DNA of 64,000 bases from Colwellia sp. PAMC 20917 (GTDB lineage Bacteria; Pseudomonadota; Gammaproteobacteria; Enterobacterales; Alteromonadaceae): the NCBI RefSeq assembly GCF_001767295.1, contig NZ_CP014944.1, forward strand, positions 868,001-932,000, written 5' to 3'. Below the pieces are notes generated by a model that saw nothing but the letters and a program-made list of their open reading frames with translations, was not told the origin of the DNA and did not search any database. A program made the position numbers and the translations under genes. Every line of letters begins with the position of its first letter. Position 1 is the stretch's first letter. Shown here in pieces: positions 1-64,000 of the stretch.

Positions 1-226
1 ACTTGCACTTAAAACGTTGAATTCCTTGCTTTGTCATGCCCCAACGGTTTAATTCATGTGAATCGCAATGAGGACAATGAGATATTGTTTCTTCATGGTC
101 GGCAATGGCTTGACCCACTTGGTTATTGGAAATATTTGATTCAACTTCATGACGAAGTTTTTTAAGTTGGAAGTAGTTTAGATTGGTAACGTGATGTAGT
201 ATATTTTGAAACTGCTTGGAAGCCAT
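1..226 (-). CDS. IS1595-family transposase, N-terminal part (cut by window edge)
   Basis: Reading leftward from an ATG at 226, 75 codons run off the window edge. The product begins MASKQFQNIL and contains a zinc-ribbon half, CPHCDS, followed by RWGMTKQGIQRFKCK, where a further zinc-ribbon cysteine appears. This CPxC plus RWG-x-TKxGxQRxKC pattern is typical of the N-terminal zinc ribbon of IS1595-type DDE transposases. The catalytic domain would lie outside the window, so I cannot say whether the element is intact. An IS200/IS605 remnant follows immediately to the right, so this is a landing zone for mobile DNA. The family call is by motif recognition only. Confidence 0.7.
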   Translation of the reverse strand, partial: MASKQFQNILHHVTNLNYFQLKKLRHEVESNISNNQVGQAIADHEETISHCPHCDSHELNRWGMTKQGIQRFKCK

Positions 227-324
227 CTTGCACCTACCGTTATTGGGTTTCAGTACATTGAGTATAGCTCACCAACACCGAAAGACAACACAGCCATAAA
301 TCACCAGTGTCAATAAGTGTCTGT

Positions 325-729
325 ATGAAATATAAAAAGAGCGCTCATTCTTCGTATTTAATTCAAGCTCACATTATATTTGTTACTAAATATCGTGAGC
401 GGAAGTTTACGAGCGAGATGTTAGATAAAATGGACTTTATAATAAAAAGAGAATGTTTAAAACTAAAGTCAGAATTCGTTGAGTTTAATGGGGAGTCAGA
501 TCATGTTCACATGATTATCTCTTACCTGCTTTCTATTTCAATTTCACGATTAGTTAATGTTTTAAAAAGTATTACAGGTCGAGAGATGAAGTTGTGGTTT
601 CCGCAGTTAAATCAGGTAGCTTGGAGGTAGAATGCACTTTGGAGCTCTGGTTATTATGCATGCTCTGTCGGCGGAGCGCCGATAGAGGTTCTTAAGCAAT
701 ACATCGAGCAGCAAGATAGGCCGCATTAG
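325..729 (+). pseudogene. tnpA: IS200/IS605 TnpA transposase with internal stop
   Basis: This is a Y1 (HUH) single-strand transposase. The N-terminal part shows the family pattern: a VTKYR-type strand early on and the metal-binding HUH motif within SDHVHMII. Reading is stopped by TAG at 628-630. Translation continues in the same frame after it as NALWSSGYYACSVGGAPIEV and then LKQYIEQQDRPH, ending at 727-729. This tail is the normal TnpA C-terminus and carries the catalytic tyrosine (KQYIEQQ). The gene therefore has a nonsense mutation, not a frameshift, and the shortened product would lack the nucleophile. I use the ATG at 325; a GTG in frame at 307 is less likely. No accompanying TnpB gene is visible. 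Confidence 0.85.
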
Positions 730-756
730 ATTGCTATGCAATCTCGGCTATCCATC

Positions 757-776
757 CCTCACCGCAAGCGGTGGGG
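757..776. repeat. Right-end hairpin of the IS200/IS605 element
   Basis: The sequence cctcaccgc-aa-gcggtgggg forms a 9-bp stem (one T.G wobble) with a two-base loop, about 28 bases after the tnpA stop. IS200/IS605 elements carry a subterminal hairpin at this place, which TnpA recognises as single-stranded DNA. The assignment rests on position and shape. Confidence 0.55.
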
Positions 777-908
777 ATTTTCGCCGATTTCGGTAAACCA
801 TCGCCCTACACATCTCGTACTACTTAATAATATCTGCTCGACATTATTTATTCATAATGGTTAATTTTGAGGAGAGAATAAAGTTATTTGAATAAGAGGA
901 GAAATTTT

Positions 909-1013
909 ATGAAAACACTAAAAATGTTACTCAAGAGTGAACTCGTGTTGAATATAGGATTTGGCTTAACCGTATTGTTAATTGGCAAAGTAACCCTATA
1001 TTTTATCGCCTAA
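909..1013 (+). CDS. Small putative membrane protein, 34 aa
   Basis: A 34-residue reading frame starts MKTLKMLLKSELV and ends KVTLYFIA. It has a strong ribosome-binding site (aagaggagaaa, about 5 bases before the ATG). The second half is a single hydrophobic stretch long enough to span a membrane, and the N-terminus carries four lysines, which suggests an N-in topology. I do not recognise the family. It sits alone between the IS debris and the convergent ABC exporter genes. The good ribosome-binding site and membrane-like composition argue for a real small protein, but such short frames also occur by chance. Confidence 0.4.
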   Translation: MKTLKMLLKSELVLNIGFGLTVLLIGKVTLYFIA

Positions 1014-1091
1014 GAAAAGCACTAAAGGTCGTACATAATGGACAAAGCCTTTAGTAACTTTTAATTAAACAGTTTAAACAGCCTATCTCTA

Positions 1092-1853
1092 TTATTGTTT
1101 TATCTGATAACCACTTTTAAATATCCAAGTAACCGCTAATAAACAAAAAGCTAAAAAGCCACTCATCACAAAAAAGCTGGTTAGTAAACTTACGTCAGCC
1201 ACTTCATAAAAACTCCATCGAAAGCCACTAATCAAATAAAAAACCGGGTTAAATTGCGTTACTGTTTGCCAAAACGGCGGCAACATACTGACAGAATAAA
1301 AAGTACCTCCTAAGAAAACCAAAGGCGTAATAACAATAAGTGGGATCACTTGTAGTTTCTCAAAATTATCTGCCCAGATGCCAATAATAAAACCAAATAA
1401 ACTAAAGGTTATAGCGGTCATCACTAAAAAGAACAACATCCAAAATGGATGGGCTATTTCCAGAGGCACAAAGAAATGCGCTGTTGCCAGAATAATCAAT
1501 GCAAGCAAAATTGATTTTGTCGCTGCCGCACCGACATAACCGAGCAGCACCTCAAAGGAAGATACCGGCGCAGAAAGTAGTTCATAAATAGTGCCGGTAA
1601 ATTTAGGAAAATAAATACCAAATGAGGCGTTGGAAATACTTTGTGTTAATAACGAGAGCATAATTAACCCAGGTACAATAAAAGCACCGTAGCTCACACC
1701 ATCTATTTCAGTGATTCGAGAGCCAATGGCAGAACCAAAAACAACAAAATAAAGTGACGTCGAAATCACTGGAGAAATAATACTTTGAAAAATAGTACGT
1801 TTAGTCCTGGCCATTTCAAACTTGTAAATAGCCGCAACAGCATAACGATTCAT
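1092..1853 (-). CDS. ABC-2 type exporter permease (YadH-like)
   Basis: This is an inner-membrane permease of an ABC exporter, 253 aa, within the usual size of ABC2_membrane proteins such as E. coli YadH. It has about six hydrophobic spans. The N-terminal [20 protein letters not shown] and the internal FGSAIGSRI and [14 protein letters not shown] segments resemble the NodJ/YadH family, in which the last type of motif precedes a C-terminal span. Its start overlaps the stop of the ATPase gene by 4 bases (ATGA type), so the two are translationally coupled and very probably form one transporter. The substrate is not readable from sequence. Confidence 0.85.
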
Positions 1854-2776
1854 GTTTTTTCCCTTACTAATGAAACAAATATATCTTCTAACGAACTTTG
1901 ATCTGTTTTGATATCTTTAAAGGCAATACCCGCTAATGACAATTGCTGAAGTAAAGCAGATATTCCTGTGTGTTCATTGGTAGTGTCATAACTATAAATT
2001 AATTGCATCCCTTCATTTTGTAGCTGTAAATTAAAATCAGTCAATTGCTCAGGCATTTCAATTAACGGTTCTTTTAAATCGAGGATCAATTGCTTTTTAC
2101 CCAATTGGTTCATTAACGCTATTTTATCTTCCACTAAAATGAGCTGGCCATTTTTAATCACACCAATACGGTCGGCTATTTCCTCAGCCTCTTCAATATA
2201 ATGTGTCGTTAAAATAATGGTGACACCGTCGTTGCGTAATTCTCTAACCAGTTGCCACATATCTTTGCGCAGCTCTACATCAACACCTGCGGTTGGTTCA
2301 TCTAAAAACAAAATAGCAGGTTCATGAGAGAGCGCTTTAGCTATCATCACTCGTCGTTTCATACCACCGGATAACTCAATCATCTTGTTATCTTTTTTAT
2401 CCCAGAGTGATAATGATTTTAGCGTTTTTTCTATAAAAGCTGGATTCGGTTTTTTGCCAAATAAACCTCGACTAAATGAAACTGTTGTCCATACAGTTTC
2501 AAAGGCGTCAGTGGTTAACTCTTGTGGTACTAAGCCAATAAGACTTCGTGTATGTCGGTAACCGGTGACGATATCTTTACCATCAACGGTGATTTGCCCA
2601 GAAGTGGCATCAACGATGCCGCAAATAGCACTGATCAGTGTAGTTTTACCTGCGCCGTTTGGTCCTAGCAAGGCAAAGATTTCAGCAGGTTTTATTGATA
2701 AATTAATATTATTAAGTGCTTGAAAACCACCCGCATATACTTTGTTAACATCTGTGATTTGAATAATGGGTTGCAA
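1850..2776 (-). CDS. ABC exporter ATP-binding protein (YadG-like)
   Basis: This is the 308-aa nucleotide-binding subunit partnering the adjacent permease. Walker A is GPNGAGKTT at residues 38-46. It is followed by a Q-loop region, the ABC signature LSGGMKRR, Walker [13 protein letters not shown] and the H-loop [10 protein letters not shown]. The C-terminal 80 residues form the extension common in CcmA/YadG-type exporters. The frame begins with TTG at 2776, with a weak AGA-type ribosome-binding site. No in-frame ATG lies close enough to give a complete domain, so TTG is probably the true start. It is the first gene of a two-gene unit. Confidence 0.88.
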
Positions 2777-3090
2777 GGTTATTTCTCATCAGTATTTTCA
2801 ATACTACTAAGGTATACGAGATACCCTATTGATGGCTAGGAAAATCAATAAATTAGTTGTCTTGTTTGGCATAGCTAATATCAATCGATTGCTTAGGTGT
2901 CATGTTATGACGCGTTAAATAAAGTAAAATTCATATGATTAAATGTCGCTTGTTGACGTTTATATTTTTACTACTTTGTCATCATTGATTAACGTATCTA
3001 TGATCTTTATGTTATGCACTATACTGGTGTAGAACAAAAAACAAGCAACTGACTTAGTTTCTTGATCATCGCAACAAAAGGATTTCACCC
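2777..3090. other. Divergent intergenic region
   Basis: This separates the YadGH-type pair from the S9 peptidase and should contain both promoters. The only element I can point to is the ribosome-binding site aaagga ahead of the ATG at 3091. I could not assign -35/-10 boxes with confidence. Confidence 0.5.
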
Positions 3091-5007
3091 ATGATAAAGT
3101 TTCCGCTATTGATTACAATAATTTGCACAGGTCTATTACTCTTTGGCTGTTCTAAACCCGCAGAAGAAGTAGCTAAACAAGCCGTTATCGAAGAAGAAAA
3201 ACCTGTCTTTGAGACCTATAGCGCAGAAGAGTTCTTTAAAACAACCTCAGTCTCTGGCTCATCAATTAATGCTGATGCCAGTGCGGTTTTGATCAGTAAT
3301 GATAAAACAGGTATTTTTAATGCCTACAAAATGCCACTCGATGGCTCAGCCCCAATACAGTTAACTCAGTCAACAGTTGACGCTGTTTTTGCAGTAAGTT
3401 GGTTTCCTAAAGACGACAGGATTCTTTATACCGCAGACAAGGGCGGTGACGAATTAGATCATTTATATGTAAGAGAATTATCAGGCAGCATAAAAGACCT
3501 TACCCCAGGTAAAGACTTAAAAGCTTATTTTGTTGGTTGGCATGAAGATAATAAACAGTTTTTTGTTGCCTCTAATGAAAGGGACCCTAAGTTTTTTGAT
3601 GTATACCGTTATCAAAATGATGATTATTCAAGGGAGCTTATTTATCAAAATGCTGCCGGCTATTCAGTCGAAACTATCAGCCCAAATGGTCAGTATATTG
3701 CTTTGAGCAAAACGAATAGCAATGCAGACTCCAACTTATATTTAGCCGACTTAAATAAAGCAGACGAGTTAACTACACTTATAGCTGAGCATCAAGGTGA
3801 TGTTGAACACAGTGCCTACACTTTTACTCGTGATAGTAAGCGACTGATATATTCAACAGACGAATTTGGCGAATATAAACAGGCTTGGGCTTATGATATA
3901 AAAGCAAAAACACAAGCACTAAACTACGCTGCAGATTGGGACGTTAGTTTCACTTACTTCTCTAAAGATGGCCGTTATCAAGTCACTGGTGTTAATGCTG
4001 ATGCGCAAACTAAAATAGAAATTATGGACCTGAAGATAAAGCAACCGTTAATACTTCCTAAATTGCCCAGTGGCGATTTACGTGGCGTAAACTTTTCAGC
4101 TGATGCCAATCTAGTTATTTTTTATATCAATTCAGATACGTCCCCGTCTAACCTCTATGTTCATCAATTAGGATCAAAGCGTATTAAGCGCTTAACTAAC
4201 ACAGGTAATCCTAATATTATTGAAGAGAACTTAGTTGTTGGTGAAATTATCCGCTTTAAAAGTTTTGATGGTTTAGAAATTCCTGGGATTTTATATAAAC
4301 CTAAACAAGCCGCTACAGAAAAAGTCCCCGCTTTAGTCTGGATACATGGAGGCCCTGGAGGTCAAAGTCGTAAAGGTTATTCCGCTACCATTCAGCATTT
4401 GGTCAATAACGGCTACGCTATTTTTAGAATAAATAACCGTGGTTCAAGTGGCTACGGTAAAACCTTCTTTCATTTAGATGATAAGAAGCACGGTGACCAT
4501 GATTTAAAAGATGTTGTCTATAATAAATATTATTTACAGACTTTAGATTGGGTCGACAAAGATAGAATAGGGGTTATTGGCGGCAGTTACGGTGGCTATT
4601 TAACCATGGCCGCAATGGCATTTACCGATGAGTTTACTGTCGGTGTCAATATCTTTGGTGTCACTAATTGGGTCAGAACGCTAGAAAGTATTCCACCCTA
4701 CTGGGAGGCATTTAGACAGTCGCTTTATGATGAGTTAGGTGATCCTAGTACAGACAGAGAACGTTTACGCAGTATTTCTCCGGTATTCTTTGGTGATAAA
4801 GTTAAAAGTCCGGTACTTGTTGTACAAGGTAAAAATGACCCTAGAGTATTAAAAATTGAAAGTGATGAAATGGTTGAGTCTATTCGAAGCGGTGGAACTT
4901 TCGTTGACTATTTGGTCTTTGACGATGAAGGTCACGGCTTTAGTAAAAAAGCTAATCGCATTGAAGCATCTAATAAGTACTTAAGCTTTTTAAAAACCTA
5001 CTTATAG
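3091..5007 (+). CDS. S9-family prolyl oligopeptidase-like lipoprotein
   Basis: This is a 638-aa serine peptidase, predicted to be an envelope lipoprotein. The signal ends in the lipobox LLLFGC, so the mature protein starts at the cysteine near residue 20. A beta-propeller region of WD40-like/TolB-like repeats follows (about 50-370). The C-terminal alpha/beta-hydrolase domain has the nucleophile in GGSYGGYL (Ser499), then Asp583 in NDPRV and His615 in EGHGF, the complete S9 triad. The family cuts short peptides, often after proline or after other residues in dipeptidyl/acylaminoacyl peptidases, so exact specificity is open. The gene stands alone and ends in a clear terminator. Confidence 0.9.
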   Translation: MIKFPLLITIICTGLLLFGCSKPAEEVAKQAVIEEEKPVFETYSAEEFFKTTSVSGSSINADASAVLISNDKTGIFNAYKMPLDGSAPIQLTQSTVDAVFAVSWFPKDDRILYTADKGGDELDHLYVRELSGSIKDLTPGKDLKAYFVGWHEDNKQFFVASNERDPKFFDVYRYQNDDYSRELIYQNAAGYSVETISPNGQYIALSKTNSNADSNLYLADLNKADELTTLIAEHQGDVEHSAYTFTRDSKRLIYSTDEFGEYKQAWAYDIKAKTQALNYAADWDVSFTYFSKDGRYQVTGVNADAQTKIEIMDLKIKQPLILPKLPSGDLRGVNFSADANLVIFYINSDTSPSNLYVHQLGSKRIKRLTNTGNPNIIEENLVVGEIIRFKSFDGLEIPGILYKPKQAATEKVPALVWIHGGPGGQSRKGYSATIQHLVNNGYAIFRINNRGSSGYGKTFFHLDDKKHGDHDLKDVVYNKYYLQTLDWVDKDRIGVIGGSYGGYLTMAAMAFTDEFTVGVNIFGVTNWVRTLESIPPYWEAFRQSLYDELGDPSTDRERLRSISPVFFGDKVKSPVLVVQGKNDPRVLKIESDEMVESIRSGGTFVDYLVFDDEGHGFSKKANRIEASNKYLSFLKTYL

Positions 5008-5032
5008 TCTGTTAACCTAAAACTCGTATGTA

Positions 5033-5066
5033 AAGGTAAAGTCTGTTGGAGACTTTACCTTTTTTA
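5033..5066 (+). terminator. Rho-independent terminator of the S9 peptidase gene
   Basis: An 11-bp perfect stem (aaggtaaagtc / gactttacctt) with a 7-base loop is followed by a T run, 25 bases after the stop codon of the S9 peptidase. Confidence 0.88.
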
Positions 5067-5072
5067 TAAGAT

Positions 5073-5379
5073 GTTATTGCTAAAAAAGCTAATACAGCCT
5101 GAGCCGTATTAGCAATATAGTGCGAAAAACAAGCTTACTTTAAATCAAAGCGGTCTAATTGCATCACTTTAACCCAGGTTTTGAATGAGAGGTTATTGCC
5201 AAAAAAAGCTAATACAGCCTGAGCTGTATTAGCGATATAGTTTAAAAAAATCAAGCTTACTTTAAATCAAAGCGGTCTAGTTGCATCACTTTAACCCAGG
5301 TTTTGAATGAGAGGTTATTGCCAAAAAAAGCTAATACAGCCTGAGCTGTATTAGCGATATAGTTTAAAAAAAATCAAGC
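5073..5379. repeat. Tandem copies of the katG 3' end plus terminator (period 120-122 bp)
   Basis: Two extra copies of the last codons and terminator of katG lie downstream of the real gene. Units start at about 5081, 5201 and 5323, the last adjoining the true gene end. Each has a poly-A start, the hairpin gctaatacag-cctgag-ctgtattagc (one mismatch in the outermost copy) and codons for [12 protein letters not shown]. In the extra copies the residues just before differ (FKTWVKV, against IKAWVKV in the gene). They may thus derive from a diverged allele. Each unit carries its own terminator for katG-direction transcripts. Confidence 0.9.
5329..5354 (-). terminator. Rho-independent terminator of katG (gene-proximal copy)
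   Basis: A perfect 10-bp stem (gctaatacag / ctgtattagc) with a 6-base loop is followed in the katG direction by seven T. Equivalent hairpins occur at about 5207 and 5087 in the tandem copies. Confidence 0.85.
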
Positions 5380-7629
<2,250 letters not shown>

Positions 7630-7734
7630 TTATAAAATGTCATCGTTAGCATAAGAACAATAAGGAGAATTGAATAGTTGATTAAATTGAAGATAATGTT
7701 CTATTTTACATAATGACTAGTTTAACATTTTCAA

Positions 7735-8250
7735 TTAAAAATTATTGAAGAGCAATCACATAGACTTGTTGAAAAGGTAAGTGGCGATGAAATTGATGCC
7801 GCTATTCTTGCATTACCCTGCCCTACTACCCTATTGAAGGATTTATCAGTTTCAATTTTTGGCAACAAGACTTTTATTGGCTTTGTCATAAGGATGAGTA
7901 TCCAAAAAAGTACCAAAAATTACCAGTGCAGCGTTAGAAATTGATAAGCTGATGTTGTTAAAAGAGGGCATTACTTAAAAGATCATGCCTTAGCAGCTTG
8001 CAGCCTTCAAACAAAAAGCAAGACACTGATGTTGACTCGGCGAGTTTTCATAAATTAATACCTATGGTTGCAGGAAAACTTGGAACAACGCTTTTGACAC
8101 AGATAGCCTTAGACCCATTGACCTACAACGAGGCAGAACTTCGGGCGATTCATTGAAATGAACCAGGGCCACACCGCACCATTGTCTTAGTCATTAGACC
8201 GAGCTATGTCAGAATCAATGTATGAACCCTACTTAAAGATATATTCACCA
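7735..8250 (+). pseudogene. oxyR: Decayed oxyR (peroxide-sensing LysR-type regulator)
   Basis: Fragments of the OxyR effector domain are readable in order but in different frames. They are EEQSHRLVEKVSGDEIDAAI-LALP (about 7740-7815), WLCHKDEYP (about 7875-7900), LMLLKEG and LKDHALAACSLQTK (about 7950-8020), FHKLIPMVAGKLGTTLLTQI with LDPLTYNEAELRAIH (about 8048-8155) and NEPGPHRTIVLVIRPSYVR (about 8158-8215). LKDHAL includes the place of the second sensor cysteine region of OxyR. Stops and frameshifts separate the blocks, and no N-terminal helix-turn-helix is left. The gene once faced away from katG, the usual regulator arrangement. A short opposite-strand frame at 7731-7916 is a shadow of this remnant. 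Confidence 0.8.
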
Positions 8251-8373
8251 AACAATTAACTAACAAGTATAGTTAAAGCGAAATGCTGTTTAGTTTCATT
8301 AAATTAACGATAATTCGCTTCTGCTAATAACGCCAATATCTTATACTAGGCAGTCATCATTATTGAGACTGAA

Positions 8374-9552
8374 ATGACAAATAGACAACTTTTACCACTG
8401 CTTATTTTAATGGTTATTTTTAGCCCCTTAGCCATAGATATATTTTTACCCGCTTTACCCATTATGGCTGAAGAACTTCTTGTTCCCATGAAAGAAATCC
8501 AATGGAGCATAACGATATTCATTCTAAGTATGGGCTTTGGTCAACTGATAAGTGGCCCACTCGCCGATAGATATGGTCGTCGCCCCGTTGCGATGGCTGG
8601 TATAATTATTTATGGCTTGGCTTCTCTTCTTTGTGCTTATGCAGATAACTTAGCGTTTTTCCTCCTTAGTCGTTTAGTACAAGGCTTTGGTGCTTGCGCC
8701 ATTGTTGTAGCGGCCTTTGCCAGTGTCCGTGATAAATACAACGCAATAGAAAGTGGCGTGATGTACTCTTATTTAAACAGTGCTATATGTTGTATTCCTG
8801 CGCTTGCTCCATTACTGGGTAATGTTTTAACCGAGTATTTTGGTTGGCGAAGTAACTTTCAATTTATGACAGGGTATGCTGTTTTTGCCGGTTTGATTTT
8901 GTTTTTTACCCTCAAAGAAACCAGGCCCTCGCATACCATACCCTCTAAAAACCTTATCAGCTTGGTGCATTTTATTACGGTGGCGAAACACCCTGTCTTT
9001 CTTTTTAATGCTTTGGTGGTGATGTTATCAATGGCAATTATTATTGCCTACGTAACGAGTTCTCCTGCTTGGTTAATGGTTAGATTGGGGTTAGATCAGC
9101 AGAGCTTTGTTTATTGGTTTAGTCTCAATGCTGTCATTAATATTGTCGCTTGTTTTTTGGCTCCTCAGGTTTTAGTTAAATTTGGTGCGCGGGTAACCAT
9201 AGGTTTTGGTATGGTTTTACTGATTGTCGCCGGATTGTTAATGTTAACGTTATTAACTTGGCAAACGCCTGCCGCTTTTATGTTACCAATAATGATCAGT
9301 TCACTTGGTTTTTCATTACTGATGGGAGCTTGTGCAGGACAAGCGCTAGCACCTTTTGGTGAAAAAGCAGGTTCAGCTTCAGCGCTATTAGGATTTGTAC
9401 AAATGAGTGGTTCAGCAGTTATTGTTTATTTATTACAACTATTGCCACTCAATGAAGCGGAGCAGTTAGTCTTATTAATGTTGTCAATAATTCCAGTATA
9501 TTTCATCTGGAAGTTGCCTCAAGTAAAAGCCCGTATCATGTTAGATGGTTAG
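8374..9552 (+). CDS. Bcr/CflA-type MFS drug efflux transporter
   Basis: This is a 392-aa inner-membrane proton antiporter with about twelve hydrophobic spans. After the first span, SPLAIDIFLPALPIMAEEL is the hallmark N-terminus of Bcr/CflA proteins, with Asp in TM1. Motif A, GPLADRYGRRPVAM, lies in the TM2-TM3 loop. Motif C-like glycine/proline-rich residues occur in TM5 (CIPALAPLLGNVL). Family members export bicyclomycin, chloramphenicol, sulfonamides or dipeptides, and the actual substrate cannot be read here. It stands alone, with the oxyR remnant upstream and a convergent kinase downstream. Confidence 0.88.
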   Translation: MTNRQLLPLLILMVIFSPLAIDIFLPALPIMAEELLVPMKEIQWSITIFILSMGFGQLISGPLADRYGRRPVAMAGIIIYGLASLLCAYADNLAFFLLSRLVQGFGACAIVVAAFASVRDKYNAIESGVMYSYLNSAICCIPALAPLLGNVLTEYFGWRSNFQFMTGYAVFAGLILFFTLKETRPSHTIPSKNLISLVHFITVAKHPVFLFNALVVMLSMAIIIAYVTSSPAWLMVRLGLDQQSFVYWFSLNAVINIVACFLAPQVLVKFGARVTIGFGMVLLIVAGLLMLTLLTWQTPAAFMLPIMISSLGFSLLMGACAGQALAPFGEKAGSASALLGFVQMSGSAVIVYLLQLLPLNEAEQLVLLMLSIIPVYFIWKLPQVKARIMLDG

Positions 9553-9674
9553 CAATTGGTGGTGATTTTTGATTTATTACCACGATTGTCACTAAATTGA
9601 GATAATGACGATATACGTGACTTGAGTCTCTGGCACAAGAAAGTGTACTAGCTGACGAGTATTGTATTTTGGGT

Positions 9675-9698
9675 CAACATCAACATCAACATCAACAT
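9675..9698. repeat. Hexanucleotide microsatellite (caacat x4)
   Basis: Four perfect copies of caacat stand in the short gap between the MFS gene and the convergent sensor kinase. It is too short and too regular for a CRISPR array and has no spacers. Confidence 0.8.
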
Positions 9699-9780
9699 TC
9701 TCAGGTTAGATTAATTTTGGCTTTGATAAAATATAAACTAACCTATTTTTGTTATTTTTAACTACTTGCATAACGGACGC

Positions 9781-12700
9781 TTAATATTTGGGTAGCCAGC
9801 GTTTCAATGCCTCTTGTAGCTTGATAGGGTTCACAGGTTTAGCAATAAAGTCGTCCATTCCTGCGGCTAAGCACCTCTCTCGGTCACCTTGCATTGAATT
9901 GGCAGTCATGGCGATTATCGGAATATTGTTATTAAGTACCTTAGATTGAGGAAGACGAATTTTTTTAGTCGCTTCATAGCCATCCATTACTGGCATTTGA
10001 CAATCCATAAAGACTAAATCAAAAGGTAAGTTTTTTAATGAATTTAGCGCTTCTTCACCGTTAGCCGCTAAGTCGACTTGCACACCAAATTTTCTCAACA
10101 GACCTTGTGCGACTCTTTGATTGATAGCATTGTCTTCTACAACAAGTATCCTTGCTTTGAACTGCGGAAGTGCACGAGCGCTAAACGCCGTGATCAAAGG
10201 TTGCTCTTGGGCATTAATGCCAGCAATGGTCATTAAGGTATTGTAGAGAATCGACTGATCAACAGGTTTGTTTAGATATCCGTTAAAGCCAGCCGCTTTT
10301 AATCTTTCAACATCGCCACGTTGCCCTTGCGAGGTCAACATTAATAAACGAGTCTTTGAAAAAATATCGCTATCCGCTTTAATCTTAGTTGCTAGTTGAA
10401 ACCCATCCATTTCAGGCATTTGCATATCCAAAATAGCGATATGGTAAGGAGTTCCTTGTATTCTAGCTTGGGTCAGTTTTTCTAATGCCTCATCGCCACT
10501 ATCTACCAGAGTATGCTCGACTTGCCACTTGGTCAGTAACAAACCTAACAAAGTCCGGTTAGTTAAATTATCATCAACCACCAGTATCTTTTGACTCTGT
10601 AAATGATCATAAATTTTCTTGGGTCGCATGTTATCAGCATTAGCAATATTTATACTAAACCAAAAGGTAGAGCCTTCTCCGTCAACACTTTTCAAGCCTA
10701 TCTCGCCGCCCATCAATTCAACTAATTGTTTACTGATAGATAGCCCCAATCCGGTGCCACCATATTTACGGGTCGTTGAACCATCGGCCTGGCTAAAACG
10801 TTCAAATAGTTTGTTTTGATCCGCTAACGTCAGACCAATGCCGGTATCAGATATTTCAAAGAGTAATTTAGTGTGCTGCTTAGTCTGCTCTTGTACTTTG
10901 CAATAGACTGAAACTTCGCCTTGCTCAGTAAACTTTATCGCATTACCGATAAGATTATTGAGTATTTGACGGATACGCCCAGGGTCTGCAATAAATGACT
11001 GAGCCGGTAAAATATTAGCCGGACAAATTAGCTCTAAACCCTTGTTATGCGCTTGAAAAGCGAGACTGGTAGCAAGATCATGCAGCAATACTTCTAAATC
11101 AAATTCAAGTGGTTCAAGCGCTAACATGCCAGCTTCAACTTTTGAATAATCAAGGATATCGTTAATAATACTCAGTAATGACTCGGCACTGTTTTTTACT
11201 GTTTTCGCAAAATTGTGTTGTTCTGGATTTAGAGCCGTATCAAGTAAGAGGTTAGTCATGCCGATGACGCCATTCATCGGTGTACGGATTTCATGGCTCA
11301 TGTTAGCTAAAAAAGCGGTTTTTGATTCATTAGCAACATCCGCTTGTTTTTTGGCTTCAGCTAAGCGAGTAATCGTCTCTTTTTGATGGCTAATATCAGT
11401 ACTGATATAAGTATAACCACTGAGTAATTTATTTTTATCGTAAAGTGGTACAATCGTAGTGTCTACCCAATAGTATTGCCCCCCCTTGGCTTTAATACGC
11501 ACTTCATCATGCCAATATTTCCCTTTAGAAATCGCCGTAAAAATCTTATGCCAATAATATTTGGACTGGTTATTAACATTTAGAATACTATGATTTTTAC
11601 CAATGAGTTCTTTACGGCTGTAGCCAGTAATGGCACAAAACTTATCATTGGCGTAGCTAATAATACCGTTAATATCGATTACAAGAACCAACGAATGTTC
11701 GTCCATCGCTTTTTTTTGTGCGGCCAAATCTTGTTGGGCGGTAATGCGTTTTTCTTCATTGATCACTCGTGCATCAATTTCTATTTTGAGTTTTTTATTC
11801 ATGCGAAAAAACACTAAAATAATCAAAATGAGCAATGAGGCTATCGGTAATGCCCAGACGAGAATGGTTGATAATTCAGTACCCGATTGAACGTGTACCG
11901 ATAACCAATTATTTGCGATAGCAGAACGTTTTTTTTCATTCATCGCAGCAAAGGTTTTATTTAAAATCGGAATAAGGGGTTCAAGCCCTTTTCTTACCGC
12001 CATCGATATTTTAAGTGTATAAGGGGTAAAGGAGGTAATAATCAGATCATTAATTTTATTTTTGTTTATTTCATAATTAATCGCAGCAATAGAATCAACA
12101 AAGGCATCAATTTCCCCCAACTGTAATTTTTTAAGTCCGTCTTCAACCGATAAAACATCTACAATTTTAATACTGGGGTGATCTCGACTAATCAATTCAT
12201 TATAAACATAGCCTTTAATTAGACCTAACTTCTTGCCTTGTAATGACGATAAACTTTCAGCATAGAAAGCATTTTTCTTACTAACAATAACGAGAGAAAT
12301 TTCAAAGTAGGGTTCAGTAAAATTTATATATTCAGCTCTTTCTTTTGTATAAAAAATTGAAGACATGACATCAATATTGCCAAGTTTAAATTCTTCTAGT
12401 GCTTCCCCCCAACTCGTACCTACTGTTGGTGTTAAATTTATTTTTAGTTGTTGTTTTGCATACAACATGTAATCAGCTGATATTCCGCTATGTTCACCCA
12501 ATTCATCATTAAATTCAAAGGGAGCAAATGCAGAGTCAGTCCCCAAACTAAAAGAATTATTTTGTGACAGCCATTTGTTTTCGTTTTCCGTTAAACTAGC
12601 AACAGTTGATGATTTTTGAAAAAATGGTTTTAAGGTGGGGAGCCACTGTTTTTCTAATTCAATAATTTTATTAACGGGAATGTTTTCAATACCAGCATTA

Positions 12701-13386
12701 ATTTTAGCTAATAATTCAGGTTGACCTTTTGCTATCACCCCAAAGACATTATTAGAAGCAATAATCTCTTCAGAAATAGTGAATACTCCAGTTAAGCCCT
12801 TTTTCGCTATTTGTGCAAAGGCACTAGGTAACTCAGCAACAACAGCCTGAACCTCATTATCTAATAACTCCTCGAGAGCATCATCAAAGCTTTTATGCGT
12901 TGATTGCTCAAAGCTAGCAAAGTTTTCCTTAAGGTAGGACTCTTGAAAGCTAAAATATTGACTAGTTATCTTAATATCACTTAATTCTCTTAGCTTAGAT
13001 TTTTTGTCAATTGAGCGATTATAAATGATACCTGTTTGTACATTATGGATAGGTAAGGAAAAATCAGCCCACTGTTGTCGTTGCTGATTCTTAAAGAGCC
13101 CAACATGTAAGGTATTCTTTTGTTTGATCAACGCTATACCGTCTTCAAAGGGCAATAGAACAAAGCGAATAGGAATATTATTAGTTTTAGACCAGAGCTG
13201 CCAAAACTCAACATAAAGCCCACTAGGATTGCCATTGGGAAGCTTAAAGCTAAAGGGTAAGTCTTTTTCAGTTGCAACAACGGTAATAACACCTAACGGC
13301 TCATTGTCCAGCTCTTGTGAAACTGACGGAAAACTGTGAATAAATGCAAAAGTTAATAGCAGGCAAAAGGTAATTCTTAATTTCAT
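9781..13386 (-). CDS. BvgS/EvgS-like hybrid sensor histidine kinase
   Basis: The product has 1201 aa. Order: signal peptide (1-24), two periplasmic SBP_bac_3 (Venus-flytrap) domains at about 35-250 and 270-495, a transmembrane span at about 505-527 ([15 protein letters not shown]), a PAS domain (about 555-665), HisKA with the phosphorylated His698 in MSHEIRTP, HATPase_c with [10 protein letters not shown] and G boxes [10 protein letters not shown], and then two receiver domains. The receivers have acceptor Asp in [11 protein letters not shown] and in [11 protein letters not shown]. The tandem flytrap sensors resemble BvgS/EvgS. Unlike those, no HPt domain follows the receivers, so a separate phosphotransfer protein is probably needed. 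No cognate regulator gene is adjacent. The ligand is unknown. Confidence 0.92.
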
Positions 13387-13734
13387 ATTATTAATTTTTA
13401 TTCTTCATAGTCGTTAGTATAAGTTAAATATTTTCTTAAATATCTTCCCGGGGAATTAATAAATCTCAGTCAATAGCATTACCCGTAATATATCCATAAT
13501 AGAGTCGAGTGTTGAGAACACATTTCATTAACTGATTATTAGAAAGCCTATCGTTATACAAGCCCATTCTATCAACAAAATTTAGCACTAAGTCGCTTTA
13601 AAATCAAACTGCACCAAGATCCCTCTCCGTCTAAAATGTGCGCTTTGGCTATATAACGACAGATATTAAAACTATTTTTTGCAATTCAACAAATATCAGT
13701 TTATTGACGTCGTTTAATATCACCGATCGTAAAA
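13387..13734. other. Intergenic stretch without visible features
   Basis: This 348-bp AT-rich gap lies upstream of the sensor kinase and downstream of the J-domain gene. It presumably holds the kinase promoter. I see no coding frame, hairpin or repeat worth naming. Confidence 0.5.
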
Positions 13735-14313
13735 TTAGTCCTTGCGATGATAACACCAACTTAATACCTCATAAGCCTGGCGAATTTCGATAAAATCGGC
13801 CGCGCAGCCACCTTTATCAGGATGGGTAGTGGCAATTTTTTTTTGATAGGCCCGACGTATCCCAGACCAATCAATATTTTTATCTACCCCTAAAGTCGTC
13901 AGAGCAGCAGCAACCTTATCTACTGCACGGTATCTTTGCCAAAAACGGGAAAAGAGTGACTCCACTTCTGCAAGGGTAATGTTATTCAAGTTAGACCAGC
14001 TTAAATAGTAATGGGCTAGATCAGTATCGCGCATAGCCAAGGTACCTTTTGCTGCGGCATGATTTGGTACTAAACAAATTTCTAATGGGAAAATAGTCAG
14101 TAAAAAACCCTCACTTTTAATATCTCGTTGAATTTGATAAAGCGCATTCATAACAAAAAAATTCTTTTGAAATATGGCAATTTGAGGGTCAACATCCTTT
14201 TTTATCAGTAGCAAAAAATCCTGTTGGCAAAGATTGACTAAATCAATTATGGAACAAGCACTGTTTTGTTTTTTTAAATATCCCAGTATGTTAATAATCA
14301 AAGGATTGGTCAT
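13735..14313 (-). CDS. DnaJ-related J-domain protein
   Basis: The product has 192 aa. The last 60 residues are a J domain with the Hsp70-stimulating HPD tripeptide in ATTHPDKGGCAADFIEIRQ, closing with AYEVLSWCYH. The first 120 residues fit the DNAJ_related N-terminal domain that precedes a C-terminal J domain in gammaproteobacteria (FPLEICLVPNHAAAKGTLAM is the recognisable part). J proteins recruit DnaK to particular clients; the client is unknown. No signal peptide is present, so it should be cytoplasmic. The neighbouring genes do not suggest a pathway. Confidence 0.82.
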   Translation of the reverse strand: MTNPLIINILGYLKKQNSACSIIDLVNLCQQDFLLLIKKDVDPQIAIFQKNFFVMNALYQIQRDIKSEGFLLTIFPLEICLVPNHAAAKGTLAMRDTDLAHYYLSWSNLNNITLAEVESLFSRFWQRYRAVDKVAAALTTLGVDKNIDWSGIRRAYQKKIATTHPDKGGCAADFIEIRQAYEVLSWCYHRKD

Positions 14314-14698
14314 AGCTTCATTCCTTGTTGATTTAATACTTTTAAGCCAGTAGATAAATTAAAAGCTAACGTTAAACGCTTATCTTCTGATGACAAGTTA
14401 CCTTAACGGCTAAGCGATCACTCGCGGGTAAGTTTAGTAACACACCTGCAATTGAAGACATAAAATATTTTCATCTCTTTCAAGAAAATAAATAATAACT
14501 AAAATTAATGATAGGCGCGTTAGACTGATTTGTTGATATTATGGATACTATTTATCTACTAGACAGCAAGAATCCACAAAACTTTCTGCATACCTTGTTC
14601 GGCAAAGGTCTGCAATTTATTATTGTGCAGCAGTAAAGTATTAAACAAGTCATTACCGCTCACTTATCAGGGGTAATGACTTGTTGGTATTATCTATC
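14314..14698. other. Intergenic stretch with a strong inverted repeat
   Basis: This is a 385-bp gap between two leftward genes. Apart from the inverted repeat at 14644-14685 I see no coding frame or repeat. The promoter of the J-domain gene must lie here. Confidence 0.5.
14644..14685 (-). terminator. Probable terminator of the methyltransferase gene
   Basis: Perfect 14-bp arms (aacaagtcattacc / ggtaatgacttgtt) flank a 14-base loop, ending 14 bases past the methyltransferase stop. The bases after the stem are T-rich but not a clean run, so termination strength is uncertain. Confidence 0.6.
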
Positions 14699-15646
14699 TT
14701 AAATTTTTTCGAATACGGTCACTCTTAACTTTCGGTCAACATTATCATCGGGAAAATCACACTCACTAGTAAACCGTTCTGACATTTTCAAAGTATGGCC
14801 CGATGATTCAATAATCTCGGCATCTGACTCATCCCACGTTGCATCATAACGATGAAATAAACAAATCAACCAACCGCCTTGACTTAAAAGCTTTGAACAC
14901 ATACTCACCAATTTAGAAAAATCTTGTCCTTTAGGCTGATGCTCTGCATAAGGTGATTTATAAACGGTTGGCGGTGGATCTAAAATGATGCCTTCGAACT
15001 GCTGACCACTTTTTATTGCCTTAGGTAAATGCTTATAGATATCACCCTTTATAAAACTGCGAGTGCCAAATTCCATAGCATTTTTTTCGTAGCTTTTTTC
15101 AATACGCGGTAATAACGCTTTCGATCTGTCCAGGTGAATTGCGGCCTTCGCGTTCCCTTTCAAAGCCGCTATACCCAAACTGCCCGTGAATGAAAATAAA
15201 TTCAATACACGACGGCCTTCACTATTATTAGCTAACCACTTACGAACGGGACGTGCATCCAGATATAAACCACAATTATGCATCGTATCGGCAAGCAAAC
15301 TATAATAGACCCCGTATTCTTTGGTAAATTCTGGCGCATCAGCAATATCGCCATGAAGCGAGAACATTCTATTCTTCAAGCGTAACCCGAGAGTTTGATC
15401 ACCTTTTGCCATAATAAGCGTGAAGGGAAAACACTGTAATAGTGCATCTTTGATTACATCAAGGTCCTCACGAATATCGTCTTTAAATTCGACCAAGGCC
15501 ATAGTGCCAAATTTTTCAATAACTACACCCGGCGCTCCTTCGGTGTAACCATGGAAAACACGCCAAGAATCAAATTCATCTGATTCATTTAAGACTTTTC
15601 TATCATTCCATGCTTTTTCGATGAGATCTTGCCACTTTATAGTCAA
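14699..15646 (-). CDS. Class I SAM-dependent rRNA-type methyltransferase
   Basis: This is a 315-aa Methyltrans_SAM-type protein related to the catalytic part of RlmI/RlmK enzymes, which methylate cytosine or guanine in 23S rRNA. SAM-binding motif I is NLFSFTGSLGIAALKG and the catalytic loop is LDPPPTVYKSPYAEH. The PUA domain of RlmI is absent, so the true substrate could differ. Translation starts at TTG (15646) behind aggacatagat, which gives AGGA at good spacing; no in-frame ATG lies near. It seems monocistronic, followed by a long inverted repeat. Confidence 0.78.
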   Translation of the reverse strand: MTIKWQDLIEKAWNDRKVLNESDEFDSWRVFHGYTEGAPGVVIEKFGTMALVEFKDDIREDLDVIKDALLQCFPFTLIMAKGDQTLGLRLKNRMFSLHGDIADAPEFTKEYGVYYSLLADTMHNCGLYLDARPVRKWLANNSEGRRVLNLFSFTGSLGIAALKGNAKAAIHLDRSKALLPRIEKSYEKNAMEFGTRSFIKGDIYKHLPKAIKSGQQFEGIILDPPPTVYKSPYAEHQPKGQDFSKLVSMCSKLLSQGGWLICLFHRYDATWDESDAEIIESSGHTLKMSERFTSECDFPDDNVDRKLRVTVFEKI

Positions 15647-15888
15647 ATCTATGTCCTGCCCTTAGGTATATTTCTAGTGTGGATTGTCTATATTCGTTAG
15701 ATAATAAGTTAACAAAGAAGACACTATCGCTTAAAACTTGTCAGCACGAGTTACTTTGAAAGCAGTACATCAAATAAATAAAAGAATATAATGCTGCATC
15801 AGCAACTTATTCAATCAATATTATAACTAACCACTGCCGGTGTTAATACTGATATCCTAATAAATCAACCTTGTTATTAAAAGTTCAC

Positions 15889-16544
15889 CTAATTGAACCT
15901 ATTTTGTTTAAGATACTTTTGCCTAAATACTATCAACATCAGCAGTAGTGAATAACTGAATAAACCACCACTACTTTTTTCCCTCTCATTATCGCCAGCG
16001 TCAAGCGGCATGTTGTTAACGCTAAATTTAATAGTGTTGCTTACTGAAAGTCTTGGATTACCGTTGTCAGTTACGGTCAAGTCTACTTGGTATGAATTCC
16101 CGCCGGCCAACCCCCCCCTTCAAGGTTATGAAAACGAATTCTTGACTCTATTCTGCCATAGAGAAACTCACGTATATCTTTACCGTTAATTCGACCGGAG
16201 GTCCAATCTCTAGATTGATTATTCAAGCCTACACAATTAGTTTGCTGCTTTCTGGCGATTATTTTTAAGGTGCCATCGGAGACATCAAAGTTCTTATCAA
16301 TGGAACTGTCATCATCGGTATAACATTGAACTTCGTTATTAAAATTAGCATCGACTTGGGCCGTTCAATTTTGCCAATTAACACTGTCTCCTGAAAAAGT
16401 ATCTATATAGTTAACTTCCCAACCTGCCATCGTTGGTGTCGTTATTAACAAACTCAGCAAACTCATTAAAAACAGTCGACTTTTAAAACTGATATTCTTT
16501 AGCATTGAATTAACATTGCACTGATAAACTGAATATTGGTTCAT
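15889..16544 (-). pseudogene. Broken GH16 laminarinase with GlyGly-CTERM tail
   Basis: From an ATG at 16544 the frame reads a signal peptide (LFLMSLLSLLITTPTMA) and then the start of a GH16 beta-1,3-glucanase: WEVNYIDTFSGDSVNWQN, stop, TAQVDANFNNEVQCYTDDD, NFDVSDGTLKIIARKQ, DWTSGRINGKDIREFLYGRI and FHNLEGGGWPA. The stop (TGA at 16365-16367, codon 60) stands where the family has Trp. After GGGWPA a large deletion removes the catalytic E-x-D-x-x-E region and joins, in another frame, the C-terminal piece. That piece is a cadherin-like strand (YQVDLTVTDNGNPRLSVSN) and the sorting tail SSGGLFSYSLLLMLIVFRQK, recognised by rhombosortase-type systems. Two lesions make it non-functional. It follows the CBM6/di-haem gene on the same strand. 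Confidence 0.85.
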
Positions 16545-16612
16545 TATTATTCTCTTTTCTCTTAAAAGAACTTATTAAATCAATCGATAATCAATTTAAT
16601 AAGCTGCTGATT

Positions 16613-19600
16613 TTATAGTGATTTTAAAAAGGCTATTAATGAAGCTTCGTCAGCATCAGAAAGTGCTTCATACTTAACTTTAGAAGCTTCTGATTCCCCA
16701 CCGTGCCAGAGAATTGCTTCATCAATCGTTCTCGCACGTCCGTCATGTAAATAACTATGCTCGGGCGTACAAACTTCATTACCTTGGCCGCCAACGGGGT
16801 TTTCTACACCTCCAGTAACGCAAGCCGACAAACCTATGCCCCATAGCGGTGTTGTTCGCCATTCAGCCCCTGTAGCGTTGCCCTCTCCTAAGTTGTCAGC
16901 AAGACCTTCACCCATATCATGTAACAGTAAATCGGTATAAGGATGAATAGTTTGATCTCTTAGTTCTGTAAACGGATGATAAATACTGGTTTGCAGTGTT
17001 GCGGTATGACAATCCACACAACCAATACTTGAGAATAACGCTTGTCCTTGTTCTACCTGAGGATCATCAAGGCCACGTTGCGCTCGTACACCCAACAATG
17101 CGATGTATTTCACTAAATTGTTCAAGTGCTGGTCGCTTATTTCAGATTGGTCATGACCACATTCATTTCTTTCTTGTTGAGCAGAACCACAATCTGGTGA
17201 TGGGAGTACAGAGGTCATTACCCCCATATCAGTATTAAACGCTGCGGCAACTTGATGCTTTATACTTGATGTAGCGGCTTTCCAACCAAAACGCCCAAGG
17301 CGAATATCTTGGGTTTCGGGATCGATAGCACTTTGCGCTTTACCTGAAATACCAAAGGGAGCAAATTCATCATTGACGTCAGCCATCGCTAAAATAGTTT
17401 CTTCAGGAATGGCTTCTAATAACCCTAGACCAACAAGCTGAGGTGCAATACGCGCTGAGAATTTTTCTGGCGTACCTGTTGAAAACTTATAATTAGGTGA
17501 ACGTAATCCATTAACCTCAGTCCATGATTCAATAACTACCGTTCCTTCGCTTTGTACGCTTCCCGTATTCGATGGCTGTAAAACATCACCACGCTGGGCA
17601 TCGGGATTACCATCAGCATCAGCAATTTTAAAGACCCATTTATCTAATGCCTCACCAATAGGTGCCGGAGCTGCCCTACCATTACGTTCATGACAACTTG
17701 CACAGCTATGATTAACAAAATGCGTACCTGACTTACCTACCATTTCTGAAAAAACACCATTGGCTGGGTCTTCATCATGTTTACCATCAACAAAAGAGGT
17801 ATGGTGAATACGCCTTCCTAAAACGAACGTTTGCCCATTTAAACTTGATAAATTAGTTGCCATTTGCATGAAGTGATCATTAGGTTCATTTGTATATTGA
17901 TAAGATAATGTGGTATTTCCACCTAACCAACCTTGTTTGGCAATAGGATGTGAGTTTTCACGCTCTGATGATTTATCATCAAAATCTCCGACTGCTTTCC
18001 AAGGAGCCATGCCACCTTTACCGACTTGATAAAGATAAGTTGTGCCGTAATAATTTGACCGCCCCTCAGGAACGCCCAATAAAAACTGACTAACTTCAAT
18101 TTCCATATGTTGGCCAATACTGAGGTTTTCTGTGCTGCCATTAAGCCCCCGAAACTCATTAATGGTTACTGAATATTTATATTGATCGCCGCTAGTACTT
18201 GTTTGCACAAGGTCGTCATCGTAACTACCGTGACCGACCGTCACAACGTTAGGCTCATAATTACCATGGTATTCAGCAACGGTATTCATTCCTGAGTACC
18301 ATGCTCTAAATTCTAACGCCTCAAGCTGCCATTGTGTTACCCATTCAATTAAAATAGATGAGCCGCCTTTAGCCACATAATCGGTGAATTTATAGCGCGC
18401 TGTTCTATGGGTCCAATAATGAGAAAGGTAATGATCGTATTGCTGAAATTGATCTTCTTTAGCATGACGATCACGTCCTCTGTCAGCAAACATGGTGACC
18501 ACAGCATCATTAGTTTCATAAATTAAAGCATGTTCTTGTGCCGTGCTAGAGGTATAAAGTGGCACAATATCACCAAAAAGTCCGTATTCTTGAAGGTTCC
18601 AACCCGCTATAGCCGCACCTTCAATGGTTCCTTTCTCGCTATCACCTTTAAAAAAGTATAACGGTTTGCCCTGATAGGCAACTTGTGTTGTGCCATCATT
18701 TCGATTAATGATTGATAAATTTGGCACACCAGAAGCGACACCATCAGTCACTAGAAGCGGAGGCCAATTAACCGCACAACCGTCGTTGCAATGACTGCCG
18801 TCAGATCCAATGTCATTATCAAAGGTATATAAGCTAAAACCTGGCTTTTGGCTGTCTTCACCACCAACAAGAATATCGTTGTTAAACGCCACTTCAATTA
18901 ACTGTTCTACGGCTTCACAGCCGAGAAAATCGACAAAGGTACCCATAGGTGTATCTGGACAATTATCCAGATTATTAAACACGCCATCACCATCTGAGTC
19001 AGCGCACCCCACCTCATTAATTTCTGTATTTTCAAGCGTATCTGGACACAAATCTAGGTCGTTACCAATACCATCTAAATCATCATCAATAACCGCTGTT
19101 ATTTGCAGCCAATTAATATTGAATGAACCTGCGTTTATCGCTAATCGTAAGGTAAAAGTACCGCTTGTCGTTAAAAACGAATTAACCACATGGGTTTCAA
19201 AGGTTTGCCATCCCCCCGTGTTAGTAACATTGTCACTACCAATTGTATTGCCATTTATCGACAGCGTATAGTTACCACCGCCTGAATCTGAAGCCACGCG
19301 GCTGCTAATGGTATAAGTCCCAGCACTTAAGGTTACCGAGTATTCTAGCCATTCTGTTGCTTGGGTATAACCAATATTGTAACCGCCGCCCACATCAGTG
19401 GTAACTTCGATATCTACAGCGTCATTACGGTAACTAGCTCCGCCTTCATTGCTCGCCGTGGTATCAAAATAGCTGATGTAATCTTCTGCTTGGACAAGCA
19501 CATCAACAACCTCTTCAATGACCGCACAGCCAGAGCTGTCTACCCTTGTATTGTCTGGAGTTTCAGGACATCTATCATCTGCATCTTTAACACCATCATT

Positions 19601-19864
19601 ATCACTGTCCGTATCGACACTAACAATAATGATTTCGCAACCACTGGCATCTACAGTGGTATTGGCTAATGTATTAGGGCACGAATCGACTTGGTCGAAT
19701 ACTCCGTCGTTATCAGTATCTGCATTGATAGTCTCTTTTTCTGTTGGAGTTGACCCACCTCCACAACTTATTAGCGTACTGAGTAATAACAATGAAAGCA
19801 TTTTTTTTGAAAAAACACTTAAAGCTCCTGTTAGTGCACTAAGATTTAATGTTAATTTGCTCAT
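16613..19864 (-). CDS. CBM6/thrombospondin-type lipoprotein with di-haem oxidoreductase domain
   Basis: The product has 1083 aa. It starts with a lipoprotein signal (lipobox LISC, Cys34). Calcium-binding thrombospondin type-3 repeats follow (DTDNDGVFDQVDSCPNT and similar, about 45-115), then a CBM6-like beta-sandwich (about 120-258, VLVQAEDYISYFDT to NINWLQI) and more type-3 repeats to about 320. Next is a lipoprotein-repeat (Yx[FWY]xxD) type segment (about 325-425, LYTFDND, CAVNWPPLLV, LYFFKGD). The C-terminal half is a di-haem oxidoreductase domain with haem sites CASCH (721-725) and CVDCH (949-953), closing with YLHDGRARTIDEAILWHGGE. It should be surface-anchored and able to bind beta-glucan while transferring electrons. 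Its neighbours are a GH16 remnant and a sugar symporter. The reaction is unknown. Confidence 0.85.
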   Translation of the reverse strand: MSKLTLNLSALTGALSVFSKKMLSLLLLSTLISCGGGSTPTEKETINADTDNDGVFDQVDSCPNTLANTTVDASGCEIIIVSVDTDSDNDGVKDADDRCPETPDNTRVDSSGCAVIEEVVDVLVQAEDYISYFDTTASNEGGASYRNDAVDIEVTTDVGGGYNIGYTQATEWLEYSVTLSAGTYTISSRVASDSGGGNYTLSINGNTIGSDNVTNTGGWQTFETHVVNSFLTTSGTFTLRLAINAGSFNINWLQITAVIDDDLDGIGNDLDLCPDTLENTEINEVGCADSDGDGVFNNLDNCPDTPMGTFVDFLGCEAVEQLIEVAFNNDILVGGEDSQKPGFSLYTFDNDIGSDGSHCNDGCAVNWPPLLVTDGVASGVPNLSIINRNDGTTQVAYQGKPLYFFKGDSEKGTIEGAAIAGWNLQEYGLFGDIVPLYTSSTAQEHALIYETNDAVVTMFADRGRDRHAKEDQFQQYDHYLSHYWTHRTARYKFTDYVAKGGSSILIEWVTQWQLEALEFRAWYSGMNTVAEYHGNYEPNVVTVGHGSYDDDLVQTSTSGDQYKYSVTINEFRGLNGSTENLSIGQHMEIEVSQFLLGVPEGRSNYYGTTYLYQVGKGGMAPWKAVGDFDDKSSERENSHPIAKQGWLGGNTTLSYQYTNEPNDHFMQMATNLSSLNGQTFVLGRRIHHTSFVDGKHDEDPANGVFSEMVGKSGTHFVNHSCASCHERNGRAAPAPIGEALDKWVFKIADADGNPDAQRGDVLQPSNTGSVQSEGTVVIESWTEVNGLRSPNYKFSTGTPEKFSARIAPQLVGLGLLEAIPEETILAMADVNDEFAPFGISGKAQSAIDPETQDIRLGRFGWKAATSSIKHQVAAAFNTDMGVMTSVLPSPDCGSAQQERNECGHDQSEISDQHLNNLVKYIALLGVRAQRGLDDPQVEQGQALFSSIGCVDCHTATLQTSIYHPFTELRDQTIHPYTDLLLHDMGEGLADNLGEGNATGAEWRTTPLWGIGLSACVTGGVENPVGGQGNEVCTPEHSYLHDGRARTIDEAILWHGGESEASKVKYEALSDADEASLIAFLKSL

Positions 19865-20353
19865 TATTTTATTATTCTTCTATTAAAATATTCAATTAAG
19901 TCAATGATTAACCGGCTTAATGAATAATTTGGTTTATAACGATCCCAAAAGATAAACAGTACTGCTGCACTTATATCAATAAGCGTTAACTCTGCATTTT
20001 TGAATTATCTTACTGTCGAGCATCCTATAAATAGTCATGTTCAGACTTGAATATTTTTAGCACAATTATTGGTCAAACAGCATCGAAATACGGTCAAAGG
20101 GGGGTAGGAAAAGTTGAAATGGATAAAGGATATGAACAAGTACTCATGATAAGCTTTTGTTATCACCCATACAAAAAATTACTTTAACTTTATTTAAAAC
20201 AATAACTTAAAACAACAGCTTAAAACAACAACTTAAAAAACAGCTTTATTTTATTTCGTATTTATTTTAACTAAAAAAATACAAACCTCACAAAAATAAA
20301 GCTGATTGTATATCTACATGATTAACTATGTAGATATACAATTTATAAGTGCC
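19865..20353. other. Intergenic stretch upstream of the di-haem lipoprotein gene
   Basis: This is 489 bp, very AT-rich. It holds a short degenerate repeat (cttaaaacaaca-like, three times at about 20204-20240) and the inverted repeat at 20306-20341. I see no coding frame. The promoter of the lipoprotein gene should lie at its left end, but I cannot name boxes. Confidence 0.5.
20306..20341 (-). terminator. Inverted repeat ending the sugar symporter transcript
   Basis: Perfect 14-bp arms (ttgtatatctacat / atgtagatatacaa) flank an 8-base loop, starting 12 bases past the symporter stop. No long T run follows, but the placement fits transcript ending or 3'-end protection. Confidence 0.6.
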
Positions 20354-21862
20354 TTAGGCAGGCGTAACACCGTCAGTATTTTCATCTAAGTCATTCACTT
20401 CAGCCGCCATTTTTCCTCGACGTCCCTCAAGTTTACTGCGGGTATCATGAGCCATTTTCTCAGTAATAGGGTAAGTAGCGACCATCCAAATAGCAACCAC
20501 TGAACAAAGTACAGGCACAAGTACATCAGCTAAGCGCATATAAAACAGCGTATCAGCAGATTGGGCTCCACCTAACGCAACATCAAAACCTGTTGCATGA
20601 AGTAAGAAGCCACCAGCTGCCATCGCCGCCGCCAAGCCTAATTTAACAACCCACCAATAAATTGAGCCAAACATACCCTCACGTCGTTCACCGGTTTCTA
20701 ATTCATCAAGATCACAGACATCTGCAACCATAGATCCCATTAAGGTGAACAAGCCGCCTAAACCAAAAGAGAAAAATATCGGTGGAATAATCACTAACAT
20801 AGGATTTTCAGGGGTGAAACACACCCATTTCAATGCATAGCCAAAGATAGAAATTGCGATAGTAATGAAAAAAGCATTTCGCTTCCCTAACCAGCTTGAT
20901 AATTTAGTGACAATAAAAATAGCACAAGACGTTGAAATAAATGACACCGTACCCGCCCAACCGACATATTCAGCACCTAATGCTTGATCGCCGCCAAAGA
21001 CATAATAAATAATCACGTAACTTTGAAAAGCTGAAACCATCATAAAACCGTTGAACACTAAAAAGGTTGCGCCACATAAACTAAGGAAAGGCTTAAATTT
21101 AAGTGTAATTAAAAAGCCCTTAAAGAAATCAGTAACGGCATAACTCAAGCTTCTTGGTTTTATTGGTGGTGCATTCGGGTCAATAATCGTTTTTGAAGTT
21201 GCTATGGGTGTAAAGCGTTCAGTAAGAAATATTGCCGGTAAAATACCGACAATAATAGTAAATAGCCCAATAATTACGGCTAACCAACTGGCACCTTCAA
21301 TCATATCGCTAAACAGCGATTCATTTTGCATAAACAATAAGAACCAAGGTGCAAATAACCACGCAAATTGCCCCATAAAATTCTGTACAGCCATGATACT
21401 GGTACGCTCATGATAATCAGGCGTTAATTCATAACCTAATGCAACCCAAGGTGTTGCAAAAATAGTATAGGCTAGATAAAAAATGATAGAACCAATTAAA
21501 AAGAACCAAAAGTAAAACTCTTCACTTTGGCCTCTCGGTAATTGCCATAACAAGGCAAAAGTAATACCTGCGACAATAGCCCCCCAGAATATATAGGGTC
21601 TGCGTCTACCCCATTTTGATCTTGTGTGATCGGAAATATAGCCCATTAACGGATCAGTAAAGGCATCGACCAAACGAGGTAATGCGCCTAACAAACCGAC
21701 TAAAGCCGGATTCATACCTAAACCCAAGTTAAGCACTATGGTCATAGTACCAATCGCCGCACCTAATAAGTTATTTACGAAAGCGCCGAAGCCATAGATA
21801 ATTTTTCTTAGCGTGGAAATTTTATCTTCAGTCGCGGTTTGATAATGTTCTTGCGTACTCAT
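20354..21862 (-). CDS. GPH-family sugar:cation symporter (MFS)
   Basis: This is a 502-aa inner-membrane transporter with about twelve spans. Family features of glycoside-pentoside-hexuronide symporters are visible: KIIYGFGAFVNNLLGAA at the N-terminus, DAFTDPLMGYISDHTRSKWG-type motif in the TM2-TM3 loop with RRRPYIFWG, and VADVCDLDELETGERREGMF in the second half. Such proteins take up oligosaccharides, often with Na+ or H+. Lying between the CBM6/di-haem gene and a divergent GH3 glucosidase, it most probably imports laminari-oligosaccharides; that is inference from neighbours. It has an inverted repeat just after its stop. Confidence 0.87.
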   Translation of the reverse strand: MSTQEHYQTATEDKISTLRKIIYGFGAFVNNLLGAAIGTMTIVLNLGLGMNPALVGLLGALPRLVDAFTDPLMGYISDHTRSKWGRRRPYIFWGAIVAGITFALLWQLPRGQSEEFYFWFFLIGSIIFYLAYTIFATPWVALGYELTPDYHERTSIMAVQNFMGQFAWLFAPWFLLFMQNESLFSDMIEGASWLAVIIGLFTIIVGILPAIFLTERFTPIATSKTIIDPNAPPIKPRSLSYAVTDFFKGFLITLKFKPFLSLCGATFLVFNGFMMVSAFQSYVIIYYVFGGDQALGAEYVGWAGTVSFISTSCAIFIVTKLSSWLGKRNAFFITIAISIFGYALKWVCFTPENPMLVIIPPIFFSFGLGGLFTLMGSMVADVCDLDELETGERREGMFGSIYWWVVKLGLAAAMAAGGFLLHATGFDVALGGAQSADTLFYMRLADVLVPVLCSVVAIWMVATYPITEKMAHDTRSKLEGRRGKMAAEVNDLDENTDGVTPA

Positions 21863-22400
21863 AAAGCGCTATTCCGTTAAAAATGATTATTGAATGAAAC
21901 TTTAACCTAATTAAAATTTAGTGAAAGGTTTCAATTATAAATGTCATTTGACACTATATAATTGTAAATCTTAAACAATATAAAAACGATGAATCGGTCA
22001 TTGTGGGGCGATGAAATGGTCACAATGAGCTTTTTAAATTGATATAATTTTTTTTACTGGCTCAAAAGTCAAATAAAAGTATTTACTGAAAAATTGATAA
22101 AATCCCAATAATCTCAAAATAAGTCCACCCTACCGTATTTTAGTTGTATCCATTTACATTCGTAATAGTCTGTCAAAGTAAACTAATTTATAAACAATAT
22201 GACTAAGATTAATTAACCGTTTAAATTTATATTTTTAACTTCATTTGAGAGATGCAATACCCGTAAATATTAGTCAGCAACGAAGCAACGCTGAGGATGT
22301 AGATAGAGCGTTTTACGTGTCTGCTTTGCTCACTTAAATGACATTAAAATAAGAATTGGCAAAATGAAGCAATTAAATAATATCAGGATAACTCAATATT
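21863..22400. other. Divergent regulatory region of the sugar locus
   Basis: A 538-bp gap between the symporter and the GH3 gene. It must carry both promoters. A short perfect palindrome lies at 21942-21953. No coding frame is convincing. The ribosome-binding site of the GH3 gene (agga) precedes its ATG. Confidence 0.5.
21942..21953. promoter_or_regulatory. Possible operator palindrome
   Basis: TGTCA-TT-TGACA is a perfect 12-base palindrome about 80 bases upstream of the symporter start. It could be a regulator site, but no regulator gene is present in the locus and the motif is short enough to arise by chance. Confidence 0.25.
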
Positions 22401-24227
22401 ATGCAGCTACTACTTAGTCAGCCGTCAATAAAGGAACAAGTTGATGAGCTAATGTCAAAAATGACATTAGCACAAAAAATTGGACAAATGACCCAAGCTG
22501 AACGACTAAGCTGTACGCCTGATGATGTCAGAAAGTACCATTTGGGTTCGGTATTGAGTGGCGCAGGTTCATTACCCGAAAATAATGATCTTAACAGTTG
22601 GCTAAAAACGACCGATAGCTATTGGCAAGCATCAATGGTTAGTGACGAAAATCATTTAGCAATCCCCTTACTCTATGGTGTTGATGCCATACATGGTCAC
22701 AATAACCTGAAGGGAGCAACAATATTTCCGCACAATATCGGTTTAGGTGCCGCCGCCGATGCTGATTTAATAGCACGCATTGCACAAGTCACACGAAAAG
22801 AGGTATTAGCGAGTGGCGTCGATTGGGTCTTTGCACCCAACCTTGCTGTTGCACAAAATAATCAATGGGGGCGCAGCTATGAAAGCTACGCTCAAACGCC
22901 AGAATTAATTAATCAATACGCAAGTGAAATTATCAACGGCCTTCACGGAAAGCTTGCTGGTGAAGGCGTTATCGCTTGTGTCAAACATTGGGTTGGCGAT
23001 GGAGCTACAACGCATGGTATTGACCAAGGTGATGCTAATATTTCTTGGCAAGAACTCAACAATACCCATATTAGCCCCTACATAAGCGCTTTAAAAGCGG
23101 GGGCAATGACAGTTATGGCGTCATTTAATAGTTGGAATGGCAACAAGTGCCATGGTCATAAATATCTGCTCACGGATGTACTGAAACAACAATTGAATTT
23201 TTCTGGTTTCATTGTTTCTGACATGAATGGTATTGATTACCTCTGTGATGATTTTTATCTCGCGGTTGCTCAAGGCGTTAATGCCGGCATCGATATGTTT
23301 ATGCTGCCCGAAAACTGGCAGCAATTTATTCACCATCTTCATAACCATGTTGAATTAGGAACTGTGCCTATTTCAAGAATTAATGACGCCGTCCGCCGGA
23401 TATTATCAGTAAAATTTGCCAGCGGCTTATTTAATTCGCCTCGACCTAGTGAAAGGATTTGGGCAAATAATGTTAGTTTTGGTGCTAGTGCGCATAGGAA
23501 TATTGCACGAGAAGCGGTCAGAAAGTCACTTGTGCTGTTAAAAAACAAAAAAAACACACTGCCTTTAAAAAAGCAGGCTCGTATTTTAGTTACGGGTAAG
23601 AATGCTGATAATATCGGTCATCAGTGCGGTGGGTTCACTATTGATTGGCAAGGTGTATCAGGAAACGATCAATTTGAGGGAGCCACTTCTGTCTGGCAAG
23701 GCATTTCAGCGGTTGCGCCCAATGCGGTATTAAGCCGTGATAATGATGTTTCAGCAATATTGGCAAAAGATCATGATATCGCTGTGGTGGTTATCGGTGA
23801 GTACCCGTATGCAGAAGGCCATGGTGATATCAGAGATTGTGAAAACCTTATTATAGAAGCAGGGTCACAAATAAACGGTCAAGTAAATATTTCAGCGCCC
23901 TATGGCAACTCACTAGCATTAAAACAGTTACACCCAGAAGACTATCTATTGATAAAAGATATTAGTGATAAGGGCATCCCCCTGGTTGTTATTTTGATCT
24001 CAGGGAGAACGTTAATCATTAATGACGAATTAGATAAGTCAGCAGCATTCATTGCTGCTTGGCTTCCTGGCTCGGAAGGCCAAGGTGTTAGTGATATGCT
24101 CTTTGGCGAGTTTAATTTCCAAGGAAAGCTGTCTTTTTCTTGGCCCAAAAAAACCTCAACAGAAAAGAAGAAAAATAACACCAAACCACTCTTCCCCATC
24201 GGTTATGGTTTACGTTACAAAAAATAA
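22401..24227 (+). CDS. GH3 family beta-glucosidase
   Basis: The product has 608 aa. It begins LMSKMTLAQKIGQMTQAE, the usual GH3 N-terminus, with PLLYGVDAIHGHNN in the substrate pocket and the catalytic nucleophile Asp274 in IVSDMNGID. The second domain (from about 375) carries LLKNKKNTLPL and AEGHGDIRD, the loop region where GH3 enzymes place the acid/base residue. It cleaves terminal beta-linked glucose from oligosaccharides. No signal peptide is visible, in contrast to many periplasmic homologues, so it should act on imported sugar. It is divergent from the symporter gene, which suggests shared control. Substrate (laminari- against cello-oligosaccharide) is inferred only from the locus. Confidence 0.9.
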   Translation: MQLLLSQPSIKEQVDELMSKMTLAQKIGQMTQAERLSCTPDDVRKYHLGSVLSGAGSLPENNDLNSWLKTTDSYWQASMVSDENHLAIPLLYGVDAIHGHNNLKGATIFPHNIGLGAAADADLIARIAQVTRKEVLASGVDWVFAPNLAVAQNNQWGRSYESYAQTPELINQYASEIINGLHGKLAGEGVIACVKHWVGDGATTHGIDQGDANISWQELNNTHISPYISALKAGAMTVMASFNSWNGNKCHGHKYLLTDVLKQQLNFSGFIVSDMNGIDYLCDDFYLAVAQGVNAGIDMFMLPENWQQFIHHLHNHVELGTVPISRINDAVRRILSVKFASGLFNSPRPSERIWANNVSFGASAHRNIAREAVRKSLVLLKNKKNTLPLKKQARILVTGKNADNIGHQCGGFTIDWQGVSGNDQFEGATSVWQGISAVAPNAVLSRDNDVSAILAKDHDIAVVVIGEYPYAEGHGDIRDCENLIIEAGSQINGQVNISAPYGNSLALKQLHPEDYLLIKDISDKGIPLVVILISGRTLIINDELDKSAAFIAAWLPGSEGQGVSDMLFGEFNFQGKLSFSWPKKTSTEKKKNNTKPLFPIGYGLRYKK

Positions 24228-24294
24228 AATAATGATATTCACTGGCAATAAATCCTACGATGATGGTGCACCCACACTTAGTGAGCACCCACCA

Positions 24295-26022
24295 TCACTT
24301 AGAGCAACTGGCAATAGGATGGACTAATGCTTTGGTGATTTTTCCCTGTTGGTGTTTAACCAGTGGTTGATTAATATAGCCAGTAAATTTAGCTGACATA
24401 CGTTCAGATATTAAGGTAGCGCCTGAGCTTAAATTGGCAATAAACCCCGTAGACTTTTGTAGTTTTTGTTTCTTTTTATTGGCGTTATCACTCAGTAAAT
24501 CGACCGATAAGCAGCCCGCAGCAAAGCTCTGTTCACGACTCGCTGCAAGAATACAAATTCTATGTTCTGCGGCACGCGATAACAAGCAATATTCAACCTC
24601 ACCTGGCTCTTGAATTTCAAAAGGCACCAGTAATAAGTGAACTTGATTCAACGCCGCTACGTTAACTATTTCAGGTATGGTTGCGTCATCAGCTGTTAGC
24701 ATAACAAGCTTGATATTGCCTTGCTCTAACGGTAATTCTACAAGAGTTAACGCATTTCCAAGTGGTGTCCACTGGTATCGTTGGCAAAAGTGTAATTGTT
24801 GCTGTGTTGCCAATAAGCCTTGTTCGCTTATTAACACTGCCTGATGTGCGCCATCAATCACTAAACTAGTACACACATATTGAAAAGGTCTCAGTACTGA
24901 GCTGATTTGTATAATGAGTTGTTTACTCAACGAGGTTATATCGGCGAGTTGCTCAGCATTATTCGTTATGGTTTTATCTGCAATAAAAAATAACTCAGGC
25001 AATTGAATAATATCACTGAGGTTGTTTTCAATGTAAAAACAAACATCTTCAATGGCTTGTTCATTAGACTTATAGGTTGCAAATATTGCGACATTCGCCG
25101 TTTCGGGAACCTTGTCACTATCCACATGCTTAGCCACTTTTTTTATCGGTAATGTTAGCGCTTGATAAAGTTCAGGGCGTCGTTGTATAAAGACATCAGT
25201 GCCATCAGGTCGGCATTTGTTATTTGGTGCTATCGCAGAATTTTCTAAATCAATATCAGCAAATACAAAACCTGCTTCATTATGGTTCATTTTAGCGAGT
25301 ACTTTACCCTCAGGAGAAACTATTTGGCTATGACCTGCGCCACTTAGAGAACCCGTTGCTGACAATCGACCAATTTTATTTGCTGTGGCCAAAAATACTT
25401 TATTTTCACATGCTCGAGCTGGATCATGTAAGTGACTTTGATCGTGGGCAAATGTGCTTATTGAATTACAGAATAATTGCCCACCTTGTAAAGCTAATTC
25501 ACGAGAGGTGTTAAAGGTCATCGTGTCGCTCCCCATTAACAGTCCAATTTTTGCTAGCGGCGTTAAAGTTAACGTAGACGCCTGATTTGCACTAAGAAAA
25601 AAATCATTTTCACGACCTTCTAATTCTTGTTTATCGACTTGGTCAAGGCGTTGCCCAAACGGCGAAAATAAACAAGTGGTTATACTAACACCTGCTTTAA
25701 TCGCATCCTTTTTTTGTTCAGGTGACCAGCTACTTGCAGCATCACGCCTTAAAGTAACGTTTATGACTATGTAGCAGTGATGCTTTTTGGCTTGCTGTGC
25801 AATAGCCAGTAAAAAAGGACCGTCAATGTCTAAAGCTTGATGCCAAGCCTGACTACGGTCCTTGTACCCTGGTTCGGTATGGCAAAAAAGTGTATTACAA
25901 AATTGAGGTAACACTATGAGTGCTGGCTGACAGACGGCCGCCTCATTTATCATACGCAGGCAGGTTACTTGATTTTCTTGAACATCCAAAGTGGTGGCAA
26001 ATTGAGAAACGGCGACTCGCAT
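24295..26022 (-). CDS. Tandem nitrilase-fold protein with degenerate active sites
   Basis: The product has 575 aa made of two carbon-nitrogen hydrolase domains (about 1-285 and 295-575). Nitrilases use Glu-Lys-Cys. In the first domain the Glu position is Gln40 (VLPQFCNT), a Lys is present (VDKQELEGREN) and the ICYD block reads MGSD, so Cys is replaced by Gly. In the second the Glu is kept (QLPELFF), the Lys region reads ATQQQLHF and the ICYD block reads TADD, so Cys is replaced by Ala. Neither domain can be a normal amidase. The frame is long, open and well conserved in fold, so this looks like a binding or structural pseudoenzyme, not a decaying gene. It has no signal peptide. It converges on the GH3 gene, the two stops being 68 bases apart. 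Confidence 0.78.
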   Translation of the reverse strand: MRVAVSQFATTLDVQENQVTCLRMINEAAVCQPALIVLPQFCNTLFCHTEPGYKDRSQAWHQALDIDGPFLLAIAQQAKKHHCYIVINVTLRRDAASSWSPEQKKDAIKAGVSITTCLFSPFGQRLDQVDKQELEGRENDFFLSANQASTLTLTPLAKIGLLMGSDTMTFNTSRELALQGGQLFCNSISTFAHDQSHLHDPARACENKVFLATANKIGRLSATGSLSGAGHSQIVSPEGKVLAKMNHNEAGFVFADIDLENSAIAPNNKCRPDGTDVFIQRRPELYQALTLPIKKVAKHVDSDKVPETANVAIFATYKSNEQAIEDVCFYIENNLSDIIQLPELFFIADKTITNNAEQLADITSLSKQLIIQISSVLRPFQYVCTSLVIDGAHQAVLISEQGLLATQQQLHFCQRYQWTPLGNALTLVELPLEQGNIKLVMLTADDATIPEIVNVAALNQVHLLLVPFEIQEPGEVEYCLLSRAAEHRICILAASREQSFAAGCLSVDLLSDNANKKKQKLQKSTGFIANLSSGATLISERMSAKFTGYINQPLVKHQQGKITKALVHPIASCSK

Positions 26023-26112
26023 GATATTTTTTTCCGGATAATGGGCTGGTGCAGTGATGCAAGCTTAAAGTCATAACTTTAAGCGAGGGGATATTATACT
26101 GTTAAACATTGC

Positions 26113-26145
26113 AGCCCAAACTTTCGACAAACTTAAGGTTGGGCT
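26113..26145. other. Hairpin between pldA and the nitrilase-fold gene
   Basis: Arms agcccaaactt / aaggttgggct pair over 11 bp with one mismatch and an 11-base loop. It could end pldA transcripts (no T run follows) or sit in the leader of the next gene. Confidence 0.4.
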
Positions 26146-26199
26146 AACAATTAATGGTTTAGCAAGAGTAGGCGATTACACCTTATGGCGTTGCATTAC

Positions 26200-27117
26200 T
26201 TATAAAAATTTCATTTGCATGCCCAAACTAATACGCTGTTGATGACGGTCATAGTCGATAAGTGAATCACCATAACCATTAAAGTACTGTATCAAGAAGT
26301 CATAACCTTCAGTCAATGAATAAGAAAGATTTAGTTCGACACTACCTTTATTATCACTCAATTTAAGATTATTTCGCACCGCAGTGAAAAGGTTGAATTT
26401 GCCTAGCTGAGTACCAACACCAAATTCCATATGCCCAAGATAGTCTGTAATATCTGGATTGTCATCACCAATCACAGAAAGTGGTGTTTCTTTTTCATCT
26501 TCAGCTAGTCGATGCCAAGCTTTTATATAATAAAAAGCACTTTCGTCACTAAACACTAACGAAGCAAAAACTCGGTTCCAACTGCGCGATGAAAGACCAC
26601 TTTGACCATTGGATTGATGATTGATGCCAAACTGAACTTGATTAAACTCAAAGCCTAATATGCTGTGATTCTGTTGCCAACTGTAAAATAATTCAGGTTC
26701 GTAATTTGTTTCTCGAAAAGGTTTAGATGCCTCACTGTTGTACAATTGCCAATACGATACTGCGGTAAAACCAAAGTACAGACCTGAAGCATCAGTCGTT
26801 GGTAAATATATAGGAAACTTGATGCTAATTTGATATTTAGCCTCTACATTATCAACATTATCATTAGTTAACTCTTCAACCGTGCGGGTACCTGGTTTAC
26901 TAATATAGGAGACTGGCAGTAGGTAATTTAATCTATGTTGCGAAATAGCAAAGGGGTTAGCGGTTGTTTTCAAAAGCGCTTGTTCTCTTTTCTCTAGAAT
27001 AGATTTTTCTTTTTTTGTGGCGACACTTACTTCTTCAGCCATTAATAACTGAGGTAAAAAAAGCAGGATTAAGCATAAGGTTTTAGTTATAACTGTTGGT
27101 ATATGGACGTTGTTCAA
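26200..27117 (-). CDS. pldA: Outer membrane phospholipase A1
   Basis: The product has 305 aa. A signal peptide (LCLILLFLPQLLMA, cleavage before EEV) leads to a 12-strand beta-barrel. The catalytic region is FGINHQSNGQSGLSSRSWNR, containing the His-Ser pair of OMPLA (NHQSNGQSG), and the calcium-binding serine lies shortly after. The protein ends with the aromatic-type strand GMQMKFL. It hydrolyses phospholipids that stray into the outer leaflet, as a Ca2+-dependent dimer. Translation appears to start at TTG (27117); no ATG stands between it and the signal peptide core. The nitrilase-fold gene follows on the same strand after 177 bases, so joint transcription is possible. Confidence 0.92.
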   Translation of the reverse strand: MNNVHIPTVITKTLCLILLFLPQLLMAEEVSVATKKEKSILEKREQALLKTTANPFAISQHRLNYLLPVSYISKPGTRTVEELTNDNVDNVEAKYQISIKFPIYLPTTDASGLYFGFTAVSYWQLYNSEASKPFRETNYEPELFYSWQQNHSILGFEFNQVQFGINHQSNGQSGLSSRSWNRVFASLVFSDESAFYYIKAWHRLAEDEKETPLSVIGDDNPDITDYLGHMEFGVGTQLGKFNLFTAVRNNLKLSDNKGSVELNLSYSLTEGYDFLIQYFNGYGDSLIDYDRHQQRISLGMQMKFL

Positions 27118-27390
27118 GTGTTATTTCTCATAAAAATTTAGTATAGGATCGACTTATCAATCAATGTTTAAAGGCATTGTGATAGTCGCTCAGTTTATTT
27201 TTCGTCATTCACTGTTTTGTTATTAAGTACTTAAACAGGGGTTGATTAAGTACATTGTTAACTAGAGTTAATAATAGCCATAATAACAGGTAAATCCAAT
27301 TGGGTCAGTCAAACTTATTTGTAAAAGTAGTTTACATAAGCACCAGGGTGCGGCTTATTGGCCTTCTGCTGATGATTAAAACAAGGCTAA

Positions 27391-28746
27391 TTAAATCAAA
27401 ATATAAGTCGCAGTCCCTAAAAAGATTAAAAAACCAACCGCATCGGTTATGGTTGTTAAAATAACACCACCCGCAATGGCTGGGTCTACACCCAGTTTTT
27501 TCAATATTATAGGTATAAGCGCACCTGAAAGCGTGCCAGTAAGGCTCACAACAAAAAGAGCCAGCGCAAAAACGCCCCCTAACTGCCAATCGTCGTACCA
27601 TAAAATAGTAATTAAAAAGACCACTGCAGCCCATAATATGCCATTAATAAAAGAGACTTTTAATTCATGAATGGTCAGCGAAACAATATTGGCACTACTG
27701 ACTAAATCACGCGCAATACCACGAGTAACTACGGTTAACGTTTGGCTACCTGTAACGCCCCCCATGCTTGCCACTACGGGCATTAGTACCGCGAGCGCGA
27801 CAAGTTGCTCTATTGATGCTTCAAAAAAGCCAATGACCCAAGCGGCCACAAAGGCGGTGATTAAATTGGTGCCCAGCCAAATAGCTCGATTAAAAGAAAT
27901 ATGAGAAACAGGGGCAAACATGTCGAGCTCTTCATTAAGGCCGGCGGAGGCCAATAAACGCTGCTCTGAATTATGTTTTAGTACATCGATAACATCATCA
28001 ACCGTTATTCGCCCCAACAAAAAATTATTTTCATCTACAACGGGCGCAGAGATTAAATCATGGTCTTCGAAAATTTGTGCAACCTGAATGGCTGATTGTA
28101 ACGAGTCAATCAAGGGCACATCATTTTTCATTACGTCGCCAACCGACAAGCTATTGTCCATTGAAACCAAGTCACTAAGATATAAGGTTCCTTGTACCTT
28201 GTTATTCCTGTCAACAACAACCAGTTGGTCAAGTTGTTCGGGCAACATACCTTCTTTTTTTCTTAACTTACACAAATACCGATAGACGGCTTTAAGACTA
28301 ACATCCTTTCTGACCGCCGTAGCGTCAACATCCATCATACCGCCGGCTGTATTATCAGGAAAAGAGGCCACTGTCTGGTAACGCTCTTTTCGCTGACTAT
28401 CCATGGCCTCAACCATAGCGGTTACTACAGGTAATGGTAAATCAGCATCAATGTCGGCTAACTCATCCATTTGAAGCGTCGATAAACATTTAAGTAAATC
28501 AGCTTCGCTGGTTTTTTTAATCAGAAATTGGCGCAGTTCGCGGTGTACAGAGAGTAAGACTTCACCCTTGTAATTTACCGGGATCAAACTCCAAAAATCA
28601 TCGCGATATTTATTGGGTAGTGATTCGAGTAATCGGCCCAATTTAGCCGGATGGTATTTCTCTATTGAAATTAGCAGCTCTTGATCGTCTTCTTGCTCTA
28701 ATGAATGCGTTAATTGGCTAACAAGTTTGGTAAAAGTATTGCTCAT
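27391..28746 (-). CDS. mgtE: MgtE magnesium transporter
   Basis: The product has 451 aa in MgtE order: N-terminal helical superhelix (about 10-130), two CBS domains (about 130-255, with DVMKNDVPLI and GRITVDDVIDVL), a plug helix and five membrane spans. The pore signature is seen in PVVASMGGVTGSQTLTVV and in the last spans with AGGVILTTITDAVGFLIF, whose Asp matches the Mg2+ site. The cytoplasmic domains close the pore when internal Mg2+ is high. I take the ATG at 28746 (MSNTFTKL) as start because an upstream in-frame GTG lacks a ribosome-binding site, and a GGA stands just before this ATG. No M-box riboswitch is recognisable upstream. Confidence 0.93.
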   Translation of the reverse strand: MSNTFTKLVSQLTHSLEQEDDQELLISIEKYHPAKLGRLLESLPNKYRDDFWSLIPVNYKGEVLLSVHRELRQFLIKKTSEADLLKCLSTLQMDELADIDADLPLPVVTAMVEAMDSQRKERYQTVASFPDNTAGGMMDVDATAVRKDVSLKAVYRYLCKLRKKEGMLPEQLDQLVVVDRNNKVQGTLYLSDLVSMDNSLSVGDVMKNDVPLIDSLQSAIQVAQIFEDHDLISAPVVDENNFLLGRITVDDVIDVLKHNSEQRLLASAGLNEELDMFAPVSHISFNRAIWLGTNLITAFVAAWVIGFFEASIEQLVALAVLMPVVASMGGVTGSQTLTVVTRGIARDLVSSANIVSLTIHELKVSFINGILWAAVVFLITILWYDDWQLGGVFALALFVVSLTGTLSGALIPIILKKLGVDPAIAGGVILTTITDAVGFLIFLGTATYILI

Positions 28747-29461
28747 AGGATCCACTTATAGTGATTAATTCAACATTTACTGGAAAAGGCGTGCTTAGCA
28801 AGTTGCTTGAGCGTAACTTAGTCGCGATCACCACTGACATCAAGGCTTATTAACAGATCAAGCTATTGCTTGAAAAGCCCGGCTAAAGTTATGTAAATAA
28901 AACACTTACTTTAGGCGCATAACAATAAGTCATTGCTAAAAGCGTGAGCCAGTCACTAGGCATTAATATAGCGAGGATAAAAATAATTTTAACAAGATAC
29001 ATATAATAATGTAGACAAAGTAGCCCATTGACCCGATAAAAGTCAGGGTATTTTACATTATTTACTTAGATAAGGCGGTAAAATTTACTTGATAGATTAT
29101 ATATCGACTATGCACCCCCTGTTTTAGCTAGATATGGCGAAAAACAGCTGTTCAACTTCCATTGTAAATTAATAAGAACAACAAAGAGTCTTGAATAATA
29201 ATAAAAGTCAGGTTTTCTCTATTCCGTGTAATAAAAAGCCTCACTGCAAACACTGAGTGCAGATAATGCTAACCGGTAAACTAACGCCTAAAAACCGTCA
29301 ATAAGCCTAGTGATAATAACGCTTAAACATCGCCTGAGGTTTTTAATAACTTGGCTTACCAAGCGATAATAGCTGCAACAATTTTAATATTTAAAAATAC
29401 CACACAACAAAACAATTAGAGTATACACTGAGCCAATTATTTGTATTAAACAAGGGTTACA
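28747..29461. other. Long intergenic region, no gene found
   Basis: This is 715 bp between the divergent mgtE and the hypothetical gene at 29462. It contains a loose nested inverted repeat at about 29006-29061 (ataatgta ... tacattat, with tgac ... gtca inside) but no frame with a ribosome-binding site, tRNA or recognisable riboswitch. Both promoters must lie here. A small RNA could be hidden in it. Confidence 0.5.
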
Positions 29462-30163
29462 ATGAAGGAAAATATGCAGTCATTCATCGCTTTATTGTCA
29501 GCAGATGACGATAATGATTTACGCCAACATTATTTAGCTTCAAGTGAGTCGGAAAATATCATTCAATTAGCTTATCTATTTCAACAAGGAATAGCGCAAG
29601 TTGCATCGTTTGATTTTTATCAACAATTAACCACGACATTAATAACCAGTAAAATTTTACCTGTTGCGCTCATCGCACAAATTAAAACGAACGACACATT
29701 GAGTTTTTTTACCCCCGCCCTTCAGGTACAAGACAACTTTACAAAAACAGATCACAGACAGCGCAATGCTTTACATTATTTATTCGCCGGCAATAAAGTA
29801 GTCATCAGTACCCCACCTTTTATTTATTTACGTTCGATGATGTTATTTGGCAGCAATAATACCTTACGTGATGCACTGTGCCAGCGTGACCACGAAAACT
29901 TAACTCCCATTGAAGTTTATTTATCGACTAATCAAAATTTAATTTCGCTAGCGGCGCACGAACTTACCGCATTATTGGCCTTAATAGAGATTGAAAGTAA
30001 ACAACAGCCCTTAGCCACAACCAACTACTCAAAGGTAATTAAAGTGGTTGCTGAATTATGTTCTCGTCAAGATAAGCGCTTTGACAGTGAGCTACAACGT
30101 CTTATCTTGGTCGCTATCTACTACAAAAAAGCCATTAACGATATCGTTAATGGCTTACACTAA
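29462..30163 (+). CDS. Hypothetical protein, ankyrin-like C-terminal half
   Basis: The product has 233 aa, with no signal peptide or membrane span. I do not recognise the family. The middle part has spaced motifs resembling degenerate ankyrin repeats: HRQRNALHYLFAG, then DHENLTPIEVYLSTN about 50 residues later, each of the N-A-L-H / T-P-I-E type. The rest is predicted helical. The last codons (KKAINDIVNGLH) contain a 24-base DNA palindrome that acts as terminator for the opposite gene. No neighbour suggests a role. A protein-interaction function would fit ankyrin repeats, but this is weak. Confidence 0.65.
   Translation: MKENMQSFIALLSADDDNDLRQHYLASSESENIIQLAYLFQQGIAQVASFDFYQQLTTTLITSKILPVALIAQIKTNDTLSFFTPALQVQDNFTKTDHRQRNALHYLFAGNKVVISTPPFIYLRSMMLFGSNNTLRDALCQRDHENLTPIEVYLSTNQNLISLAAHELTALLALIEIESKQQPLATTNYSKVIKVVAELCSRQDKRFDSELQRLILVAIYYKKAINDIVNGLH
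30125..30154 (-). terminator. Terminator of the alpha/beta hydrolase gene, inside the opposite coding region
   Basis: The 24-base perfect palindrome gccattaacgat / atcgttaatggc at 30131-30154 is followed, in the leftward direction, by six T (30125-30130). It ends the hydrolase transcript and lies wholly in the last codons of the rightward hypothetical gene. Confidence 0.8.
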
Positions 30164-30187
30164 ATTCCAGTTGCGTTATCGCAATGA

Positions 30188-31144
30188 TTATTGAGACTTG
30201 TTATCTTGTAAAAATTGTTTAACAACTGCTACCGTTGCCTGAGGATTTTCTTCGTGAGGTACATGCCCTAAATCATCAAAGATAACTAATTGACTGTTGA
30301 TAATATCTTTTTTAAATTTCATCGCAAGCTTGATGGGGATGAGCTTATCTTTTCTTCCCCAAATGATAAGCGTTGGTACATTTATTGTTGAGATTTTTTT
30401 GGCTAAATCTCCGGGTACCGTCTGCTTAAAGCGTTCTTTTAGAGCGTTACGATTTCCTTCACGAAGCGTCAAATCATAGTACCTGTCAACTAATTCACTC
30501 GTGACTAAGTCAGGGTTTCCATAAACATTCTTAACACTTTTTTTCACCAATGATTTAGGTAAAACATTTTTCAATAACCGGCTTGTTATCGGATTTTTAG
30601 ACAATTTAAAGGCTAAGGGTAAAGATTCAGACTTAAAAGGATAGCCACTTGCGTCGACTAAAATCATTTGAGAAACTCGCTCTGGATATAACACTGCCGT
30701 AGCCCAAGCAATATACCCGCCTAAAGAGTTACCTGCTAATACACTTTTTTTAACCTTTAACTTATCTAACACAGCAATAACAACTTCAGCATAATGCTCA
30801 ATAGTATAATTATTTTTAGGATCGGGGCCGGTCAGACCAAAGGCAGGTAAATCGAAGCGAATAACTCTGCGTTGTGTTTTTAGTTCGTCAACCCAGCCAT
30901 CCCATGTATGTAATGACGCGCTCGTACCATGAATTAGGACAATAGGCTCTTCATCAGACTTTGGTCCTTCATCTCTTAGATGTATATTCATACCGGCAAT
31001 CTGCATAAATTGTGATGGCTCAGCAGCCCAGCGCTTGCTGAGTTCAGCGACAGACTTATCAGCTGCTTGATTAACATAAAGATAACTGGCAAATAAAACG
31101 ACTACGCTTAGCAGTATAAACAGACTAATTTTTAAAATTCTCAA
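30188..31144 (-). CDS. Alpha/beta hydrolase, membrane-anchored
   Basis: The product has 318 aa. The N-terminal LKISLFILLSVVVLFASYLYV is a signal anchor, so the catalytic domain should face the periplasm. Oxyanion-type motif HGTSASLHTW precedes the nucleophile elbow GNSLGGYIAW. The acid is the Asp in WGRKDKLIP and the base is the His in DLGHVPHEENP. This matches the alpha/beta hydrolase-1 group with broad ester or lactone substrates, and the substrate is not known. The first codon seems to be TTG (31144), with no strong ribosome-binding site. Convergent with the hypothetical gene, with a shared palindromic terminator. Confidence 0.82.
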   Translation of the reverse strand: MRILKISLFILLSVVVLFASYLYVNQAADKSVAELSKRWAAEPSQFMQIAGMNIHLRDEGPKSDEEPIVLIHGTSASLHTWDGWVDELKTQRRVIRFDLPAFGLTGPDPKNNYTIEHYAEVVIAVLDKLKVKKSVLAGNSLGGYIAWATAVLYPERVSQMILVDASGYPFKSESLPLAFKLSKNPITSRLLKNVLPKSLVKKSVKNVYGNPDLVTSELVDRYYDLTLREGNRNALKERFKQTVPGDLAKKISTINVPTLIIWGRKDKLIPIKLAMKFKKDIINSQLVIFDDLGHVPHEENPQATVAVVKQFLQDNKSQ

Positions 31145-31279
31145 GAGATTATTGGCCTTTTTCTCTATATATTGTTGATGAAGATTGTAGCTGAATTTAT
31201 TCTATCAGTATCAGCTACAATGAATAATCATCCCGGGTAAATATCCAAACGCTAACAACGCCATAATGATAAGTTGTTA

Positions 31280-31948
31280 TTAAGCATAATCGTAATGACC
31301 TCCAGACTTAAGGGCTTTTTGATAGGCTGAACGGGCTTGAAAACGCTTAACGTAAGCGGTAATTTCTGGGTAGTTATTGTCATTTGAACTTTTGGCAACC
31401 CAAGCCTCTAGAGGAAAACTCATTTGAATATCAGCACCAGATAATTCTTCTCCAGTAAACCACTGATTATTTTTTAAATGGCTTTCGATAAAGTCTAAGT
31501 TCCCGGTAATATTTGGCCCAACATAGCCTTTCATTACTTTTTTCACAATCCCTCTAGCAATTGGCTTAACAAAAAAGGGCATCGTACTTTTCAATATTTT
31601 TTCAAAGATTATTTTTAGTAATAATTGTGGCATCAATGTTCCCTCAGCAAAATGTAACCAGTATATATACTGGCGATGTGCTTCTGTGCCAATATCGGGA
31701 GTAAAATCATCACCACCATAAGTTTGTGCAAGGTATTCAATAATGGCTCCAGACTCAGCAACAGTAATGCTACCATCAGTGATCACTGGAGATTTACCCA
31801 ATGGATGTACTTTCTTTAAGGTGTTAGGCGCTAAATTTGTTTTTAGGTCTCGCTCATAACGCTTAACGTCATAAGGTACGCCAAGCTCTTCTAAAGCCCA
31901 AAGCACCCGCTGCGAACGTGAGTTATTAAGGTGGTGTACAACAATCAT
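31280..31948 (-). CDS. Glutathione S-transferase
   Basis: The product has 222 aa in the standard two-domain GST order. The thioredoxin-like N-domain has SRSQRVLWALEELGVPYDV and the cis-proline/glutathione site GKSPVITDGSITVAESGAII. The helical C-domain starts at about residue 90 with FAEGTLMPQLLLKI and contains GADIQMSFPLEAW. It conjugates glutathione to electrophiles or reduces peroxides. I chose the ATG at 31948 (MIVVHHL) because ggggaaa stands just before it, whereas the ATG four codons upstream has no ribosome-binding site. It is divergent from an AraC-type regulator gene. Confidence 0.85.
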   Translation of the reverse strand: MIVVHHLNNSRSQRVLWALEELGVPYDVKRYERDLKTNLAPNTLKKVHPLGKSPVITDGSITVAESGAIIEYLAQTYGGDDFTPDIGTEAHRQYIYWLHFAEGTLMPQLLLKIIFEKILKSTMPFFVKPIARGIVKKVMKGYVGPNITGNLDFIESHLKNNQWFTGEELSGADIQMSFPLEAWVAKSSNDNNYPEITAYVKRFQARSAYQKALKSGGHYDYA

Positions 31949-32128
31949 AGTTTTCCCCATTAAGATAAAAGCCTAAAGCCAACTATTGTACTATAAATCG
32001 CTATCATGATTTATTCGTGATGAGCGCAACCAATAGTACAATAGTGCTAAGTATATATTATTTTAATAGCTTTATTGCCCGGCGTCGCATACGATTGAAC
32101 CACATAATTATACTATCGGACTATTTTA

Positions 32129-32953
32129 ATGCTTTGGACCTCCAGTGTTGTATTACGTCGAGATATCGAGCAACACCAGCATAACCTCCATGAGTTTGTC
32201 GTCTGTTTAAAAGGTGCTGTAAGCATAACGATTAATGACGAAAGCCATCAACTTTTAAGCGGACATTCCGTTTTTATCCCTGCTCAATATCAACATTCAA
32301 TCACGACAGATAAAAACACCGAAACAAAATTACTGTTTGCATGTATTGCTCCCCCGTCCTTTGATAACTTGTCAACACCCGCCAACAGTTTGTATTTAAA
32401 AACGTTATCTAAAGGAGGATTTTTAACTAACAATCTCAATTCAAGCAGCCAGCACAGTACGCAAGGAATGCAAAAAATTGCCAATGAACTCGAAATACAA
32501 CCCATTTCGAGCTCACCATTAAATGTTTGTTTAAAAGAGAACCTCTACTTACGACTATTACTGATCCATATCAGCAACGCCGGTTACGAGCAGCAAGCAA
32601 ATGCACAATCATCTTTGCGAATGACCAATGCTCAAGATTGGATCAACAATAATTACACTATGGATATCACTCTAGATAAGGTGGCAAAGCAAGTTAATCT
32701 ATCAAGAAGTCATTTTGCTCGCCAATTTCGCCAGCACACCGGTTTCAGCTTTATTGAATACCTTTTAAAACTGCGCTGTGATGCCGTTGCTAAAAACCTT
32801 GCTAGTTCCAACACCGATATAACCGAAATTGCTTTTGCTTCGGGCTTTAGTAATCTTAGTCATTTTTACCGGCACTTTAAACGCCGCTACGGGATAACTC
32901 CCGGTGCTTTTAGGTTAATGATTAAACATCAAGGGGTAACACTGAGACCTTAG
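32129..32953 (+). CDS. AraC-family transcriptional regulator
   Basis: The product has 274 aa. The N-terminal half is a cupin-like sensing domain (HNLHEFVVCLKGAVSITIND, then GHSVFIPAQYQHSI). The C-terminal 100 residues are the double helix-turn-helix: MDITLDKVAKQVNLSRSHFA for the first and ITEIAFASGFSNLSHFYRHF with KRRYGITPGAFR for the second, which is the AraC signature. It faces away from the GST gene across a 180-bp gap, so it may control that gene or itself. The effector is unknown. Confidence 0.87.
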   Translation: MLWTSSVVLRRDIEQHQHNLHEFVVCLKGAVSITINDESHQLLSGHSVFIPAQYQHSITTDKNTETKLLFACIAPPSFDNLSTPANSLYLKTLSKGGFLTNNLNSSSQHSTQGMQKIANELEIQPISSSPLNVCLKENLYLRLLLIHISNAGYEQQANAQSSLRMTNAQDWINNNYTMDITLDKVAKQVNLSRSHFARQFRQHTGFSFIEYLLKLRCDAVAKNLASSNTDITEIAFASGFSNLSHFYRHFKRRYGITPGAFRLMIKHQGVTLRP

Positions 32954-33298
32954 GCCGCTGTAAAATTTTTCTAGCTAAGGAGTGTTTTACCCTAAGTGTT
33001 GTCATAGATGTATTAGCGCAAATATAGACTTCAAAACCCTATAAGCTCAAATATAATAAAGTTACCCTTGCAAGGGTTCGAGATAGAGTGACACAAGATT
33101 CATGCAATGTGTTGCCAGAATACTATTTTTCAAAGTAACCACAGCAGAAATTTGTCTACGTCAGATAAATTTATCGTTTGAGAACCTGCTTAGATTCACG
33201 ATTAAATGCCTGTCGATTATCAGAATTATAAAGGGGAGCTAAGATATAAACTTTGCTGAAGTCTTTACGGGTAATGGGGATAACGTTGAGCAGGTATT

Positions 33299-33400
33299 AT
33301 GCAGGATAGTAAAAATAAAATCGAGCACGATGAAGATAACGAACACCTACTTCAGCATACTTTAAATCAGCCTCTCTTGAGTGAACTACTCGGCACTTAA
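33299..33400 (+). CDS. Possible 33-aa acidic small protein
   Basis: ATG at 33299 (AGG six bases upstream) opens a frame for MQDSKNKIEHDEDNEHLLQH and then TLNQPLLSELLGT. It is acidic at the start and hydrophobic at the end. I know no family for it. Its stop lies in the stem of a good terminator, so a short rightward transcript seems to end here. That supports either a small protein or a small RNA. Confidence 0.3.
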   Translation: MQDSKNKIEHDEDNEHLLQHTLNQPLLSELLGT

Positions 33401-33412
33401 GTGCCGAGTTTT
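33389..33412 (+). terminator. Rho-independent terminator (perfect 20-base palindrome)
   Basis: ctcggcactt / aagtgccgag is a perfect palindrome followed by tttt on the rightward strand. No annotated large gene ends here. It closes the small 33-aa frame, or a leader/small RNA. Confidence 0.65.
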
Positions 33413-33442
33413 CTCAACGACATTGATAAATTTAAGCGTACT

Positions 33443-34126
33443 TTAGTCATAAGTATTAAATTCATTAAACTTTATAATAGAGGTTAATTCATCACCATAT
33501 TCTGCACCCTTCTCAGAATAACGGTCTAACTTTTTAACTAAAGAGTAGGGATTATCAGTTTTTAGTCGCAATTCTCTAAACTTTTTAAAGGCGGCACTAC
33601 GCCCAAGGGTTCGATAATAACCTCTTACCGAAGCTTTAATAGAAGGATATTTTTTTAACCAAATGGTTTTATCTCCCCTTTTTTTCAGTGCCGCGATTCT
33701 AGGTTCATCTTCATCGAATGACCAAACACCAAAAATATTATTAGCTTTATTAAAAAAACGAGAGGTTGCCCAAGCACTCTCCATTGCCGCTTGTGCAATA
33801 GCAATACTTTTAGGGTGAGGTTTAAGTGCCATTAACAGCTCGTTATCAGTTTTGGCTTTATATTCTATTTTCAGTTTTTCTATCATATCGTTATCACTAC
33901 CTGACTTAAGTGACTCTGAAACGTCGAGATATTGAACCATAAGTTCATCATAAACTTCGTCTATTGCAGGAATAATTAAATTTTTAAAGCGAGCCTTTTT
34001 CTCTTGTACTGTCATTTTTGGCAAAGTAGTTTCATTGGCGCCATAGAAATAAATCGCTGTCGATGATAATAATATTAAGGGGATAAGTATCAATAATGTT
34101 TTTGACTGAAAAGCAGTTAATTTCAT
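33443..34126 (-). CDS. Bax-like glucosaminidase-domain protein
   Basis: The product has 227 aa. An N-terminal hydrophobic span (TLLILIPLILLSSTAIYFYG) anchors or exports it. The C-terminal part is a Glucosaminidase (lysozyme-like) domain: AQAAMESAWATSRFFNKANN with the expected catalytic Glu, FGVWSFDEDEP and YPSIKASVRGYYRTLGR. This is the pattern of E. coli Bax, a putative cell-wall hydrolase of about 270 aa, so this copy is slightly shorter. It probably cuts peptidoglycan glycan strands in the periplasm. Single gene, no partner nearby. Confidence 0.83.
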   Translation of the reverse strand: MKLTAFQSKTLLILIPLILLSSTAIYFYGANETTLPKMTVQEKKARFKNLIIPAIDEVYDELMVQYLDVSESLKSGSDNDMIEKLKIEYKAKTDNELLMALKPHPKSIAIAQAAMESAWATSRFFNKANNIFGVWSFDEDEPRIAALKKRGDKTIWLKKYPSIKASVRGYYRTLGRSAAFKKFRELRLKTDNPYSLVKKLDRYSEKGAEYGDELTSIIKFNEFNTYD

Positions 34127-34348
34127 AGCAAGCCTTGTAGTTAGAGATAAATTGTTAAGAATAAAAAGCGGTTAACTTATCGGAAGTATAACATAAACGC
34201 CGCTAAAGCTTTAAAAGTAAAGTCACCTAGTTCAGCCGTCTCGTGTCAGCAAAAATTTACTTGTTTAATAAACACCTATGAAAAATTATTTTTCGTCTAT
34301 TTTTCGTCTATACTTATTTTACTTATTTATTATCCTATTAACTAACAT

Positions 34349-35101
34349 ATGCCGCTAAAACTATTTTTATTAATCATCAGTTTGTTATTTACCCTGCCTT
34401 CCTTTGCTCAACAAAAAATCACTATTGCCTTTGGTGATGCTCTTGCACCTTGGGTAATGCCTGAAACTAACGACGGTATAATAATAACCTTAATAAGAGA
34501 AGCTTTAGCGCCAGCTGGCTATGAAGTAGAAGCCATTTATTATCCATACGCTCGCCGGATAACATCATTCAGAGCTAAGGATGTTGATGCGGCCTGTGAC
34601 ATGAACTTAAAAACAATGACCAAAGAAAACCTTACCGGTTTCTTATCTGATGAAGCTTATGCTTACGAAAATTTTGCCTTCGCATTAAAAAAGCATAATT
34701 ATAAATTTACTCACCTCAATGAGCTAGCTTCATACTCTTTATTGTCTTGGCAAGGCGCCAAAACACATTTGGGTGGAGAGTATGCCGTAATGGCCAACAA
34801 AAACCCGCTTTATCTAGAGAATCATGATCAAGAATTACAGGTTAAAATGTTATATCTAGAACGTTTCGATATCATCCAGTTAGACCTACAAATATTTAAA
34901 CATTACCGAGCTAAAATTCAAAAAGAAGGACAAATCAATACCCATTTATTAGTGGATAAGTTTCCACTCTTTGGAGCAAGCCCTAATAATATTCTTTTTC
35001 ATGATAAAAAAGCCAGAAATGCCTTCAATAAAGGCCTTAAAGAGTTAAAAGCGAATGGTCGTTATGAAAAAATATTAGCATCGTATACCTTAGATAACTA
35101 G
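34349..35101 (+). CDS. Periplasmic solute-binding (SBP_bac_3-like) protein
   Basis: The product has 250 aa. A signal peptide (LFLLIISLLFTLPSFAQ) is cleaved after about residue 21. The mature part follows the family-3 solute-binding fold: ITIAFGDALAPWVMPETNDG, IITLIREALAPAGYEVEAIY and YARRITSFRAKDVDAACDMN. No permease or ATPase gene is adjacent, so it may be an orphan sensor-type or uptake component, as is common in Alteromonadales. The ligand is unknown. An inverted repeat follows the stop. Confidence 0.78.
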   Translation: MPLKLFLLIISLLFTLPSFAQQKITIAFGDALAPWVMPETNDGIIITLIREALAPAGYEVEAIYYPYARRITSFRAKDVDAACDMNLKTMTKENLTGFLSDEAYAYENFAFALKKHNYKFTHLNELASYSLLSWQGAKTHLGGEYAVMANKNPLYLENHDQELQVKMLYLERFDIIQLDLQIFKHYRAKIQKEGQINTHLLVDKFPLFGASPNNILFHDKKARNAFNKGLKELKANGRYEKILASYTLDN

Positions 35102-35482
35102 TGAGTTATTTACCAGTTATAGCCTAGCCTCGAAGGATGACAAACCCTTGGTGAAAAGTGTTCAACGTTTAGTGGTTTACACTAAGGGTTTGTCATCCTC
35201 ATCTCAATTTTGCACAAATATGATATTCCTCCGCTATTTTATCTCCGTTCGCTTAAACAAAAATATTACAAGGTTAGCTTCATAGCTACTTATACTCTAT
35301 ATTTCACGTAAAAAAGACCGTTAGTTTAATCTGATCTTGACCAGAATATTAAGCTTAATGTAAAGTTAGATTAAATGAGCTTGTCGTTCATCTTAAGCAT
35401 TATTTCACTCAACTATTTTAAAGGGCAATGCTATAGCGAAAGCAGTTTTTTTTACGCTAATAGCCACTAAAGTCTGGACTAA
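35102..35482. other. Intergenic stretch with a long inverted repeat
   Basis: A 381-bp gap upstream of gss. The inverted repeat at 35134-35199 is the only clear structure. The gss promoter should lie in the second half. Confidence 0.5.
35134..35199. repeat. 20-bp inverted repeat, 26-base loop
   Basis: aggatgacaaacccttggtg (35134-35153) pairs with cactaagggtttgtcatcct (35180-35199), with one mismatch. It lies 32 bases past the solute-binding protein stop. It may end that transcript, or be a small dispersed repeat; the long arms and large loop are unusual for a simple terminator. Confidence 0.75.
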
Positions 35483-37351
35483 ATGACTAAAATTAAAAAC
35501 ATACAAGATGTCTCTTTTGGCACACCTATCGGTATATCGATGGGCAATGTAACCGCTTATTCTAGCGATTATGATACCGTAGACCCATTAATCTATAAAT
35601 CGCGTAGTCACTTTAGAAGCTATGTAGATGACATTTATATGGGACACAAATGGCAATGTGTTGAATTTGCTCGTCGATGGCTTTACACCAACAAAGGTTA
35701 TATTTTTAACGATGTAGCTATGGCTTACGAAATATTTAATTTACGTTCCGTGAGAGATATTGTAAATAATAGCGAACTCGCCTTAAATGCCTTTGAAAAT
35801 GGTGCAAAGAGATTACCTGAAGTAGGAAGTTTACTGATTTGGGATGAAGGTGGAGAATTTGAAGAAACGGGTCACGTAGCTATTATTACTGCAGTTTTTA
35901 ACGATAAAGTGCATATCGCCGAACAAAATATGGCCTTTGCACCTTGGCCAAATGGGCAAAACTATTCGCGTGAAATAAAAGCAAAATTAGGCAGTAACGG
36001 CGACTACTGGCTGCACTGCCCTTCTGATGGGTCAACCATTTTAGGGTGGTTAATACAAACTGATGATGAAACAGATGCACTGATTTCTTCTCTGCCAGAA
36101 CCCGCAGTGTTTAATATTGAAGCTTGTAATGCGCCAGCACAAAATAAAGCCAATACCCCTTGGTTAAACCTCGCCAATGACGACGAATATGCATTTTTTC
36201 AAATGATGGCTGGCCATAGACTGTCATGTGATGATGCAAGCGCTTTACGCTATTACCGTATATCCCCCCAAGCTCATTTAGCACTCGAAACGGCCACAGA
36301 TGAACTGCATCAAATGTTTATGCATGCTACCGATTACGTGCTGGAACATCCAGAGCTGTTGGAAAAATTTGGCTTACCCAAAAACCTAAATGAAAAAATT
36401 AAGCGCTCATGGTCTAACCGCGCTAATCAATTAGTAACAAGCCGTTTTGATTTTTCAATGTCTGAACATGGCTTAAAGGTCTACGAATATAATTGTGATT
36501 CGGCATCATGCTATATGGAGGTTGGAAAAGTACAAGGTAAATGGCTAAAACACTTCCAAGTAAAAGGAGGTACTGATGCAGGCACAGCCTTATTTAGCCA
36601 TTTAGTCAAAGCTTGGCAAGCTCGTGCTATCGACTCCGTTATTCATATATTACAAGATGATGACCCCGAAGAAACCTATCATGCACTCTTTATGAAAAAC
36701 GCCATAGAAGCGGCGGGCCATCAATGTAAAATATTGGTAGGGATTGATTCATTAACGTGCAATAAAAATAATGAAATTGAAGATTCAGCCGGCATAAAGA
36801 TTCAATGGATATGGAAAACATGGGCGTGGGAGACTGCACTTGACGAAATAAGAGCAAATCAAGATGATGTCATTAATAAAGCTCAGCATAATAAATCCAG
36901 TAAACCTAGCTTGTCTGACGTACTACTAAACGATAATATTATGGTTTTTGAGCCACTTTGGACACTTATTCCTAGCAATAAAGCGATTTTACCTGTGCTA
37001 TGTATGCTATTTCCAAATCATCCCTACTTATTAAATACCAGCTTTGAATTAACAGATGAACTTAAGCAAACTGGCTACGTAAGTAAGCCAATCGTTGGCC
37101 GCTGTGGTGCAAATATAAAGATAATAGATGAAAACAAGCAAGTGATTGCCGAAAAGCCAGGTAATTTTGAGACAAGAGATCAAATCTACCAAACATTGTT
37201 CCCCTTGCCCTATGTCGAGAATAAATATGTGCAAGTTTGTACTTTTACCGCAAATGGCAATTATGCCGGTAGTGGTGTAAGAGTGGACTCGTCTATGATT
37301 ATTGATAAAGATAGTGATTGTTTAGCATTACAATGTAAACATGACGTATAA
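35483..37351 (+). CDS. gss: Bifunctional glutathionylspermidine synthetase/amidase
   Basis: The product has 622 aa, close to E. coli Gss (619 aa). The N-terminal CHAP amidase domain (about 30-200) has the nucleophile Cys59 in WQCVEFARRW and its His in TGHVAIITAV. The C-terminal ATP-grasp synthetase (about 220-622) includes SRFDFSMSEHGLKVYEYNCD, LWTLIPSNKAILP and the closing YVQVCTFTANGNYAGSGVR. The synthetase joins glutathione to spermidine using ATP and the amidase undoes it, storing thiol and polyamine. It is the first gene of a probable three-gene unit with a DUF502 protein and a QEGLA-motif protein. Chain start ATG is at the beginning of the conserved amidase domain. Confidence 0.95.
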   Translation: MTKIKNIQDVSFGTPIGISMGNVTAYSSDYDTVDPLIYKSRSHFRSYVDDIYMGHKWQCVEFARRWLYTNKGYIFNDVAMAYEIFNLRSVRDIVNNSELALNAFENGAKRLPEVGSLLIWDEGGEFEETGHVAIITAVFNDKVHIAEQNMAFAPWPNGQNYSREIKAKLGSNGDYWLHCPSDGSTILGWLIQTDDETDALISSLPEPAVFNIEACNAPAQNKANTPWLNLANDDEYAFFQMMAGHRLSCDDASALRYYRISPQAHLALETATDELHQMFMHATDYVLEHPELLEKFGLPKNLNEKIKRSWSNRANQLVTSRFDFSMSEHGLKVYEYNCDSASCYMEVGKVQGKWLKHFQVKGGTDAGTALFSHLVKAWQARAIDSVIHILQDDDPEETYHALFMKNAIEAAGHQCKILVGIDSLTCNKNNEIEDSAGIKIQWIWKTWAWETALDEIRANQDDVINKAQHNKSSKPSLSDVLLNDNIMVFEPLWTLIPSNKAILPVLCMLFPNHPYLLNTSFELTDELKQTGYVSKPIVGRCGANIKIIDENKQVIAEKPGNFETRDQIYQTLFPLPYVENKYVQVCTFTANGNYAGSGVRVDSSMIIDKDSDCLALQCKHDV

Positions 37352-37415
37352 AAAGAGTTCTTGCGCTAACATTCAGCATATCTGCGCTTATTTCAACCGT
37401 ATCTAGGATATTAAC

Positions 37416-38039
37416 TTGCAATTATTAAGTATATTAAAAAATATTAAAAACTTTTTATTAACGGCATTTATTGGTGGAATGGTTATATTATTGCCCGTTG
37501 TTATTGTCTTTAAAGTCGCTTTTTGGCTATTAAATTCACTTTCAATGGCCTTTGAACCGATATCTACTTTTTTCTCAACACAATTTGTCTCTCACATCCC
37601 TTTAGCTGAAATTCTTGCGTTTACTGCCGTATTTTTATTGTGTTTTATCATAGGAGTACTCGTACAAACAGTATGGGGACGCTATGTTCATGGCCAATTA
37701 GAACAACGCTTACTTGTTCCTATTCCTGGCTATACGCTAATAAGAGATATACTGAGCCAGTTTAAAAATAAAGATGGTGGTTCTTTTACGCGCCCAGTAA
37801 TGCTTAAGGCATTTCAATCTGAACAATTAGTTTTGGGCTATATTACTGACGAATTAGAGGATCATTTTGCGGTATTTGTGCCGACCAGCCCTAGCCCATT
37901 TAATGGTTTTGTTATTTTTGCTCCTAAAGCAGATGTTAAACACATTGAAGGCAGTGCTAAAAGCGTGATGAACTTAATCGTCGGCTGTGGTGTTGGCTCA
38001 GCCAAAACATTAACAAAAGATCATTTTAAAACCCCTTAA
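37416..38039 (+). CDS. DUF502 membrane protein
   Basis: The product has 207 aa. Two membrane spans near the N-terminus (FIGGMVILLPVVIVFKVAFW and LAEILAFTAVFLLCFIIGVL) are followed by LLVPIPGYTLIRDILSQF and VFVPTSPSPFNGFVIFA, which together mark DUF502. The role of the family is unknown. The first codon is TTG (37416), with agga 7 bases upstream; the next Met is at residue 22, inside the first span. It follows gss by 64 bases on the same strand. Confidence 0.8.
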   Translation: MQLLSILKNIKNFLLTAFIGGMVILLPVVIVFKVAFWLLNSLSMAFEPISTFFSTQFVSHIPLAEILAFTAVFLLCFIIGVLVQTVWGRYVHGQLEQRLLVPIPGYTLIRDILSQFKNKDGGSFTRPVMLKAFQSEQLVLGYITDELEDHFAVFVPTSPSPFNGFVIFAPKADVKHIEGSAKSVMNLIVGCGVGSAKTLTKDHFKTP

Positions 38040-38169
38040 CTTTACCATGTGTTAATGCGCCAATTTACAGAGTAAAACCAATAAGATAACAATTTACTTT
38101 TGGTGCTAACGCAATTTTTGTGAGTTAACTCAGTAAGTAACTCGTAATGACTATGGAATTTAAAGACCC

Positions 38170-39441
38170 ATGAATACATTAGAAGTGGAAAAAGAACGGA
38201 TTTGTCAGATAAGTTCTATTCTATACAGCGCTAGCCAACCGATTAGAATACTCACCCATTTAGAATGGAACAGAGATATTAAACAGCAATTCTTTGCAGA
38301 TAAGTGCAAAGAGCTACCTAAGGTTAACTACCCTACTTTTGATCCCAGTAAAACCTTAAGTTTAGTGAGTGACGCTAGAAGCTTGATGGGTAATTCAGAC
38401 ATAGATGAATGGCTAAAGCGTATTTCAACTAAGCTTGAATATGGTGCTCTGATGATGGGTTCGGTAGGCACTAAAAAGTTTTATGAATTTTCTGAAGCGC
38501 TTTACGGTAAACCTACTAACCCATTTACTGACGGTAAATCAACACCGCTTGAGTTAGCGAATATTTTTGACAAACAAATTAGTAGTTATGCTAGTTACAA
38601 CTTTGGTAGTCCACCACCTATGTGTTATCTAGCTTCAGATATCGCTGAGCAAATGCAAGCAGCCGTGACTAAAATGTTTGGTTCAGATGCGCCAAAAGTT
38701 GAAGTGGTTGACGAACTATCTGCCAACGCGCTAGCAAACCCAAAGTTAATACGAATTAGGAAGACAGCCTGTTTTACTGATCTTGACGCGCAGCAACTCA
38801 TTAATCATGAAGCCCATATTCATGTTGCCACTTCGATTAATGGACTTAATCAGCCGCACCTTAAAATATTAGCCGCTGGTCATCCTGGGACCACTAAAAC
38901 ACAAGAAGGCTTGGCGGTATTTTCTGAATATATCACTAATTCTATCGATTTAGATAGACTGCGCAGACTAGCTGACCGTATTATCGCGATACAAATGTCG
39001 ATTGAAGGCGCAGACTTTTTAGAAGTGTATGACTACTTTTTAGGTCGTATTGGCAATGAATCACAAGCTTATGAAAATACTCGGAGAGTTTTCAGGGGGG
39101 GTGTTTTAACTGGCGGCGCGCCCTTTACTAAAGATGGTGTTTACTTAGAAGGACTTATCCGCGTGCATAATTTCTTAAAAGCTATCGCCGCTAATGGCCG
39201 AGCAGATTGTCTTAAGTTATTATTTTGTGGAAAATTAGATATTGAAGACATTCCTGTACTATACAAATTAGAGGAAATGGGGCTATGTCAACCCGGTAAA
39301 TACTTACCACCATGGGTTGAAGACGCACGCTATTTGTTAGCTTACTTAACCTGCTCTGAGTTTCTCAATAAAATGGATATGCCTAAAGTTTATAGCCATT
39401 ACGATGAGTTACTGGACAGCATTCCAAAAACGTTCAATTAA
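38170..39441 (+). CDS. QEGLA-motif (DUF1704) putative metallopeptidase
   Basis: The product has 423 aa. The diagnostic block is INHEAHIHVATSING (an HExxxH zinc-site pattern) followed by GTTKTQEGLAVFSEY, the QEGLA motif, with a further acidic residue available as zinc ligand. Bacterial members are labelled flavohaemoglobin expression-modulating proteins; eukaryotic relatives (MATCAP) are tubulin carboxypeptidases. A peptidase acting on a C-terminal residue is therefore the best guess. Active-site residues are intact. It follows gss and the DUF502 gene on the same strand (130 bp gap). QEGLA genes elsewhere often lie near ATP-grasp ligases, which gives the link to gss meaning. Confidence 0.85.
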   Translation: MNTLEVEKERICQISSILYSASQPIRILTHLEWNRDIKQQFFADKCKELPKVNYPTFDPSKTLSLVSDARSLMGNSDIDEWLKRISTKLEYGALMMGSVGTKKFYEFSEALYGKPTNPFTDGKSTPLELANIFDKQISSYASYNFGSPPPMCYLASDIAEQMQAAVTKMFGSDAPKVEVVDELSANALANPKLIRIRKTACFTDLDAQQLINHEAHIHVATSINGLNQPHLKILAAGHPGTTKTQEGLAVFSEYITNSIDLDRLRRLADRIIAIQMSIEGADFLEVYDYFLGRIGNESQAYENTRRVFRGGVLTGGAPFTKDGVYLEGLIRVHNFLKAIAANGRADCLKLLFCGKLDIEDIPVLYKLEEMGLCQPGKYLPPWVEDARYLLAYLTCSEFLNKMDMPKVYSHYDELLDSIPKTFN

Positions 39442-39583
39442 TGCTGCGGTTTAGTAACAAGCCCTAACTGCCATCAAACTTTAATGCAATAGCGGCTAAA
39501 GCCGTGATTTAACAACAGGTCCTAGCTGTCATCATGCGATGGCGGCTAATGCTGTTGTTAAAACAGCGTTACTTATACAAAGG

Positions 39584-41035
39584 TTAGTGGTCGTCTTTAT
39601 ATTTTTCATAGACCTTTTCAAAATTTTCTGAATGTGCGGCAAAAGCGGCAAGCACCCTAGGGTCAAAATGCTCTGGCATGGTTCTGCCATCACCTTCAAT
39701 AATTATTTTTACTGCCTTTTTATGACTAAAAGCAGGCTTGTAAGGGCGTTTTGAGCGCAGCGCATCATAAACATCACACAACGCCATTATACGAGCAGGT
39801 AATGGAATATCTTCACCAGATAGACCACTAGGATAGCCAGTACCATCCCATTTTTCGTGGTGATTTAATGCGATTTCAGCGCCCATTTTGATAAAAGGAG
39901 AATCTCCCTTTTGCAGAATTTTTGCGCCAATAGCACTATGCGAGTTCATGGTCTCACGCTCTTGAGGTGTAAAAGGCGTTGTTTTGAAAAGAATAGCATC
40001 TGATATACCAATCTTACCAATGTCGTGCATCGGGCTCGCATAAAACAATGCTTTATTCATTTTTTTACTCAGACCAAGCAATCGTCCTAACAGATATGAA
40101 TAGTGTGCAATACGGCGCACGTGTGCCCCGGTTTCCTCATCCTTAAATTCAGCAGCGCTGACCATAGTGATGATAGTTTCCTTATAAGCACTTTCAAGCT
40201 TAATCGTACGTTCTTTAACCTTATCTTCAAGTTTATTGTTGTAGTCTGAAAGCAGATCGCTGTAATCCTTTAAGCGCAACATATTCCTGACCCGTAATAT
40301 AAGTTCAGCTCGGTCGATTGGCTTAGTAAGAAAATCATCAGCGCCTACTTTAAGTGCTGTCAATTTAGCCGCATGATCATCTATCGAGGTCACCACAATA
40401 ATTGGAATATACATGGTCTCAGGATTAAGTTTTAACCTTTCTGCAACTATATTACCATTTAGCCCAGGCATCATAATGTCGAGTAGAATTAAATCCGGTG
40501 GGTCTTGCTCAACACTTTTTAACGCCTCTTCCCCCCCGTTAACTGTCTGAATAAGATAGCCTTCATATTCGAGCATCACTTTAAGAAGTTCTCGATTGAA
40601 ATGTTCATCGTCAACAATAAGGACTTTTCTGGGACGATTAGTCATATCGATTTTCCTGTTAAGGGATTGAGGTTGTATTACATGTTTTTCGACTGCTGCC
40701 CACAATACTTTATAACGCAAGGGTTTAGATATATAGTCATCGCAACCTGCAGCCAAACACAGTTCTTCATCTCCACTCATTGCTAGAGCAGTTAACGCGA
40801 TAATAGGTATAGACTTTGTCACAGGAGATGCCTTTAGCAATACCGCCGCTTCTAAACCCGACATACCCGGGAGTTGTACATCCATCAGGATCAAGTCTGG
40901 CGATTCTGTTCGACTTATACGCAAGCCACTTTGCGCATCTTTTGCTTGTATAACGCTATGACCCGCTTTTTCAACTAACAAAGTGGCGAGCTCCATGTTC
41001 ATCGGGTTGTCTTCAACAATTAATATGCGAGCCAT
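39584..41035 (-). CDS. REC-REC-HD-GYP response regulator
   Basis: The product has 483 aa. Two receiver domains (about 1-125, acceptor in LILMDVQLPGMSG; about 136-255, acceptor in LILLDIMMPGLNG) are followed by a coiled link and an HD-GYP domain. The catalytic signs are HDIGKIGI and HHEKWDGTGYPSG, so c-di-GMP phosphodiesterase activity is expected. The sensor kinase gene lies just upstream on the same strand (169 bp), so it is probably the cognate partner. Output would lower c-di-GMP and favour motility over attachment. Confidence 0.92.
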   Translation of the reverse strand: MARILIVEDNPMNMELATLLVEKAGHSVIQAKDAQSGLRISRTESPDLILMDVQLPGMSGLEAAVLLKASPVTKSIPIIALTALAMSGDEELCLAAGCDDYISKPLRYKVLWAAVEKHVIQPQSLNRKIDMTNRPRKVLIVDDEHFNRELLKVMLEYEGYLIQTVNGGEEALKSVEQDPPDLILLDIMMPGLNGNIVAERLKLNPETMYIPIIVVTSIDDHAAKLTALKVGADDFLTKPIDRAELILRVRNMLRLKDYSDLLSDYNNKLEDKVKERTIKLESAYKETIITMVSAAEFKDEETGAHVRRIAHYSYLLGRLLGLSKKMNKALFYASPMHDIGKIGISDAILFKTTPFTPQERETMNSHSAIGAKILQKGDSPFIKMGAEIALNHHEKWDGTGYPSGLSGEDIPLPARIMALCDVYDALRSKRPYKPAFSHKKAVKIIIEGDGRTMPEHFDPRVLAAFAAHSENFEKVYEKYKDDH

Positions 41036-41204
41036 TTCATTTCCCCTTACTGCGTTTACCTAAAGCTCACTAAGCTGAAGTACTCACTATTTATCTATTC
41101 ACGTAATCTTTGGCCATACCGCTAAAATATTAACCTAGAGCATATTTATTCTTTAATGATAAATTAACGCGCCCTTTTATATTCAGTCTTTCTAGGAGTC
41201 CAGT

Positions 41205-43580
41205 TTAACTGTCTTTTTCTAGCGCTAAATTTACCAGTACCGAAGCGCTCTTCTCAACTTCAGTAATAAAGGGCAACTCATGCTCTTTAACCAAGTTACG
41301 GTCAATATTCTCATCTTTTATTTGTATGGGTGGGTTAACTGAAAGAGAAACGCCTTTAACGCTGACATCACGCCATGGTATCCACACTTTAAAACAAGCA
41401 CCTTTATCTTCTGCGCTCGATACCGCCATAAATCCACCATGCAAATGAGCAAGTGCTTTCACCATAACTAAACCCAGCCCAGTGCCACCAAATTTTCGGG
41501 ATAGGCTACTGTCTATTTGGGTGAAGGGTTGAAAGAGCTTATTTAAATTATTCTCAGAAATACCTATACCGGTATCATGTACCGTGATTTCTAAAAACTC
41601 ATCAAAGGTGGTTTCAACATCATCAACTTCATTAATTAGTCGAGTTTTCCATGAATTATCTTCGGTGATCATAATCGCGTTAGCGCGAACAGCATGGCAA
41701 GCAGAAAGAATAATGGTGCCACCTTGTGGCGTAAACTTAACAGCATTAGATAATAGGTTGTAAATAATCTGCTTGAGTTTGCGCCCATCGCATTGCATAA
41801 AACCTAAATCTGCTTGCACATCCTCAATTAATTCGATATTTCGCGATAACGCTTTCTCTTTTATCATAGAAGTACAGTCATGCAATAAGCTGGTCAATTG
41901 AAATGTCTCTATATCGAGGATCATCTTACCCGCTTCTACTTTCGAGAGATCAAGCACATCGTTGATTAGCGAAAGCAAATGCTGACCACTTTCAAAGATA
42001 TTGCCAATATATTTACTTTGCTGTTGGCTAAGTTCCCCCACCAAGCCATCTCTAATGACTTCTGAAAAACCTATAATAGCATTAAGTGGCGTACGTAATT
42101 CATGAGACATACTGGCCAGAAATTCGCTTTTCATTTGACTAGCGTGACGTAAAGCTTCACTTTCAGCACGCAGTTGCTCACTTTGTCGCTGCTCACTGAT
42201 GTCTCGAGTAACTTGGGCGAAACCAAGCACTTTGTTATCAGTGCCATTTATCGCGGTTATAACCGTATTGGCCCAAAAGCGTGTGCCATTTTTACAGATT
42301 TGCCAGCCATTTATCTCAAAACGGCCGAGCTCTCTAGCGACCTGTAATTCTTTTTGTGGTTGACCTGCAATTATTTCTTCATGGGGATATAAGCAAGAGA
42401 AAAACTCTCCAAACACATCAGCAAAGGTATAACCGGTAATATATTCAGCCCCCTTATTCCATGAGCTAATATGCCCATCGGCATCAAGCATTATAATGGC
42501 ATAATCACGTACACTTGAGACAAGAAGTCGAAGCGACTCTTCACTCTTTTTTAATTGCTTATCTGCTTGAAATTTGGCTAGTTCTGAAACCAAAGCACGC
42601 CGAACGTACAACCAAGTAGCGAGTGACACCACCATAAATAATATGCCTCCCATCCAAAGTAGCTGTCGAGCACGTCTATAAATTGGCGCATAGACTTCTG
42701 CTTCATCAACTTTTGCCACCATGCCCCAATTCATTCTAGGGATCTGCGCTAAATAGGAAATAACCGGTATGTTTTGATAATCTACACCACGAAAGAAACC
42801 TATTTTGCCATTGACAGCATTCGTACCCGGGATATCTTCTTGGTTAAGTGGAATAGTCATACTAAGCAATAAGTCTTTCTTACGACGTACCTCATTAAGG
42901 TACAATGCCTTACCGCTATCTCTGCGTACCAGTAAGGTTTCTGCACTCAGGCGAGCAACTGGCCAAGCATCGAGCATAGGAAATAGAAACTGCTCTGGAT
43001 GAATACTAAAATAAAGTACACCAATGATCTGACGATCGCCTTTACTTTCAACAAATAAAGGCACTAGCATCGCCATTTTTAGTTTATCTTTTTGCCCTAG
43101 GTTAATCTCACCAAGTATCATTTCTTCAGCGCCAATAACGTCTATGGCCTGCTCTGTTATCGACTCATCGTTTGGGCTCATTGTTAAGCTGTTAGTCGAT
43201 AATATTACCTGACCTGCTAGGTTGAGCAGCGATAAGGCAGCATATTTATTATTGTCTTCAATATTTTCAAGGCGCTTTAGAATATTATCACGGTCAGCAT
43301 TATCGAGTGCGCCAGCACGTAACCACTGTTCCAGTAGAGTGGTAAAATAATAATCTTTACTGATAATACTGGCATCACGTTCAAGTCCGTCAAGCCAATA
43401 TTCGATTCGTTCGACTTTTAGATTAGCAATGCTGGCGAGGTTATCTTCGCTGCGTTCAAGAATGATATTTTTTTGATATTGAAATATTATCAGTCCAGTC
43501 ATAATGATGGACAAAGCGAAGGCCATAAGTAAGATAAAGGGCTTAACCGAAGCGTTTGGGAACCGCGTATCAACATTCAT
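41205..43580 (-). CDS. Membrane sensor histidine kinase with PAS domain
   Basis: The product has 791 aa from the chosen start. N-terminal span (FILLMAFALSIIMTGLIIF), a large periplasmic sensor of the Cache type (about 45-295), second span (LLWMGGILFMVVSLATWLYV), a PAS/PAC unit (about 345-470), HisKA with MSHELRTPLNAIIGF, and HATPase_c with LLSNAVKFTPQGG, HDTGIGIS and GGTGLGLVMV. There is no receiver domain, so it should signal to the REC-REC-HD-GYP protein encoded next. I take the ATG at 43580 (MNVDTRF) as start; an upstream in-frame TTG at 43637 would add 19 residues but has no good ribosome-binding site. Confidence 0.9.
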   Translation of the reverse strand: MNVDTRFPNASVKPFILLMAFALSIIMTGLIIFQYQKNIILERSEDNLASIANLKVERIEYWLDGLERDASIISKDYYFTTLLEQWLRAGALDNADRDNILKRLENIEDNNKYAALSLLNLAGQVILSTNSLTMSPNDESITEQAIDVIGAEEMILGEINLGQKDKLKMAMLVPLFVESKGDRQIIGVLYFSIHPEQFLFPMLDAWPVARLSAETLLVRRDSGKALYLNEVRRKKDLLLSMTIPLNQEDIPGTNAVNGKIGFFRGVDYQNIPVISYLAQIPRMNWGMVAKVDEAEVYAPIYRRARQLLWMGGILFMVVSLATWLYVRRALVSELAKFQADKQLKKSEESLRLLVSSVRDYAIIMLDADGHISSWNKGAEYITGYTFADVFGEFFSCLYPHEEIIAGQPQKELQVARELGRFEINGWQICKNGTRFWANTVITAINGTDNKVLGFAQVTRDISEQRQSEQLRAESEALRHASQMKSEFLASMSHELRTPLNAIIGFSEVIRDGLVGELSQQQSKYIGNIFESGQHLLSLINDVLDLSKVEAGKMILDIETFQLTSLLHDCTSMIKEKALSRNIELIEDVQADLGFMQCDGRKLKQIIYNLLSNAVKFTPQGGTIILSACHAVRANAIMITEDNSWKTRLINEVDDVETTFDEFLEITVHDTGIGISENNLNKLFQPFTQIDSSLSRKFGGTGLGLVMVKALAHLHGGFMAVSSAEDKGACFKVWIPWRDVSVKGVSLSVNPPIQIKDENIDRNLVKEHELPFITEVEKSASVLVNLALEKDS

Positions 43581-43911
43581 AGTATCATCCAGTCTTTTTG
43601 ACAGAATTTTGAGTACTATCAGCTTGTAAAATAGCAAGTAAGGTAATATTCATTCCTGGTGTAATGGCAAGGGTTAGTGTTAAGTCCGTTCACCTAACAT
43701 CAATTCAGTATGGCTTTTTATCGATAGATAGCAAGGTTTTATTTATAGCAACACCGGCCATGAAAAGAGCTCTAATTTAAGAAGAATAACAACTACATTT
43801 TTGTTACACAAAGTTAACAAAGTCACTAGTTTTAATAACTTATGAATAAACCTGCCAAGTTAAGGTTTGATAGCGTCCTCAATAGACAAGACACTTAATA
43901 TAGCCAATTCA
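43581..43911. other. Intergenic stretch without visible features
   Basis: This 331-bp gap lies between the kinase and the solute-binding protein gene, both leftward. The kinase promoter should be here. I see no frame, hairpin or repeat of note. Confidence 0.5.
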
Positions 43912-44676
43912 TTAATACTCAGCTTGGGGTAAAGCATAAGTAGCTTTAATCGCTAACCGTTGCGGTGCAATATCCTCGAAGGCCTTTTGATATAGTGCTA
44001 TCACGTCATTGGCTGTGTTTATATTAAAAGCCAAATAATTACCTACCTTATTGACCTGCCAGACCTGTTCATAATCAGTTTCATCAAAGCCAAGTTGTTC
44101 TGCTAGATGAGCGAAACCATGTATAGAAATAACAATCATGTCGACGCGATCTGATTGCATCATTAAAAACGCTTGTTTTAAGGAGGAGACTTTTGCCAAG
44201 TTAGAGGAAGGAAAGCCCACTTGATAAAGTGAGATTTCTGAAATATCGCCTTCTACGGTGGCAACTTTACGGTAAAAAACTTGCCCTAAATTTGCGAACT
44301 CAAAGTTTTTTGATTTTTTGGCCATTAGTACATGAGTCGAGTGAAAAATAGGCCCAACCCATTTAAATAAACGTTCGCGAGCTTGAGTTCTAGAAACGGT
44401 AAACAAAGCAGTGTTGGCTTTATCTAAGGTAAATCTATAGCCACGTGCCCAAGGAACAACCAGAATCTCTTGTTCTACAATGTCTAAATGTTTCCATAAT
44501 GCTTTTAAGGTCTCTACTGAAATTCCCTTAAGCTTATCATTAACTAAATAATTAGCAGGTGGATAGTTTTCAGTATAAAAAGTAATATTTTTTGTTGGCG
44601 ATAATTGTTGAAGTGCTTGCAGCGGAGCAATCACAATAAAAAAGAGTAAAATAGACTTAATAACAAATTTATTCAT
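43912..44676 (-). CDS. Periplasmic solute-binding (SBP_bac_3-like) protein
   Basis: The product has 254 aa. The signal peptide is FVIKSILLFFIVIAPLQAL. The mature chain has NITFYTENYPPANYLVNDKL and GISVETLKALWKHL, VVPWARGYRFTLDKANTALF and TRERLFKW-type strands of the family-3 binding fold. I start at the ATG at 44676 (MNKFVIKS), which has ggagg about ten bases upstream; a GTG seven codons earlier is less likely. No transport genes are adjacent. It lies upstream of the kinase on the same strand, so a role in delivering a ligand to the sensor is possible but unproven. Confidence 0.78.
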   Translation of the reverse strand: MNKFVIKSILLFFIVIAPLQALQQLSPTKNITFYTENYPPANYLVNDKLKGISVETLKALWKHLDIVEQEILVVPWARGYRFTLDKANTALFTVSRTQARERLFKWVGPIFHSTHVLMAKKSKNFEFANLGQVFYRKVATVEGDISEISLYQVGFPSSNLAKVSSLKQAFLMMQSDRVDMIVISIHGFAHLAEQLGFDETDYEQVWQVNKVGNYLAFNINTANDVIALYQKAFEDIAPQRLAIKATYALPQAEY

Positions 44677-44918
44677 TGAAACTGAATCCTCCACCACGAT
44701 AAAACAAAATCAACAGACTTTATTATCAATTAACGTCAACCTTATTTATAGTCAATATATCTGCCCATATCAACGTTATTGATGGTGGACGAAGCTATGT
44801 GCTGTAAATAAAGTACGGACTACATTTATCAGCTGACTATAAAACTATAACTAACTTAACATATTGTTTGAGTTTATTATTTTAATTAGTAACTTTTTTA
44901 GTGTCCGGGTATTACTCG

Positions 44919-45821
44919 CTATAATCCTCGTTGCCATTCTTGACGAAGCGGAATTTCTGTAGAATTCGCTAATGCCATTTTCACCGTATTAACTAGTTTC
45001 TCTTTATCTTTACCTAAAATGCCCTTTAAAACTAAGTAATTTGAAGCATGATCAGACCTAAAGATAGTTTTTTCTAATTCCAGCGAGGATAACAATGTTG
45101 CCATTTCAATAAATAATTCTTGCTGACTTAACAGTCGATAGGGTTGATATTGTCGGTCAGTAAAGTTTTTAGCAAAACGTTCTTGCCCTAAAGGGAAGCT
45201 AACCACGAGTGTCGATAAATAGTCGGGTTGTGCTTCATTCATTAATTTAGCTGAGTTAACGGCATGCTGTTTGGATAACTCAGGTCCGCCAAGTCCATTT
45301 AAGATCATCACTGAACTTTTAATACCTGCTTGCTTAATTTTGTTAAGCGCAATTAAAGAGCTTTGATAGGTTTCGCCCTTGTCAATTAATTGTAAGACCT
45401 CATCGTCACCGCTTTCACAACCAACATACAGGAGAGACAAGCCTAACGCCTTTAACTCGGCTAGCTGTTCAACGGTTTTATTACTGACGTTTCTTGGTAG
45501 ACAATAACTTGCAACACGAGTGACTTGCGGAAAATATTGCTTTATTAGCTCAAGTATTTCTTTCAAGCGTTTAAACGGTAACATCATTGCGTCACCGTCG
45601 GCTAAAAATACCCGACCAACCGGTAAGCCTGAGTCGACAACTTTAATTATCTCTTCTTCAATCAATGCGACTTTTTTCGGTTTAAATTTTTTGTTTTCGG
45701 CCGTATACATTTCACAAAAAGAACAATTATTCCAAGAGCAGCCATTGGTAACTTGCAAAATAAGGCTCTTCCACTCACTCGGCGGACGAAAAACTGGCTC
45801 TATATATTCAAGGGGATACAT
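44919..45821 (-). CDS. Radical SAM protein
   Basis: The product has 300 aa. The cluster site is TNGCSWNNCSFCEMYTAENK, a C-x4-C-x2-C spacing instead of the common C-x3-C-x2-C, known from a family of B12-free radical SAM proteins annotated only generally. Further motifs are VFLADGDAMMLP, LLYVGCESGDDEVLQLIDKG and LNGLGGPE of the TIM-barrel. It contains a [4Fe-4S] cluster and cleaves SAM, but the substrate is unknown. Single gene, divergent from nothing; the crotonase gene lies upstream on the same strand. Confidence 0.83.
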   Translation of the reverse strand: MYPLEYIEPVFRPPSEWKSLILQVTNGCSWNNCSFCEMYTAENKKFKPKKVALIEEEIIKVVDSGLPVGRVFLADGDAMMLPFKRLKEILELIKQYFPQVTRVASYCLPRNVSNKTVEQLAELKALGLSLLYVGCESGDDEVLQLIDKGETYQSSLIALNKIKQAGIKSSVMILNGLGGPELSKQHAVNSAKLMNEAQPDYLSTLVVSFPLGQERFAKNFTDRQYQPYRLLSQQELFIEMATLLSSLELEKTIFRSDHASNYLVLKGILGKDKEKLVNTVKMALANSTEIPLRQEWQRGL

Positions 45822-45908
45822 TCGTTACTCACTTTTTAGATCACTTTAGCTAGCTACACATCATCGAAAAACAATCGTAAATTTAACCTGAAAATATTCA
45901 GTTAAATT

Positions 45909-46721
45909 TTACGACCAATCACTTCTATCTTTGAAGTCTTTCGCTTCACTGGTGCTATGGGTTTGATTGTAGGTTTTTATCTTTTGATTTTTACCTAACA
46001 TAACCTTTAATTGATAATAAGTTTCGCGAGCTAAAGTAAAACGGTCACTGCGCCACCAAACATGATTATAAAGTTTTTTAACACCTGCAACCGCATCCGG
46101 TGATTGCTGGCAAATTTTCTCTGCTAAACTTTTTGCTGACATTAAGGGATCTGCACAAATATCGGTAATTAACTTGAATTCAAGCGCTTGCTGCGCAGAA
46201 ATTTCTTGACCAGTCATCGCCAACAACTTGGCTTGATCTGCTGGTAAGTGTTCTTTAAGTGCCAAAGTGCCGCCCATATCTGGAATGAGTCCCCACCTCG
46301 CCTCTAAAATAGATAAAGTAGCGCTGGGCTCAACAAAGCGAAAATCGCCACCGAGTGCTATTTGTAAACCGCCCCCCCAAACTCTGCCATGTAATGCCAT
46401 GATCACCGGAGCAGGAATTTTACGCCAGCCCGTAGATACACGTTGTGCTAAATTTGATTGACCGGGTAACCATTTAAACAAGAGTTTAAAGATATTAACC
46501 GGCGCTTTCATCACAGACTTAACATCTAAACCACTACAAAAGTCGACACCTTTACCATGAACAATTACTGCTCGCAGTGATTTATCTTTCTGTAATTGTT
46601 TAATAATTTTATCAAGTTGATAAAACATCGTCATATTAATAGCGTTATGTTTATCTGCACGATTAAGGGCAACATAAGCAATGTTGTTTTCGATAGTTAA
46701 CAATACGGTTTTTTCTGGCAT
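45909..46721 (-). CDS. Crotonase/enoyl-CoA hydratase family protein
   Basis: The product has 270 aa. Typical blocks are NIAYVALNRADKHNAINMTM, VDFCSGLDVKSVM (oxyanion hole) and GRVWGGGLQIALGGDFRFVE, with EARWGLIPDMGGTLAL carrying the position of the second catalytic acid (Asp here). The family hydrates, isomerises or otherwise acts on acyl-CoA. The G-G-G-L and Asp pattern fits an isomerase/hydratase, exact reaction open. It is divergent from an SDR gene, an arrangement consistent with fatty-acid or aromatic-acid metabolism. Confidence 0.85.
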   Translation of the reverse strand: MPEKTVLLTIENNIAYVALNRADKHNAINMTMFYQLDKIIKQLQKDKSLRAVIVHGKGVDFCSGLDVKSVMKAPVNIFKLLFKWLPGQSNLAQRVSTGWRKIPAPVIMALHGRVWGGGLQIALGGDFRFVEPSATLSILEARWGLIPDMGGTLALKEHLPADQAKLLAMTGQEISAQQALEFKLITDICADPLMSAKSLAEKICQQSPDAVAGVKKLYNHVWWRSDRFTLARETYYQLKVMLGKNQKIKTYNQTHSTSEAKDFKDRSDWS

Positions 46722-46816
46722 ACTTACCTCTGGTTAGACCAGAATAAAATAACCTTGTCGACATGAGATGTAAATAAATAAAACAAATAAAAACAAATGA
46801 AACTGGAAGCATAAAG

Positions 46817-47647
46817 ATGGAACATTATTTTCAAGGTAAAACAGTTGTTATTACCGGTGCATCTGCAGGTGTCGGTGCAGAAACTGCCCGAGCCTTTGCC
46901 AAATTGAAAGCTAATTTGGTTTTAATAGCGAGAGGACAACAAGCACTCGACGAGATTGAAAAAGAACTCAGTGTTGAAACTTCGGTGTTAACGATCAAGA
47001 TGGATGTCGCTAATTCAGCTGATTGCCAAAAAATGCTAGAGAGTGCTCAAGAAAAATTTGGCAGTATTCATTATCTTATTAATAATGCTGGCTATCATCA
47101 GCGCGGTAATGTTGAAAATAATACCGCTGAACAATTAGCAAAAATGGTCGATGTAAATTTACGTGTGCCAATAGTACTGTCGGCATTAATTTTACCTTAT
47201 ATTCGCAGCAGTATAACTAATGGCGGCTTTGGCGGCATAGTTAATGTGGGTTCTTTAGCTGGTCGAACACCCTTACAAGGCGCTGCAACCTATTGCGCAA
47301 CTAAGTCTGGGCTGCGTGCATTTACCTATGCCCTTGCTGATGAATTAAGCGGTTCGGGGATTAGTATTGGTTTGGTTTCTCCGGGGCCAATCAATACGGG
47401 CTTTATTATGTCTGAAATAGATAAAGTAGAAGACATCGTATTCTCTCAACCGATGAGCAGTCCAGAGCAAGTCACTGAGGCAATAATCAGCGTAGCTAAA
47501 GGTCAGCAAATCGAGATTTCATTACCTCGTTCGAGCGGTTGGTTAACCACTGTTTCTTACCTATTTCCTTCACTAAGACGCTTTATAAGGCCGGCACTTT
47601 ATAAAAAAGGTCGAAAAGCAAAAGAGCGTTATCGAAACAAAAAATAA
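46817..47647 (+). CDS. Short-chain dehydrogenase/reductase
   Basis: The product has 276 aa. The cofactor motif is TGASAGVGAETA (residues 12-23), followed by NNAGYHQRG, the catalytic Ser in NVGSLAGRTP and YCATKSGLRAF with the Y-x3-K pair. The C-terminal basic tail (FIRPALYKKGRKAKERYRNK) suggests contact with membrane or nucleic acid. It is an NAD(P)-dependent oxidoreductase of unknown substrate, facing away from the crotonase gene; the two may share a fatty-acid pathway. The next gene follows after 69 bases. Confidence 0.87.
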   Translation: MEHYFQGKTVVITGASAGVGAETARAFAKLKANLVLIARGQQALDEIEKELSVETSVLTIKMDVANSADCQKMLESAQEKFGSIHYLINNAGYHQRGNVENNTAEQLAKMVDVNLRVPIVLSALILPYIRSSITNGGFGGIVNVGSLAGRTPLQGAATYCATKSGLRAFTYALADELSGSGISIGLVSPGPINTGFIMSEIDKVEDIVFSQPMSSPEQVTEAIISVAKGQQIEISLPRSSGWLTTVSYLFPSLRRFIRPALYKKGRKAKERYRNKK

Positions 47648-47716
47648 TAAAGGCAAGTACATTGTCCGCATATCCGTATATAATATGGCTATAACTGTTT
47701 AGTAAAAAAGAATCTC

Positions 47717-48241
47717 ATGACGCTAGAAGACGAACAACTCAATAATCCCTTGCACGGGCTTAAATTAGATACACTTTTAAATGAAGTGTATGATCATTAT
47801 GGTTGGGAAATTCTAGCGGAATATACCAATATTAATTGTTTTAAAAACAAGCCTAGTATTGAATCTAGCTTAAAGTTTTTGCGTAAGACCGAGTGGGCAC
47901 GTGAAAAAATGGAACGTTTTTATTTATATCAATTTAAGAACTTACCTAAAGCCGATGATGAACAATATGAAATTCCACCGCGTCTGCGAGTGATACCAGC
48001 ACGCCAGAAACCTAAAGACCCTGCCGTACTCATTTTAGGACAAGCCCCTATCCCGACAATCAGATCATCGAATTTTTCTGATAACAAACCTTCATCACAA
48101 GGTCGAGATAGCAGAAGTAATAGCAGTAAGGGGAGCTATAAAGATAAAAGTGAACAGGGCTTTGCTCGTCGAACAGAAAAACCTGAACGTTCAAAGCCAG
48201 CTAATGCATCTTCAAACCCTTACTCGGATTCTCCTAAGTAA
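47717..48241 (+). CDS. VF530-family (DUF2132) putative DNA-binding protein
   Basis: The product has 174 aa. The first 70 residues hold the whole VF530 fold: [34 protein letters not shown] and [21 protein letters not shown]530 proteins have a SAP-like helical core that is thought to bind DNA. The last 70 residues are low-complexity, rich in Ser, Lys, Arg and Asp, and likely disordered; most homologues lack this tail. No function is known for the family. It follows the SDR gene on the same strand. Confidence 0.83.
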
Positions 48242-48280
48242 CATCAATATAAGCATTCAAGTGACAGATTTACTGCAAGG

Positions 48281-49042
48281 TTAATCTGTCAACATATCAA
48301 TAAATTTCAAACTAAAATTATAAATATCTCCAGGCCATCGCGCCGATAAGTAGTTTCTATCTTTGACGATAAAGCCACGTGACAAGTGCTGTAAATCATC
48401 ACGAGCTATTGGCAAACTGCCGGCAACAAACTGAGTTTTACTGGCAAGTGCTGCCACTAATTCATCTTCTGTGGTTGTTTCTGGATACGTTAAATAATAA
48501 TCATCTAACCAAAGTCGAGTTAATTGGAAAGCCATAAGCTCTTGACGCTTTAATAGCCCGGTACATTGATAATTATAGATGACCGATTTTTGACTTTTAG
48601 GATCAATACTTCTTGCTGGAATTAATACGCCATGACAAACAGCCGCGACGGGTTTATTTTCATTAAAAAAATCAACCACCAATCTTTGCAATACCTCTGA
48701 TTCTAAATATTCTTTTACCCCTTTGTCATGCCCACCCGGTAATAATAATCCATCGAAGTCACTGGCTTTGACATCGGTGTAAGATAAAGGCTTATTAAAT
48801 TCAGCTGATTTTTCCAGTTGACGATAGGCATTTATTGCATCTTGTCTAGCCTGTAATAAGGGTTTGAGCAAACCCAAACTTTTTCCAGTCAGCATAATAT
48901 CGTCGGCCGTCGCGACCTTGCCATCAGGCGTTATAAAGGTCATTTCAACCTGCTGTTCTTTTAGCAATAACCAAGGAATAGCAACTTCTGAAGGATCGCA
49001 ACCATAGCGAGGTAGCGGGATCAGTACTTTTTTGTTATGCAT
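48281..49042 (-). CDS. DJ-1/PfpI-type glutamine amidotransferase-like protein
   Basis: The product has 253 aa. The core has VLIPLPRYGCDPSEVAIPWL at the N-terminus, FDGLLLPGGHDKGVKEYL and the nucleophile elbow PVAAVCHGVLIPAR with the reactive Cys. A C-terminal region with GLLKRQELMAFQLTRLWLDD is typical of the larger DJ-1/PfpI branch. Members include glyoxalase-like and chaperone-like enzymes; which applies is unknown. Its start overlaps the end of the methyltransferase gene by 8 bases, so the two are translationally coupled. Confidence 0.82.
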   Translation of the reverse strand: MHNKKVLIPLPRYGCDPSEVAIPWLLLKEQQVEMTFITPDGKVATADDIMLTGKSLGLLKPLLQARQDAINAYRQLEKSAEFNKPLSYTDVKASDFDGLLLPGGHDKGVKEYLESEVLQRLVVDFFNENKPVAAVCHGVLIPARSIDPKSQKSVIYNYQCTGLLKRQELMAFQLTRLWLDDYYLTYPETTTEDELVAALASKTQFVAGSLPIARDDLQHLSRGFIVKDRNYLSARWPGDIYNFSLKFIDMLTD

Positions 49043-49901
49043 CTTTATTACCCCTATTTAAGATTTCTTTGTCAGCCTGTTCTTGTTGCAAGAAATAAGT
49101 CCATTGCTGCTCGTAGGCAAACATTTGCTGATGTTTCTTAGTGGCTAAATGCATTTGCTTGTCGTGCTCTGTGGCGAAAGCGCCTGTATGACAAGCTAGG
49201 CATTTTTTATCTTCAGGCACCCTACTTTTGCGGTTATAGGTTATATAGTCATCGCTGCGAGCATCAAACATCGCTTTACAGTTTTCTAAAGACGCTTCGC
49301 TGTATATATAAGTTGTACCTTGAGTTGATTTAACATGTTTATCTCTGTTTACATTCCTGACTTTATAATCTGGAAATTTAGTAATATCAAAGAAAAAACG
49401 ACCAATATAGTTGATATCTGTATTAGTGATTAACGCTTTTTCAATATTCCATTGCAGATAAGGTTTAACATTCTTTGATGTGATCAACGCAAGTTTTGCA
49501 CCATTTTCATCAAGAAAGTATTGAAAGCAGTTCAACAAATATTTTCTCAGTAAAGCTCTGTTTAAGGTATTAACACTTAATTGTTGGCACTGAGCTTGAA
49601 AAGCTTGTTCAGAAGGAAAAGCGGGTAATAATGGAAATTGAAAGATCACCAAATCAAATGATTTTTTAGCTAACGTCCCCCAAGTATTTTCATCAGTAAC
49701 GTCAAAATCAGTGATGACTTGGCAATTGTCCTGCTGTAACTGCTGATAATAAACATCACCGTACTTTTCCTGTAAACAAGCCATGCTGTCATAGATGGTT
49801 GCTGTCAGCTGCTGCGGTTGATGATGTTTTAGTAAGGAGGCAGAAAAAGATAAGTCGCCATCACCAACCGTTAAAACACGCCATTTGGGATCAATATACA
49901 T
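49035..49901 (-). CDS. Bmt5-like (DUF2431) methyltransferase with C-terminal zinc finger
   Basis: The product has 288 aa. Residues about 5-195 match the Rossmann-type DUF2431/Bmt5 domain, which in yeast methylates U2634 of 25S rRNA: WRVLTVGDGDLSFSASLLKH is the SAM-binding motif and FDLVIFQFPLLPAF the catalytic-strand region. The last 60 residues contain a finger, CLACHTGAFATEHDKQMHLA then TKKH, with spacing C234-x2-C237-x13-H251-x5-H257. This is the layout of U1/JAZ-type C2H2 fingers that bind RNA in eukaryotes. It may guide the enzyme to an RNA target. The gene overlaps the PfpI-like gene downstream by 8 bases. Confidence 0.8.
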   Translation of the reverse strand: MYIDPKWRVLTVGDGDLSFSASLLKHHQPQQLTATIYDSMACLQEKYGDVYYQQLQQDNCQVITDFDVTDENTWGTLAKKSFDLVIFQFPLLPAFPSEQAFQAQCQQLSVNTLNRALLRKYLLNCFQYFLDENGAKLALITSKNVKPYLQWNIEKALITNTDINYIGRFFFDITKFPDYKVRNVNRDKHVKSTQGTTYIYSEASLENCKAMFDARSDDYITYNRKSRVPEDKKCLACHTGAFATEHDKQMHLATKKHQQMFAYEQQWTYFLQQEQADKEILNRGNKDA

Positions 49902-50036
49902 AATGAGATTTATAGAATAATAAAATTAGCATTGTATACCCGTTAACGTGTAAAGGGCAGAATTTCAGTGACAATTAAAGTCACAATAACAATCGCTAGC
50001 TTTTGCCTAAATTGATAACTACTCGCAAGTAAGGTA

Positions 50037-51515
50037 CTAGCTTTTTACTTTACTTACGGCATCTTGCCATTGCGCATAAAGACGATTTTTTTTCTGCTCG
50101 CTGATTTGTGGTTTAAAACTTTTTTCACAGCGCCACAAGGTTGATAATTGATCAACCGAGGAAAAGACGCCTGCTTGTAAGCCGGTTAAATAAGCAACGC
50201 CTAACGCTGTGGTTTCAACAATATCAGGGCGTTCAACTGTTATCGATAACATATCGCTGATAAAATTAAGCAACCAGTTATTTTCAGCCATGCCGCCGTC
50301 TACTTTTAAAAATGAGAGCGCTAAGCCATCTTTGGCCATGGCATTTTGTAAGTCTTTACTTTGAAAAGCAACCGACTGCAAAGCGGCAGAAATTATTTCA
50401 TTTCGACCTGAGTCACGACTAAGGCCTGAAATAACAGCTCGGGCATTAGGATCCCAATACGGGGCACCCAAACCTGTGAATGCTGGGACTAAAAAAACAC
50501 CATGCTCAACAACCGTACTTTCAGCAATTTTTTCACTGTCACTTGCTTTATCAATGATCTTTAATTGATCTCTTAGCCATTGAATAGTTGCCCCTGCCAT
50601 AAAAATACTGCCTTCGATAGCGTAAGTAACGTCACCGTTTAAACGATAGGCAATAGTTGTTAGTAGCCGATTAGTTGACTTTAAAGCTTTATTGCCAGTA
50701 TTTAGCATTAAAAATGCGCCTGTTCCGTAAGTACATTTCGCCATGCCCTCAGTAAAACAAGCTTGACCAAATAAAGCCGCCTGTTGATCGCCAGCCATCG
50801 CTAAAATAGGTATTTCACCATTAAATAAAGATGATTGCGTGACACCAAATTCAGCGGCGCAGTCCATCACGTCAGGCAACATACTTTTGGGTATTGAAAA
50901 TAAAGCCAGTAATTCATCATCCCAACATTGTTGGTGGATATTAAATAACATAGTGCGAGAAGCATTAGTTGCATCGGTTTTATGGGATTTCCCCGCCGTT
51001 AATTGCCACAATAAAAAAGTATCAACAGTGCCAAAAAGTAACTGACCTGCGTCTGCTTTTTCTCTTGCGCCAGGTACATTATCCAATAACCAATTAATTT
51101 TGGTTGCAGAAAAGTACGCATCTAAAATTAAACCCGTTTTATCCATAATGCTATTTTTGATGTCTTGACAATCAATTGAATCACAAAAAAAAGCGGTACG
51201 TCTATCTTGCCAAACAATCGCATTGTAAATAACAGCGCCAGTATTTTTATCCCATACGAGAGTCGTTTCTCGCTGGTTGGTTATGCCAATACCTAAGATA
51301 TCGCTAGCACTCAACTGGTTTTCATCTAGCACTTTTTGACAGGTACTTAAGACACTCTGCCATAGTTCGTTAGGGTTGTGTTCGACCCAGCCATCTTGAG
51401 GAAAGTATTGCGGAAACTCTTCTTGGGCACTCGCGTAACGTTCACCTTGGGTGGTGAACAATATCGCTCGTGAACTTGTCGTGCCTTGGTCTATTGATAA
51501 AAGGTACTTTGCCAT
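50037..51515 (-). CDS. glpK: Glycerol kinase
   Basis: The product has 492 aa. FGGY-family features are seen in order: SIDQGTTSSRAILF (ATP site), GITNQRETTLVWDK, NAIVWQDRRTAFF, TDATNASRTMLFNIH, MAGDQQAALFGQ, GTGAFLMLNTG and FLKVDGGMAENNWLLNFISD. It makes glycerol 3-phosphate from glycerol and ATP. No glpF, glpD or glpR is adjacent. Its leader and first codons are part of a tandem duplication that also includes the 3' end of the upstream methyltransferase gene. Confidence 0.95.
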   Translation of the reverse strand: MAKYLLSIDQGTTSSRAILFTTQGERYASAQEEFPQYFPQDGWVEHNPNELWQSVLSTCQKVLDENQLSASDILGIGITNQRETTLVWDKNTGAVIYNAIVWQDRRTAFFCDSIDCQDIKNSIMDKTGLILDAYFSATKINWLLDNVPGAREKADAGQLLFGTVDTFLLWQLTAGKSHKTDATNASRTMLFNIHQQCWDDELLALFSIPKSMLPDVMDCAAEFGVTQSSLFNGEIPILAMAGDQQAALFGQACFTEGMAKCTYGTGAFLMLNTGNKALKSTNRLLTTIAYRLNGDVTYAIEGSIFMAGATIQWLRDQLKIIDKASDSEKIAESTVVEHGVFLVPAFTGLGAPYWDPNARAVISGLSRDSGRNEIISAALQSVAFQSKDLQNAMAKDGLALSFLKVDGGMAENNWLLNFISDMLSITVERPDIVETTALGVAYLTGLQAGVFSSVDQLSTLWRCEKSFKPQISEQKKNRLYAQWQDAVSKVKS

Positions 51516-51815
51516 AAAAAGAAAAGTCTCCGCTGAATGAATAAAGTTAAGCAGGTTAAACAGATCATGCCACGACTTGCGCTATGGCTTGGCTATGATT
51601 ACCCGTGTCTGAAATTGTTATCGCTTAAACATATTGATAAAAGATATTTTGCGATAAAAAATACTTTGCGGTAAAACAAAGCCGTCTGCGCTGAATGAAT
51701 AAAGTTAAGCAGGTTAAACAGATTATGCCACAACTTGCTTGTTGAGCAATTATAAAGGTTTTCTCGCCACGACTTGCGCTATGGCTTGGCTATGATTACC
51801 CGTGTCTGAAATTGT
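51493..51815. repeat. Tandem duplication of the glpK/methyltransferase junction
   Basis: A unit holding glpK codons 1-8, its leader and the last codons of the methyltransferase gene appears twice. attgataaaaggtactttgc (51493 on) matches 51633 on; cgctgaatgaataaagttaa (51531 on) matches 51689 on; gccacgacttgcgctatggc (51569 on) matches 51766 on. In the left copy the 3' codons of the methyltransferase are 39 bases shorter, as expected from a deletion between short repeats of gccacracttgc (51727 and 51766). The extra glpK start has ATG changed to ATC. Confidence 0.88.
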
Positions 51816-52301
51816 TGTCCCTTCAAAAGAATGAATAATTTGCCAACCAGCAAAATGCTCAAGTAATTCTCCTTTTTTTAATAAGAAATCAGGGTTTTTG
51901 GGGCGACCAAGAAAAGCTTGTCCTAAGGTGAAGGTTTCATAAATAACGAGACCATTAGGAACTACTGCCGCTTTAATCTGCTCTATAAGTGGTCGGTGTA
52001 AGTAGCGAAAAACCATTACGGCACTATAACTATTTTCTACTAATGGCTGAGAAAACCTTTGTTCAAAGTCAATAAGCCAAAAGGTGGCTAATGTTGATTG
52101 ATATTTATCTGCATCATGACTTATTGCTTGCTGAACATTCGCTAATGACTGCGTGTTAATATCAGCAAAAGTCACCGCTAAATTTTTCTCTAGGCAAAAC
52201 AAACCATTCCTGCCATTGCCACAAGCCAGATCTAAGATGGGTAATGAATTTTCATGAGGGTTAAGTTCAGGTAAATATTTTTCTAGCAAGGAGGAATGCA
52301 T
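51750..52301 (-). CDS. Small class I SAM-dependent methyltransferase
   Basis: The product has 183 aa. The SAM motif is PILDLACGNGRNGLFCLEKN, with the acidic end of strand 2 at VTFADINTQSLANV. YSAVMVFRYLHRPLIEQIKA and VIYETFTLGQAFLGRPKNPD follow. The pattern resembles TehB-like and related small methyltransferases, but the substrate is unknown. It has no signal peptide. Its last codons are repeated in the 51493-51815 duplication. Confidence 0.78.
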   Translation of the reverse strand: MHSSLLEKYLPELNPHENSLPILDLACGNGRNGLFCLEKNLAVTFADINTQSLANVQQAISHDADKYQSTLATFWLIDFEQRFSQPLVENSYSAVMVFRYLHRPLIEQIKAAVVPNGLVIYETFTLGQAFLGRPKNPDFLLKKGELLEHFAGWQIIHSFEGTTISDTGNHSQAIAQVVARKPL

Positions 52302-52336
52302 AATTTTAGTTTTTTTGACTTTTTGCTATGAGTAAT

Positions 52337-52363
52337 AAAAAAGGCTGCAATCAATTTGCAGCC
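52337..52363 (-). terminator. Terminator of ppiD
   Basis: An 8-bp stem (ggctgcaa / ttgcagcc) with a 5-base loop (52343-52363) is followed, in the leftward direction, by six T (52337-52342). It lies 73 bases after the ppiD stop. Confidence 0.82.
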
Positions 52364-52435
52364 TTCATTTAATTCAATACTAGTTATTAATAAGTATCGT
52401 TAGTTAATCGCTTGATGACTGAGTCACTTAGCTAC

Positions 52436-54349
52436 TTAAAACTGAGATACTGGCGCCGCTATTGCTTTACGAGTAATTTCAGCATTAACTTTCAATGATT
52501 CAACAAAGCTTTGGTAAGCAGATTGTGCAAGTTGCTGCGTTTGTTGTTGTGCCATTCTTGGATCAAGTGCTTTTTCAACATTACTCGCTATAACAGCTTG
52601 AACTTCTAATAAGGCTAAATCACCATTATTTAATGTTACCGTCGTTGCTGAAATCTTACCTTCACTTGGATGAGGTAATTTAAAAGCCTCACGACTTAAA
52701 CTAGGCGCAATATCACTACCTGAGCGAGTAACATCAGCTTTTTCAACAAATACGGCGTTAATCGCTGTTAACTGCTCGCTAATATCATTACCGGCTTTGA
52801 ATGAAACAAGTAAAGAGTCAGCTGTTGTTTGTGCGAGCTCTGTTGCTTTCTCGCTAATCAAGGTATCACGAATTTGCACAGTAACTTCAGTAAGTGGCTT
52901 AACTTCTGCTGGTTGGTACTCTTCTAAACGAATAACAATCGCTAAAGTATCGCTAACTTCAATAATGTCTGAGTTTAAGTTCTCTTGAAGGACTAAGTCA
53001 GAGAAAGCAGCTTCGATTGCTTTAGGGCTATCAAATGGCGCTGTGTTGCCAAATTTGCTTAACCAGTCTGTTGTCATTATTTTTGAGTTAACGGCTTCAG
53101 CAGCTTCATCTAAACTATCAGGAGCTTCAAAGCTTAATCGAGCCATTTCTTGTTGTAAATCATAAAACTTATCTTGTGCTTTTGTTTGACTCACTTTTGC
53201 TTGCAATTCTACTTCTACATCAGCAAATGCTTGAACTTGTTCAGCTTTTAGGTCGGTTAATTTGATGATATGAAAGCCAAAGTCACTTTCAACAATATCA
53301 CTTACACTATTAATCTCGGTTAACGCGAACGCGCCTTCGTCAAACGCATCGCCCATGGCACCACGTTCAATCCATTCTAAATCGCCACCATTTTCACCGC
53401 TAAAAGTATCGTCTGAACTTTCTTTGGCTAAAGTAGCAAAATCTTCACCGGCATTAACACGGGCTAATAAAGCTTCTGCCGTTACTTTTGCCACAACTTC
53501 ATCATCACCAAACTCAATTAAAATATGAGCAACACGGCGCTGTTCGTCTTGACGATAGCTGGCAATATTCTCTTGGTAGTAAGCTTTAACATCAGCGTCA
53601 CTGACTTCAATTGTTTTTGCAATTTCGTTAACATCAAGTGTGATGTAGTTAAGTTTTACTTTCTCTTCGTTTTCAAAACGGGCTTGATTAGCTAAGTAGT
53701 ACTGATTAATTTCATCGTCAGTTAACTCAATACCGGCTTTAAACTGTTCAGCATTAATTGTCGCATAGCGGACGTTACGCTTTTGGTTTTGTAAAGCGCT
53801 TGCCCGTTTTTCTTGGTATGGCAAGTTGAACTCACTGGCAACAAGTGCTTGTGTTAATTGACGACGAGTCATTTGAACACGTAAGTAATCGCGAAAATCT
53901 GAAGATTGATAGAAACCGGCTTGGTTAATCATCGCTAAATACCGATTATTATCAAAAACACCATCGACCTGAAATTCAGTCATCGTGCGAATCGTTTGTT
54001 TAATACGTTGATCAGAAGCGCGAATAGACATATTAACTGTACTTTGATCAATCAGTTTTTCATTGATTAGGTTATCTAAAATACCGTTACGAAAGTTAGC
54101 CATATAATTTTCATCTGCTGATAACGTTTCGAACATATCACCAAATTGTTGTGCCATACGGTTACGTTGCGCTTGATAAGCTTTATTAAAAGCATCTTGT
54201 GATATTTTCTCACCGTTAACGTCAGCGACAGATGTGTCTACTGAGTTGGTATAAGTACCAATTCCCGCTAAAGCAAAAGTTAAAATAACTAAACCTAGGA
54301 TTGATTTTGCAATCCAGCCCTGTGAACCTTCTCGAATATTTTCTAACAT
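52436..54349 (-). CDS. ppiD: Periplasmic folding chaperone/PPIase PpiD
   Basis: The product has 637 aa. One N-terminal membrane anchor (SILGLVILTFALAGIGTYTN) precedes SurA-like N-domains and a parvulin domain at about 265-360 with RRVAHILIEFGDD and DFGFHIIKLTDL. A second, degenerate parvulin-like region follows. Anchored at SecYEG exit, it holds emerging periplasmic proteins. It closes the tig-clpP-clpX-lon-hupB-ppiD block, as in E. coli. Confidence 0.93.
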   Translation of the reverse strand: MLENIREGSQGWIAKSILGLVILTFALAGIGTYTNSVDTSVADVNGEKISQDAFNKAYQAQRNRMAQQFGDMFETLSADENYMANFRNGILDNLINEKLIDQSTVNMSIRASDQRIKQTIRTMTEFQVDGVFDNNRYLAMINQAGFYQSSDFRDYLRVQMTRRQLTQALVASEFNLPYQEKRASALQNQKRNVRYATINAEQFKAGIELTDDEINQYYLANQARFENEEKVKLNYITLDVNEIAKTIEVSDADVKAYYQENIASYRQDEQRRVAHILIEFGDDEVVAKVTAEALLARVNAGEDFATLAKESSDDTFSGENGGDLEWIERGAMGDAFDEGAFALTEINSVSDIVESDFGFHIIKLTDLKAEQVQAFADVEVELQAKVSQTKAQDKFYDLQQEMARLSFEAPDSLDEAAEAVNSKIMTTDWLSKFGNTAPFDSPKAIEAAFSDLVLQENLNSDIIEVSDTLAIVIRLEEYQPAEVKPLTEVTVQIRDTLISEKATELAQTTADSLLVSFKAGNDISEQLTAINAVFVEKADVTRSGSDIAPSLSREAFKLPHPSEGKISATTVTLNNGDLALLEVQAVIASNVEKALDPRMAQQQTQQLAQSAYQSFVESLKVNAEITRKAIAAPVSQF

Positions 54350-54488
54350 CTTTTTCTCTATTTATTACGACAGATATATCTTTGTTCAGGATTCTATCAG
54401 AAGCATCACTGACCTTGAAGTAGCAGACGAAGATTTAATTATTTTATAGTGATATAAATGAAGCTATTTATTGGATATGTAAAATAAA

Positions 54489-54514
54489 AAAAGCCTTCGT
54501 TTAAAAAGGCTTTT
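54489..54514 (-). terminator. Terminator of hupB
   Basis: Stem aaaagcctt / aaggctttt with an 8-base loop (54489-54514). The A-rich bases at 54485-54491 give a T run in the leftward direction. It lies 31 bases past the hupB stop. Confidence 0.75.
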
Positions 54515-54545
54515 CTGATTTATCTACAAAAATTGAAGCAGATAA

Positions 54546-54821
54546 TTATGGATTAACTGAATCTTTTAATGCTTTACCAGCTTTAAATGCTGGGATTTTA
54601 GCTGCAGCGATTTGAATAGTTGCACCCGTCTGTGGATTGCGGCCAGTGCGCGCAGCACGGTCACGTACTGAGAAAGTACCAAAACCAACTAGAGCAACTT
54701 GCTCACCATTTTTCAATTCGTCTGTAACAGCTTCAATAAATGAATCTAACGCACGACCAGCAGCAGCTTTAGAGATGTCTGCACCAGCAGCGATTTTTTC
54801 GATTAGTTGAGATTTGTTCAC
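54546..54821 (-). CDS. hupB: DNA-binding protein HU
   Basis: The product has 91 aa, typical HU length. N-terminal helices [20 protein letters not shown], hinge [20 protein letters not shown] and the DNA-grasping arm [18 protein letters not shown] are all standard. It is a dimeric nucleoid protein that bends DNA. The first codon appears to be GTG (54821), with gggg about eight bases upstream. Position after lon and before ppiD matches hupB, the beta subunit, in gammaproteobacteria. Confidence 0.95.
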
Positions 54822-55112
54822 AAGTATTCCCCTTCAATTGTTATTATTCAGTGCCATCATTTGTTTTAGCGTCCTGCGGAAACTTTTATATTGAGCTTCT
54901 TTTGAACATCAAGCACTGTGTTTAAGAAAATAAAATTTATTATTTATTTTTATCTTAACCAAACCCTAATCCTATGTATGGATAGGGGTCTAGCGTTATC
55001 AGCGACATTAACTTAACACAGTTTCAGTGTTTGAAAAGCAAAAATCACTGTTTTTTGTTAATTTTTTGCATTTTTTTCTTTTATTTACTAAAAAAACAGC
55101 AATTTTTACAAA

Positions 55113-57461
55113 TTAGTTGCCTAATTTGAATTTTTCTACTGGATGTTCTAAAGCAATATCTAATACCTCTTCTATCCATTTTACCGGATGAATAACCAAA
55201 TCACCTTTAACATTGTCAGGAATCTCTTCCAAATCACGCTCATTATCTTTTGGAATAATGACCGTTTTAATACCACCACGATGCGCAGCCAAGAGTTTTT
55301 CTTTTAAGCCGCCAATAGGAAGTACTTCACCTCGTAACGTAATTTCACCTGTCATAGCAACATCAGCTCTGACCGGATTACCGGTTAAGCTAGAAACTAA
55401 TGCCGTACACATACCAACACCGGCGCTTGGCCCGTCTTTTGGTGTAGCACCTTCTGGGACATGGACATGGATATCACGTTTTTCATGAAAATCAGCATTA
55501 ATACGAAATTTATCGGCTCGACTTCGCACAACCGTCATCGCTGCTTGTATCGATTCCTGCATCACGTCACCTAATGAACCGGTGTAAGTCAGTTTACCTT
55601 TACCAGGAACCGAAGCAGTTTCTATAGTTAATAACTCACCACCTACCGATGTCCACGCTAAACCAGTCACTTGACCTATTCTATTTTCACTATCCGCTTT
55701 ACCATAATCAAAACGTTGTACACCCAAAAATTCAGATAAGTTATCTTGATTAATAGTGACTTTTTTAATGGTTTTATCTAATAAAATCGCTTTTACCGCT
55801 TTACGACAAAGTTTTGATATCTCTCGCTCTAAGCCACGTACTCCAGCTTCTCTTGTGTAGTAGCGAATGATGCCCATAATAGCGCTATCTTCAATTGAAA
55901 TTTCTTTCTCTTTTAGACCATTACGACCAACTTGCTTATCGAGTAAGTGATTCTTGGCAATATTAAGCTTCTCATCTTCGGTATAACCCGATAAACGAAT
56001 AACTTCCATGCGGTCCAGTAAAGGTCCAGGGATATCCATACTATTGGAAGTAGCAACAAACATCACATCTGATAAATCGTAATCAACTTCCAAGTAATGG
56101 TCGTTAAACGTTGTGTTTTGCTCAGGATCAAGCACTTCCAATAAAGCAGAAGCAGGATCGCCACGCATATCAGAGGCCATTTTATCTATTTCATCTAATA
56201 AAAATAGTGGGTTCTTAACCCCAACTTTAGCAATCTTTTGAATCAACTTACCGGGCAAAGAACCAATATATGTGCGGCGATGGCCTCGAATTTCAGCTTC
56301 ATCACGTACACCACCTAGTGCCATACGCACGTATTTACGTCCGGTTGACTTAGCAATAGATTGTCCTAAAGACGTTTTACCAACCCCTGGAGGACCAACT
56401 AAACAAAGAATAGGTCCTTTTAGCTGGCTAACACGTTGCTGCACCGCTAAATACTCTAAAATACGTTCTTTAACTTTATCTAAACCGTAATGATCTTTAT
56501 CTAGAATATCTTGAGCAAGCTTTAAGTTACGCTTTAACTTACTACGTTTCTTCCAAGGTACACTGATCATCCAGTCGATGTATGAGCGAACCACGGTTGC
56601 TTCTGCTGACATCGGTGACATCATTTTTAATTTACGTACTTCAGCTAAAGTCTTTTCTTTAGCTTCTTCAGGCATTTGCGCATCTTCAATTTGCTTTTCA
56701 AGCTGCTCAACTTCGTTTGAACCTTCTTCGTCATCGCCTAATTCTTTTTGAATGGCTTTCATTTGCTCATTCAAATAATATTCGCGCTGACTTTTTTCCA
56801 TTTGTTTTTTAACACGAGTACGAATTTTCTTTTCAACTTGTAATAAGTCAATTTCGCCTTCCATCAGTGCCATTAGGTATTCTAGACGTTGAGCAACATT
56901 CTCTATTTCTAGTACCTTTTGCTTTTCAGCTAACTTTAATGGCATATGTGCAGCCATGGTATCCGCTAATTGTTCAGCATCATCAATACCTGAAACTGAA
57001 GTTAATACTTCAGGTGGTATTTTTTTATTGAGTTTGACATAACCTTCAAACTGAGAAATAGCCGAACGAACCAAGACTTCACAATCGTCTTCGTTAACGG
57101 TTTCTACGTCAAGAAACTCAATATCGGCAGTGAAGTATTCTTGTGTTTCAACAAATTGAGTTATACGCGCTCTACGCGCTCCTTCAACTAACACTTTCAC
57201 CGTGCCGTCAGGTAATTTCAACATTTGTAAAATAGTGGCAATCGTACCCGCACGATAAACATCATCGGCTGTAGGGTCGTCAACTGCGGCATCTTTTTGT
57301 GCAACAAGAAAAACCTGCTTGTCGTTTTCCATCGCGATATCTAAACAGCGAATAGATTTTTCGCGACCTACAAATAATGGGATCACCATTTGGGGATAAA
57401 CAACAACGTCGCGCAAGGCTAGAACAGGAATTTCATTGATACCAGATAACTCTTCGGTCAT
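55113..57461 (-). CDS. lon: ATP-dependent protease Lon
   Basis: The product has 782 aa, near the usual 784. N-terminal LON substrate-binding domain (about 10-205), AAA+ module with GPPGVGKTSLGQSIA (Walker A) and LFLLDEIDKM (Walker B), and the C-terminal serine-lysine peptidase with the nucleophile in KDGPSAGVGM and the Lys in GGLKEKLLAAHRGG. It degrades damaged and short-lived regulatory proteins in the cytoplasm. A textbook heat-shock promoter lies just upstream (57509-57537), so it is most likely under sigma-32 control. Confidence 0.97.
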   Translation of the reverse strand: MTEELSGINEIPVLALRDVVVYPQMVIPLFVGREKSIRCLDIAMENDKQVFLVAQKDAAVDDPTADDVYRAGTIATILQMLKLPDGTVKVLVEGARRARITQFVETQEYFTADIEFLDVETVNEDDCEVLVRSAISQFEGYVKLNKKIPPEVLTSVSGIDDAEQLADTMAAHMPLKLAEKQKVLEIENVAQRLEYLMALMEGEIDLLQVEKKIRTRVKKQMEKSQREYYLNEQMKAIQKELGDDEEGSNEVEQLEKQIEDAQMPEEAKEKTLAEVRKLKMMSPMSAEATVVRSYIDWMISVPWKKRSKLKRNLKLAQDILDKDHYGLDKVKERILEYLAVQQRVSQLKGPILCLVGPPGVGKTSLGQSIAKSTGRKYVRMALGGVRDEAEIRGHRRTYIGSLPGKLIQKIAKVGVKNPLFLLDEIDKMASDMRGDPASALLEVLDPEQNTTFNDHYLEVDYDLSDVMFVATSNSMDIPGPLLDRMEVIRLSGYTEDEKLNIAKNHLLDKQVGRNGLKEKEISIEDSAIMGIIRYYTREAGVRGLEREISKLCRKAVKAILLDKTIKKVTINQDNLSEFLGVQRFDYGKADSENRIGQVTGLAWTSVGGELLTIETASVPGKGKLTYTGSLGDVMQESIQAAMTVVRSRADKFRINADFHEKRDIHVHVPEGATPKDGPSAGVGMCTALVSSLTGNPVRADVAMTGEITLRGEVLPIGGLKEKLLAAHRGGIKTVIIPKDNERDLEEIPDNVKGDLVIHPVKWIEEVLDIALEHPVEKFKLGN

Positions 57462-57508
57462 AGGTTACTCTCTCGAAAATCAGTAGGGAAAAAATTGTAG
57501 TTAAAAAG

Positions 57509-57537
57509 TATATGGGGATTTTAGTAAAGCTTTCAAC
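57509..57537 (-). promoter_or_regulatory. Sigma-32 heat-shock promoter of lon
   Basis: Reading leftward: GTTGAAA (-35; consensus CTTGAAA), a 13-base spacer and CCCCATATA (-10; consensus CCCCATnTA). The -10 box ends 48 bases before the lon ATG. Confidence 0.85.
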
Positions 57538-57550
57538 GGATAGACAAAAA

Positions 57551-57588
57551 AAAAGAGCTAAATGATCAATGTCATCTAACTCTTTTTA
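57551..57588 (-). terminator. Terminator of clpX
   Basis: Arms aaaagagctaaatga / tcatctaactcttttt pair with one or two mismatches over about 14 bp, and the leftward strand continues in a long T run (57546-57554). It separates clpX from the lon promoter. Confidence 0.75.
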
Positions 57589-57619
57589 TCGAAACACCTA
57601 AAATTTTAGCAATGAACGG

Positions 57620-58897
57620 CTATTCGCTCGCTACTTTTTCCTGTGGTGTATCGTAAATAATAATCGGTTTTGACTCACCTTTTATTACTGTTTCATCGAC
57701 CACAACTTTTATCGCATCATTCATTGATGGCAATTCATACATGGTATCAAGTAAGACGCTTTCAACGATTGAGCGTAAACCACGCGCGCCCGTTTTACGC
57801 ACCATTGCTTTGTGTGCAATAGCAATTAATGCATCTTCTCTGAACTCTAATTCAACGTTTTCCATGTCGAACAATGCACCAAACTGCTTAGTTAGCGCAT
57901 TTTTAGGCTCTTGCAATATTTGGATTAATGCGTCTTCATCAAGTTCTGTCAATGTTGCTACAACAGGCAAGCGACCAATAAACTCAGGAATTAAACCATA
58001 CTTAATCAGATCTTCTGGCTCAACATCTTGTAAGTGTTGAGTTAGCGTTTTCTTGCTATCTTTGCCACGAACTTCTGCGCCAAAACCTATACCTGCACCA
58101 GTATGTGAACGTTGCTCAACAACTTTATCTAAACCGGCAAATGCACCACCACAGATAAATAAGATTTTCGAGGTATCAACCTGCAAAAACTCTTGTTGAG
58201 GATGTTTACGCCCACCTTGTGGTGGAACTGAAGCAATAGTGCCTTCAATAAGCTTTAACAATGCTTGCTGAACACCTTCACCTGATACATCACGCGTGAT
58301 TGATGGATTATCTGATTTACGTGAAATCTTATCAATTTCATCGATGTAAACAATACCACGCTGGGCTTTTTCAACATCGTAATCACATTTTTGTAAAAGC
58401 TTTTGAATGATGTTTTCAACATCTTCACCAACATAACCTGCTTCAGTTAATGTCGTTGCGTCGGCCATAGTAAACGGCACATCAAGTAAACGCGCTAAGG
58501 TTTCAGCCAGTAATGTTTTACCACTACCCGTTGGGCCAATAAGTAAAATATTACTTTTACTTAACTCTATACCATTGTGAGAGTCACCATTGCGTAAACG
58601 TTTGTAGTGATTATAAACCGCTACTGCTAATACTTTTTTCGCGTGATCTTGACCAATAACGTAGTCGTCTAAACTTTCACGGATCTCTATCGGTGTAGGT
58701 AAGCTTTCTTTTTCTTCTTTCGGGGAAATTTCTTTTATTTCTTCACGAATAATATCGTTGCACAGTTCAACACACTCATCACAAACAAATACTGACGGAC
58801 CAGCAATAAGTTTACGAACTTCATGTTGGCTCTTGCCACAAAACGAACAATACAAAAGCTTGCCGTTATCACCGTCACCATTTTTAATATCGGTCAT
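57620..58897 (-). CDS. clpX: ClpX unfoldase, ATPase subunit of ClpXP
   Basis: The product has 425 aa. N-terminal zinc finger ([14 protein letters not shown] and [13 protein letters not shown]), AAA+ Walker [16 protein letters not shown], Walker [11 protein letters not shown], the GYVGEDVE pore loop and sensor/substrate motifs [12 protein letters not shown]. It unfolds ssrA-tagged and other substrates into ClpP, and the tripeptide loop IGF is in FGAEV context as [12 protein letters not shown] set the start at the ATG at 58897 (MTDIKNG): gagg stands 6 bases before it, and the upstream TTG at 58909 is part of that ribosome-binding site. Confidence 0.96.
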
Positions 58898-58977
58898 ACG
58901 GAACCTCAATTTGTTTAATTTCTAATACAGATACTGTTAAGTATTTCATAAATTATCTAGATCACAAAGTTGTGAAA

Positions 58978-59616
58978 TTATTTATCTAATCGTTCTGTTA
59001 ATATGGAGTCAACTAATCCATATTCAACCGCACTTTCTGCACTTAGGAAGTTGTCACGGTCGGTGTCATGAGAAACTTTCTCTAATGACTGACCTGTATG
59101 CTCGGCCATTAAAGTATTCAATTTAGTTTTAATATAAAGAATTTCTTTCGCATGAATTTCAAAGTCAGATGCTTGACCTTGGAAACCACCAAGTGGCTGA
59201 TGAATCATCACACGGGCATTAGGTAGACAGTAACGTTTACCTTTTTCACCGCCTGACAATAAGAATGCGCCCATGCTAGCCGCCTGACCAATACATACTG
59301 TACTAATGTTTGGCTTAATAAACTTCATCGTATCGTAAATAGCCATACCTGCAGTTACCGAACCGCCAGGTGAATTAATATATAAGTATATATCTTTATC
59401 AGGACTTTCAGACTCAAGGAATAATAACTGAGCAACAATCAAATTAGCCATGTGATCTTCAACTTGACCACACAAGAAAATAACACGCTCTTTTAAAAGT
59501 CTTGAATAAATATCGAACGAGCGCTCACCCTTAGGTGTTTGCTCAATAACCATTGGCACTAAAGCACTATCGATAGTGCTGGTGATTTTCTGAGAATTAT
59601 TTTGAGAAGTAAACAA
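58978..59616 (-). CDS. clpP: ClpP peptidase subunit
   Basis: The product has 212 aa. The catalytic Ser is in [14 protein letters not shown], the His in [14 protein letters not shown] and the Asp lies in the [11 protein letters not shown] block. The family N-terminal [20 protein letters not shown] is complete. Two heptamers form the degradation chamber for ClpX (or ClpA). It starts at TTG (59616), with aagga about eight bases upstream, and is followed by clpX after 80 bases, so the two are very likely co-transcribed. Confidence 0.96.
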
Positions 59617-59636
59617 CTAAAATTTCCTTTCTATAT

Positions 59637-59670
59637 AAAAAATGGCTCGTATGTCCCCATACCAGCCATT
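59637..59670 (-). terminator. Rho-independent terminator between tig and clpP
   Basis: The stem aatggct-c-gtatg / catac-c-agccatt (12 bp with a C.C mismatch, loop of 4) at 59641-59670 is followed leftward by TTTTATAT. It lies between tig and clpP and overlaps the clpP -10 region. Confidence 0.8.
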
Positions 59671-59696
59671 TAAGCGATTGCTTGACATAATGTCAA
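59668..59696 (-). promoter_or_regulatory. Sigma-70-type promoter of clpP
   Basis: Reading leftward: TTGACA (59691-59696), a 17-base spacer and TTAAAT (59668-59673), with a perfect -35 and four of six at -10. The -35 is one arm of the palindrome ttgaca-taa-tgtcaa (59682-59696). Confidence 0.7.
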
Positions 59697-59815
59697 TCTA
59701 AAAGGTCTACCAATTCACATTTGTTTCACTAAAGTGCTACAAATTTAAGCAAATGGCAGCAACTCAGCCGATTAAGTTTCTTTGCTCAGTGGCAAGAATC
59801 CTAAGAGACTCAGTC

Positions 59816-61123
59816 TTATTTACCTTCTGGATTCATTATATCTTTAAAGCTTGCTTTCTTTTTATTAACTTTTGCGCTTTCAAGTAACAATTCAACAGCT
59901 TGCTCTTCTAATGCAACATTCTGCATTTGTTGGTTAAGCTCTTTGTTTGTTGCGTAGTACTCGATAACTTCTTTTGGATCTTCGTAAGCTGATGCGGCTG
60001 ATGCAATTAATTCGTTAACTTTGTTTTCGTCAACTTTTAATTCATTAACTTTGATCACTTCACCTAGTAACAAACCAACTTTAACACGGCGTTTAGCTTG
60101 CTCTTCAAACATATCAGCTGGAAGCTCTGGCATGTTATTAGGATCCATTTGACCCGCAAAACGTTGCATTGCTTGCTTACGTAAAACGTCAATTTCTTGA
60201 GCGATTAACGCTTTAGGAATTTCAACATCGTTAGCAGCTAATAAGCCTTCGATTACTTGCTCTTTAACTTTAGCTTTAACCGCTTGGGTTAACTCACGAG
60301 TCATGTTAGTGCTTACTTCAGTGCGTAATGCTTCTACGCCACCTTCTTGAACACCAAACAATTTAGCAAAATCTTCATCGATTGTTGGTAATACTGGACC
60401 TTCAGTTTTATGAAGAACGATATCAAACTCTGCTTCTTTACCTTTTAGGTTTTCAGCATGGTAATCATCAGGGAAAGTCACTTTAATTGTTTTTTCATCG
60501 CCAGCTTTCATGCCAGTAATTTCTTTTTCAAAACCTGGGATCATGCGACCAGCGCCTAATTCAAGTTCGAAATCTTTAGCTTCGCCGCCTTCAAAAACTT
60601 CACCGTCAACACGGCCAGTAAAATCTAAAACAAGTTTGTCACCGGCTTTAGTTTTACGCTTGTTTTCTTTCCACGTTTTATGTTGATTCTGTAATGTAAT
60701 AAACATTTCATCTAAATCAGCATCTGTAACTTCAACGTCAGGACGTTCAACGTTAATTGAATCTAAGCCCGTTAAAGCAACATCAGGGTAAACTTCAAAA
60801 GTAGCTTCGAATTCTAGCGCTTTGCCGTCTTCATTGCTTTTAGCAATAAAACTTGGACGACCAGCTGGATTCATTTTTTCTGCAACAATTGCATCAACAA
60901 AGTTACGTTGCATTAATTCGCCAGCAACTTCTTGACGAACTGATTGACCGTAACGCTTTTGGATAACAGTCGCAGGAACTTTACCTGGACGGAAACCATT
61001 AATTCGCTGGGTTTTTGATATGTGACGAAGACGGTTTTTAACTTCTACATCTACTGATTCTGCAGGAACAGAAATAGTTAACTTACGTTCCAAACCTTGT
61101 GTAGTCTCTACTGAAACTTGCAT
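59816..61123 (-). CDS. tig: Trigger factor
   Basis: The product has 435 aa, usual size 432. The ribosome-binding domain carries the signature [16 protein letters not shown] (with GFRPGK). The FKBP-type PPIase domain spans about 150-245 ([33 protein letters not shown]). The C-terminal helical chaperone region follows. It binds at the ribosome exit tunnel and shields nascent chains. It is the first gene of the tig-clpP-clpX-lon block and lies downstream of the tRNA cluster on the same strand. Confidence 0.96.
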
Positions 61124-61585
61124 TTTAATACCTCAAAACTTAGCGTTTTAGTAACGCTTTCAATAACACAACTACTTCACAGCTTAATTAGCCAAAGAGT
61201 GTGACGTTTGTAGCCCTATAACCAACGCTACAGAAGCCCGAAAAATCAGAGTAAATACCAACACTAATAAATAGTTCCTCGCTCAGCGAGGTTTAAAAGG
61301 CATGATATAGACCTAGATTTTAAAATAATGACGCGAAATTATAGCGATGCTTGATATAAGAGTCGACCCTTTAATGACGTTATTTTTGACTTATTTTTTA
61401 AATGGGTGATAAAACGAGTAAAAACAGTGTGTGCTGACTTCATTTAAATGTAATAAATTAAATTTAAAGTGCATTAAAATTGGTGTAGCTGATAGTTAAA
61501 GAGTTGTTCTAGATTAAATTTATGATATGTAAATAGAAGTGTATAACGGGAGATGAAAAAGATAAAAGGCATATAAAATAAGAAG
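61124..61585. other. Intergenic stretch between the tRNA cluster and tig
   Basis: A 462-bp gap that should hold the tig promoter and the end of the tRNA transcript. The only hairpin found is cctcgc-tca-gcgagg (61277-61291), perhaps the tRNA transcript end; it lacks a T run. No coding frame is convincing. Confidence 0.5.
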
Positions 61586-61662
61586 TGGTCGGTGATGCAA
61601 GATTCGAACTTGCGACCCCTTGGACCCAAACCAAGTGCGCTACCAAGCTGCGCTAATCACCG
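61586..61662 (-). tRNA. tRNA-Pro (anticodon TGG), distal copy
   Basis: 77 nt including an encoded CCA. The leftward strand reads CGGTGATTAGCGCAGCTTGG at the 5' end, an anticodon loop with TTTGGGT (anticodon TGG), the T arm GTTCGAATC and ends ACCGACCA. It is identical over its full length to the copy at 61938-62014. Confidence 0.95.
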
Positions 61663-61719
61663 ACATTTTCTACTTAACCTACTTACTACAATATTTCATC
61701 ACCATTTCTTGAGAAAAAA

Positions 61720-61795
61720 TGGGGTGGCTAAAGGGACTTGAACCCTCGACAACCGGAATCACAATCCGGGGCTCTACCAACTGAGCTATAGCCAC
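61720..61795 (-). tRNA. tRNA-His (anticodon GTG)
   Basis: 76 nt including CCA. It starts GTGGCTATAGCTCAGTTGG, the anticodon loop is TTGTGAT (GTG) and it ends GCCACCCCA. The extra 5' G of tRNA-His is encoded as usual. Confidence 0.95.
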
Positions 61796-61812
61796 CATTG
61801 TAAAATACTGTT

Positions 61813-61889
<77 letters not shown>

Positions 61890-61937
61890 ACATTACCTAC
61901 AGGCCAAATTTTTAGTTATTAAAAATAATTAAAAAAG

Positions 61938-62014
61938 TGGTCGGTGATGCAAGATTCGAACTTGCGACCCCTTGGACCCAAACCAAGTGCGCTACCAAGC
62001 TGCGCTAATCACCG
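61938..62014 (-). tRNA. tRNA-Pro (anticodon TGG), promoter-proximal copy
   Basis: 77 nt including CCA, identical to the copy at 61586-61662. First gene of the Pro-Arg-His-Pro transcript, read leftward. Confidence 0.95.
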
Positions 62015-62367
62015 ATATGTACTGCGTTTAAAAGAACTAAAAATATGCCCCTTTCAACGGATGCGGATATTACCTAGTTGCCTGAGTCCCGTCAAACCTT
62101 TTTTATAAAAAAATAACCGTTTGCTCACTTTTAAAACAAGCCGCTTGATAATCAGCACTTATTGCCTATAAATATAGCAACTCTTCAATTATCAATAAAT
62201 TCAGTTTTTGGCATACTTGATAAGCGTATATTTTATTTTTAAATCTTCATTTGACGATATATTACCGAATAAAAGACCATTTATAAGAACAGTAGCTATA
62301 ACAGTCCAGGTTTTTATGCGAAAATAGTGTCGTTTTTCATCATTTAACTAAGTTAATAGAAACTATC
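62015..62367. other. Divergent intergenic region between the tRNA cluster and folD
   Basis: 353 bp. It contains the strong tRNA promoter at 62067-62095. The folD promoter must lie to the right, but I could not assign its boxes; no coding frame is visible. Confidence 0.55.
62067..62095 (-). promoter_or_regulatory. Promoter of the tRNA cluster
   Basis: Reading leftward: TTGACG (62090-62095), a 17-base spacer and TAATAT (62067-62072), then the GC-rich stretch CCGCATCCG typical of stringently controlled stable-RNA promoters. The first tRNA starts about 52 bases further. Confidence 0.8.
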
Positions 62368-63219
62368 ATGACAGCAACTCTTATAGACGGTAAATATATT
62401 GCTCAGCAGCTTAGGCTCTCAGTAAAAGAAAAAGTAGCAGTACGCGTTAAAAATGGCTTACGACCTCCCGGGCTAGCCGTGATATTAGTCGGCTCAGATC
62501 CTGCTTCACAAGTTTATGTTGGTAGTAAGCGTAAAGCATGTGAAGAAGTTGGTTTTCTTTCTCGCTCATATGATCTGCCCCCAACAACCACTCAAGCTGA
62601 ATTATTTACTTTAATTGATGAATTAAATAATGACGAAAATATTGATGGTATTCTTGTTCAGCTCCCTTTACCAAAAGGTTTAGATGCTAATTTAATTATC
62701 GAGCATATTAACCCTTTAAAAGATGTTGATGGCTTCCACCCATTCAACGTCGGCAAACTAGCACTTCGTCAACCAGGATTGCGCCCCTGTACACCTAAGG
62801 GCATTATCAAGCTGATAGAGACTACCGGTATAGACCCACATGGTTTAGAAGCGGTTATAGTCGGTGCTTCAAATATTGTTGGTCGTCCAATGACATTAGA
62901 ACTATTACTGGCCGGTTGCACAGTAACCACCACGCATAGATTCACTAAAAATCTTGAAGATAAAATACGTAACGCTGACTTACTTGTTGTGGCCGTAGGA
63001 AAACCTGAGTTCATTCCTGGAGAATGGATTAAGGCTGGCGCTATTGTTATTGATGTGGGGATTAACCGTTTGGACAATGGCAAACTTGTTGGTGATGTCG
63101 GTTTTGATGTAGCTCAAACGAAAGCCGCTTACATTACGCCCGTACCTGGCGGCGTAGGCCCAATGACAGTAGCAAGTTTAATCGAGAACACTTTAATAGC
63201 TTGTGAAGAATTTCACTAA
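62368..63219 (+). CDS. folD: Bifunctional FolD (methylene-THF dehydrogenase/cyclohydrolase)
   Basis: The product has 283 aa. Substrate-site residues are in [20 protein letters not shown] (Tyr and Lys of the Y-x3-K pair), [10 protein letters not shown] is the second signature, and the NADP site is [12 protein letters not shown]. The third, [18 protein letters not shown], closes the domain. It interconverts 5,10-methylene-, methenyl- and 10-formyl-tetrahydrofolate in one-carbon metabolism. It faces away from the tRNA cluster; a glutathione peroxidase gene follows after 32 bases and may be co-transcribed. Confidence 0.96.
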
Positions 63220-63251
63220 ATTTTAAGCCGCTTAATATAAAGGAATAATCA

Positions 63252-63740
63252 ATGTCTGACGCTATTTATCAGTTTAATGCGCTGAACAATAAAAAAGAAA
63301 CCGTTGAGTTGAAAGACTACCAAGGTAAGGTAATGCTTATTGTAAATACGGCAAGTGCCTGCGGATTTACGCCTCAATATGAAGGCTTACAATCACTTTA
63401 CAGTCAGTATCAAACACAAGGTTTAGCGGTTTTAGCTTTTCCTTGTAATCAGTTTAAGCAACAAGAAAAAGGCAGTAATGAGGAAATACAGCAGTTTTGT
63501 GATCTAACGTTTAATATCAAATTCCCATTATTTGATAAAATTGACGTCAATGGCGACAACACTCACCCTCTTTTTACCTTTTTAAAGGCACAAGCACCTG
63601 GAATACTAGGTTCTAAGAGCATCAAGTGGAATTTCACTAAGTTTTTAGTGAACAAAAAAGGCCAAGTGGTTAAACGCTATGCGCCAACCACTAAACCAAC
63701 TAGCATTAAAGCGGATATAGAAAAATTACTCGCTGAGTAA
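63252..63740 (+). CDS. Glutathione peroxidase family protein (BtuE/GPx-like)
   Basis: The product has 162 aa. The active-site Cys37 is in NTASACGFTPQYEGL, a Gln follows in FPCNQFKQQEKG and the Trp is in KWNFTKFLV, the usual C-Q-W set. Cys replaces selenocysteine, as in bacterial members such as BtuE, which mostly use thioredoxin rather than glutathione. It reduces peroxides in the cytoplasm. An aaggaa ribosome-binding site precedes the ATG, and folD ends 32 bases upstream. Confidence 0.92.
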   Translation: MSDAIYQFNALNNKKETVELKDYQGKVMLIVNTASACGFTPQYEGLQSLYSQYQTQGLAVLAFPCNQFKQQEKGSNEEIQQFCDLTFNIKFPLFDKIDVNGDNTHPLFTFLKAQAPGILGSKSIKWNFTKFLVNKKGQVVKRYAPTTKPTSIKADIEKLLAE

Positions 63741-63782
63741 CTTATAATGAGCAGCCAAAAAGTGTTGGCTGCTCTTATTATC

Positions 63783-64000
63783 TTATTGAGCTTTTGCTAC
63801 TTTTAACATTTCAAGGTTACTGGCAATATCTTCTGCCGCTGTTCTTGGCGAAATATCATCATCTATTTTCAAGATTTTACCTTCTTTAGAAATATAAAAT
63901 GTCACACGACTAGCAACCTGCATCATATTCAACACATCGTAGGCTTTTGCAGTCGCTTTTGTCGGATCGCTTAACATCGGAAAATCTGCGCCGGTTTTCT
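63783..64000 (-). CDS. Peroxiredoxin-type thiol peroxidase, C-terminal part (cut by window edge)
   Basis: The last 72 codons of a leftward gene whose start is beyond the window. The visible part reads KTGADFPMLSDPTKATAKAY and RVTFYISKEGKILKIDDDIS, the second half of an AhpC/TSA (redoxin) fold, where FPMLSDP and the VTFYIxxxGKI strand are common. The N-terminal peroxidatic Cys cannot be seen. It converges on the glutathione peroxidase gene, so two peroxide-removing enzymes lie together. Confidence 0.7.
   Translation of the reverse strand, partial: KTGADFPMLSDPTKATAKAYDVLNMMQVASRVTFYISKEGKILKIDDDISPRTAAEDIASNLEMLKVAKAQ

Follow-up and report, generated by a model that had tools for sequence, protein, structure and literature searches.

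Colwellia sp. PAMC 20917 encodes a variant of the BMT5-like family in which the methyltransferase domain is joined to a conserved C-terminal C2H2 finger, and the protein is probably an RNA methyltransferase, with this finger as its hold on structured RNA. The gene lies at 49035..49901 on the minus strand of the window (the whole stretch of 64,000 nucleotides analysed here) and specifies 288 amino acids plus stop. As its most probable function, at a rough probability of 0.6, we propose a stand-alone SAM-dependent RNA base methyltransferase whose U1/JAZ-like finger binds structured RNA and delivers the target base. This explanation is supported by the match to the family profile PF10354, the invariant ligands of the finger, its resemblance to U1/JAZ fingers and a predicted class I fold; zinc binding, RNA binding, an RNA substrate, methylation at uridine N3 and a division of labour between the two domains are what we infer.

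The methyltransferase domain

An earlier note, made from the bare letters of this DNA, had read the gene as a Bmt5-like (DUF2431) methyltransferase, and profile searches bear this out: residues 10-182 (49356..49874, minus strand) match the BMT5-like domain PF10354 (DUF2431) with an E-value of 8.4e-31 and a score of 108 bits (cut-off 24.7), and positions 1-167 of the 168 in the profile are aligned. The same profile matches every one of the aligned relatives (27/27 and 57/57). Two motifs lie inside the domain: GDGDLSFS (13-20), which by analogy we take to be the SAM site, and FQFPL (87-91), whose F87, F89, P90 and L91 are invariant while Q88 is replaced by N in one of 67 clusters (80% identity). 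Finger-less relatives have FQFPH, FQFPN, FNFPN, FNCPH or FNFPM at the position of FQFPL, and this dissimilarity means that the chemistry may differ from that of Bmt5. When the genome was searched with the protein, the window gene was the only place matched at E up to 0.001.

Conservation and an AlphaFold2 model together draw attention to the loop R182-T193 (RNVNRDKHVKST in the window protein; 49323..49358, minus strand), in which R182, N183, V184, R186 and T193 are invariant over the 67 clusters; its stretch 184-189 is modelled at a pLDDT below 50 despite that conservation. From its conserved, flexible and basic character, the loop is a candidate for substrate binding.

The AlphaFold2 model of the whole protein, built with 57 sequences, has a mean pLDDT of 86.6 and a pTM of 0.86, and Foldseek and VIA matched it to class I methyltransferases and kindred folds (over residues 1-203, with VIA Z reaching 11.9), so that a class I methyltransferase-type fold is predicted. 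The top rows mix small-molecule, polyamine and RNA methyltransferases and do not single out RNA; matches this generic settle the model's fold class but do not indicate a substrate. Sequence searches beyond Pfam gave little: an NCBIfam scan of the window protein yielded two weak rows alone (14.6 and 13.9 bits versus 243 and 242), phmmer against the PDB at E up to 1 a single row, Protein K7 (E 0.51), and the family profile against the PDB at E up to 10 a single row, ZFa, by way of the finger (E 1.6), with no methyltransferase relative in either PDB search.

A conserved C-terminal finger

On the same chain as the methyltransferase, and at the four positions that the earlier note had named, alignments and profile searches identify a U1/JAZ-like C2H2 finger with one extra loop residue, C234-x2-C237-x13-H251-x5-H257 (49131..49202, minus strand). 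The note's own doubt had been that these cysteines and histidines might vary among homologues. They do not: each of the four ligands, and G240 as well, is unchanged in 27/27 and 57/57 aligned relatives and in 67/67 clusters, and over the 67 clusters they are the only invariant residues of the finger. The exact pattern C..C.{13}H.{5}H occurs in 105 of 105 distinct homologues, and the finger pattern is found in all 80 loci from genome_contigs (the best 80 of 140 relatives) as well as in all 36 homologues from 147 genomes of relatives, the window's own genome included. These sequences were collected by protein comparison or with the patterns I[TS]SK[DN]VKPY and RNV[DN]R[DN]K[HF]V, without use of the finger, so the conservation of the finger is no effect of how they were selected. 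Altogether 116 homologues (30 loci and 6 stretches from the 147 genomes, and the best 80 of 140 from genome_contigs) reduce to 105 distinct sequences and to 67 clusters at 80% identity.

Mean column entropy over these clusters is 1.53 bits for residues 1-201, 2.49 for the linker (202-231), 1.74 for the finger, 2.22 for residues 258-270 and 2.56 for the tail; the finger is a constrained island after a freely varying linker. Its second histidine belongs to a long C-terminal helix seen in the models and the alignment (residues 255-287; 49041..49139, minus strand), within which W267 is nearly invariant (62 of 66 clusters). The segment before that histidine is mostly basic, with K255 in 55 and K256 in 44 of the 67 clusters.

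Relation to U1/JAZ-type fingers

The U1/JAZ spacing ascribed to the finger in the earlier note holds as a resemblance, which both PDB matches and a consensus sequence support, but not to the letter. A profile of the finger alone (the tail region of 22 sequences), run against the PDB at E up to 10, matched four sequences in all: the RNA-binding protein ZFa (1zu1, E 0.0052), zinc finger protein 346 (2mkd, E 0.14) and, twice, splicing factor 3A subunit 2 (E 0.16 and 1.7). We group the ZNF346 and SF3A2 fingers as JAZ/U1-type. The first-domain alignments with ZFa, ZNF346 and SF3A2 each show a one-residue gap relative to our finger, and the loop from C237 to H251 is one residue longer than in those fingers in 105/105 distinct sequences.

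A typed consensus of the finger, which is an average and corresponds to no natural protein, scored 21.1 bits (E 3.6e-4) against zf-C2H2_jaz (PF12171), under the cut-off of 22.6, and the same consensus with the extra residue removed scored 33.7 bits (E 3.9e-8). At E up to 1 this profile matches 13 of 27 family members (best 0.003) and 16 of 57 (best 5.1e-4), but no natural member among the 27 and 57 scanned reaches the cut-off, judging by best E-values that are poorer than that of the consensus, and at the same threshold it matches neither the window protein nor anything else in its genome. Of the two profiles that the earlier note expected on one chain, therefore, DUF2431 exceeds its cut-off and zf-C2H2_jaz falls under its own in natural sequences. 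Matches at E up to 1, none over the cut-off, also occurred in 5 of 14 control genomes, so that single weak matches mean little; other C2H2 families, zf-DBF and zf-C2H2_2 among them, match about as weakly. A JAZ/U1-like finger with a conserved one-residue insertion fits these results, and to say that the finger is a zf-C2H2_jaz is too strong.

Compared with U1/JAZ-type fingers at large (PF12171 zf-C2H2_jaz and PF12874 zf-met; ZFa, ZNF346/JAZ and SF3A2), the bacterial finger has C-x2-C, H-x5-H and S-K-K-H in common, but it is single, is fused to a methyltransferase and has the extra residue between C237 and H251, with which its consensus stays under the zf-C2H2_jaz cut-off.

The blocks holding the finger have pLDDT values of 85-95 in the AlphaFold model of the whole protein and of 86-92 in the tail folded alone, for which the mean is 83.2. 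Foldseek returned ten rows for the finger model, none significant (best E 2.6), which also include DBF4, FAAP20, CTCF and a PHD finger. When the ten chains were aligned with the model by VIA, six rows reached a Z of 2 or more, four of them RNA-protein complexes (spliceosomal E complex, Z 4.3; TUT1 with U6, 3.6; U11 snRNP, 3.0; U2 snRNP, 2.6) and two CDC7-DBF4 (Z 3.4 each). These modelled rows agree with a U1-type finger and are no proof of one.

Distribution of the finger-bearing family

The gene is present in 36 of 147 genomes of relatives and absent from 111, and among 369 genomes spread evenly over the class it occurs solely in the window's own. PF10354 itself is sparse: matches over its cut-off were found in 3 of 321 genomes of the class (the window's own included), in 5 of 398 genomes of the phylum, three of which belong to the finger family, and in none of 14 control genomes. 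Named carriers in genome_contigs are Colwellia, Pseudocolwellia, Thalassotalea, Psychromonas, Moritella, Pseudoalteromonas, Oceanospirillum, Oleispira, Thalassolituus and Neiella, genera that we take to be largely marine. A quick tree of 111 rows places a long branch, supported at 99% SH-aLRT, between the 105 finger-bearing sequences and six finger-less ones (L032 and five of the 19 loci from elsewhere in the phylum described below), a result that carries the tool's warning on long branches.

A mobile or phage gene, viral carriage and a role in defence were each considered and rejected: 50,697 phage records gave no tblastn match, the 40 viral_contigs stretches that match a pattern encode no relative, and PADLOC had nothing to report up to an E-value of 0.1. 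Thirteen plasmid records contain a relative, all from Pseudoalteromonas, and 12 of them are 680 kb or larger, the size of chromids; the thirteenth, 65 kb long, comes from strain CuT4-3, and a match of equal identity and equal score is present in that strain's 792 kb record too.

Finger-less relatives and their AlkB neighbours

Elsewhere in the phylum, 19 loci (L115, L118, L132-L136 and L144-L155) contain BMT5-like genes that match PF10354 over the cut-off, a count that leaves out L119-L123 and L137, which fall under it, and L032 and L033, which come from the window's own class. Eighteen of these loci are from the class of genome G562, which we suspect to be the Alphaproteobacteria; the nineteenth, L118, is unassigned as to class. 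The finger pattern occurs in the matching reading frames of none of the 19 (some frames are broken or cut off). They thus have PF10354 in common with the window protein and differ from it in lacking the finger and in what lies beside them.

Downstream on the same strand, in 18 of the 19, is a gene for an AlkB-family 2OG-Fe(II) oxygenase, directly adjacent or overlapping in 17 (as in L115, where the pair occupies 1282-2046 and 2054-2662) and about 700 bases off in L148; the exception is L135, which has a stop inside the match. For the two AlkB proteins tested, the best PDB match was ALKBH8 (E 3.8e-27 and 6.8e-30), followed by DNA demethylases. The BMT5-like and AlkB proteins may form a methyltransferase-oxygenase pair for RNA modification.

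A different arrangement is seen at L033, which comes from a genome of 1.9 Mb in the same class as the window: the reading frame at 223-2679 (818 aa) contains a BMT5-like domain, acidic stretches of low complexity and a C-terminal region that, judged by eye, looks like a cysteine protease.

Mechanism and substrate

If our preferred reading is right, the C-terminal finger would grip a helical, structured part of the RNA and so bring the base to be modified within reach of the methyltransferase domain; the flexible loop with its invariant R-N-V (182-193) would close on the substrate, and the BMT5-like domain would methylate the base with SAM as donor. That the atom is uridine N3 is suggested by the chemistry of Bmt5 and Bmt6, which may not carry over. 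The target is more likely to be rRNA or tRNA than anything else.

The review PMC7694415 describes Bmt5 and Bmt6 as making m3U at U2634 and U2843 of yeast large rRNA. Comparison with these 25S rRNA m3U methyltransferases was made through the family profile: PF10354 is common to both, while the C-terminal finger, FQFPL and the R-N-V loop set the bacterial protein apart. As their bacterial counterpart, the protein would specifically be an rRNA uridine-N3 methyltransferase that places m3U on 23S or 16S rRNA in addition to that made by RsmE. We regard this more specific assignment as unlikely, although it is the strongest of the alternatives. In its favour, PF10354 is matched over nearly the whole profile, members of that family make this mark on yeast large rRNA (PMC7694415), and genes of both the RsmE family (PF04452, E 9.0e-55) and the RlmH family (PF02590, E 2.0e-47) are present elsewhere in the genome, so that a simple replacement of either enzyme, which we had considered, is rejected. 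Against it, the motif at FQFPL departs from that of the finger-less relatives, and a gene missing from 111 of the 147 relatives' genomes, with a domain missing from 14/14 controls, would be making a dispensable mark.

Less probable than an rRNA mark is the modification of a uridine in tRNA. This possibility comes from the finger-less loci, with their 18 AlkB genes and the ALKBH8 matches of the two tested; ALKBH8 acts on the wobble uridine of tRNA. The association does not extend to the finger-bearing family: its listed neighbour families include no AlkB, the AlkB protein had no match in the six Colwellia genomes, and among the window's relatives AlkB is not commoner with the gene (12/36 genomes) than without it (42/111), a rough test in which many matches are weak. 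The AlkB proteins, moreover, match DNA demethylases as well.

The finger might also be a protein-docking or structural module, directed for instance at a ribosomal protein, on an enzyme that still modifies RNA. C2H2 fingers can bind proteins too, and in this one invariance is confined to the four ligands and G240, with zf-DBF, zf-C2H2_2 and other C2H2 families matching about as weakly as zf-C2H2_jaz. Yet the four PDB sequence matches are all to fingers of RNA-binding or spliceosomal proteins, and the lysines at 255 and 256 make the segment before the second histidine basic in most clusters; we consider docking doubtful and rank it behind both choices of RNA substrate. A small-molecule or protein substrate, with the BMT5-like domain a mere relationship of fold, would suit the generic fold rows, in which small-molecule, polyamine and RNA methyltransferases appear alike, but a PF10354 score far over the cut-off, coupled with an RNA-type finger, makes it highly improbable.

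Our favoured explanation, an RNA base methyltransferase guided by its finger, has a wider counterpart to which we give somewhat less than an even chance: that the family represents an undescribed class of bacterial RNA-modifying enzyme, BMT5-like and steered by a U1/JAZ finger of a kind known from eukaryotes, which places a lineage-specific mark on the rRNA or tRNA of marine gammaproteobacteria. Most of what is mapped of bacterial RNA modification comes from a handful of model organisms. If the proposal is true, the mark would be missing from maps built on model species without the gene, and this conserved family of marine bacteria, with its finger of eukaryotic kind, would point to a modification that has perhaps never been sought in these organisms. 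The family suggests that U1/JAZ-like fingers function in bacteria too, and it would make a domain known from work in yeast accessible to bacterial genetics.

Within the collection of papers searched, there was no assay of a bacterial BMT5-like or DUF2431 member, the DUF2431 reports found being concerned with plants (soybean included) and domain mining and none with bacteria. No bacterial zf-C2H2_jaz finger is mentioned in the titles and abstract openings retrieved, and the searches found no U1-type finger joined to a methyltransferase in bacteria and no 3-methyluridine in Pseudoalteromonas. Matches for prokaryotic C2H2 fingers concern Haloferax, and those for dsRNA-binding JAZ in prokaryotes plant genome editing only.

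Gene neighbourhood

Over the 80 loci (the best 80 of 140), no neighbouring family is general, the largest occurring in 35, which is consistent with a gene acting on its own. Next to the methyltransferase gene in the window is a PfpI/ThiJ-like gene (48281..49042, minus strand; PF17124, E 8.1e-26; PF01965, E 1.6e-16), to which the earlier note had seen it coupled. The 8-base overlap of the two reading frames (49035-49042) is there, but the coupling is local: a PfpI relative lies near the gene in only 4 of the best 80 of 140 loci, some of which have flanks under 6 kb. All four are Colwellia, with an 8-base overlap in one (L034), a gap in two and an arrangement that depends on the choice of start codon in the last. 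On this count we rejected the PfpI-like protein as a functional partner, and it is probably not part of the methyltransferase system.

Two further genes lie close by. A VF530-family gene (PF09905, E 3.1e-31) is found at 47717-48241, and its product ends in a long tail rich in Ser, Arg and Lys; VF530 relatives flank the methyltransferase in 9 of the 80 loci, four in Colwellia and five in Psychromonas. Two genes upstream of the methyltransferase gene and on the same strand, at 51750-52301, lies a second small SAM-dependent methyltransferase, which is TehB-like (PF03848, E 6.7e-08).
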